From assembly GCA_036497565.1 (NCBI GenBank), contig DASXJE010000307.1, positions 1-32,680 of the forward strand: a stretch of DNA of 32,680 bases. The letters are read 5' to 3'. The stretch is from Mycobacteriales bacterium (GTDB taxonomy: Bacteria; Actinomycetota; Actinomycetes; Mycobacteriales; QHCD01). The notes under the pieces are model-generated. The model made no database searches. It saw only the letters and a list, made by a program, of their open reading frames with translations, and had not been told where the DNA came from. Within the stretch, counting starts at the first letter, position 1. Each line of letters starts with the position of its first letter. Positions 1 through 32,680 of the stretch are shown one piece after another. The translations under genes were made by a program, and so were the position numbers.

Positions 1-50
1 TCCTCGTCGCCGATGATGGGGCGGGCGAGCGAGATCGCGACGTCACTCAT
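1..50 (-). CDS. DegT/DnrJ/EryC1-type sugar aminotransferase, N-terminal fragment (cut by window edge)
   Basis: Only the first 16 codons are inside the window. The ATG at 50 reads MSDVAISLARPIIGDE, and the gene runs off the left edge. The ISLARPxIGDEE pattern is the usual N-terminus of PLP-dependent sugar aminotransferases of the DegT/DnrJ/EryC1/StrS family. These enzymes aminate keto-sugar nucleotides. The start overlaps the stop of the neighbouring sugar N-acetyltransferase as ATGA, so the two are translationally coupled. A WbpD-type acetyltransferase next to a WbpE-type aminotransferase is a familiar pairing in the synthesis of acetamido-sugar nucleotides for surface polysaccharides. The family call rests on very few residues but is strengthened by this context. 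Confidence 0.6.
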   Translation of the reverse strand, partial: MSDVAISLARPIIGDE

Positions 51-664
51 GTCGCGGACTCTGCATCCGCGGTCTCAAGGCCGAGGGAATCACCGTTCTC
101 CACGTAGACCTCTCCGGTTTTCGGGCAACGCCATTTGTCACACTTCTGAGCCTCAAGTGGGACCCCTGAGCGACCGACCCATCCGATTCGTCGGGCCGGC
201 ACACCCGCGACCAGTGCAAAATCGGGAACATCGCTGGTGACGACGGCGCCAGCAGCGACCAGAGCCCAGCGGCCGATGGAAACGGGTGCCACGCAGACAC
301 TGCGCGCCCCGAGTGAGGCGCCCGTCCCTAAGACGACCCCGACCGGGCTCCAGTCGGAAGCGCTTTTGCTCGTTCCATCGGGGTTGATAGCCCTGGGATG
401 GGTGTCATTGGTCAAAATCGCGCCGGGTCCGACGAATGCGCCGTCCTCAATTACGGCCGGCTCATAGAGAAGAGCGTAGTTTTGTACTTTGACATAATCG
501 CCGATCCGTACGCCGGGCCCGACGTAAGCACCGCGTCCCACGACGCATCCTCGCCCGAGAACGGCGTGCTCGCGGATCTGCGCGAGGTGCCAGACGACCG
601 TGTCCGCACCGACGATTGCACCAGGGTGCACGTCGGCGGATTCAATTATCCGACTTGGAGTCAC
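47..664 (-). CDS. WbpD-like sugar-nucleotide N-acetyltransferase (left-handed beta-helix)
   Basis: This is a hexapeptide-repeat acyltransferase of about 205 residues. It contains many [LIV]-G-x4 turns (GAIVGADTVVWH, GRGCVVGRGAYVGPGVRIG, GASLGARSVCVAPVSIG), the motif TNDTHPRAIN and the closing VAGVPARRIGWVG. The C-terminal CPKTGEVY resembles the tail of WbpD, which acetylates the 3-amino group of a UDP-diamino-uronate using acetyl-CoA; FdtC/QdtC enzymes acting on dTDP-amino sugars are an alternative. The GTG at 664 (VTPSRIIESADVHPGA) is preferred because it starts just before the family-like DVHPGAIVG segment. An ATG at 742 would add 26 residues without similarity. The stop overlaps the aminotransferase start, which supports a surface-sugar pathway. 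Confidence 0.8.
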   Translation of the reverse strand: MTPSRIIESADVHPGAIVGADTVVWHLAQIREHAVLGRGCVVGRGAYVGPGVRIGDYVKVQNYALLYEPAVIEDGAFVGPGAILTNDTHPRAINPDGTSKSASDWSPVGVVLGTGASLGARSVCVAPVSIGRWALVAAGAVVTSDVPDFALVAGVPARRIGWVGRSGVPLEAQKCDKWRCPKTGEVYVENGDSLGLETADAESAT

Positions 665-742
665 GAACTCAGATTCTCTGACGGAGGCCCTGGCAAACCC
701 TTGTTCCAGCACACACCGCAACCACCCCCGCCTCAACTTCAC

Positions 743-1046
743 GCACCAACAAAGCGGATCGGATGCGCCCTTCTCAGCGCCTCTGATGCCTGCGCAACTC
801 TATACACACAGTGGTCAGGTTGCTACCCTTCGGGCTGGATTCCTGAGTGATTGTTCGTCGGTTTGAATTCGACCGGCGAGTGGCCGTCGCTGCGCGTAAC
901 TGGAATGCGTTGATTGGCGATGTACACATTCGGATTGAGCGTGTGCGGCATGCAAGTTTCCCTTTTTGATAACTGCGCGTCACGCCCCGAGGGGGAGATT
1001 AGGCGGCCAGGGACGGCGCTTCGGGCACTGGCAGTAGCGTGAGCGC
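743..1046. other. Intergenic stretch of lower GC with no firm gene
   Basis: These roughly 300 bases separate the sugar cluster (minus) from the methyltransferase (plus). They are visibly richer in A and T than the flanking genes, for example around 800-850 and 900-970. The only plausible reading frame is a 42-codon ORF on the minus strand, listed separately at low confidence. I found no clean sigma-70 promoter. The composition change suggests that the polysaccharide cluster boundary lies here. Confidence 0.4.
823..951 (-). CDS. Possible 42-residue small protein, unrecognised
   Basis: An ATG at 951 opens a 42-codon frame starting MPHTLNPNVYIANQRIPVTR. It is preceded by a purine-rich AAAAAGGGAAA about 7 bases upstream, which is a reasonable ribosome-binding site. 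The peptide is polar, has no signal peptide or membrane segment, and resembles no family I know. It lies upstream of the N-acetyltransferase on the same strand. The good ribosome-binding site is the only positive evidence. The frame may be accidental in this lower-GC spacer. Confidence 0.2.
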   Translation of the reverse strand: MPHTLNPNVYIANQRIPVTRSDGHSPVEFKPTNNHSGIQPEG

Positions 1047-1862
1047 GTGACGCGTCCCCACGGAGTCCGTGCTCAGTCCTTCGGATCAATCGCCGAGAGT
1101 TACGACCGCTTCCGGCCGGGCCCGCCGGGGGAAGCCCTGGACTGGGTGCTGCAGGACAATTGCCAGTCGGCGTTGGACCTCGGTGCGGGCACCGGTGCGA
1201 TGACCCGGGTCCTGCTCCGTCGCGTGCCGGCGGTGACGGCGGTCGAGCCCGACCCGCGGATGCGGGAGGTGCTCACCGAGCGCGTGCCGGGGGCGACCGT
1301 GGTGGCCGGCCGCGCGGAGGAGATACCGCTCCCCGATGCCTCGGTGGACGCCGTCCTGGTGAGTTCGGCCTGGCACTGGATGGATCCGGAGCGCGCGCCC
1401 TACGAGGTGGCCCGGGTGCTGCGTCCCGGTGGCCGCTTCGGACTCCTCTGGAACGGCCGTGACCGGCAGGTGCGCTGGGTCGCCGACCTGGAGGAGATCG
1501 TGCGGGCGGGCACGGTCACCGAGGAAGAGAAGGCGGCGGCGGAGAGCACCCACCGCGATGAGGTGGACGGAGCCGCGCCGCCCCAGGACCGGCGACCGAG
1601 AGCCGTTCGGGTCCGGATGCCGGACGACGCGCCGTTCGGCGATACCGCGACCCACGTCGAGCGGTGGTCCCGGCCGATCAGTCCGGAGGACGTCGTCGGC
1701 CTCATCGGCACCTACAGCCGGATCATCGTCCTGCCCGAGGTTCAGCGGCAGGCACTGCTCGAGCGGGTCGCCGACTTCACCCGCACCGATCCCGCGCTGT
1801 CCGGCCGCGACACTGTCGACCTGCCGATGACCTGTCGCTGCTGGCGGGCCACCCGCGCCTGA
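1047..1862 (+). CDS. Class I SAM-dependent methyltransferase
   Basis: This 271-residue cytoplasmic protein has the UbiE/methyltransf_11 type fold. SAM motif I, ALDLGAGTGAMTRVLL, lies near residues 42-57. An acidic residue ends strand 2 (AVEPDPRM), motif II is in AEEIPLPDASVDAVLVSSAWHW, and the post-motif is VARVLRPGGRFGLLWNGR. The N-terminal FGSIAESYDRFRPGPP is typical of the family. The substrate cannot be read from the sequence. The GTG at 1047 is used because the nearby upstream GTG at 1039 runs directly into a stop. The gene appears monocistronic; the next gene, a cupredoxin, converges on it. Confidence 0.85.
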   Translation: MTRPHGVRAQSFGSIAESYDRFRPGPPGEALDWVLQDNCQSALDLGAGTGAMTRVLLRRVPAVTAVEPDPRMREVLTERVPGATVVAGRAEEIPLPDASVDAVLVSSAWHWMDPERAPYEVARVLRPGGRFGLLWNGRDRQVRWVADLEEIVRAGTVTEEEKAAAESTHRDEVDGAAPPQDRRPRAVRVRMPDDAPFGDTATHVERWSRPISPEDVVGLIGTYSRIIVLPEVQRQALLERVADFTRTDPALSGRDTVDLPMTCRCWRATRA

Positions 1863-1881
1863 GTCCCGCCTCGACCAGGAG

Positions 1882-2289
1882 TCAGCCGGACACCGTCAGC
1901 GAGCCGTGCATGAACGGATGCACGGTGCAGGTGAAGGGGTACTTACCCGGCTTCGTCGGTGCCGTGAAGCTCGACGTCTGACTCGAGGTGATCGTCGCCG
2001 ACTTGAAGGCCCCGGTCGTCGACGTCACGTTGTGCGGCGCCGAGTCGTTGTTCACGACCTTGACCTTCGTGCCCGGCTTCACCGTCAGCGGTGCCCCGAA
2101 CTTGAAGTTCTTGATCGTGATCGTGGCCGACGAGGTCGCCGCGCTCTTCGATGGCGACGAGGACGCTGACGCCTTCGACGAGGCCGACGGTGACGACGAG
2201 TTGGACGACGATCCGGAGCCGGAGGAGGAACAGGCCGCGGCGATCAGCAGGGCGAACGCGGCCACGCCAATGCGCAGAAGTGCTCTCAT
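1882..2289 (-). CDS. Cupredoxin lipoprotein (type I copper protein)
   Basis: This exported 135-residue protein starts with a lipoprotein signal: a hydrophobic stretch at residues 7-19 and lipobox LIAAAC with the lipidated Cys at 20. A Ser/Ala/Lys-rich linker spans about 21-55, followed by a plastocyanin/azurin-like domain. Candidate copper ligands are His86 (APHNV), Cys121, His124 and Met127 in FTCTVHPFMHG, the classic C-x2-H-x2-M loop. It is probably an electron carrier or copper-binding protein anchored outside the membrane. The gene is divergent from sigL and has its own ECF-type promoter, with -35 TGAACC and -10 CGTACC. The predicted transcription start is within a few bases of the ATG, so the mRNA may be nearly leaderless. 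It is a likely target of the adjacent sigma factor. Confidence 0.88.
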   Translation of the reverse strand: MRALLRIGVAAFALLIAAACSSSGSGSSSNSSSPSASSKASASSSPSKSAATSSATITIKNFKFGAPLTVKPGTKVKVVNNDSAPHNVTSTTGAFKSATITSSQTSSFTAPTKPGKYPFTCTVHPFMHGSLTVSG

Positions 2290-2297
2290 AACGGCAA

Positions 2298-2325
2298 GGT
2301 ACGACCAATACCGGCGTTCGGTTCA
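2298..2325 (-). promoter_or_regulatory. ECF (SigL-type) promoter of the cupredoxin gene
   Basis: Read on the minus strand, -35 TGAACC occupies 2325-2320, followed by a 16-base spacer and -10 CGTACC at 2303-2298. This matches the TGAACC/CGT pattern described for mycobacterial SigL promoters. Transcription would start around 2291, just before the ATG at 2289. Confidence 0.65.
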
Positions 2326-2333
2326 GTGAACCG
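2319..2333. repeat. 15-bp palindrome formed by two back-to-back -35 elements
   Basis: CGGTTCA-G-TGAACCG is a perfect inverted repeat around a single base. Each arm contains a TGAACC -35 element, one for each divergent promoter. Only one holoenzyme could occupy this site at a time, so the two promoters may compete. Confidence 0.8.
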
Positions 2334-2354
2334 CCGAAGCTCCGGCTCCGTGTT
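2327..2354 (+). promoter_or_regulatory. ECF (SigL-type) autoregulatory promoter of sigL-rslA
   Basis: TGAACC at 2327-2332, a 16-base spacer, and CGTGTT at 2349-2354 match the TGAACC-N16/17-CGTGTT pattern known for M. tuberculosis SigL. Transcription would start near 2361, about 13 bases before the GTG at 2374 and at the edge of the GAAGGGGGG ribosome-binding site. Confidence 0.7.
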
Positions 2355-2373
2355 ATCCGGTGAAGGGGGGTAG

Positions 2374-2886
2374 GTGAGAGTGCCGCCTGAAGCCGATCTG
2401 ATGCGCGTGCTGCACGACGAGCACGCGTCCGCGCTGTGGTCGTACGCCATGCGACTGACCAGCGGAGATCGAGGTCGGGCCGAGGACGCCGTCCAAGAGA
2501 CGATGCTTCGGGCCTGGCGGCACCCCGAGGTCCTCGATTCGTCCCGAGGATCACCGCGGGGCTGGCTCTTCACCACCCTGCGGCACGTCGTCATCGATGA
2601 ATGGCGGGCTCGCAGCGTCCGGCCGGAGAAGGTGACCGACCGGGTCCCCGAAGTGAGCGTGCCGGACGCCGCCGACACCGCCGTACAGTCGTGGCTGGTG
2701 GCCGACGCGCTCCGGCAGCTGTCGCCGTCACACCGCGAGGTGCTCGTCGAGTGCTTCTACCGGGGAATGTCGGTCGCCGAGGCGGCCGCCCGGCTGGGAG
2801 TGCCCCCTGGCACCGTGAAGTCCCGAACACACTATGCGCTACGCGCCCTGAAACTGGCGCTCGAGGAGATGGGGGTGACCGCGTGA
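2374..2886 (+). CDS. sigL: ECF RNA polymerase sigma factor, SigL-like
   Basis: This is a two-domain ECF sigma factor of 170 residues. Region 2 contains EDAVQETMLRAWRH, with core-binding and -10 recognition helices around residues 10-80. Region 4 is LSPSHREVLVECFYRGMSVAEAAARLGVPPGTVKSR, a helix-turn-helix reading the -35 element. The GTG at 2374 sits about 3-5 bases after GAAGGGGGG; the in-frame GTG at 2380 is an alternative. The stop overlaps the anti-sigma start as GTGA, as in the mycobacterial sigL-rslA pair. The upstream promoter matches the SigL consensus, so the gene is probably autoregulated. The assignment to SigL rather than another small ECF group rests on the promoter and on the partner anti-sigma. 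Confidence 0.88.
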   Translation: MRVPPEADLMRVLHDEHASALWSYAMRLTSGDRGRAEDAVQETMLRAWRHPEVLDSSRGSPRGWLFTTLRHVVIDEWRARSVRPEKVTDRVPEVSVPDAADTAVQSWLVADALRQLSPSHREVLVECFYRGMSVAEAAARLGVPPGTVKSRTHYALRALKLALEEMGVTA

Positions 2887-3590
2887 CCTGCTTCTACAGC
2901 CACGACGGCGCCTCCTACGTGCTGGGTGCGCTCAGCCCGGAGGAGCGACACCGCTTCGAGGAACACCTGCCGACCTGCCCCACCTGCACCGCCACGGTGC
3001 AGGAGTTCTCCGGCATGCCCGGCCTGCTCGCCCGGATTTCGTCCGAGGAGGCGGCCGACTCCGGTGCCGAAGCCGAGCCGCCGCCACCCTCGCTGCTGCC
3101 CCGGCTCCTCACCCAGGTGCACCGGGAGCGCCGTAGCGCCCGCTGGCGGGTGGTGGCCGTGGCCGCCGCAGCCGCCGCGGTCGTCGGGGTCGGCGGTGCC
3201 GCCATCATTTCCTCCGTCGACGACCACCCGGCCGGCCACCCGTCGGTCTCGGCGGTCACCAGCCGGCTGTTCACCATGAAGGCCGTCAACGGCGCACCGG
3301 TGCAGGCGACCGTGCGGCTGACGGACAAGGCCTGGGGTACGGCGATCGACATGCACTGCACCTACAGCGGCGACGCCACCGGCAGCGGGGGCGGCTGGGG
3401 TGGCGGCGGCGTGCAGTACGTGCTCGTCGCGACCGATCGCAACGGACACCGCCAGCAGCTGGCCACCTGGAAGGCCCTCCCCGAGAAGACGGTCAAGGTG
3501 CCGACCGCGGTCGCCATGCCGCGCAGCCAGCTCTCGTCGGTACAGGTCACCACCGGCTCCGGCGAGGTCGTGGCCAACCTCGCGCTGTAA
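2883..3590 (+). CDS. rslA: Zinc-binding membrane anti-sigma factor, RslA-like
   Basis: This 235-residue protein has an N-terminal cytoplasmic anti-sigma domain with YVLGALSPEERHRFEEHLPTC and the zinc motif His28-x3-Cys32-x2-Cys35. One hydrophobic helix follows at about residues 84-108, then an extracytoplasmic domain with AWGTAIDMHC and QQLATWKALP patterns. Those patterns are shared with mycobacterial RslA and RskA-type sensors. It should hold SigL inactive until oxidation or loss of zinc releases it. The GTG at 2883 overlaps the sigL stop by 4 bases and was chosen over longer open reading in the same frame, which lies inside sigL. A glycine-rich GSGGGWGGGG insertion interrupts the extracytoplasmic domain. 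Confidence 0.88.
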   Translation: MTCFYSHDGASYVLGALSPEERHRFEEHLPTCPTCTATVQEFSGMPGLLARISSEEAADSGAEAEPPPPSLLPRLLTQVHRERRSARWRVVAVAAAAAAVVGVGGAAIISSVDDHPAGHPSVSAVTSRLFTMKAVNGAPVQATVRLTDKAWGTAIDMHCTYSGDATGSGGGWGGGGVQYVLVATDRNGHRQQLATWKALPEKTVKVPTAVAMPRSQLSSVQVTTGSGEVVANLAL

Positions 3591-3621
3591 CGCGCGGGGG
3601 CAGGGTCCTGACGGGGACGGG

Positions 3622-3660
3622 CCTCCGGTGTGCGGATAATCGCCTATCCGCACCCGGAGG
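3622..3660 (+). promoter_or_regulatory. Hairpin sequestering the ribosome-binding site of the dehydrogenase
   Basis: CCTCCGG (3622-3628) pairs with CCGGAGG (3654-3660), and GTGCGGATA (3630-3638) pairs perfectly with TATCCGCAC (3645-3653). This gives a 16-bp stem with one bulged base (3629) and a 6-base loop. The 3' arm contains GGAGG, the only good Shine-Dalgarno sequence for the GTG at 3667. No run of T follows. It could act as a translational switch, as a terminator for rslA, or as both. Confidence 0.6.
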
Positions 3661-3666
3661 TTGCCC

Positions 3667-4617
3667 GTGACACGCGTCGCCGTACTCGACGACTACCAGG
3701 ACGTGGCCGAGTCGCTCGCCGACTGGGCTTCGCTGCCGGACGGCACCGAGGTGGTGTTCTTCTCCTACCACCTCACCGACGTCGACGCGCTGGTCGAGCG
3801 GCTCGCCGAGTTCGACGTGGTGGTGCTGATGCGCGAGCGCACCGCCTTCCCGCGGTCGCTGATCGCGCGGCTGCCGCGGCTGAAGCTGATCGTCACCGCC
3901 GCGATGAGAAACGTCGCGATCGACGTCGACGCGGCCCGCGATCACGGCGTGGTGGTCAGCGGTACGGAAGGTTCGGGCGGCGCGACCCTCGACCTGACGT
4001 GGGGTCTGATCCTGGCGCTGCTGCGGCACCTGCCGGCCGAGGACGCGGCTCTGCGGGCCGGTCGCTGGCAGACCACCCTCGGGGTCGACCTCGCCGGCAA
4101 GACCCTGGGACTGCTGGGGTTGGGGCGGCTCGGCAGTGGGGTCGCCAGGGTCGGACGCGCCTTCGGGATGGAGGTCATCGCCTGGAGCGAGCACCTCACC
4201 GCCGAACGTGCGGCCGAGGTCGGCGCCACCCGGGTCGAGCGGGACGAGCTTTTCTCCGCCGCCGACATCCTCTCGATCCACGTCGTGCTGAGCGACCGCA
4301 CCCGCGGCCTGGTGGGCGCGAAGGAACTGGCCGCGATGAAGCCCACGGCGTACCTGATCAACACCTCCCGCGGACCGATCGTCGACGAGACGGCGCTGAT
4401 CGACGCTTTGCACGCGCGGCAGATCGCCGGCGCCGGCCTCGACGTGTACGACGTCGAGCCGCTGCCGATGACGCATCCGCTGCGGTCGGCGCCGCACACG
4501 GTGCTGACGCCGCACATCGGTTTCGTCACCCGGGAGACCTACCGGCAGTGGTACAGCGGCGCGGTTGAGGACATCGCGGCGTTTTTGTCCGGAAAGCCGA
4601 TCCGAGTCCTTACGTAA
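3667..4617 (+). CDS. D-isomer-specific 2-hydroxyacid dehydrogenase (NAD-dependent)
   Basis: This 316-residue cytoplasmic enzyme reduces 2-keto acids or oxidises D-2-hydroxyacids. The NAD-binding Rossmann motif is LGLLGLGRLGSGVARVGRAF in the middle of the chain. The catalytic triad is visible: Arg in NTSRGPIVDE (about 234), Glu in DVYDVEPLP (about 263) and His in TPHIGFVT (about 283). It resembles phosphoglycerate dehydrogenase/glyoxylate reductase relatives but lacks an ACT domain. The GTG at 3667 is preferred over the TTG at 3661 because GGAGG (3656-3660) directly abuts the TTG. The physiological substrate is unknown. The strong hairpin over its ribosome-binding site suggests translational control. 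Confidence 0.88.
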   Translation: MTRVAVLDDYQDVAESLADWASLPDGTEVVFFSYHLTDVDALVERLAEFDVVVLMRERTAFPRSLIARLPRLKLIVTAAMRNVAIDVDAARDHGVVVSGTEGSGGATLDLTWGLILALLRHLPAEDAALRAGRWQTTLGVDLAGKTLGLLGLGRLGSGVARVGRAFGMEVIAWSEHLTAERAAEVGATRVERDELFSAADILSIHVVLSDRTRGLVGAKELAAMKPTAYLINTSRGPIVDETALIDALHARQIAGAGLDVYDVEPLPMTHPLRSAPHTVLTPHIGFVTRETYRQWYSGAVEDIAAFLSGKPIRVLT

Positions 4618-4668
4618 CATCGGTGTGAAAAACGTGCGTATACCGGTGCATTGCCGGAGACTGAAGAC

Positions 4669-5556
4669 GTGCTAGCCGAGTACGACGAGCTCGACGCAGT
4701 CGGCAGCGCCTACGTCGAGCACCTGAGCGACACCGACCTGCGCACGCTGGTCGGAGCCGACGGGGTGACGGTGGAGGAGCAGGACCGCCGCGTGCAGGCG
4801 CTGCGTCGCCAGCCCGCGCTTGTCCTCGACGTGCTCGCCCGGCCCGCCACGGTCGACGCCCTGCTCAACCTCGCCGGGACGACCGGTCGACGCAGCGAGC
4901 GGCTGACCTTCGTCTCGCCGTTCCTCGTCTTCGCCGCGGCCGTGCACCGGACCGCCGCCGATCTCGGGCAGACCTACTACACGACCGAGCGCTCCGGGCC
5001 GCGGCTGCGGGTCCCGGTCTTCGACTCCGCCGACCTCGCCGCCTACCTCGCCCTGGCCCGCCGGCGGCTGTTCCTCATCGACCTGCTGGCGTCGTTCACC
5101 CGGGTGTCGAGCGGGGTGGCGTGGACCAAGACCTCCGGCGGATGGCAGCGGCGGCGGTGGAACGAGCTCGACCCGCTGCGCCTGGCCGCGCTGCTGGACG
5201 CCGTACCTGAAGATCAGAAGCCGGGCGTCTGGCGCCGGATGGGCGACCTGGCGCTCTTCCTCACCGGCGTGTTCCCGGATCGGGCGACGCCGAGCGGACC
5301 GTTCGACTCCAACCGGCTGGCGCGGCTGACCGGGCTGTCCCGGCCGCCCGAGGACGACGACCCGCTCGACCTGCTCGAGCGCTTCGGTGCGCGCTGGTAT
5401 CTCATCGCCGCCGAGCGGGCGTTGGCGCAGACGTCGACGACCGCCGAGCTGCGTGACGCGGCCGAGCACTTCCACCAGGCGCGCCGGGTGCTCAACGCCG
5501 TCACCGACCGGTATCTCTTCCCGCTGTCCAACGACTGGTTCACGCCGCCGTCGTAA
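4669..5556 (+). CDS. Conserved-looking hypothetical protein
   Basis: This is a soluble protein of about 295 residues that I do not recognise. It is rich in Leu, Ala, Arg and acidic residues and appears mainly helical. It contains a hydrophobic segment SPFLVFAAAVHRTAADLGQ, a basic patch around residues 150-170 (RRRLFLIDLLASFTRVSSG, then QRRRWNELDPLRLAALL) and the C-terminal end LFPLSNDWFTPPS. There is no signal peptide, clear membrane helix or metal motif. The GTG at 4669 follows GGAGACTGAAG at reasonable spacing; a TTG at 4651 would add six residues. Its codon use matches its neighbours, so it is probably a real gene. It follows the dehydrogenase by about 50 bases. Confidence 0.7.
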   Translation: MLAEYDELDAVGSAYVEHLSDTDLRTLVGADGVTVEEQDRRVQALRRQPALVLDVLARPATVDALLNLAGTTGRRSERLTFVSPFLVFAAAVHRTAADLGQTYYTTERSGPRLRVPVFDSADLAAYLALARRRLFLIDLLASFTRVSSGVAWTKTSGGWQRRRWNELDPLRLAALLDAVPEDQKPGVWRRMGDLALFLTGVFPDRATPSGPFDSNRLARLTGLSRPPEDDDPLDLLERFGARWYLIAAERALAQTSTTAELRDAAEHFHQARRVLNAVTDRYLFPLSNDWFTPPS

Positions 5557-5607
5557 CCCGCTCCGTTGCTGGCTGGCTGGTTGGTTGCTGGTCGACGGGT
5601 TGGTCGA

Positions 5608-5685
5608 CCAAAACGCACTAGGAGTGCGTTTTGGGGGCCGGGCGCGGCGTGTCGCTGACCAAAACGCACTCCGAGTGCGTTTTGG
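5608..5685. repeat. Twin-palindrome element A (two CCAAAACGCACT hairpins)
   Basis: Hairpin 5608-5634 is CCAAAACGCACT-AGG-AGTGCGTTTTGG and hairpin 5659-5685 is CCAAAACGCACT-CCG-AGTGCGTTTTGG. Each has perfect 12-bp arms. They are separated by a 24-base linker containing CGGCGTGTCG (5645-5654). The reverse complement of the second copy differs from the first at only one of 27 positions, so the pair can also fold as a single long hairpin. The TTTT runs could make it a bidirectional terminator. Confidence 0.85.
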
Positions 5686-5739
5686 GCGGGCGCCGGGCTG
5701 GGCAAGCGCCGGGGGAGCGGCGGGTCGCCGCACCCTGGA

Positions 5740-5815
5740 CAAAACCCACTAGTAGTGGGTTTTGGACGGTCCGTACGGCGTGTCGTGGACCACAACCCAC
5801 TAGTAGTGGGTTTTG
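5740..5815. repeat. Twin-palindrome element B (two CAAAACCCACT hairpins)
   Basis: Hairpin 5740-5764 is CAAAACCCACT-AGT-AGTGGGTTTTG with perfect 11-bp arms. Hairpin 5791-5815 has the same arms with one mismatch (CACAACCCACT on the left). The 26-base linker contains CGTACGGCGTGTCGTG (5772-5787). The arms differ from element A at defined positions (CGCACT versus CCCACT) while the linker core is shared, so A and B look like paralogous copies of one repeat type. Confidence 0.85.
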
Positions 5816-5859
5816 TCCAGGCGTCCGACGGCTGGCGGGCCGGCGGCGCCGACGCTCGG

Positions 5860-5889
5860 TTGACAGGCCAAAGGGGGCACTCCTACGTT
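5860..5889 (+). promoter_or_regulatory. Sigma-70-type promoter of the sugar-catabolic operon
   Basis: A consensus -35 TTGACA lies at 5860-5865, followed by an 18-base spacer and -10 TACGTT at 5884-5889. The predicted transcription start, around 5896, falls inside the operator at 5895-5907. Confidence 0.6.
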
Positions 5890-5894
5890 TACTC

Positions 5895-5907
5895 GGTAAG
5901 CGTTTCC
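5895..5907. promoter_or_regulatory. LacI/GalR-family operator
   Basis: GGTAAGCGTTTCC contains the family core GNAANCGNTTNC without a mismatch. It overlaps the predicted transcription start and lies about 20 bases before the ATG of the oxidoreductase, a position where a bound repressor would block initiation. No LacI-family gene is in the window, so the regulator must be encoded elsewhere. Confidence 0.65.
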
Positions 5908-5925
5908 CCAGAGGAGAAGTCGACC

Positions 5926-7023
5926 ATGCCGGATCGGATCAAAATCGGGCTCGTAGGCACGGGCAACATCGCCAACTCGCATCTGCGGGCGATCAAGGCG
6001 CACGAGGGCCGGGCTGAGGTCGTCGCCGCCATGGACGTCGATCAGGGCCGGCTGGACGAGTTCTGTGAAAAGCACGACATCCCCAACAGCTACAAGTCGG
6101 TCGAGGACATGCTCGCCGCCGAGCAGCTCGACCTCGTCGACGTCTGCACCCCTCCCGGCGCCCACGCCGACCCGGCGATCGCCGCCCTCGACGCCGGCGC
6201 ATCGGTGCTCGTCGAGAAGCCGCCGTGCCTCTCCCTCGAGGACTTCGACCGCATCGCCGAGGCCGAGAAGCGCAACAAGGGTCACTTCATCACGGTCTTC
6301 CAGCACCGGTTCGGATCGGCAGGCCGGCACGTCAAGCACCTGATCGACGACGGCTTGCTCGGCGCGCCCTACGTCTCCATCTGCCACACCCTCTGGTTCC
6401 GCGGCGACGCCTACTACGAGGTTCCGTGGCGCGGCCGGTGGGACACCGAGGGCGGCGGTCCGACCATGGGCCACGGCATCCACCAGATCGACCTGCTCGG
6501 TCATCTGCTGGGCGAGTGGACCGAGATCTCGGCGACCGCAGCGCGGATGGCGCGGCACGTGCAGACCGAGGACGTGTCCTTCGCCCACGTCAGCTTCGCC
6601 AGCGGCGCGATCGCCAGCGTCGTCAACAGCATCCTGTCGCCGCGCGAGGAGAGCTACCAGCGCTTCGACTTCGCTCGCGGCACCCTCGAGCTGACCCACC
6701 TCTACGGCTACGACGCGCAGAGCTGGCGGTTCACCCCGGCGCCCGGCGTCGAGGCGGGGCCGGAGATCTGGCCGGCTCCCGGCCCCGACGTCAAGAGCTC
6801 GCACGCGGCGCAGTACGGCGACATCCTCGACAGCCTCGAGCGGGGCGAGCGCCCCGGGTCGACGGGACCGGGCGCAAGGCGCACGCTGGAGCTCGTGACC
6901 GGCCTCTACGCGTCCGCCTTCACCGGCACCCGGGTACGCCGCGAAGACCTCAGCCCCGGCAACCCCTTCTACCACCGGCTGCACGGCGATCATCCCGACT
7001 GGGCGCCGACCGCGACCGCCTGA
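5926..7023 (+). CDS. Gfo/Idh/MocA-family oxidoreductase
   Basis: This 365-residue NAD(P)-dependent dehydrogenase acts on sugars, inositols or related polyols. The N-terminal Rossmann motif is KIGLVGTGNIANSHLRAI. The family's catalytic lysine lies in VLVEKPPCLSLED. The substrate-domain signature GHGIHQIDLLGHLLG carries the conserved Asp/His pair region. The ATG at 5926 follows GAGGAG by 9 bases; in-frame upstream sequence runs through palindrome element B and is not coding. It is the first gene of an operon with a DUF6807 protein and a cupin, under a LacI-type operator. This indicates inducible catabolism of an unidentified carbohydrate. Confidence 0.9.
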   Translation: MPDRIKIGLVGTGNIANSHLRAIKAHEGRAEVVAAMDVDQGRLDEFCEKHDIPNSYKSVEDMLAAEQLDLVDVCTPPGAHADPAIAALDAGASVLVEKPPCLSLEDFDRIAEAEKRNKGHFITVFQHRFGSAGRHVKHLIDDGLLGAPYVSICHTLWFRGDAYYEVPWRGRWDTEGGGPTMGHGIHQIDLLGHLLGEWTEISATAARMARHVQTEDVSFAHVSFASGAIASVVNSILSPREESYQRFDFARGTLELTHLYGYDAQSWRFTPAPGVEAGPEIWPAPGPDVKSSHAAQYGDILDSLERGERPGSTGPGARRTLELVTGLYASAFTGTRVRREDLSPGNPFYHRLHGDHPDWAPTATA

Positions 7024-7047
7024 CGACAACTTCCGAAAGGTCCGCCC

Positions 7048-7980
7048 GTGCCCCAGCCAGACTCCTCGATGCAGCTCGCCGAGACCGCGGACGCGGTCAC
7101 GCTCGAAGCCGGTGGCGTCGAGCTGTTCCGCTACGTCGTCCAGCCCGACGTGCCGCAGTTGGAATCGCCGCACCCCTACATGCATCCGCTGCGTACGACG
7201 ACCGGCGAGCTGGTCTCGCTCTACCGCCCGCACGACCATGTCTGGCACAAGGGCATCTCGCTCGCGCTGCCCAACGTCGACGACGCCAACTTCTGGGGCG
7301 GCCCGACCTACGTGCGCGACAAGGGCTACGTGCAGTTGCACAACAACGGCACGCAGCGCCATGACGAGTTCACGAAGGTCCACATCACCGACGGGATCGC
7401 CCGGATCGACGAGCAGCTGTCCTGGATCACCGAGCAGGGTGAGCACTGGATCGACGAGAAGCGCCGCTTCGGCGCCTACCTGCTCCCCGAGGAGTCGGCC
7501 TGGGTGCTGACTTTCGAGACGGCGCTGCACAATCGGCGCGAGACGCCGATCCAGTTCGGCAGCCCGACCACCGAAGGGCGCCCGGCCGCCGGCTACGGCG
7601 GCTTCTTCTGGCGCGGACCGCGGTCCTTCAACAACGGCAAGATCCTCGCGCCCGACACGTCCGGTGAGGCGCTGATGGGGCAGCGCGCCGAATGGCTCGG
7701 TTACGTCGGCAAGCACGACGGGATCGACGGCGCGGCCACCATCGTCTTCGTCGACAACACCGCCAACGTCCGGCACCCCACCCAGTGGTTCGTCCGCAGC
7801 GAGCCCTACGCCTGCGTATGCCCGGCGCCGTTCTTCGACGAGGTCCTCGACGTCCCGGCCGACGACACGCTGACCCTGCGCTACGACTTCCTCATCGGTT
7901 CGGGAAGCTGGGATCCGGCGCGGATCGGGCAGGTCGTCTCCGACCGGGTTCGCGGCGTCGACGCGCTCGGCCGGTCGTGA
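7048..7980 (+). CDS. DUF6807 (PmoA-like) family protein
   Basis: This 310-residue soluble protein has the features of the family once annotated as PmoA and now DUF6807: PYMHPLRTTTGELVSLYRPHDHVWHKGI near the N-terminus, NFWGGPTYV, and a His/Asp/Glu-rich central beta region with SPTTEGRPAAGYGGFFWRG. Members occur beside Gfo/Idh/MocA dehydrogenases in carbohydrate clusters, and none that I know of has a firmly established reaction. The older methane-oxygenase label is misleading. The fold resembles galactose-mutarotase-like sugar-binding proteins, and conserved His residues could bind a substrate or metal (inference). The GTG at 7048 follows GAAAGG; the stop overlaps the cupin start by 4 bases. 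Confidence 0.8.
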   Translation: MPQPDSSMQLAETADAVTLEAGGVELFRYVVQPDVPQLESPHPYMHPLRTTTGELVSLYRPHDHVWHKGISLALPNVDDANFWGGPTYVRDKGYVQLHNNGTQRHDEFTKVHITDGIARIDEQLSWITEQGEHWIDEKRRFGAYLLPEESAWVLTFETALHNRRETPIQFGSPTTEGRPAAGYGGFFWRGPRSFNNGKILAPDTSGEALMGQRAEWLGYVGKHDGIDGAATIVFVDNTANVRHPTQWFVRSEPYACVCPAPFFDEVLDVPADDTLTLRYDFLIGSGSWDPARIGQVVSDRVRGVDALGRS

Positions 7981-8702
7981 CCGACCCGTCGCTCGCCTTT
8001 CCCGGAGCGACCGCGGTCACCGGCCTCGACGTCTATGACTGGTCCGGGCCGGACGGCGAACCGGGCGGCTCCGCACACGTCCACCTGCTGTGCACCGAGG
8101 CCTACATCGTCGTCAGCGGGTCCGGCCGGTTGCAGACCCTCGGCTCCGCGGGCTTCACCGAGACACCGCTCGCCCCGGCCGACGTGGTCTGGTTCACCCC
8201 CGGCACGATCCACCGGCTGGTCAACGAAGATGGCCTGAAGATCCTGGTCGTGATGCAGAACGCCGGCCTGCCCGAGGCCGGTGACGCCGTACTCACCTTC
8301 CCGCCGGAGATCCTCGCCGACCGTGAGCGCTACGCCGCCGCCGCGTCGCTCGCCGACGAGCGACACGTCTACGCCTCCGACGAGGCCGCGGCGCGACGCC
8401 GTAAGGACCTGGCGATCGAGGGCTTCGGTGAGCTGCGCCGCCGGGTCGAGGAGCACGGCCCGGGCGAGCTCGACGCCTTCTACGACGCCGCGCACAAGTT
8501 GGTGGCGCCGAAGCTCGAGGCCTGGGAGAGCCAGCTCAGTGCCGGAGCGGCGGCGGTAGCCGACCTGGCCGCGAAGCGCCTGGCGGCACTCCGGGGCGGC
8601 GACTACAGCCACCTCGGCGCGGCGGCGGTCGTCGCCGACGCGCCGTCCGGACCGAAGCTGGGGATGTGCGGCCGGCTCACGACCTACGACGGCTCTCTCT
8701 AG
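7977..8702 (+). CDS. Cupin-domain protein of the carbohydrate operon
   Basis: This 241-residue protein has one N-terminal cupin barrel. SAHVHLLCTEAYIVVSGSGRLQTLG provides the His-x-His and Glu metal ligands of cupin motif 1, and WFTPGTIHRLVNEDGLKILVVMQ provides the motif 2 His. The C-terminal half is helical and charged, with no motif I recognise. It may be a metal-dependent sugar isomerase or epimerase, or a ligand-binding accessory protein. The GTG at 7977 overlaps the DUF6807 stop as GTGA and is preferred over longer frame extensions, which lie inside that gene. Tight coupling with the two preceding genes indicates one pathway. Confidence 0.8.
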   Translation: MTDPSLAFPGATAVTGLDVYDWSGPDGEPGGSAHVHLLCTEAYIVVSGSGRLQTLGSAGFTETPLAPADVVWFTPGTIHRLVNEDGLKILVVMQNAGLPEAGDAVLTFPPEILADRERYAAAASLADERHVYASDEAAARRRKDLAIEGFGELRRRVEEHGPGELDAFYDAAHKLVAPKLEAWESQLSAGAAAVADLAAKRLAALRGGDYSHLGAAAVVADAPSGPKLGMCGRLTTYDGSL

Positions 8703-8708
8703 CAGGAT

Positions 8709-8987
8709 TCAGCGGTTGCGGTAGGCGTCCGAGCGAGCGAACACGCCGACGACCTCGACGCGATGGTGGTCCTCGTCGATGCGGTAGAGGACGCGGTAGG
8801 TGCCGCGTCGCGCGCTGTGGCGATCGTCGAGCGGAGGGCGCAGGCGTCTACCTACGCGCTGCGGATTCTCCAGCAGCGGGCCGACGATGAATTCGTAAGC
8901 CGCAAAGGCTACTGGCTGTGGAAGTTGCTCAGCGAGCTGCCGACGTGCGGTTGGGGCAATCAGTAGGTCGTATCTGCGATCGTTCAC
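8709..8987 (-). CDS. RelE/ParE-superfamily toxin
   Basis: This 92-residue protein has the compact RelE-type fold. YDLLIAPTARRQLAEQL is the N-terminal strand and helix, GPLLENPQRVGRRLRPPLDD the middle, and RRGTYRVLYRIDEDHHRVEVVGVFARSDAYR the core with conserved Arg and Tyr residues. Such toxins usually cleave mRNA on the ribosome, or less often poison gyrase. The GTG at 8987 overlaps the stop of the upstream antitoxin as GTGA, the standard antitoxin-first order. Expression should be autoregulated from the palindrome at 9268-9285. Confidence 0.85.
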   Translation of the reverse strand: MNDRRYDLLIAPTARRQLAEQLPQPVAFAAYEFIVGPLLENPQRVGRRLRPPLDDRHSARRGTYRVLYRIDEDHHRVEVVGVFARSDAYRNR

Positions 8988-9268
8988 GCACCGGCTCGCC
9001 GGGCAGCCATCGCTGCTGCAAGGTCCCGCTCGCTTTCACCCTCGCCTCGAGCGAGTTCGTCTTCGGCCGTACGAAGCGCATGCACCGCGTCCGAGTCCGA
9101 CAGGACTGCGATGGTTTCCTCGAGCGACTCAAGGTCGTCGACAGCGAGGAGCACCGCCGTGGGCCGGCCGTGCACGGTCACCGTCACACGCTCGTGCTGC
9201 GCACCAACTCGCGCTACCAGGTCAGAGAGGTGGGCCTTAGCTTCCGCAATTGAACTCATCGCCGCCAT
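8984..9268 (-). CDS. Phd/YefM-family antitoxin
   Basis: This protein is about 94 residues long. The N-terminal DNA-binding part reads MSSIAEAKAHLSDLVARV and then VTVTVHGRPTAVLLAVDDLESLEETI, the hallmark of Phd/YefM antitoxins. The acidic C-terminal tail should wrap the RelE-type toxin encoded next. Candidate starts are the ATG at 9268 (used here) and the ATG at 9259; neither has a strong ribosome-binding site. Longer frames beginning with TTG at 9286 would run through the operator palindrome and are unlikely. Confidence 0.82.
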   Translation of the reverse strand: MAAMSSIAEAKAHLSDLVARVGAQHERVTVTVHGRPTAVLLAVDDLESLEETIAVLSDSDAVHALRTAEDELARGEGESERDLAAAMAARRAGA

Positions 9269-9285
9269 GGTCATAAGTATGACCA
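9268..9285. promoter_or_regulatory. Operator palindrome of the toxin-antitoxin operon
   Basis: TGGTCATA-AG-TATGACCA is an inverted repeat with perfect 8-bp arms. It lies directly at the 5' end of the antitoxin gene, where antitoxin/toxin complexes of the Phd family normally bind to repress their own promoter. Confidence 0.6.
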
Positions 9286-9339
9286 AACATTTGGGTGATG
9301 TCTAGCCGCACCGCGCCGTTTTCGGGGCGTCTGTCGCAA

Positions 9340-9906
9340 TCAGCCGCCGGCGGTGAGGGTCTTCAGCTGATCGAGCGACTCGCGCATGATCTGCGACAGG
9401 TCCCGGTCGCCCGGCTCATTGATCCAACGCTCGAACGCCACGCGGAAGACGGCGATCCCCGCCTCGGCCGCCAGACTCGACTCCGGGTCGGTGACGCCGC
9501 GTCGGCGTAACCCGTCGGCGAGAGCCGCCGACAGCGACGCCATCTTGATCAGTTCGCGCTCTCGCAGCTCCGCGTTGGCGACGATGACGGCCTGACGCTG
9601 ACGGGAGAATGCGCGGCCCTCCCCGATCACCGCTGCGGCGGCGTCGAGTGCGGCCGCGATGGCCTCCATCGGCGAGGCGGAGTCGGGGGCACCGTCGAGG
9701 GCTCCCACCATGCGCTCCTGCAGGAACGCCGAACCGCCGAAGAGCACCTCGCGCTTGTCGGCGAAGTAGCGGAAGAAGGTCCGCGCCGTGAGGCCCGCGC
9801 GCTGGGCGATCTCGGCCACGGTCGTCTGCTCGAACCCGCGCTCGACGTAGAGCTCCATCGCCGCCTGTCGGAGCCGGCCGCTCGCGTCCGGCTCCCATCG
9901 ACCCAT
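9340..9906 (-). CDS. TetR-family transcriptional regulator
   Basis: This is a repressor of 188 residues. The N-terminal helix-turn-helix is clear: RLRQAAMELYVERGFEQTTVAEIAQRAGLTARTFFRYFADKREVL is the canonical TetR DNA-binding domain at about residues 11-55. The C-terminal ligand domain is helical and fits the TetR_C family with the GDRDLSQIM tail region. The gene is divergent from an SDR-family enzyme across an intergenic region full of TGACATCA repeats. It probably represses both genes and responds to a substrate of that enzyme. Confidence 0.9.
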   Translation of the reverse strand: MGRWEPDASGRLRQAAMELYVERGFEQTTVAEIAQRAGLTARTFFRYFADKREVLFGGSAFLQERMVGALDGAPDSASPMEAIAAALDAAAAVIGEGRAFSRQRQAVIVANAELRERELIKMASLSAALADGLRRRGVTDPESSLAAEAGIAVFRVAFERWINEPGDRDLSQIMRESLDQLKTLTAGG

Positions 9907-9921
9907 GCCGTCAGTCTAGGT

Positions 9922-9972
9922 GATGACACGCGATGACATCAGCCTGTACAGTGATGTCATCAAGTGACATCA
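9922..9972. promoter_or_regulatory. Putative TetR operator array between regulator and SDR gene
   Basis: GATGACATCA (9932-9941) and TGATGTCATC (9952-9961) form a perfect 10-bp inverted repeat separated by 10 bases. The spacer overlaps the smaller palindrome CTGTACAG (9944-9951). Related half-sites are GATGACA at 9922-9928 and GTGACATCA at 9964-9972. The position between divergent starts is right for the TetR regulator at 9340-9906. Confidence 0.6.
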
Positions 9973-10009
9973 GGCCGGCTTGCGGGCCGTTGATCATCTG
10001 GAGGATTTC

Positions 10010-10912
10010 ATGCGCATCTTCGTCACCGGAGCATCCGGCTGGATCGGTTCGGCCGTCATCCCGGAGCTCCTCGATGCCGGCCACAAGGTCGTCGGTCTCG
10101 CCCGCTCGGACACCGCGGCGGCAGCGGTCGCCGCACGCGGCGCCGAGGTCCACCGCGGCGGTCTCGACGACCTCGACGGCCTGCGTGCAGGGGCAGCCGC
10201 GTCCGATGGGGTCGTCCACCTGGGCTACAACCATGACTTCTCGCGCATGGAGCAGGCTGCGCAGACGGACCTGCAGGCGATCGAGGCCATCGGCGCGACC
10301 CTCGAGGGCACCGATCGGCCATTCGTCATCGCCTCCGGCGCAGCCGGGATCGCGTCCGGACGCGTCGCCACCGAAGAGGACATGCCAGACCTGGGCGCCC
10401 ACCCGCGGGTCGCCAGCGCCCAAGCGGCGCTCTCCTTCGGCACCCGAGGGGTGCGCTCATCGATCGTGCGGTTCGCTCCGACGGTCCACGGCGCTGGCGA
10501 TCACGGTTTCGTAGCCGCGCTGGTCGGCATCGCTCGGGACACGGGAGTGTCCGGCTACATCGACGACGGCGCCAACCGCTGGCCGGCGGTGCACCGACTC
10601 GATGCCGGCAGCCTCGTCCGGCTCGCCGTCGACGACGCACCCGCCGGTTCGGTCCTGCACGCCATCGCCGAGGAGGGTGTGCCGACCCGGGCCATCGCCG
10701 AGGCGATCGGTCGCGGCCTCGACCTGCCGGTGGTCTCCGTTCCGGCCGAGCAGGCGAGCAGCCACTTCGGCTTTCTCGGCGGCTTCTTCAGCGTGGATTG
10801 TCCGGCCTCGAACCGGCTGACGCGTGAACTGCTGGGGTGGACGCCGACGCAGCACGGTCTCATCGCAGACCTCGACGAGGGGCACTACTTCAACGGCCCG
10901 TCGACGCGTTGA
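10010..10912 (+). CDS. NAD(P)-dependent epimerase/dehydratase-like SDR protein
   Basis: This 300-residue extended/atypical SDR protein starts MRIFVTGASGWIGSAVIPEL, with the GxxGxxG nucleotide-binding motif at the N-terminus. GHKVVGLARSDTAAAAVAARG follows as strand 2, suggesting NADP-type binding. The usual catalytic YxxxK is not obvious, so it may be an atypical SDR acting on small reactive or hydrophobic substrates. The ATG at 10010 follows CTGGAGG by 5 bases. It is divergent from the TetR regulator and is presumably induced when that repressor is released. Confidence 0.82.
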   Translation: MRIFVTGASGWIGSAVIPELLDAGHKVVGLARSDTAAAAVAARGAEVHRGGLDDLDGLRAGAAASDGVVHLGYNHDFSRMEQAAQTDLQAIEAIGATLEGTDRPFVIASGAAGIASGRVATEEDMPDLGAHPRVASAQAALSFGTRGVRSSIVRFAPTVHGAGDHGFVAALVGIARDTGVSGYIDDGANRWPAVHRLDAGSLVRLAVDDAPAGSVLHAIAEEGVPTRAIAEAIGRGLDLPVVSVPAEQASSHFGFLGGFFSVDCPASNRLTRELLGWTPTQHGLIADLDEGHYFNGPSTR

Positions 10913-10943
10913 CTCCGCCGACGGTGGCCGATTAGTTGCGGCC

Positions 10944-11690
10944 TCAGAGCCGGGATCTCAGTACGGCGACCTCGGGGAACTCGTCCGGCGAGCCGTAGCC
11001 GTGCTCGGCCAGCCAGCGGACGTTGGTCAGGCATCGCAACGACCACCACGCGTGGATGAGGTCGCGGTCAACGTCGGTGCCGTAGCCGGCGACGACGTCG
11101 CCAACGTGCTCCTCGTGTCCGAGCGTCAAGATGGCGAGGTCGAACAGGGCATCGCCCTTGCTGGCCTCGGACCAGTCGATTACGCCGGTGACCTTGTCAC
11201 CATCGACGAACACGTGGTCTACCTGCAGGTCGCCGTGCGTGAAGACAGGTGTCCACGGCCGGAGTGCGGCCTCGGCAACCCGGCGGTTACGCGTGACCAC
11301 GTCGGGGGGAAGGACGCCGTTGGCGAGGAGCCACTCGCATTCGCCGTCGAGGCGCGATGCGAGCTCGTCGATGTTCGGACCGGGCCGTGGCGGCAGCGGC
11401 GCGTCGTGCAGCATCCGTACTGCGGCACCCGCCGCTGCCCACGCGGTGGGCGACGCGGTCGACGGCTCACCGAGGTGGCCGAGTGCGATCCCGGGGAGGG
11501 CGGCGAGCGCGAGCACGGGCGGCTTCCGCCACAGGACCTCCGGAGTCGGGATCGGCGCCATATCCATCGCCTCGACCTCGACGTCGATGCGCGTCTGATC
11601 AGCGTCGATCTTCAGGAACACGTCACCGACGCGCAGGGTCGTGCGCTCGCTATGGGCGACGACGACCTTGACCTCCTCCATGTCGGCCAT
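10944..11690 (-). CDS. APH-fold small-molecule phosphotransferase
   Basis: This 248-residue protein has the aminoglycoside-phosphotransferase/choline-kinase fold. The catalytic loop is VFTHGDLQVDHVFVD, with the HGDxxxxH catalytic Asp. The magnesium-binding segment is VTGVIDWSEASKGDALFDLAI. The N-terminal ATP-binding lobe contains RTTLRVGDVFLKID. Such proteins phosphorylate aminoglycosides, macrolides, amino sugars or other hydroxylated metabolites. Nothing here shows an antibiotic substrate, and most chromosomal members are unassigned. It converges on the SDR gene with only about 30 bases between the stops. Confidence 0.85.
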   Translation of the reverse strand: MADMEEVKVVVAHSERTTLRVGDVFLKIDADQTRIDVEVEAMDMAPIPTPEVLWRKPPVLALAALPGIALGHLGEPSTASPTAWAAAGAAVRMLHDAPLPPRPGPNIDELASRLDGECEWLLANGVLPPDVVTRNRRVAEAALRPWTPVFTHGDLQVDHVFVDGDKVTGVIDWSEASKGDALFDLAILTLGHEEHVGDVVAGYGTDVDRDLIHAWWSLRCLTNVRWLAEHGYGSPDEFPEVAVLRSRL

Positions 11691-11770
11691 TGTCGCGTGA
11701 TGACCACCGACGTCGCCACGTGTTTTGTCGCGTGCGGAACCCGACCCGGCTGATGTCTCGACGCGGACGG

Positions 11771-12700
11771 CTAGACCGGTGATGTCGCGGAGATCTCGAC
11801 ACCCCGCTGACGCTGTACCTCGCGCGCCGTGCGCTGGTAGCGGACCATGTCGACCGAGAGCACGATCAGCGCCACCCAGACCAGCGCGAAACCCATCAGC
11901 CGCAGCGCCGGCATCGGCTCGTGGAAGACGAGGACGCCGAAGGCGAACTGCATCACCGGCGTGACGTATTGCAGCAGCCCGAGCGTGACCAGCGGCAGCC
12001 GCCGTGCCGCGCCGGCGAAGAACAGCAGCGGTACGGCGGTCACGACGCCGGCGCCGACGAGCAGAACCGCCTGCGCCACACCGGAATGCCCGAAACTACT
12101 GCGCCCGTCCGCGGCGAGGAAACCCAGATAGACCAGCGACGGGATCAGCAGCGTCGCCGTCTCGACCGTGAGGCTGTGCGACGCGGGCGCACCGACGTGC
12201 TTCTTGATCAGGCCGTACGAGCCGAAGGAGAAGGCCAGCGTCAACGCGATCCAGGGCGGGTGGCCGTAGTCGACGGCGAGGACGAGCACGGACACGGCAC
12301 CGAGGCCGACCGCCGCCCACTGCACCGGGCGCAGGTGCTCGCGCAGCACCAGCACGCCCAGCAGGACCGTGACGAGCGGGTTGATGAAGTAGCCCAGCGA
12401 CGTCTCCACGACCTCGCCGTGGTTGACGCCCCAGATGTAGACGCCCCAGTTGGTCGCGATGAGGATCGCGCCGAGCGCCATCAGTGCGAGCCGTCCCGGC
12501 TGGTGCAACAGTTCGCGGATCCACCGCCAGTTGCGTTGCACGGCGAGGATCGCGATCACTACGACCAGCGACCACACCACCCGGTGGGCCAGGATCTCCA
12601 GCGCACCGGCAGGACGCACCCATGGCCAGTAGAGGGGGAAGAGCCCCCACATCACGTAGGCCGCGGCGCCGAAGAGCAGTCCTTTGCGTCCCTCGGTCAT
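11771..12700 (-). CDS. rarD: RarD-type EamA-family permease
   Basis: This inner-membrane protein of 309 residues has about ten predicted transmembrane helices in two EamA repeats. The N-terminal KGLLFGAAAYVMWGLFPLYW and the motifs EILAHRVVWSL, TNWGVYIWGVNHGEVVETSLGYFINPL and RLPLVTLGLLQYVTPVMQFAF are the hallmarks of RarD. Its substrate is not established; drug/metabolite-transporter relatives export small molecules. It lies about 10 bases downstream of korB on the same strand and is likely cotranscribed with korAB, although the functional link is unclear. Confidence 0.9.
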   Translation of the reverse strand: MTEGRKGLLFGAAAYVMWGLFPLYWPWVRPAGALEILAHRVVWSLVVVIAILAVQRNWRWIRELLHQPGRLALMALGAILIATNWGVYIWGVNHGEVVETSLGYFINPLVTVLLGVLVLREHLRPVQWAAVGLGAVSVLVLAVDYGHPPWIALTLAFSFGSYGLIKKHVGAPASHSLTVETATLLIPSLVYLGFLAADGRSSFGHSGVAQAVLLVGAGVVTAVPLLFFAGAARRLPLVTLGLLQYVTPVMQFAFGVLVFHEPMPALRLMGFALVWVALIVLSVDMVRYQRTAREVQRQRGVEISATSPV

Positions 12701-12710
12701 CGGCGGGACG

Positions 12711-13772
12711 TCAGCCGACGATCCAGGTATCCGACCCGTGCAGCAGACCGGTCAGGTCCGCGTCCTTGGCTGCGGTCGCGTCCTCGACCTGCTCGCGCAT
12801 GCTGTCGTCGTACGCCGACCGCTCGACCGACCGGAAGACGCCGACCGGCGTGTAGTGCAGGTCGCTGCCGGACAGCCGGGACAACGAGAAGGCGTAGCTC
12901 GGGTCGTCGGCGTGGGCATCGTGCACGACGATCCGCGGGTCGTCGTCGGCGACGTCCTCGGCGATCTGCAGGCTGCCGGTCGCCGGGTCGCGCACGACAC
13001 CCTTCGTGCCGTCGCGGCCGAAGCGCAGCGGCTCGCCATGCTCCATCCGGATCGTCCAGTCGTCGCGCGTCTCCGGGTCCTTGAGCAACTCGTAGGCGTC
13101 GTCGTTGTAGATGTTGCAGTTCTGGTAGATCTCGACGAGCGCCGTGCCGCGGTGCTGGGCCGCGGCCTGCAGGACCGAGGTCAGCTGCTTGCGGTCGGAG
13201 TCGATGGCGCGCCCGACGAAGCTGGCCTCCGCGCCGAGCGCGAGCGACACCGGGTTGAACGGTGCGTCGAGCGACCCGAGCGGGGTGGACTTCGTGATCT
13301 TGCCGACCTCCGACGTCGGTGAATACTGCCCCTTGGTGAGGCCGTAGATCCGGTTGTTGAACAGCAGGATCTTCACGTTGACGTTGCGGCGCAGGGCGTG
13401 AATCAGGTGGTTTCCGCCGATCGACAGCGCGTCGCCGTCACCGGTGATCACCCACACCGACAGGTCGGGCCGGGTCGCGGCGAGGCCGGTCGCGATCGCC
13501 GGGGCGCGGCCGTGGATCGAGTGCATCCCGTAGGTGTTCATGTAGTACGGCAGCCGAGCGGCGCAGCCGATACCGGAGAGCATGACGATGTTCTCGCGTC
13601 GTACGCCGAGCTTGGGCATGAAGCCCTGGATGGCCGCGAGGATCGCGTAGTCGCCGCAGCCGGGGCACCACCGGACCTCTTGGTCGGTCTTGAAGTCCTT
13701 CGCGGACTCCTTCGTCTCGGTCGCCGGAACGCCGGCCAGGCCGGGGAATTCGAGGTCGACCTGCTCAGACAT
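12711..13772 (-). CDS. korB: 2-oxoglutarate (2-oxoacid):ferredoxin oxidoreductase, beta subunit
   Basis: This 353-residue TPP-binding subunit carries the 4Fe-4S cysteines in VRWCPGCGDYAIL and IGCAARLPYY, with another in YQNCNIYND. The thiamine-diphosphate/magnesium motif is ITGDGDALSIGGNHLIHALRRN, followed by LFNNRIYGLTKGQYSPTS. With KorA it decarboxylates 2-oxoglutarate to succinyl-CoA while reducing ferredoxin, an oxygen-tolerant alternative to 2-oxoglutarate dehydrogenase in actinobacteria. The ATG overlaps the korA stop by 8 bases. Specificity for 2-oxoglutarate rather than pyruvate is inferred from the similarity in layout to mycobacterial KorAB. Confidence 0.92.
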   Translation of the reverse strand: MSEQVDLEFPGLAGVPATETKESAKDFKTDQEVRWCPGCGDYAILAAIQGFMPKLGVRRENIVMLSGIGCAARLPYYMNTYGMHSIHGRAPAIATGLAATRPDLSVWVITGDGDALSIGGNHLIHALRRNVNVKILLFNNRIYGLTKGQYSPTSEVGKITKSTPLGSLDAPFNPVSLALGAEASFVGRAIDSDRKQLTSVLQAAAQHRGTALVEIYQNCNIYNDDAYELLKDPETRDDWTIRMEHGEPLRFGRDGTKGVVRDPATGSLQIAEDVADDDPRIVVHDAHADDPSYAFSLSRLSGSDLHYTPVGVFRSVERSAYDDSMREQVEDATAAKDADLTGLLHGSDTWIVG

Positions 13773-15612
13773 CGGCGATCACCTTCTCCAACACGGAGGC
13801 GAGCTCTTCGGCTCGGAACGGGAGTCCCTGGACCTTGTTGTAGCTGATCACGTCGACCAGATATTTCGCCCGCACCAGGGTGGCGAGCTGGCCGAGATTC
13901 ATCTCCGGCAGCACCACCCGGTCGTAGCTCGCGAGCACCTCGCCGAGATTGGGCGGGAACGGGTTGAGGTGGCGCAGGTGGGCCTGTGCGATGGCCAGAC
14001 CGCGTCGGCGCAGGCGGCGGCAGGCGGCGCCGATCGGGCCGTACGTCGACCCCCAGCCGAGCACCAGCACCGTCGCGTCGCCCTGCGGGTCGTCGACCTC
14101 GACCTCGGGGATGTCCCGGGCGATCCCGTCGACCTTCGCCGCCCGGGTGCGCACCATGAAGTCGTGGTTGGCCGGGTCGTAGGAGATCTCCCCGGTGCCG
14201 TCGGCCTTCTCGATCCCGCCGATGCGGTGTTCCAGCCCCGCCGTACCCGGCACCGCCCACGGCCGGGCGAGGGTCTCCGGGTCGCGCAGGTAAGGCCAGA
14301 ATTCGCCGTCGTGGTTGGTCTCGGTGGCGAAATTGACGTCGATCTCCGGCAGTGAATTGACGTCCGGGATCAGCCACGGCTCGGAGCCGTTGGCGAGATA
14401 GCCGTCGGAGAGCAGGAAGACCGGCGTGCGGTACTTCGTCGCGATGCGGACCGCCTCGATGGCGGCATCGAAGCAGTCGGCGGGGGACTGCGGCGCGACC
14501 ACCGGGACCGGTGCCTCGCCGTGCCGGCCGTACACCGCCATCAGCAGGTCGGCCTGCTCGGGCTTGGTCGGCATCCCGGTCGACGGGCCGGCCCGCTGGA
14601 TGTCGCAGACCACAAGGGGGAGTTCGAGGGTGACGCCGAGTCCGATGGTCTCCGACTTCAGGGCCACGCCGGGCCCGGAGGTGGTCGTGACCCCGAGAGC
14701 CCCGCCGAAGCTCGCCCCGAGTGCCGCTCCGACGCCGGCGATCTCGTCCTCCGCCTGGAAGGTGCGGACGTCGAACTCCTTGTGCTTGGCCAGTTCGTGC
14801 AAGATGTCGCTGGCCGGCGTGATCGGGTAGGCGCCGAGCATCAGTGGCAGCCCCGCTTGGCGCGCCGCGGCGATCAGCCCGAAGGACAGGGCGAGGTTGC
14901 CCGAGATGTTGCGGTAGACACCGGCCGGCAACGCCGCCGGCTTGATCTCGTAGGAGACGGCGAACGCCTCGGTCGTCTCGCCGTAGTTCCAGCCGGCCCG
15001 GAAGGCCGCGACGTTGGCGGCCGCGATCTCCGGCTTGCTCTTGAACTTCGACTCGAGGAAACGGACCGTCCCCTCGACCGGCCGGTGGTACATCCACGAC
15101 AGCAGCCCGAGCGCGAACATGTTCTTGGCGCGGCTGGATTCCTTACGGGACAGGCCGAAGGACTCCAACGCGGTCGTCGTGAGTCCGCTGAGGTCGACGT
15201 CGTGGACCAGGAAATCGGTCAGCGAGTCGTCCTCGAGCGGGTTGGCGTCCCATCCGACCTTGGACAGTGCCCGCGGGGTGAAGTCGTGGTTGTCGACGAT
15301 GATCGTCGCGCCGCGCGGCAGGTCGGTGAGGTTTGCCTTGAGGGCGGCGGGATTCATCGCGACGAGTACGTCGGGGGCATCGCCCGGCGTCATGATGTCG
15401 TGGTCGGCGAAGTGCAGCTGGAAGGAGGACACCCCCGGCAGCGTGCCGGCGGGGGCGCGTATCTCGGCCGGGAAGTTGGGCAGCGTCGAGAGATCGTTAC
15501 CGAATGCCGCCGTCTCCTGGGTGAACCGGTCGCCGGTGAGCTGCATACCGTCACCGGAGTCTCCGGCGAACCGGATCACGACGCGGTCGCGCTGCTCGAC
15601 CTGCTTGGGCAC
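13765..15612 (-). CDS. korA: 2-oxoglutarate (2-oxoacid):ferredoxin oxidoreductase, fused gamma-alpha subunit
   Basis: This 615-residue protein has an N-terminal gamma domain (VIRFAGDSGDGMQLTGDRFT, FPAEIRAPAGTLPGVSSFQL) fused to the alpha/pyrimidine-binding domain (GAYPITPASDILHELAK, FQAEDEIAGVGAALGASFGG, TTSGPGVALKSE, RAGPSTGMPTKPEQADL). This is the normal two-subunit arrangement of actinobacterial Kor. The GTG at 15612 (VPKQVEQRD) is chosen because AGGAGG lies directly upstream; the frame stays open to 15657 without similarity. It is divergent from the nuoBCI trio across a roughly 260-base region, a suggestive neighbourhood for reduced-ferredoxin metabolism. Confidence 0.92.
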   Translation of the reverse strand: MPKQVEQRDRVVIRFAGDSGDGMQLTGDRFTQETAAFGNDLSTLPNFPAEIRAPAGTLPGVSSFQLHFADHDIMTPGDAPDVLVAMNPAALKANLTDLPRGATIIVDNHDFTPRALSKVGWDANPLEDDSLTDFLVHDVDLSGLTTTALESFGLSRKESSRAKNMFALGLLSWMYHRPVEGTVRFLESKFKSKPEIAAANVAAFRAGWNYGETTEAFAVSYEIKPAALPAGVYRNISGNLALSFGLIAAARQAGLPLMLGAYPITPASDILHELAKHKEFDVRTFQAEDEIAGVGAALGASFGGALGVTTTSGPGVALKSETIGLGVTLELPLVVCDIQRAGPSTGMPTKPEQADLLMAVYGRHGEAPVPVVAPQSPADCFDAAIEAVRIATKYRTPVFLLSDGYLANGSEPWLIPDVNSLPEIDVNFATETNHDGEFWPYLRDPETLARPWAVPGTAGLEHRIGGIEKADGTGEISYDPANHDFMVRTRAAKVDGIARDIPEVEVDDPQGDATVLVLGWGSTYGPIGAACRRLRRRGLAIAQAHLRHLNPFPPNLGEVLASYDRVVLPEMNLGQLATLVRAKYLVDVISYNKVQGLPFRAEELASVLEKVIADV

Positions 15613-15873
15613 GGTCCTCCTCCTCGAAGAGCGTGTGTGGTGTCGGACCGCAACCATGTTATGCCGTGCGGCTCCCGCACGATGGTAAGCGCGCGCGGCC
15701 CCGGATGGCGTATCAGGGGGAAAGGGTCACAGTCGGGAATACGCTAGCCCGCGTCCCAGCATCTGAGACGGCTGTCCCGAGCCCGGACCACGCCCCGGGC
15801 GGACGGCGGGGCACCGGTCCGATCACTAGGCTCGCGGGCGAGGGCCGGGACCCTCGTGGAGGCAGGTGCGTCG
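15613..15873. other. Divergent intergenic region korA / nuoB
   Basis: About 260 bases separate two divergent operons that both encode iron-sulfur redox proteins. It must hold a promoter for each, but I could not assign convincing -35 and -10 pairs. A-containing segments such as GGGAATACGCTAG (around 15736-15748) are candidates only. I saw no long palindrome or small gene. Confidence 0.4.
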
Positions 15874-16404
15874 ATGGATGGGCACGCAATGGCCGCGCCG
15901 GAGCCGATCCGGTTCGTGCTCAACTGGGGCCGCCGCTACACCTTGTGGGTGTTCAACTTCGGCCTGGCCTGCTGCGCGGTCGAATTCGTGGCCACCTCGA
16001 TGGCGCGCCCGGACATCCTGCGCCTCGGCATCGACCCGTCCACCCCGACCGGCGGGCCGCCCGCGGCGGACCTGATGGTGGTGTCCGGCACGGTGACCGA
16101 CAAGATCGCGCCGGCGGTGCAGGGCCAGTACGACGCGCTTCCCGACCCGAAATACGTGATCAGCTTCGGCGCCTGCTCCAACTGCGGCGGCCCGTACTGG
16201 GACAGCTATTCGGTGACGAAGGGCGTCGACCAGATCATCCCTGTCGACGTCTATGTCCCCGGATGTCCACCCCGCCCGGAGGCGCTGCTCGAAGGCATCC
16301 GGCGGCTGCAGGACGTGATCGGCGACGGTCCGGCGCCGGCCGCGGCGCGCGGCGCCGCGCTCTACACCGCGCCGATGGTCCCGCCGCCGGGGTCGGGCCG
16401 TTGA
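15874..16404 (+). CDS. nuoB: NADH dehydrogenase subunit B-like iron-sulfur protein (orphan)
   Basis: This 176-residue homologue of NuoB (PSST) retains all cluster N2 cysteines: the tandem pair at about 33-34 ([10 protein letters not shown]), Cys in FGACSNCGG and Cys in [12 protein letters not shown]. An extra Cys follows in the SNC segment. NuoB normally passes electrons from the peripheral arm to quinone at the NuoD/NuoH interface. Here nuoC and nuoI follow directly, but nuoD, nuoH and the other complex I genes are absent. Possible starts are the ATG at 15874 (after GGAGG at 15858-15862), the GTG at 15856 or the ATG at 15889. Its stop overlaps the nuoC TTG by 4 bases. Confidence 0.88.
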
Positions 16405-17006
16405 CCCCCGACGAGATCGGCCGGCGACTGGTCGAGCGGACCGGTGCGCGGTCGACGTACGCGGTCACCTTCGGTGCCGTGACGGTCGACGTGCCGCGGG
16501 AGCAGTGGGTCGAGGCGGTGACCGTGGCCCGGGACGATCCCGACCTCGGCTGCACCTTCTTCGACTGGCTCAGCGCCGTCGACGAACTCGACAGCGGATT
16601 CGCCGTGGTGATCCATCTCTACGCGATCGGGCGCGGGCACCATGTGCTGCTGCGCACGGTGGTGCCCGACGACGACCCGGCGCTGCCGACGCTGACCGAT
16701 GTCTTCGCGGGAGCGGCGTGGCACGAGCGGGAGACGCACGAGATGTTCGGCATCGACTTCGTCGGCCATCCCGGGCTGACCCCGCTGCTGTTGCCGGACG
16801 GCTTTGAGGGGCATCCGCTGCGCAAGGACTTCGTCCTGGCCTCGCGGGTGGCCAAGGAGTGGCCGGGAGCGAAGGAACCGGGGGAGAGCGCCACCCGTGG
16901 GCGGTCGCGGCGGCGGATGCGTCCCCCCGGCGTACCCGATCCGACCGACTGGGGCCCCGCCGCTCCCGACTCCCATGGAGGGCCGGAAGGGGAGGGAGAG
17001 ACGTGA
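16401..17006 (+). CDS. nuoC: NADH dehydrogenase subunit C-like protein (orphan)
   Basis: This 201-residue protein carries the 30-kDa subunit signature [19 protein letters not shown], followed by [18 protein letters not shown]. NuoC is a non-redox structural subunit that docks NuoD, NuoB and NuoI. The start is TTG at 16401, overlapping the nuoB stop as TTGA; no better start exists in frame. After the conserved domain there is a roughly 40-residue Arg/Gly/Pro-rich tail (about 160-201) unlike the usual C-terminus. No NuoD domain is fused. The stop overlaps nuoI as GTGA. Confidence 0.88.
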
Positions 17007-17392
17007 CCGACGGGACGACGGAATTGCCGGCGCGCAGTCGCGGGGTGATCGGGCTGCTCGAGGAGAACTGCACCGTCTGCATGCTCTGCGCACGCGAATG
17101 TCCGGATTGGTGCATCTACATCGACTCCCACAAGGAGACTGTCGACGCACCCGGCGCCGCCCGGCCGCGGCAGCGGGCCGTGCTCGACCGGTTCGCCATC
17201 GACTTCGCGCTGTGCATGTACTGCGGGATCTGCATCGACGTCTGCCCCTACGACGCGCTCTTCTGGGCCCCGGAATACGCCTACGCCGAAGTCGACATCC
17301 GGGAGATGACGCACGAAAAAGACCGGCTTCGGGAGTGGGTCTGGACCGTTCCGCCGCCGCCCGCGCACGACCCGCTGGAGCACGGTCAGTGA
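17003..17392 (+). CDS. nuoI: NADH dehydrogenase subunit I-like 2[4Fe-4S] ferredoxin protein (orphan)
   Basis: This 129-residue protein has two classic 4Fe-4S motifs: Cys23-x2-Cys26-x2-Cys29-x3-Cys33-Pro ([16 protein letters not shown]) and Cys71-x2-Cys74-x2-Cys77-x3-Cys81-Pro ([17 protein letters not shown]). It matches NuoI (TYKY) but is short compared with usual NuoI proteins of about 160-210 residues. The GTG at 17003 follows GGGAGGGAGAG and overlaps the nuoC stop. A longer frame in the same phase overlaps nuoC and is unlikely to be translated. Beside korAB, it could accept electrons from reduced ferredoxin or itself serve as the electron carrier (inference). Confidence 0.85.
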
Positions 17393-17399
17393 CCGATGC

Positions 17400-17424
17400 G
17401 AGCCGCCCGCGGCGTGGGCGGCTC
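17400..17424 (+). terminator. GC-rich hairpin after nuoI
   Basis: GAGCCGCCC (17400-17408) pairs perfectly with GGGCGGCTC (17416-17424) across a 7-base loop. It lies just after the nuoI stop and has no T-run, as is common for actinobacterial terminators. It separates the nuo trio from htpX. Confidence 0.5.
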
Positions 17425-17525
17425 AGGGCCGGGAACGCCGCGACCCGAGCACTCGTTACTCGGATCGGCGGTGATCGGAGCAAGAAGCAGGCAACGCCGC
17501 CTCGTACGACCCGGAAGGACTGACC

Positions 17526-18413
17526 GTGCACCGCCATTTCAACGGCTTGAAGACCGCGGTGCTGCTGGGGCTCATGTCGGCCCTGATCCTCGGGATCGGC
17601 AGCATCTGGGGCCGCAGCGGGCTCATCATCGCCCTGATCATCGCCATCGGGATGAACGGGTTCTCCTACTTCTACTCCGACCAGATCGCGCTGAAGTCGA
17701 TGCGCGCGCGGCCGGTCACCGAGGCCGAACAGCCGGTCCTGTTTTCGATCGTCCGCGAACTCGCCACCCTGGCCCGCCAGCCGATGCCCCGCCTCTACAT
17801 CAGCCCGACCAACCAACCCAACGCGTTCGCGACCGGCCGCAACCCGCGGCATGCCGCGGTGTGCTGCACGGAGGGCATCCTGCCGATGCTCGACCGGCGG
17901 GAGCTGCGCGCGGTGCTCGGCCACGAGCTATCCCACGTCTACAACCGCGACATCCTCATCTCGTCGGTCGCCGGCGCGCTCGCCAGCTTCATCGTCTTCG
18001 CGTCGCGGCTGGCGGTCTTCGCCTCGTTGTTCGGCGGCGGAAACAACAACGACCGCGACGGCGGCGGGATCTTCGCCGAACTGCTGCTGATCATCCTCGG
18101 CCCCATCGCCGCCGCGTTGATCCAGCTGGCGATCAGTCGCAGCCGCGAATACCAGGCCGACGCGTCCGGCGCGCAGCTGACCGGCGACCCGCTCGCCCTG
18201 GCGAGCGCGCTGCGCAAGCTCGAGCGGGGCACCCAGGCGCTGCCGTTGCCGCCGCAGGAACGGCTCATCACGACCGGCCCGCTGATGATCGCCAACCCGT
18301 TCCGCCCCGAGGGCATCGCCAACCTCTTCTCCACGCACCCGCCGATGGCCAAGCGGATCGCCCGGCTCGAGGAGATGGCCGGTTCGCCCGGCAGCGGCCT
18401 GACCGGCCGGTAG
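17526..18413 (+). CDS. htpX: Membrane zinc metalloprotease HtpX (M48 family)
   Basis: This 295-residue membrane protease has two N-terminal transmembrane helices (about residues 9-27 and 31-50). The active site is [14 protein letters not shown], containing the HExxH zinc motif. A further hydrophobic segment around [19 protein letters not shown] is followed by [17 protein letters not shown], which supplies the third zinc ligand Glu, and [17 protein letters not shown]. HtpX degrades misfolded membrane proteins with the active site facing the cytoplasm. The GTG at 17526 follows GGAAGGA. It is separated from nuoI by a probable terminator, so it is likely its own unit. Confidence 0.92.
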
Positions 18414-18436
18414 CCGCAGGCCGCCCGAACCATTCG

Positions 18437-18484
18437 GCTTGAACGTCACGTTCAAGCGATCTAGCCGCATGAACGTCACGTTCA
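18437..18484. repeat. Twin TGAACGTCACGTTCA palindromes
   Basis: The 15-base palindrome TGAACGTCACGTTCA occurs twice, at 18440-18454 and 18470-18484, exactly 30 bases apart. The first copy extends to 10-bp arms (18437-18457). They lie between the convergent ends of htpX and rfbA. They may act as a bidirectional terminator or be a dispersed palindromic repeat; no T-run follows. Confidence 0.8.
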
Positions 18485-18588
18485 CGCGGAATGAGGGCTT
18501 GGTGCCGGCGTACGAGAAAGTGTCGGCCGGCGCGTGACCTCGGCGCCCACCCCCGAGTCGTCCACCCGAATCATCGGGCCGCAGTGGG

Positions 18589-19476
18589 TTACGGCGCGGG
18601 GTGCGCGCCGGCCTGCTCAGCCAGCTGCATGACGTATTCGCCGTACGCCGACTTCGCGAGCGCCCGACCGAGGGCATAGGCGCTGTCTGCGTCGATGTAG
18701 CCCATCCGCAGCGCGATCTCCTCGAGGCAGGCGATCCGCACACCCTGCCGGTGCTCGAGCACCTGCACGAACTGACCCGCCTCCAGCAGGCTGTCGTGAG
18801 TGCCGGTGTCGAGCCACGCCGTACCGCGGCCGAGGGTGACCAGGCGCGCGTTGCCCTGTCGCACGTAGCGGTTGTTGATGTCGGTGATCTCCAGCTCGCC
18901 GCGGTCGGACGGCTTGAGGTCACGGGCCATGTCGACGACGTCGCTGTCGTACATGTAGAGACCGGTGATGGCGACGTCGGACCGCGGGTGGGTCGGCTTC
19001 TCCTCGATCGAGAGCAGCCGCCCGTCCGGGCCGGCCTCGGCGACGCCGAAGCGCTCGGGATCGGCGATGCGGTAGCCGAACAGCGTCGCGCCGTCGACGG
19101 CGGCCGCTTCGCTCCACAGGAGCCCGCCGAGCCCGCTGCCGTAGAAGATGTTGTCCCCGAGCACCAGCGTGACCTGGTCGCTGCCGACGAACTCCGCCCC
19201 GACCAGGAACGCGTCGGCGATCCCGCGCGGCTCGGCCTGGGTGGCGTAGGACAGCGTCAGGCCGAGTTCGCTCCCGTCGCCCAGCAGCCGCTGGAACGCG
19301 GGGAGGTCGGCGGGGGTCGTGATGATCAGGATGTCGCGGATGCCGGCGATCATCAGCACCGAGAGCGGGTAGTAGACCAGCGGCTTGTCGTAGACGGGCA
19401 GCAGCGCCTTGCCCACCGCGCGGGTGATCGGGTGCAGCCGCGTCCCGGACCCGCCCGCCAGGATGATGCCCTTCAC
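18589..19476 (-). CDS. rfbA: Glucose-1-phosphate thymidylyltransferase
   Basis: This 295-residue nucleotidyltransferase joins dTTP and glucose-1-phosphate to make dTDP-glucose, the first step toward dTDP-rhamnose and other deoxysugars. The N-terminal MKGIILAGGSGTRLHPIT carries the pyrophosphorylase signature. Also visible are KALLPVYDKPLVYYPLSVLM, LVLGDNIFYG, SIEEKPTHPRSDVAITGLYMYD and RGTAWLDTGTHDSLLEA, all typical of RmlA. The GTG at 19476 is used because AAGGAG lies about 7 bases upstream and the family starts at this Met. No rfbB, C or D is adjacent. It follows a sulfotransferase by about 60 bases on the same strand. Confidence 0.93.
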   Translation of the reverse strand: MKGIILAGGSGTRLHPITRAVGKALLPVYDKPLVYYPLSVLMIAGIRDILIITTPADLPAFQRLLGDGSELGLTLSYATQAEPRGIADAFLVGAEFVGSDQVTLVLGDNIFYGSGLGGLLWSEAAAVDGATLFGYRIADPERFGVAEAGPDGRLLSIEEKPTHPRSDVAITGLYMYDSDVVDMARDLKPSDRGELEITDINNRYVRQGNARLVTLGRGTAWLDTGTHDSLLEAGQFVQVLEHRQGVRIACLEEIALRMGYIDADSAYALGRALAKSAYGEYVMQLAEQAGAHPAP

Positions 19477-19539
19477 CGGCCGCTCCTTCGCTCGCGGCCG
19501 GTGCCCGGATGGCACGTTCGACCGGCGCGGTGACCGAGG

Positions 19540-20547
19540 CTACACGGGAGGCGTGTCCGGAATGGGCCGGTCGATGCTGCCCGCGGCCGTGCCGATCCGG
19601 GCCGAGCGCGGCAGCGCGGCCCGCACCGGCGGCCGCCCCGGATCCCGCCAGGCCGCGAACGACTCGCCGGTGAGCTGCTCCAACCGGAGTACGTCGTCGG
19701 CGAAGTGCGGGATCAGCGCCGCCCGCTGTTCGTAGGTCAGCGGCTGGCGCGGCCGCTGCTCCCGCTGCAGGTGCCCGGACAGGAACGCGTCGACCCGGGG
19801 CCACCAGCGCGCCGGCAGCCGGTGCTCGACCGTCGACCCGGTCCGCAGCAGTGCGGAGATCGCCCGGTTGCGGTGGGAGTTGCTGGCCTGCGTGGTGACG
19901 TTCTCCGTGGGGATCGTCGCGATCCGGCCCGGGTCGACGCCGAGGAAGGTGCAGATCCGGTCGAGTACGGCGGTCGGCGAGTCGCGCAGCTCGCGGTAGC
20001 GCACCGGCAGCACCTGCTCGCGGGGGAAGCGTGAGTAGAGGGCCTCGAGCTGCTCGCCGTACCTGCCGAGGTCGAGGTAGCGCCAGAACAGCGCCCAGCC
20101 GGCGGCGGCCCGCTGATCCTCGAGTCGGCAGGCCCGCACGAAGTCCTGCTCCGGCTCGAGACCGGCCGACCACAGGTGGCTCCAGTTGGAGTGCGCCCGG
20201 TCGACCGGGTCGCGGAGCAGCACGATCAGGCGCGCATCCGGGACGGTCTGGCGGATGCGCTCCTGCGCCTGCGGAAGGTAGAGGTAGAAGGGCGTCGATT
20301 CGCCCCGCAGCGCATGCGACGGCGCGTCGTCGAAGAGCGCTTCGTAGTCCTCGCGCCGCCAGACGCGCTGGCGGAACGTCCGGGCATCCCCGGGCCCGCC
20401 CCGCTGCGGGGGAGGACCGTCGGTCAGGAAGTGCTTCGGCTCCTTGACCCGGGACATGAAGATGTCCGGGTGACCGGCGAGCGCGACGTGCAAGGCGGTG
20501 GTGCCCGCTTTGGGGACACCGGCGACGAAGAAGTCTGGCAGCGCCAC
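19540..20547 (-). CDS. PAPS-dependent sulfotransferase
   Basis: This 335-residue protein contains the 5'-phosphosulfate-binding loop GVPKAGTTALHVAL at residues 10-23 and the 3'-phosphate motif LIVLLRDPVDRAHSNW around residues 105-120. FFVAGVPKAGTT is typical of bacterial NodH/heparan-type sulfotransferases acting on carbohydrates or glycolipids. It probably transfers sulfate from PAPS to a cell-surface sugar. The GTG start is preceded by GAGGAG. The gene lies between a beta-propeller protein and rfbA, all on the minus strand with short gaps, suggesting a small surface-glycan operon. Confidence 0.85.
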   Translation of the reverse strand: MALPDFFVAGVPKAGTTALHVALAGHPDIFMSRVKEPKHFLTDGPPPQRGGPGDARTFRQRVWRREDYEALFDDAPSHALRGESTPFYLYLPQAQERIRQTVPDARLIVLLRDPVDRAHSNWSHLWSAGLEPEQDFVRACRLEDQRAAAGWALFWRYLDLGRYGEQLEALYSRFPREQVLPVRYRELRDSPTAVLDRICTFLGVDPGRIATIPTENVTTQASNSHRNRAISALLRTGSTVEHRLPARWWPRVDAFLSGHLQREQRPRQPLTYEQRAALIPHFADDVLRLEQLTGESFAAWRDPGRPPVRAALPRSARIGTAAGSIDRPIPDTPPV

Positions 20548-20580
20548 GACGACTCCTCGTGGATCAGGACCGGGGAGGTC

Positions 20581-21585
20581 TCAGGCCGCGGGCTGCAGCA
20601 TCGTTCGGAGCTCGTGGCTCCCGTCCGCCCGTGACATCTCGTAATACAGCCGGCGATCGCCGTCCGGCAGGGCGACGATGCTGACGTAGCGCAGTCCGCC
20701 GGAACCGAATGGCGACTGCGCGACCGGTGTGTCACCGAACGCCTCGAAGACCCCCGGAGTCGCGGTGCCGATCGCGATGCCGGTGCGCTCCTCCCAGTTC
20801 TCCTCGGCCGTGGCCCGACCGTCGTAGAAGGCGACCGGCTGGGGCCCGTCGAGCACCACCGACGCCACCCGGACGCCACGGGCGTCCCAGCGACCGGGCC
20901 GGCCGGCGAGGGCCGTCCCCTGCCACGTCCACCGGACACCGTCCGGGCTGGTGGCGTATTCGGTGGTCATGCGGTCAGTGTGCGCGCGATCGGTCAACGG
21001 GTGGCAGGAAGCCCACAAGTGCCACAGACCGTCCTGGTGGACGATTACCGTGTCCTTCACGGCGAGGTCCGCGCTGCCGGGGAGCACCGTGCGCGTCGTC
21101 CCGTCGGCGAGGCCCTCCGGGCTGTCCGCCTCGATCAGGTCCACCCGCCAGTGCTTCGTTCCCGGGGTGGCGCAGCTGACGTAGAGCCGCCAGGTGCCGT
21201 CCTCGGTCACGGTCAGCGCCGGCCGCTCGAGTGATTCGGCGCCGAAGCGGTCCTTGTCGATCACGGCGACGGTCTCGAAGTTCACTCCGTCGTGCGAACG
21301 CGCCACCACGTTGGCGTAACCGCGCCCCGCGCCGACCGGACGGCGGAGCCGGTAGGCGAGGTAGATGTCACCGTCGTGCAGCAGCGCGCTGGGCGCCCCG
21401 GCCCACCAGCCCGACCCCGTCTCCGGAGGCGCGATGGCGATGTCGCCGCTCTCCGGATGGGCCAGCTCCGCCCAGGCGGGAGGGCGGATCGATGCGTGGG
21501 CGGAGACCCCGCCGACCGTGGCGTCACCGGAGACGGTGGCCGCCAAATCGGCGAGTGATGGGCGGTAGGCGTCTGTCACGAGCAT
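20581..21585 (-). CDS. Five-bladed beta-propeller protein, GH43/GH32-like
   Basis: This 334-residue soluble protein has repeated blade-like segments: APSALLHDGDIYLAYRLRRP, ARSHDGVNFETVAVIDKD, LTVTEDGTWRLYVSCATPG, VIVHQDGLWHLWASCHPL, YATSPDGVRWTWQG and YVSIVALPDGDRRLYYEMSR. The DG.WxLY pattern is typical of glycoside hydrolase or phosphorylase propellers (GH32, GH43, GH68, GH130). No secretion signal is seen. I cannot name a catalytic triad with certainty, so it may be a sugar-processing enzyme or a non-catalytic relative. It lies immediately upstream of the sulfotransferase, 33 bases apart. Confidence 0.65.
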   Translation of the reverse strand: MLVTDAYRPSLADLAATVSGDATVGGVSAHASIRPPAWAELAHPESGDIAIAPPETGSGWWAGAPSALLHDGDIYLAYRLRRPVGAGRGYANVVARSHDGVNFETVAVIDKDRFGAESLERPALTVTEDGTWRLYVSCATPGTKHWRVDLIEADSPEGLADGTTRTVLPGSADLAVKDTVIVHQDGLWHLWASCHPLTDRAHTDRMTTEYATSPDGVRWTWQGTALAGRPGRWDARGVRVASVVLDGPQPVAFYDGRATAEENWEERTGIAIGTATPGVFEAFGDTPVAQSPFGSGGLRYVSIVALPDGDRRLYYEMSRADGSHELRTMLQPAA

Positions 21586-21671
21586 GCCCCGAGTATTCCA
21601 TACCTAACCGCTCGGGAAGGTCGGACATCGCTATGCGTGCGCTGTCCGGGAAGGGCCCGTTCCGCCCCGAC

Positions 21672-22163
21672 TCACCGGTAGTTGGTGAACTGCAGGGGTA
21701 CGTCGATGTCGGCGGACTTCAGCATCGCGATGACCGACTGGAGTTGGTCCTTCTTCTTCCCCGAGACCCGTAGCTGGTCGCCCTGGATCTGGGCCTGCAC
21801 GCCCTTGGGGCCCTCGTCCCGGATCCGCTTGGCGATCTTCTTGGCCTGGTCGGAGTCGATGCCCTGCCGGATCTTTGCGGTCAGCCGGAAGGTCTTACCG
21901 GACTGCTGCGGCTCGCCGGCGTCGACCGCCTTCAGCGAGATCCCCCGCTTGATGACCTTCTCCTTGAACACGTCGAGCGCCGCACGCAACCGCTCCTCGG
22001 TGTCGGCCTGCAGCGCGACCGCGTCCTCTCCGGACCAGGTCACCGACGCGTTGACACCGCGGAAGTCGAACCGCTGCGCCAGCTCCTTGGACGCCTGGTT
22101 GACGGCGTTGTCGACCTCCTGGTGGTCGACCTTGCTGACGATGTCGAAGGACGGGTCTGCCAT
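21672..22163 (-). CDS. yajQ: YajQ-family nucleotide-binding protein
   Basis: This protein of 163 residues has the full length and motifs of Yaj[99 protein letters not shown] and LQFTNYR at the C-terminus. Homologues bind nucleotides, and some in other phyla bind cyclic di-GMP. That is worth noting because a GGDEF-EAL protein is encoded 0.8 kb away, but no functional link is shown. It is a single gene divergent from tRNA-Tyr. Confidence 0.93.
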
Positions 22164-22232
22164 CCGCTGTTCTCCTCACGTCGCTCGTGGCGCTCCGGTG
22201 GGACGTGATGGAGCGCACTTCCTCTCACCTTG

Positions 22233-22238
22233 TATCCT
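22233..22238 (+). promoter_or_regulatory. Possible -10 element of tRNA-Tyr
   Basis: TATCCT lies about 28 bases before the tRNA and is preceded by a TG dinucleotide. The -35 region at 17-18 bases upstream (GGAGCG) is poor, so this is a weak call. Confidence 0.35.
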
Positions 22239-22266
22239 CCCTGGCGTTGCCGGACGACCGGCGCGC

Positions 22267-22351
22267 GGCAGGTTGCCCGAGTGGCCAAAGGGAACGGTCT
22301 GTAAAACCGTCGGCTCAGCCTACGTTGGTTCGAATCCAACACCTGCCACCA
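22267..22351 (+). tRNA. tRNA-Tyr (anticodon GTA)
   Basis: The acceptor stem GGCAGGT pairs with ACCTGCC (22341-22347), followed by discriminator A and an encoded CCA. The anticodon stem ACGGT/ACCGT encloses loop CTGTAAA with anticodon GTA. A long variable arm and the T-arm GTTGG-TTCGAAT-CCAAC complete a class II tRNA, as expected for bacterial tRNA-Tyr. Confidence 0.93.
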
Positions 22352-22518
22352 CGTCGGGCGCGTCCCACCCGCAGCACGCAGCCCACGCGTTGCCCCTGAC
22401 GGCGCCACCCGACCGGGACCTGCGATCAGGATGCGCACACTTCTCGTCGCTGTGAGTCATCATCACGCCGAGCCCTTGAGTGGACAAACAGTCCATGGCA
22501 TGCCCGATGGTCTGCCTA

Positions 22519-22548
22519 TTGTCCGATTGTGACCCCGCACGCTAGATT
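22519..22548 (+). promoter_or_regulatory. Possible promoter of the small secreted peptide gene
   Basis: TTGTCC (22519-22524), an 18-base spacer and TAGATT (22543-22548) form a fair sigma-70-type promoter in the lower-GC region between tRNA-Tyr and the peptide gene. It predicts a 5' leader of about 90 bases. A small inverted repeat, TGGAC-N5-GTCCA, lies upstream at 22481-22495. Confidence 0.4.
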
Positions 22549-22646
22549 TCCGGCCGCACACGATCTGGCGACACGGCTTATTTCTGCGCTAATTAAGGCA
22601 TCATTTCCGGTGGCTCAAAGTAGCCCCCTAATAACAAGGAGTCACC

Positions 22647-22832
22647 ATGTTTCGCAGTACTCTCCTCCGCACCGTCGTTTCGACTGCCGCAGCCGTTGCT
22701 GCTGTCGCGATCGGCATGGGCGGCGTTGTTTCTGCAACCAGTGCATCGGCCACCCCGGCCGGCGTGACCACCAGTGCAGCCAGCCTCACCGTGTCCCACG
22801 CCGTCACTCCGAACAGCCACAAGTGGTACTAA
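22647..22832 (+). CDS. Small secreted peptide, 61 residues, unrecognised
   Basis: An ATG at 22647 with a strong AACAAGGAG ribosome-binding site 6 bases upstream opens a 61-codon gene. Residues 1-35 form a typical Sec signal: charged MFRSTLLR, a hydrophobic Ala/Val core at 10-28, then SATSASA with an AxA cleavage site at 33-35. The mature product would be about 26 residues, Thr/Ser-rich and without cysteine, ending SHKWY. I do not know a family. The absence of Cys and of modification genes argues against a lanthipeptide. It may be a signalling peptide or a small exported protein. Codon and base composition are less GC-rich than the neighbours. Confidence 0.65.
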   Translation: MFRSTLLRTVVSTAAAVAAVAIGMGGVVSATSASATPAGVTTSAASLTVSHAVTPNSHKWY

Positions 22833-22948
22833 AAACTGATGGCGTAGTGAGCTGCCTTTCCTGGTCGTGAATTGACCCGGCAGGGCTAGTCTTGGACGGT
22901 CAGCCGGGCGCCCGATCCGCCCGCTAGAGCGGCAATGGGTGGGGAGTC

Positions 22949-25597
22949 GTGTCCGAGGACTCGAATTCCGCAGTACGACGATTGCGGGTCCGGCGATCGG
23001 ATCTGCCTCTCGTGGCGCTGTACTGCACCCCGGTTCTTGTCGCGGCAATTCTCTGGTCGACGGTAAGTGGCCCAATCTCATCGGGCCACTTAGGCGGCAC
23101 CATTGGAAGTTATACCGCCGTCGCACTTTTGATGGTCGGATTCCTGATCGCCGAGCGGACCCAACTGTTCATCGAGGTCCGCAAGCAGACCGTCGTGTTG
23201 TCGATCGCCGACATTCCGCTGGCAATCGGGCTGCTGGTGGTGCCGTCGGTCGGACTGCTCGTCGCTCGGCTACTTGCCGACCTGATCGTGCTCGTCATCC
23301 GCCGTCCCGGCCCGGGAAAAGTCCTCTTCAACATCGGCGTGGACGCGACCGAAGTCGCGGTAGCGGTCGCGATCGCCTACGCGATCGGCATCGGCGGAGG
23401 TGTGCGGTCGCCGATGACCTGGGTCGCGGTGGGCGTCGGCGCCGCGACGGCCGACGTGATCGGCGCGGTACTCGTCCTGATCGCAATTCGGGTCACCGGC
23501 CAGCGGCCCGGGCTGCAGCGGCTCGCCTCGCTCTGCATCCCGGCGTTGGTGCTCGGGATCGTCGGGAGCGCGCTGGGCCTGGTCGTCCTCCTGGTGGTCT
23601 CGGTCAATCCGTGGGGCGTCGTACTCCTGCTCCTCGTCCTGTTGGTCTTCGCCCTCGGATACCGCTCCTACGGCCGGTTCCTGACCCAGCACGAGCGGCT
23701 CGGCCGGGTCTACGCGTTCAGCAAGATGGTCGAGTCGGTGCACAGCACGTCACCGGTCGTCGCCGAACTGCTCGACTACGTCCGGGAGACACTCAACGCC
23801 GACCGGGCGTCGGTCTGGCTGCGCGGTTCGGCGGGGCAGAGTCCTGACAACCTCGCCGAGCTCATCTCGGCCGGAGATTCCGACGACACCGGAAGGGCCG
23901 GACCCGACCGGATACCGGTGCTCACCATCGGCGCGGACAGCGAGCAGGTGCGCGACGACTCCGGCTCGACCGACGACCCGATCCGCGAGCAGGTCGTCGC
24001 CGACGGCAAGACACGACTGCTCTCCGCCCGGCACGGCCGGCGCCCGGCCCGCAAGGACGCCGAGACTCTCCGCACGCGCCATGCCTCGGAGGTGATCGTC
24101 GCCGCGCTGCGGGCCGGCGACGAGGTCTACGGCACGGTCGAGGTGGCCGATCGGCGTACCAAGTTCTCCGCGTTCTCCCGCGACGACATCCGGCTGCTCG
24201 ACAACCTGGCGAGCCACCTGGCGGCGGCGCTGCAGAACCAACAACTGGTGGGCCAGCTCCGGCATACCGCTTACCACGATTCGCTGACCGGCCTGGCCAA
24301 CCGCGAGCGCTTCGCGCAGGCCACTCAGGCCGCGGTCGACGAGACGCGTGGATCGGGTTCGGTCGTGGGGGTCCTGCTGCTCGGCCTCGACTCGGTCCGG
24401 GACGTGAGCGACTCCCTGGGCCACGACGCCGGTGACCAGCTGCGGATCGCGATGGCCGCTCGGCTCGCCGATCACGTGTCGGCGACTTCGGTGGCTGCGC
24501 GCACCGGAGCGAACGAGTTCGCCGTCCTGGTGCGCGCGCCAGACCTGTCGACGGTGGTCGACCGGGCCCGTGCTCTGCACGCGAAGATCCACTCACCCGT
24601 CGACGTCGCCGGCCTCACGATCGACATCGGGCTGTCCGTCGGTGTCGCCGCCTGGCCCGACCATGCCGGCGGCGGAGCCACGCTGCTGCAGCGAGCCGAC
24701 GTCGCGATGGGGGTAGCCAAGAACACCGACGTCCCGATCGCGACCTACCACGCCTCGATGGACCACCGCAGCCTGTATCGCCTGCAGCTCGTCACCGACC
24801 TGCGGACCGCCCTGGCCACCGACGAGGTCAGCGTGCGCTACCAGCCGAAGGTCCTGCTGAACAACCGCGAGCTGATCGGGGTCGAGGCCCTGCTGCGCTG
24901 GGACCACCCCACCTACGGCGCGGTCGAGCCGGACGAGTTCGTGCCCCTCGCCGAACGCACCGGACTGATCGGGCCGTTGACCACCCACGTGCTCTCCACG
25001 GCGCTGCGGCAGTGCCGGGACTGGCTCGACCGGGGCCTGCGGATCGCCGTCGCGGTCAACCTGTCGGCCCGCAACCTGCTCGATCCCACGTTCGCCGACA
25101 AGGCGGTCGCGTTGCTGCGGGAGATCGACGTGCCCGCCGACCTGCTGACCTTCGAGATCACCGAGACCAGCGTGATGGCCGACCCGGAACGGTCCATCCC
25201 CGTGCTGCACCGCCTCCACGCGCTCGGCCTGGGCCTGGCGGTGGACGACTTCGGGACCGGCTACTCGTCGCTGGCCTACCTGCGCCGGCTTCCGGTCGAC
25301 GAGGTCAAGATCGACAAGGCCTTCGTTCTGGGGATGGGCACCGACCTCGGCGACCTCGCGATCGTCCGGGCGATCGTCGAACTCGGCCACAGCCTCGGGC
25401 TGCGGGTCGTCGCCGAGGGCGTGGAGGACGAACTGTCCCGCGATCTGCTCGAGGGCATGGACTGCGACGTCATGCAGGGCTACCTGCTCAGCCGGGCCCT
25501 CGCGCCGGACCGGTTCGACGCCTGGCTCGCGGCCCGGTCGGTACCCCGGCCGGATCAGGCCGGGCTCCCCGGCCGCCGGCTGCAGATCCCCAACTGA
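22949..25597 (+). CDS. Membrane GAF-GGDEF-EAL protein, probable cyclic di-GMP phosphodiesterase
   Basis: This 882-residue membrane protein has about seven or eight hydrophobic helices at residues 20-245. A GAF-like sensor domain lies at about 260-430. The GGDEF domain starts at HTAYHDSLTGLANR (about 438), and the C-terminal EAL domain spans about 615-870. The GGDEF active site is degenerate: RTGANEF near residue 519 instead of GGDEF, so cyclase activity is unlikely. The EAL domain keeps GVEALLRW (about 643), NLSARNLLD, FEITET, VDDFGTGYSSLAYL (about 765), KIDKAFV and AEGVED, so phosphodiesterase activity is likely. The GTG at 22949 follows GGTGGGGAG. It is probably a signal-controlled regulator of cyclic di-GMP. 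Confidence 0.9.
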   Translation: MSEDSNSAVRRLRVRRSDLPLVALYCTPVLVAAILWSTVSGPISSGHLGGTIGSYTAVALLMVGFLIAERTQLFIEVRKQTVVLSIADIPLAIGLLVVPSVGLLVARLLADLIVLVIRRPGPGKVLFNIGVDATEVAVAVAIAYAIGIGGGVRSPMTWVAVGVGAATADVIGAVLVLIAIRVTGQRPGLQRLASLCIPALVLGIVGSALGLVVLLVVSVNPWGVVLLLLVLLVFALGYRSYGRFLTQHERLGRVYAFSKMVESVHSTSPVVAELLDYVRETLNADRASVWLRGSAGQSPDNLAELISAGDSDDTGRAGPDRIPVLTIGADSEQVRDDSGSTDDPIREQVVADGKTRLLSARHGRRPARKDAETLRTRHASEVIVAALRAGDEVYGTVEVADRRTKFSAFSRDDIRLLDNLASHLAAALQNQQLVGQLRHTAYHDSLTGLANRERFAQATQAAVDETRGSGSVVGVLLLGLDSVRDVSDSLGHDAGDQLRIAMAARLADHVSATSVAARTGANEFAVLVRAPDLSTVVDRARALHAKIHSPVDVAGLTIDIGLSVGVAAWPDHAGGGATLLQRADVAMGVAKNTDVPIATYHASMDHRSLYRLQLVTDLRTALATDEVSVRYQPKVLLNNRELIGVEALLRWDHPTYGAVEPDEFVPLAERTGLIGPLTTHVLSTALRQCRDWLDRGLRIAVAVNLSARNLLDPTFADKAVALLREIDVPADLLTFEITETSVMADPERSIPVLHRLHALGLGLAVDDFGTGYSSLAYLRRLPVDEVKIDKAFVLGMGTDLGDLAIVRAIVELGHSLGLRVVAEGVEDELSRDLLEGMDCDVMQGYLLSRALAPDRFDAWLAARSVPRPDQAGLPGRRLQIPN

Positions 25598-25610
25598 GGT
25601 CGGATCTGGT

Positions 25611-25640
25611 TTCACCCCGCCCGGCCGCGCCGTGTAATCT
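25611..25640 (+). promoter_or_regulatory. Promoter of the tRNA-Thr / tRNA-Met / rpmG unit
   Basis: TTCACC (25611-25616), an 18-base spacer and TAATCT (25635-25640) lie just after the EAL gene stop. Transcription would begin about 6 bases before the tRNA-Thr 5' end. Confidence 0.5.
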
Positions 25641-25651
25641 CACTGCGCACC

Positions 25652-25724
25652 GCCCCTTTAGCTCAGTCGGCAGAGCGTCTCCATGGTAAGGAGAAGGTCT
25701 AGGGTTCGATTCCCTAAGGGGGCT
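25652..25724 (+). tRNA. tRNA-Thr (anticodon GGT)
   Basis: Acceptor GCCCCTT pairs with AGGGGGC (25717-25723), with discriminator T. The D-arm is GCTC-AGTCGGCA-GAGC. The anticodon stem TCTCC/GGAGA encloses loop ATGGTAA with anticodon GGT, and the T-arm is TAGGG-TTCGATT-CCCTA. No CCA is encoded. tRNA-Thr, tRNA-Met and rpmG in this order are conserved in actinobacteria. Confidence 0.93.
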
Positions 25725-25768
25725 CGGTGGTCCACATGGGCCGACCCGCCGGGAGGACCCGGCACCGC

Positions 25769-25845
25769 GGCGGAGTAGCTCAGTCAGGCAGAGCAAGCGG
25801 CTCATAATCGCTGTGTCGCCGGTTCAAATCCGGCCTCCGCTACCA
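25769..25845 (+). tRNA. tRNA-Met (elongator, anticodon CAT)
   Basis: Acceptor GGCGGAG pairs with CTCCGCT (25835-25841, ending in a G-U pair), followed by A and an encoded CCA. The anticodon loop CTCATAA carries CAT within stem AGCGG/TCGCT. The T-arm is GCCGG-TTCAAAT-CCGGC. The regular acceptor end and context indicate elongator rather than initiator Met; the lack of three GC pairs at the base of the anticodon stem agrees. Confidence 0.9.
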
Positions 25846-25947
25846 CCGCGGGCGGGTGACCGTCATCGACGGCACCGTCCGCGTCGGTTACCCTCGGACA
25901 GCCGAGAGCTTCCGTTTCACCCGATGTCGTCGAAAGGGCATTCCGCC

Positions 25948-26112
25948 GTGGCCGCCACTGATGTCCGTCCGAAGATCACGCTGGCTTGCCAGGAGTGCAA
26001 GAACCGCAACTACATCACCAAGAAGAACCGCCGTAACGACCCCGACCGGATCGAGCTGCGGAAGTACTGCTCGCACTGCCGGCGTCACCAGGCGCACCGC
26101 GAGACCCGCTGA
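25948..26112 (+). CDS. rpmG: 50S ribosomal protein L33
   Basis: This 54-residue ribosomal protein has the sequence pattern [23 protein letters not shown] and a second [14 protein letters not shown]. The two CxxC pairs make it the zinc-binding (C+) form of L33. The GTG at 25948 is chosen because GAAAGG lies 8 bases upstream and gives the family's usual length. An ATG at 25924 would add eight unusual residues. The location after tRNA-Thr and tRNA-Met and before hadA matches the actinobacterial arrangement around rpmG2. A C+ form can be replaced under zinc limitation by a C- paralogue elsewhere. Confidence 0.95.
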
Positions 26113-26130
26113 CCGCGCGCGGGACCGCGC

Positions 26131-26577
26131 ATGCCGCTCGATCCGGCGTACATCGGCCGGAGCTATCCGCCCACGCCGCCCTACGACGTGGGCCGGGAGA
26201 AGATCCGGGAGTTCGCCGACGCGCTCGGTGACCCCAACCCTGCCTACCGCGACCCCGCCGCCGCGGCGAAGCTCGGGCATCCCGACGTGATCGCTCCGCC
26301 GACCTTCCCCGTGATCGTCACCTTCGCCGCCTCCCGGCAGATCATCGACGACCCCGCGCTGGGCCTGGACTACTCCCGGGTGGTGCACGGCGAGCAGCGG
26401 TTCGTCTACTCCCGGCCGGTCCGCGCCGGTGACCAGCTGGTGACCACCATGACCATCGAGAACATCAGGTCCGCGCGCGGCAACGACATCCTCACCAGCA
26501 AGGCGGTGGTGTCGGTCGACGACGAGCACGTCGTGACCGCCTACTCCACCCTGGTAGCCCGCGGCACGGCCGACTGA
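26131..26577 (+). CDS. hadA: MaoC-like (3R)-hydroxyacyl dehydratase, HadA-like subunit
   Basis: This 148-residue single hot-dog domain has the FAS1_DH_region/MaoC N-terminal pattern: YIGRSYPPTPPYDVGREKIREFADALGDPNPAYRD, then IAPPTFPVIVTF and YSRVVHGEQRFVYSRPVRAGDQL. In mycobacteria HadA is the structural, substrate-binding subunit of HadAB, which dehydrates (3R)-hydroxyacyl-ACP in FAS-II. The active-site Asp/His pair belongs to the partner HadB. Outside mycolate producers this pair is also widespread, with a poorly known acyl substrate. It lies 18 bases after rpmG, with a one-base stop/start overlap with hadB. Confidence 0.85.
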   Translation: MPLDPAYIGRSYPPTPPYDVGREKIREFADALGDPNPAYRDPAAAAKLGHPDVIAPPTFPVIVTFAASRQIIDDPALGLDYSRVVHGEQRFVYSRPVRAGDQLVTTMTIENIRSARGNDILTSKAVVSVDDEHVVTAYSTLVARGTAD

Positions 26578-27002
26578 TGGGCAGCGCCGTCCGCTACGAC
26601 GAGGTCGAGGTCGGGACCGAGCTGCCCGAGCAGACCTTCGCACTCGAGCGGCTCACCCTGATCCAGTACGCCGGCGCCTCTGGTGACTTCAACCCGATCC
26701 ACTGGAACGAGCGGTTCGCCACCTCGGTCGGGCTGCCCGATGTCATCGCGCACGGGATGCTCACGATGGCCGAGGCCGTGCGCGTGGTCACCGACTGGGT
26801 CGGCGACCCCGGGGCGGTCGTGGAATACGGGGTGCGCTTCACCAGACCGGTCGTCGTGCCCGATGAGGGCGGCGGTCGGCTTACCGTCAGCGGTGTGGTC
26901 ACCGACAAGCGCGACGCCGATCAGGTGGTCGTGACGCTGACCGCGCGCAGCGGTGCGGAGAAGGTGCTCGCACAGGCCCGCGCGGTGGTCCGGCTCGGCT
27001 GA
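26577..27002 (+). CDS. hadB: MaoC-like (3R)-hydroxyacyl dehydratase, HadB-like catalytic subunit
   Basis: This 141-residue hot-dog-fold protein has the hydratase-2 catalytic motif SGDFNPIHWNERFAT, in which Asp and His are the catalytic residues, followed by IAHGMLTMAEAVRVVTDW. With HadA it should form a heterodimeric (3R)-hydroxyacyl dehydratase. The ATG overlaps the hadA stop by one base. A hadC homologue, present in mycobacteria immediately after hadB, is absent; an M1-type peptidase gene follows instead. The physiological acyl substrate cannot be told from the sequence. Confidence 0.88.
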   Translation: MGSAVRYDEVEVGTELPEQTFALERLTLIQYAGASGDFNPIHWNERFATSVGLPDVIAHGMLTMAEAVRVVTDWVGDPGAVVEYGVRFTRPVVVPDEGGGRLTVSGVVTDKRDADQVVVTLTARSGAEKVLAQARAVVRLG

Positions 27003-27008
27003 GCCGCC

Positions 27009-28511
27009 GTGCGGCGCGCCGCGGGCGTGATGCTCGCCGCGACGGTCGCCGGGTGCGTCGCGGTCGCCGGGTGTACGACGGCCACCGCCGGGCGGGCACA
27101 GCAGGCCGCGCCGTCGGTCCGGTCGTCATCGGCGTCGTCAGGGGCCGCCTCTCCGACGCCGACTCCTTCCCCGACGCCTACCCGCTCACCGTCGCCCCGT
27201 CCCTCGCCCCGGCCCACGGCGCGCGCGGCGGCCACCGGTTGTCCGGCCCACTACCTGCCGCCCGACCCGCGCCGGCCGCGGATCGGGCTGCGGTTCACCG
27301 TCGCTCCCGGCCTGGCCTCGGTCGTCGGCACCGAGCATGTCGTCTTCACCCCCGACCTCCCGGTCCGCCGGCTGGTCTTCCGGCTCACCGCCAACACCAT
27401 CACGTCCTTCGACCGGGGCACGTCGCAGACCGTGACCGGCGTCCGGCTGCACGGCCGTCCCGCCCACTTCACGATCGAGTCCGACGGTGCGGCGCCGGGC
27501 AGTCCGGGCGGGCTGCTCGACGTACCACTGGGCCGGGTGGTGCCGGCCGGGACGCCGATCTCGGCGGACCTGACCTTCACGCTGCGGATCGGCAGTGCGA
27601 GCTTCGAACGGTTCGGTCGGGCCGACGGCGTCGCCTGGTGGGGGAGCGGGGCGCCGCTGTTGTCCTGGCAGTACGGCGTCGGCTGGCACCGGGAGCCGAT
27701 GGCGCGGTTCCTGGGGGAGAGCGCGACCAGCGAAGCCGCCGTCTACGACGTGACCGTGATCGCCCCGACCGGTGCCACCGTCCTCGCCACCGGCGGGGCC
27801 GGCCCGCCCACGCCGGCCGGTGCGGGGCTGCGCCGGTGGCATGCGCGTTCGACCACGGCCCGCGACGTCGCGATTGCGGTCGGCCGGTTCGCCACCCGCG
27901 TCGTCCGGATCGGGTCGACCCGGGTGACCGTGGCCGGGCCGGACCCGGCGGCGTTGCCGGCGTTGGCCGCGCAGGTCCGCACGTCCGTGCAGGGGCTCGC
28001 CGGGCGGTTCGGGCCGTTTCCGTACCCCACGCTCGCGGCGGTCAGTCTCCCGGCGAGCGGCGGCGGGATCGAATACCCGGGAGTCGTCCTGTTGGCCGGC
28101 ACCGATCGGCAGACGGTCACCCATGAGCTGGCCCACCAGTGGTTCTACGGCCTGGTCGGCGACTCGCAGGCCCGCGACCCGTGGCTCGACGAGGCGTTCG
28201 CCACCTACGCCGAGGAACTCGTCGACGGGCGCACCAGCACCGCCGACCTGCACGATCCGGGCGCGGTCGGAGCCACGCTGGCCAGCTGGGGCGACGACGA
28301 GAGCGGCTACTTCACGACGACGTACCTCAAGGGTTCGGCGGCCCTGCTCACCGCACGCGCGGCCGCCGGACCGGCCCGCTTCGACGCCGCGCTGCGCTGT
28401 TACGTCGCCGCTCAGGCGTGGCGGATCGCGCGACCGGGGGACCTCGCCCGGGGGCTGTCGAGGCTGCCGGCGGCGGTCAGCGTCCTGCGTGCGGCGGGTG
28501 CGCTGCCCTAG
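27009..28511 (+). CDS. M1-family (gluzincin) metallopeptidase lipoprotein
   Basis: This 500-residue exported protein has a lipoprotein signal (MLAATVAGCVAVAGC, lipidated Cys near residue 22). A Ser/Thr/Pro-rich linker spans about 30-75, followed by an M1 aminopeptidase-like core. The exopeptidase-like loop is SGGGIEYPGVVLL, where family members usually have GAMEN. The zinc site is THELAHQWFYGLVGDSQARDPWLDEAFATY: HExxH near residue 372 and the third ligand Glu about 19 residues later. The C-terminal helical domain is short. It probably trims peptides outside the membrane. The GTG start is 6 bases after hadB. Confidence 0.85.
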   Translation: MRRAAGVMLAATVAGCVAVAGCTTATAGRAQQAAPSVRSSSASSGAASPTPTPSPTPTRSPSPRPSPRPTARAAATGCPAHYLPPDPRRPRIGLRFTVAPGLASVVGTEHVVFTPDLPVRRLVFRLTANTITSFDRGTSQTVTGVRLHGRPAHFTIESDGAAPGSPGGLLDVPLGRVVPAGTPISADLTFTLRIGSASFERFGRADGVAWWGSGAPLLSWQYGVGWHREPMARFLGESATSEAAVYDVTVIAPTGATVLATGGAGPPTPAGAGLRRWHARSTTARDVAIAVGRFATRVVRIGSTRVTVAGPDPAALPALAAQVRTSVQGLAGRFGPFPYPTLAAVSLPASGGGIEYPGVVLLAGTDRQTVTHELAHQWFYGLVGDSQARDPWLDEAFATYAEELVDGRTSTADLHDPGAVGATLASWGDDESGYFTTTYLKGSAALLTARAAAGPARFDAALRCYVAAQAWRIARPGDLARGLSRLPAAVSVLRAAGALP

Positions 28512-28514
28512 CGG

Positions 28515-28535
28515 GCGACGGGATCAGCCCGTCGC
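28515..28535. terminator. Bidirectional hairpin between convergent genes
   Basis: GCGACGGG (28515-28522) pairs perfectly with CCCGTCGC (28528-28535) across a 5-base loop. It lies in the 29-base gap between the convergent stops of the metallopeptidase and the aminotransferase, so it likely terminates both. Confidence 0.6.
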
Positions 28536-28540
28536 TGCGG

Positions 28541-29767
28541 TCAGGCCGTCTCGCCGAGCAGCCGTTGCAGCCGGGTGACGCCCTCGACGAGGTCGTCGTC
28601 GCCGAGCGCGTAGGACAGCCGCAGATAGCCCGGCGTCCCGAACGCCTCGCCCGGTACGACGGCCACCTCGGCCTCCTCGAGGATCAGTGCCGCCAGGTCG
28701 GCGGAGGAGGCGGGGGTGCGCCCGCGCAGCGGCCGGCCGAGCAGTCCCTCGACCGACGGGTAGACGTAGAACGCGCCGTCCGGCTCCGGACACTGCACAC
28801 CGGGAATCTCACGGAGCATCGACACGATCAGTCGCCGGCGCCGGTCGAAGGCGGTCCGCATCATCGCCACCGCCGACAGGTCGCCACTCACCGCGGCCAG
28901 GGCTGCCGCCTGAGAGACGTTGGCGACGTTGGACGTCGCGTGCGACTGCAGGTTGGTCGCCGCCTTCACGACGTCCTGCGGGCCGATCAGCCAGCCCACC
29001 CGCCAGCCGGTCATCGCGTAGGTCTTGGCGACTCCGTTGACGACCACGCAGCGTTCGGCCAGCTCCGGCACGAGCGTCGGCATCGAGACCGCCCGCGCGT
29101 CGCCGTAGACCAGGTGCTCGTAGATCTCGTCGGTGACGACCCAGATCCCCGCGTCGGCGGCCCACCGGCCGATCGCCTCGACCTGCTCCGGCGGATAGAC
29201 GGCGCCGGTCGGGTTGGACGGGGAGCAGAAGAGCAGGACCTTGGTGCGTGGCGTACGGGCCGCCTCGAGCTGCTCGACGGTGGCGAGGTAGCCCGCGTGC
29301 TCGTCGGTGGGGATCACCACCGGCAGCCCCCCGGCCAGCCGGATCGACTCCGGATAGGTCGTCCAGTACGGCGCGGGAAGCAGCACCTCGTCCCCCGGGT
29401 CGAGCAGGGTCGCGAAGGCCTCGTAGAGCGCCTGCTTCCCGCCGTTGGTGACCATCACCTGGCCGGCCTCGACGGTGTAGCCGGAGTCGCGCTGCGTCTT
29501 GGTCGCGATCGCCGACTTGAGCTCGGGCAGGCCGCCGGCCGGGGTGTAGCGGTGGAAGCGGGTGTTCCGGCAGGCGTCGACGGCCGCGGCGACGATCGCG
29601 TCCGGGGTGGGGAAGTCCGGCTCGCCGGCGCCGAAGCCGATGACCGGTCGGCCGGCGGCCTTCAAGGCCTTGGCCTTGGCGTCGACGGCCAGGGTGGCCG
29701 ATTCGCTGATCCCGGCGATTCGGGCGGAAATGCGGGAACGGGGCGGCGCGGAGGTCTGGGCTGCCAT
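28541..29767 (-). CDS. Class I PLP-dependent aminotransferase, aspartate aminotransferase-like
   Basis: This 408-residue cytoplasmic enzyme of fold type I contains [22 protein letters not shown], the N-terminal aspartate/prephenate aminotransferase signature. Also visible are [50 protein letters not shown] and [12 protein letters not shown]. The PLP lysine is in [19 protein letters not shown], and YLRLSYA carries the substrate Arg. It is likely an aspartate or aspartate/prephenate transaminase of the Ib subgroup. A homologue sits beside tRNA-Trp and secE in streptomycetes as well, so the position is conserved. It is transcribed away from the tRNA-Trp promoter. Confidence 0.92.
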
Positions 29768-29836
29768 GCTGACATCGTCGCAGAGTCGGACCGGGCAATT
29801 GGCACGAGCCCGGGCAGTGCGATTGAGGCGGCGAGG

Positions 29837-29866
29837 TTGGAGTGAGCGGGGCCGCCTGCGTACACT
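29837..29866 (+). promoter_or_regulatory. Promoter of tRNA-Trp-secE-nusG
   Basis: TTGGAG (29837-29842), an 18-base spacer and TACACT (29861-29866) form a good housekeeping-type promoter about 120 bases before tRNA-Trp. It sits in the divergent gap after the aminotransferase. Confidence 0.5.
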
Positions 29867-29984
29867 CGCAGCGCCGGGGTGTGTCGACCCGTGTCCTGTG
29901 CTGTGCCGGTTCGTGGCCCGCAGGTGCCAGCGTCGGCGGCGTCCCGGTGGCGTGCCGGGTCGTCGAGGCGACGAGACGCGCCGA

Positions 29985-30057
29985 AGGGGCGTAGCTCAAT
30001 TGGCAGAGTCCCGGTCTCCAAAACCGGTTGTTGCAGGTTCGAGTCCTGTCGCCCCTG
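29985..30057 (+). tRNA. tRNA-Trp (anticodon CCA)
   Basis: Acceptor AGGGGCG pairs with CGCCCCT (30050-30056), with discriminator G. The anticodon stem CCGGT/ACCGG encloses loop CTCCAAA with anticodon CCA. The T-arm is GCAGG-TTCGAGT-CCTGT. No 3' CCA is encoded. It lies directly upstream of secE, as in most actinobacteria. Confidence 0.94.
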
Positions 30058-30132
30058 CGCCTGGCGAATCGTCTCGGGTCAGCCTGACGAGTCGTCCGAC
30101 GTATCGCCACCGAGCGGGATAGAGAGGAAGCC

Positions 30133-31297
<1,165 letters not shown>

Positions 31298-31352
31298 CAG
31301 GATCCGCCACCGCCCATCCACTCAGTCCATCTAAGCCGCACAGGAAGTCGAC

Positions 31353-31784
31353 ATGCCCCCCAAGAAGAAGCTCACCGCGATCATCAAGTTGCAGATCCAG
31401 GCCGGCGCAGCCACGCCGGCACCGCCGGTCGGCCCGGCCCTCGGTCAGCACGGCGTGAACATCATGGAGTTCTGCAAGGCCTACAACGCCGCGACCGAGG
31501 CCCAGCGCGGCAACGTCGTGCCGGTCGAGATCTCGGTCTATGAGGACCGGTCGTTCACCTTCATCACCAAGACCCCGCCCGCCGCCCGGCTGCTGCTGAA
31601 GGCCGCCGGCGTCGACAAGGGCAGCGGCGAGCCGCACAAGACGAAGGTCGCGACCGTCACCCGCGCGCAGGTCCGCGAGATCGCGGGCACCAAGATGGAC
31701 GACCTCAACGCCAACGACATCGAGGCCGCGGAGAAGATCATCGCCGGCACCGCCCGGTCGATGGGAATCACCGTCCAGGGCTGA
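31353..31784 (+). CDS. rplK: 50S ribosomal protein L11
   Basis: This 143-residue ribosomal protein, [48 protein letters not shown] in outline, has the N-terminal domain with the proline-rich thiostrepton-site helix and a C-terminal rRNA-binding domain ending [13 protein letters not shown]. It forms the GTPase-associated centre with 23S rRNA and is needed for RelA activation by stalled ribosomes. The ATG follows CAGGAAG. It is cotranscribed with rplA and probably with nusG, 55 bases upstream. Confidence 0.97.
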
Positions 31785-31814
31785 CGCTTGAGGTTCGACG
31801 TAGCACTGAATTAC

Positions 31815-31846
31815 GTGGGAGGGCCGGCTCCGGCCCGACGCACCAC
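31815..31846 (+). promoter_or_regulatory. Hairpin between rplK and rplA
   Basis: GGGCCGG (31821-31827) pairs with CCGGCCC (31830-31836), and GTGG (31815-31818) can pair with CCAC (31843-31846). This structure lies in the 82-base gap, about 20 bases before the rplA ATG. It may be a processing or attenuation element, or part of L1 feedback control (inference). Confidence 0.4.
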
Positions 31847-31866
31847 ACCTACCGCAGGAGGAGCAC

Positions 31867-32589
31867 ATGAAGCGCAGTAAGGCCTACCGCAAGGCAGCCG
31901 AGCACATCGACCCGGAGCGGGTCTACTCGCCGCTCGAGGCGGCGAACCTCGCCAAGGAGACGGCGACGACGAAGTACGACCCGACCGTCGAGGTCGCGAT
32001 GCGGCTGGGTGTCGACCCCCGCAAGGCCGACCAGATGGTCCGCGGCACCGTCAACCTGCCGCACGGCACCGGGAAGACCGCGCGCGTGATCGTCTTCGCC
32101 ACCGGCGCCAAGGCCGAAGAGGCCGAGGCCGCCGGCGCCGACGTCGTCGGTTCCGACGACCTGGTGGAGCGGGTCCAGGGCGGTTACCTCGACTTCGACG
32201 CCGCGATCGCCACCCCCGACCAGATGGCGAAGGTCGGCCGGGTCGCCCGGATCCTCGGGCCGCGCGGGCTCATGCCCAACCCGAAGACCGGCACCGTGAC
32301 CCAGGACGTCACCAAGGCCGTGTCCGACATCAAGGGCGGCAAGATCAACTTCCGGGTGGACAAGCAGTCCAACCTGCACCTGGTCATCGGCAAGGCGAGT
32401 TTCGACGCCAAGTCGCTGGCCGAGAACTACGCCGCCGCGCTCGATGAGATCCTGCGGGCCAAGCCGTCCTCGGCCAAGGGCCGGTTCCTCCGCAAGGTCA
32501 CCTTCGCGACCACGATGGGCCCGGGGATCCCGGTCGACCCCAACCGGACCCGCAACGTCGCGCTCGCCGACGACGCCCCGACGCCGTAA
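31867..32589 (+). CDS. rplA: 50S ribosomal protein L1
   Basis: This 240-residue protein has the standard L1 sequence: [31 protein letters not shown] in outline, then [30 protein letters not shown], the two-domain hinge with [18 protein letters not shown], and the C-terminal region [12 protein letters not shown]. It forms the mobile L1 stalk that helps release deacylated tRNA, and in many bacteria represses translation of its own operon. AGGAGGAG precedes the ATG. It is the last gene visible in the operon; rplJ and rplL, usually next, would lie beyond the window. Confidence 0.97.
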
Positions 32590-32592
32590 CCG

Positions 32593-32680
32593 CCCCACCT
32601 CTCCGCCTTGTCCCATGATCAAGAGGGGATTCGTACGGCGTTTCGTGCCGAAATCCCCTCTTGATCATGGGTAGGTGGGG
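32593..32680. repeat. Compound palindrome after rplA (element C)
   Basis: CCCATGATCAAGAGGGGATT (32612-32631) and its perfect reverse complement at 32652-32671 form 20-bp arms. The 20-base loop contains CGTACGGCGTTTCGTG (32632-32647) and the 4-bp mini-stem CGGC/GCCG. An outer pair, CCCCACCT (32593-32600) and AGGTGGGG (32673-32680), flanks it and may extend past the window. The loop matches the linker of element B at 15 of 16 positions. It probably also terminates the rplKA transcript. Confidence 0.85.

Follow-up and report, generated by a model that had tools for sequence, protein, structure and literature searches.

A cupredoxin or Rieske lipoprotein gene opposite sigL-rslA: predicted back-to-back SigL promoters in Mycobacteriales

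The 32,680-nucleotide stretch of Mycobacteriales DNA analysed here (the window) contains, at 2298-2354, two predicted SigL-type promoters placed back to back, one directed toward sigL-rslA and the other toward a gene for a cupredoxin lipoprotein. We read this arrangement, with a probability of about 0.85, as an autoregulated SigL-RslA module with a local target, an exported redox metalloprotein; the steric exclusion between the two promoters would then simply follow, in this genome, from how short the spacer is, and would not be a conserved regulatory device.

The sigma factor module, the cupredoxin and the promoter pair

On the plus strand, sigL (2374-2886, GTG start, 170 aa) encodes an ECF sigma factor that scores 240.3 bits, against a cut-off of 202, with NCBIfam NF007227/PRK09645, which we take to be the SigL model; its best PDB match is Mtb SigL (6dv9_F, 6e-50), by a wide margin over other full-length solved sigma factors. 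The next gene (2883-3590, plus strand) begins with a GTG at 2883 that overlaps the sigL stop (GTGA) and encodes an RslA-like zinc anti-sigma factor, as indicated by PF13490 (zf-HC2) and by a match to Mtb RslA (PDB 3hug_B, 5e-12). Its N-terminal anti-sigma domain contains the HX3CX2C motif, H28-X3-C32-X2-C35 (HLPTCPTC, residues 28-35), and this motif, in the product of a gene that adjoins and overlaps sigL, marks it as an RslA-type zinc anti-sigma factor; the protein also has a hydrophobic segment that looks membrane-spanning. The family score and both structural matches agree, and bear out the identification of this pair as sigL-rslA in the first-pass annotation. Sigma-70 promoters and classical T-tract terminators were searched for near the locus, and none were found. 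Between rslA and the next gene, at 3626-3664, there is a long imperfect inverted repeat, CCTCCGG-TGTGCGGATA...TATCCGCAC-CCGGAGG, which is possibly a terminator that lacks a T tract; it received no score as a terminator.

The cupredoxin gene is located on the minus strand (1882-2289) and codes for a lipoprotein of 135 aa with a lipobox cysteine, C20, and matches to PF13473 (1.9e-14) and PF00127 (1.4e-7). The complete His-Cys-His-Met ligand set of a blue (type-1) copper protein is present (H86, C121, H124 and M127). The best PDB match is amicyanin; amicyanin identity was set aside on the score with the NCBIfam equivalog TIGR02657, which is 39.4 bits against a cut-off of 110.2.

The intergenic region between the cupredoxin gene and sigL is 84 bp long. 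On its plus strand, TGAACC (2327-2332) is followed after 16 bases by CGT (2349-2351, within CGTGTT at 2349-2354), and the predicted promoter of sigL-rslA occupies 2327-2354; on the minus strand, TGAACC (2325-2320) is followed, again after 16 bases, by CGT (2303-2301, within CGTACC at 2303-2298), and the predicted promoter of the cupredoxin gene occupies 2298-2325. The two -35 elements stand head to head with 1 bp between them, in the arms of the palindrome CGGTTCA-G-TGAACCG (2319-2333; arms at 2319-2325 and 2327-2333, central G at 2326), and the earlier description of two back-to-back TGAACC-N16-CGT promoters whose -35 boxes form a palindrome is exact to the base. Markov shuffles of the window put the frequency of TGAACC-N15-17-CGT at about 1e-5 per base per strand, and one match on each strand within the 84-bp region is expected about 8e-7 times. 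The palindrome is weaker evidence than the motif pair: an inverted repeat with 7-bp arms is found anywhere in 84 bp with P of about 0.02, and short palindromes of such kind are ordinary across the whole window (24 found, about 18 expected).

Other repeats were also seen in the window. Four inverted repeats without mismatches, of the form CAAAACGCACT..AGTGCGTTTTG / CAAAACCCACTAGTAGTGGGTTTTG, follow one another at 5608-5818, upstream of a gene named from its sequence as a Gfo/Idh/MocA-like dehydrogenase, and twin palindromes TGAACGTCACGTTCA, 30 bp apart (18440-18454 and 18470-18484), lie a short way downstream of an ORF with similarity, at its end, to an HtpX-like protease.

A genome-wide search for TGAACC-N15-17-CGT, proposed earlier as a way to define the regulon, proved uninformative, as the 94 matches are barely above the background of about 82 (expected as the average over spacings 6-26), and a regulon defined from the motif alone was rejected. 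What is informative at the locus is therefore where the motif stands and that it is conserved, rather than its mere occurrence. The leaderless form of the motif has five matches in the same genome, and the only convincing target among them is the cupredoxin gene (L195), the remaining four being ORFs that are short or have no recognised function.

Conservation in relatives and the nature of the divergent gene

SigL orthologues were gathered from named genomes and 100 relatives, and the 60 SigL loci with enough flanking sequence were scanned for TGAACC-N15-17-CGT in 700 bp on either side. Upstream of sigL, the motif is present on the sigL strand at 54 of the 60 loci and on the opposite strand at 27, counts of non-independent events in related genomes, several of which are incomplete MAGs, and of a sample in which some low-identity SigL loci (45-56%) may be paralogues; in the 700 bp downstream, used as a control, it is found at 1/60 and 0/60 loci, respectively. 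Of the 56 sigL-strand matches, 55 have a spacer of exactly 16, as do 26 of the 27 opposite-strand matches. Relatives thus keep both position and exact spacing, as is expected if the hexamer pairs are SigL-type promoters. Lack of conservation of the -35 and -10 elements had been named in advance as evidence against this claim; the motif is kept at 54 of 60 loci, and therefore the elements are conserved. The sequence match and this conservation also agree with a predicted autoregulatory promoter, as in the SigL subfamily. In several families (L116, L117, L120, L136, L139 and L178), a small ORF with multiple membrane spans is found between the promoter pair and sigL; it is probably co-transcribed with sigL, and the L116 copy has no Pfam match.

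The opposite-strand motif follows the type of the divergent gene. It is present at all six loci with a divergent cupredoxin gene, at 21 of 22 with a divergent gene for a Rieske [2Fe-2S] lipoprotein (Pfam Rieske), and at none of the 33 loci with neither partner. In 39 further loci, a hold-out set drawn from previously unseen genomes, the divergent motif is found at 19/20 loci with a Rieske partner versus 1/19 without a partner; pooling gives 46/48 loci with a metalloprotein lipoprotein partner versus 1/52 without (Fisher p = 7e-25, a statistic that ignores relatedness). Cupredoxins hold this divergent position in the nearest relatives, and most other families of the order have a Tat-type Rieske [2Fe-2S] lipoprotein there; on the SigL tree the partner label clusters by lineage, yet several changes are required. 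No Rieske gene of the partner type was detected at E<=1e-12 in G000, G009 and G022, genomes with the cupredoxin partner. At the sole partner-less hold-out locus with a divergent motif (L315, G245 C153), the divergent gene resembles that of a SAM methyltransferase. G049, a genome with no divergent cupredoxin or Rieske gene at sigL, has a different secreted lipoprotein gene near sigL, preceded by a leaderless SigL-type promoter (L196, C23:13396-13434).

The cupredoxin as SigL target, another claim of the first-pass annotation, gains from genes outside the locus. A predicted SigL-type promoter at the conserved spacing is found not only in 6/6 linked but also in 5/27 unlinked cupredoxin loci (G022 C45, G099 C374, G094 C12, G008 C1:266500 and G001 C57), where TGAACC-N16/17-CGT is followed by the ATG after 9-10 nt; under a simple model, five such cases have a chance of about 1e-18. 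Two of these genomes, G008 and G094, come from a family with a SigL closely similar to that of Mtb (tested for G008), and G001, a genome that is 86% complete, has no SigL orthologue at E<=1e-30. The unlinked promoters, as read from their sequences, are independent support for cupredoxin genes as predicted SigL targets. In two genomes (L209 and L210; G039 and G078), a gene for an RseB/LolA-like exported protein has a leaderless TGAACC-N16-CGT promoter and is a possible further SigL target.

These data bear on the alternative that only the sigL promoter is real, with the leftward match a chance by-product of the palindrome. The leftward promoter is a prediction from sequence, and its -10 element, CGTACC, has A at -11, where Mtb SigL favours G (PMC6372665); in the sigL-side promoters of relatives, A is as frequent as G at this position. 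Against chance, the leftward motif tracks the metalloprotein gene, is kept at gaps that leave no palindrome, and recurs at a fixed ATG distance in the unlinked cupredoxin genes, all of which makes this alternative barely credible. Motif, spacing and position together suggest that both promoters are SigL-dependent.

The gap between the promoters

In Mtb P-sigL, the -10 scaffold begins with CGTGTCAG, with T at -12 (PMC6372665). If start spacing follows that numbering, with the T at -12 placed at 2351 on the sigL side, the predicted +1 of sigL is A2363, and that of the cupredoxin gene would be the A of its ATG (2289), giving a leaderless mRNA; the CGT-to-ATG distance is 10-11 nt at each of the six loci of the cupredoxin type. 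With 74 bp between the two predicted start sites, and with the -35 boxes separated by 1 bp, two holoenzymes probably cannot occupy both promoters at once in this genome, and to this extent the earlier proposal of mutually exclusive promoters with built-in competition is plausible. Its general form did not stand, as the gap between the -35 elements is not constant: it is 1 bp here, the other loci of the cupredoxin type have 2, 9, 14, 22 and 45 bp, and those of the Rieske type cover a range of 1-104 bp. Exclusion is therefore plausible here and is no general design feature. The perfect palindrome is not conserved among relatives.

A conserved element, whether operator or exclusion device, would require a gap that is constant or, failing that, short. 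One could argue that the 1-bp gap has been selected, so that autoactivation of sigL and expression of the target exclude each other; the short distance between start sites here is in line with such an evolved switch, as are gaps of 1-2 bp that recur in several lineages (G000, L003, G005/G032, G048 and G146), and RNAP acting as a switch has a precedent in pLS20 (PMC4207663). Because of this recurrence, exclusion may operate in some genomes. The gap is nevertheless 9-45 bp in close relatives with the cupredoxin and up to 104 bp with Rieske types, so function survives without tight spacing; moreover, with one and the same sigma factor predicted to serve both promoters, exclusion would divide the output between them and not select a state. 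On balance, we find selection for competition unlikely.

Alternatively, a dimeric transcription factor, for instance of the MarR type, could use the palindrome as its operator, with the resemblance to -35 elements being secondary; a perfect 7-1-7 palindrome has the usual shape of an operator, and the MarR-type Rv0737 binds the Mtb sigL-rslA promoter fragment (PMC13002591). A dimer, however, needs fixed half-site spacing, whereas here the distance between halves varies between 1 and 104 bp and each half stays exactly 16 bp from its own CGT; loci that lack a divergent partner also have TGAACC at sigL, in a single copy. We rejected the operator as highly improbable, on the variable gap between the halves. 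The comparison thus separates what appears to be selected, two N16-spaced SigL promoters and a partner gene, from what is seemingly accidental, the perfect palindrome.

Proposed mechanism and comparison with known systems

Mtb RslA is a zinc-binding protein that loses its zinc, and with it part of its affinity for SigL, when oxidised (PMC2877774); Rip1 acts on SigL via RslA (PMC10449499), and the sigL promoter of Mtb is among those that SigL transcribes (PMC6372665). By analogy, RslA of the window would be inactivated by oxidation and/or regulated proteolysis, and the freed SigL-RNAP would transcribe sigL-rslA rightward from one TGAACC-N16-CGT and the leaderless cupredoxin mRNA leftward from the other, so that release of SigL would raise the module and the exported redox metalloprotein together. 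The slot for the local target would be filled by a small extracytoplasmic electron-transfer metalloprotein, cupredoxin or Rieske depending on lineage.

The first-pass annotation had proposed an extracytoplasmic copper or redox stress circuit. The copper-specific part is weakened, because the partner in most families is a Rieske Fe-S protein, and the common theme is therefore an extracytoplasmic redox metalloprotein; the redox part fits better, since cupredoxin and Rieske proteins share electron transfer outside the membrane. The exchangeable Cu/Fe-S partner points SigL toward envelope electron transfer or redox stress, a role compatible with the metal-related phenotypes of the rip1 and sigL mutants of Mtb (PMC10449499), and the conserved partner provides a small, directly testable set of SigL targets in relatives. 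More tentatively, and at somewhat less than even odds, extracytoplasmic electron transfer may be the core function of SigL in the order, with the slot beside its own promoter taking either a Rieske or a cupredoxin lipoprotein, functionally interchangeable under shared SigL control, that might contribute to the redox signal read by RslA.

None of the three elements, SigL-RslA, its autoregulation or a divergent target gene, is new in kind. In the open-access papers searched, we found no published linkage of ECF, cupredoxin and Rieske genes and no partner swap, and the back-to-back metalloprotein slot with Fe-S/Cu interchange is without precedent there.

The closest known system is that of Mtb, which has an orthologous sigma factor of the same subfamily (NF007227; PDB 6dv9), an RslA-type HX3CX2C zinc anti-sigma factor and an autoregulatory promoter with a -10 that begins as given above (PMC6372665). 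Its known targets are different, pks10 and Rv1139c (PMC6372665). Mtb-like relatives (family f8) have TGAACC-N16-CGT at the same place upstream of sigL but, unlike the window, no divergent cupredoxin or Rieske gene there; two genomes of this family do have an unlinked cupredoxin gene under a SigL-type promoter. Cupredoxins of the amicyanin and plastocyanin types are of the same fold family and have the same type-1 copper ligands, whereas the lipoprotein encoded in the window contains a long Ser/Ala linker and scores below the amicyanin cut-off. The actinobacterial Tat-type Rieske [2Fe-2S] lipoproteins, none of which was detected in this genome at E<=1e-12, occupy the same divergent position at the SigL promoter in relatives, despite an unrelated fold and a different metal. 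Finally, the rco and conjugation promoters of pLS20 likewise form a divergent pair too close for two RNAPs (PMC4207663); in that system the two promoters are of unequal strength, and the choice between them depends on a repressor/activator and on DNA looping (PMC4207663), whereas in the window both promoters are predicted to depend on the same alternative sigma factor, and their spacing is not conserved.
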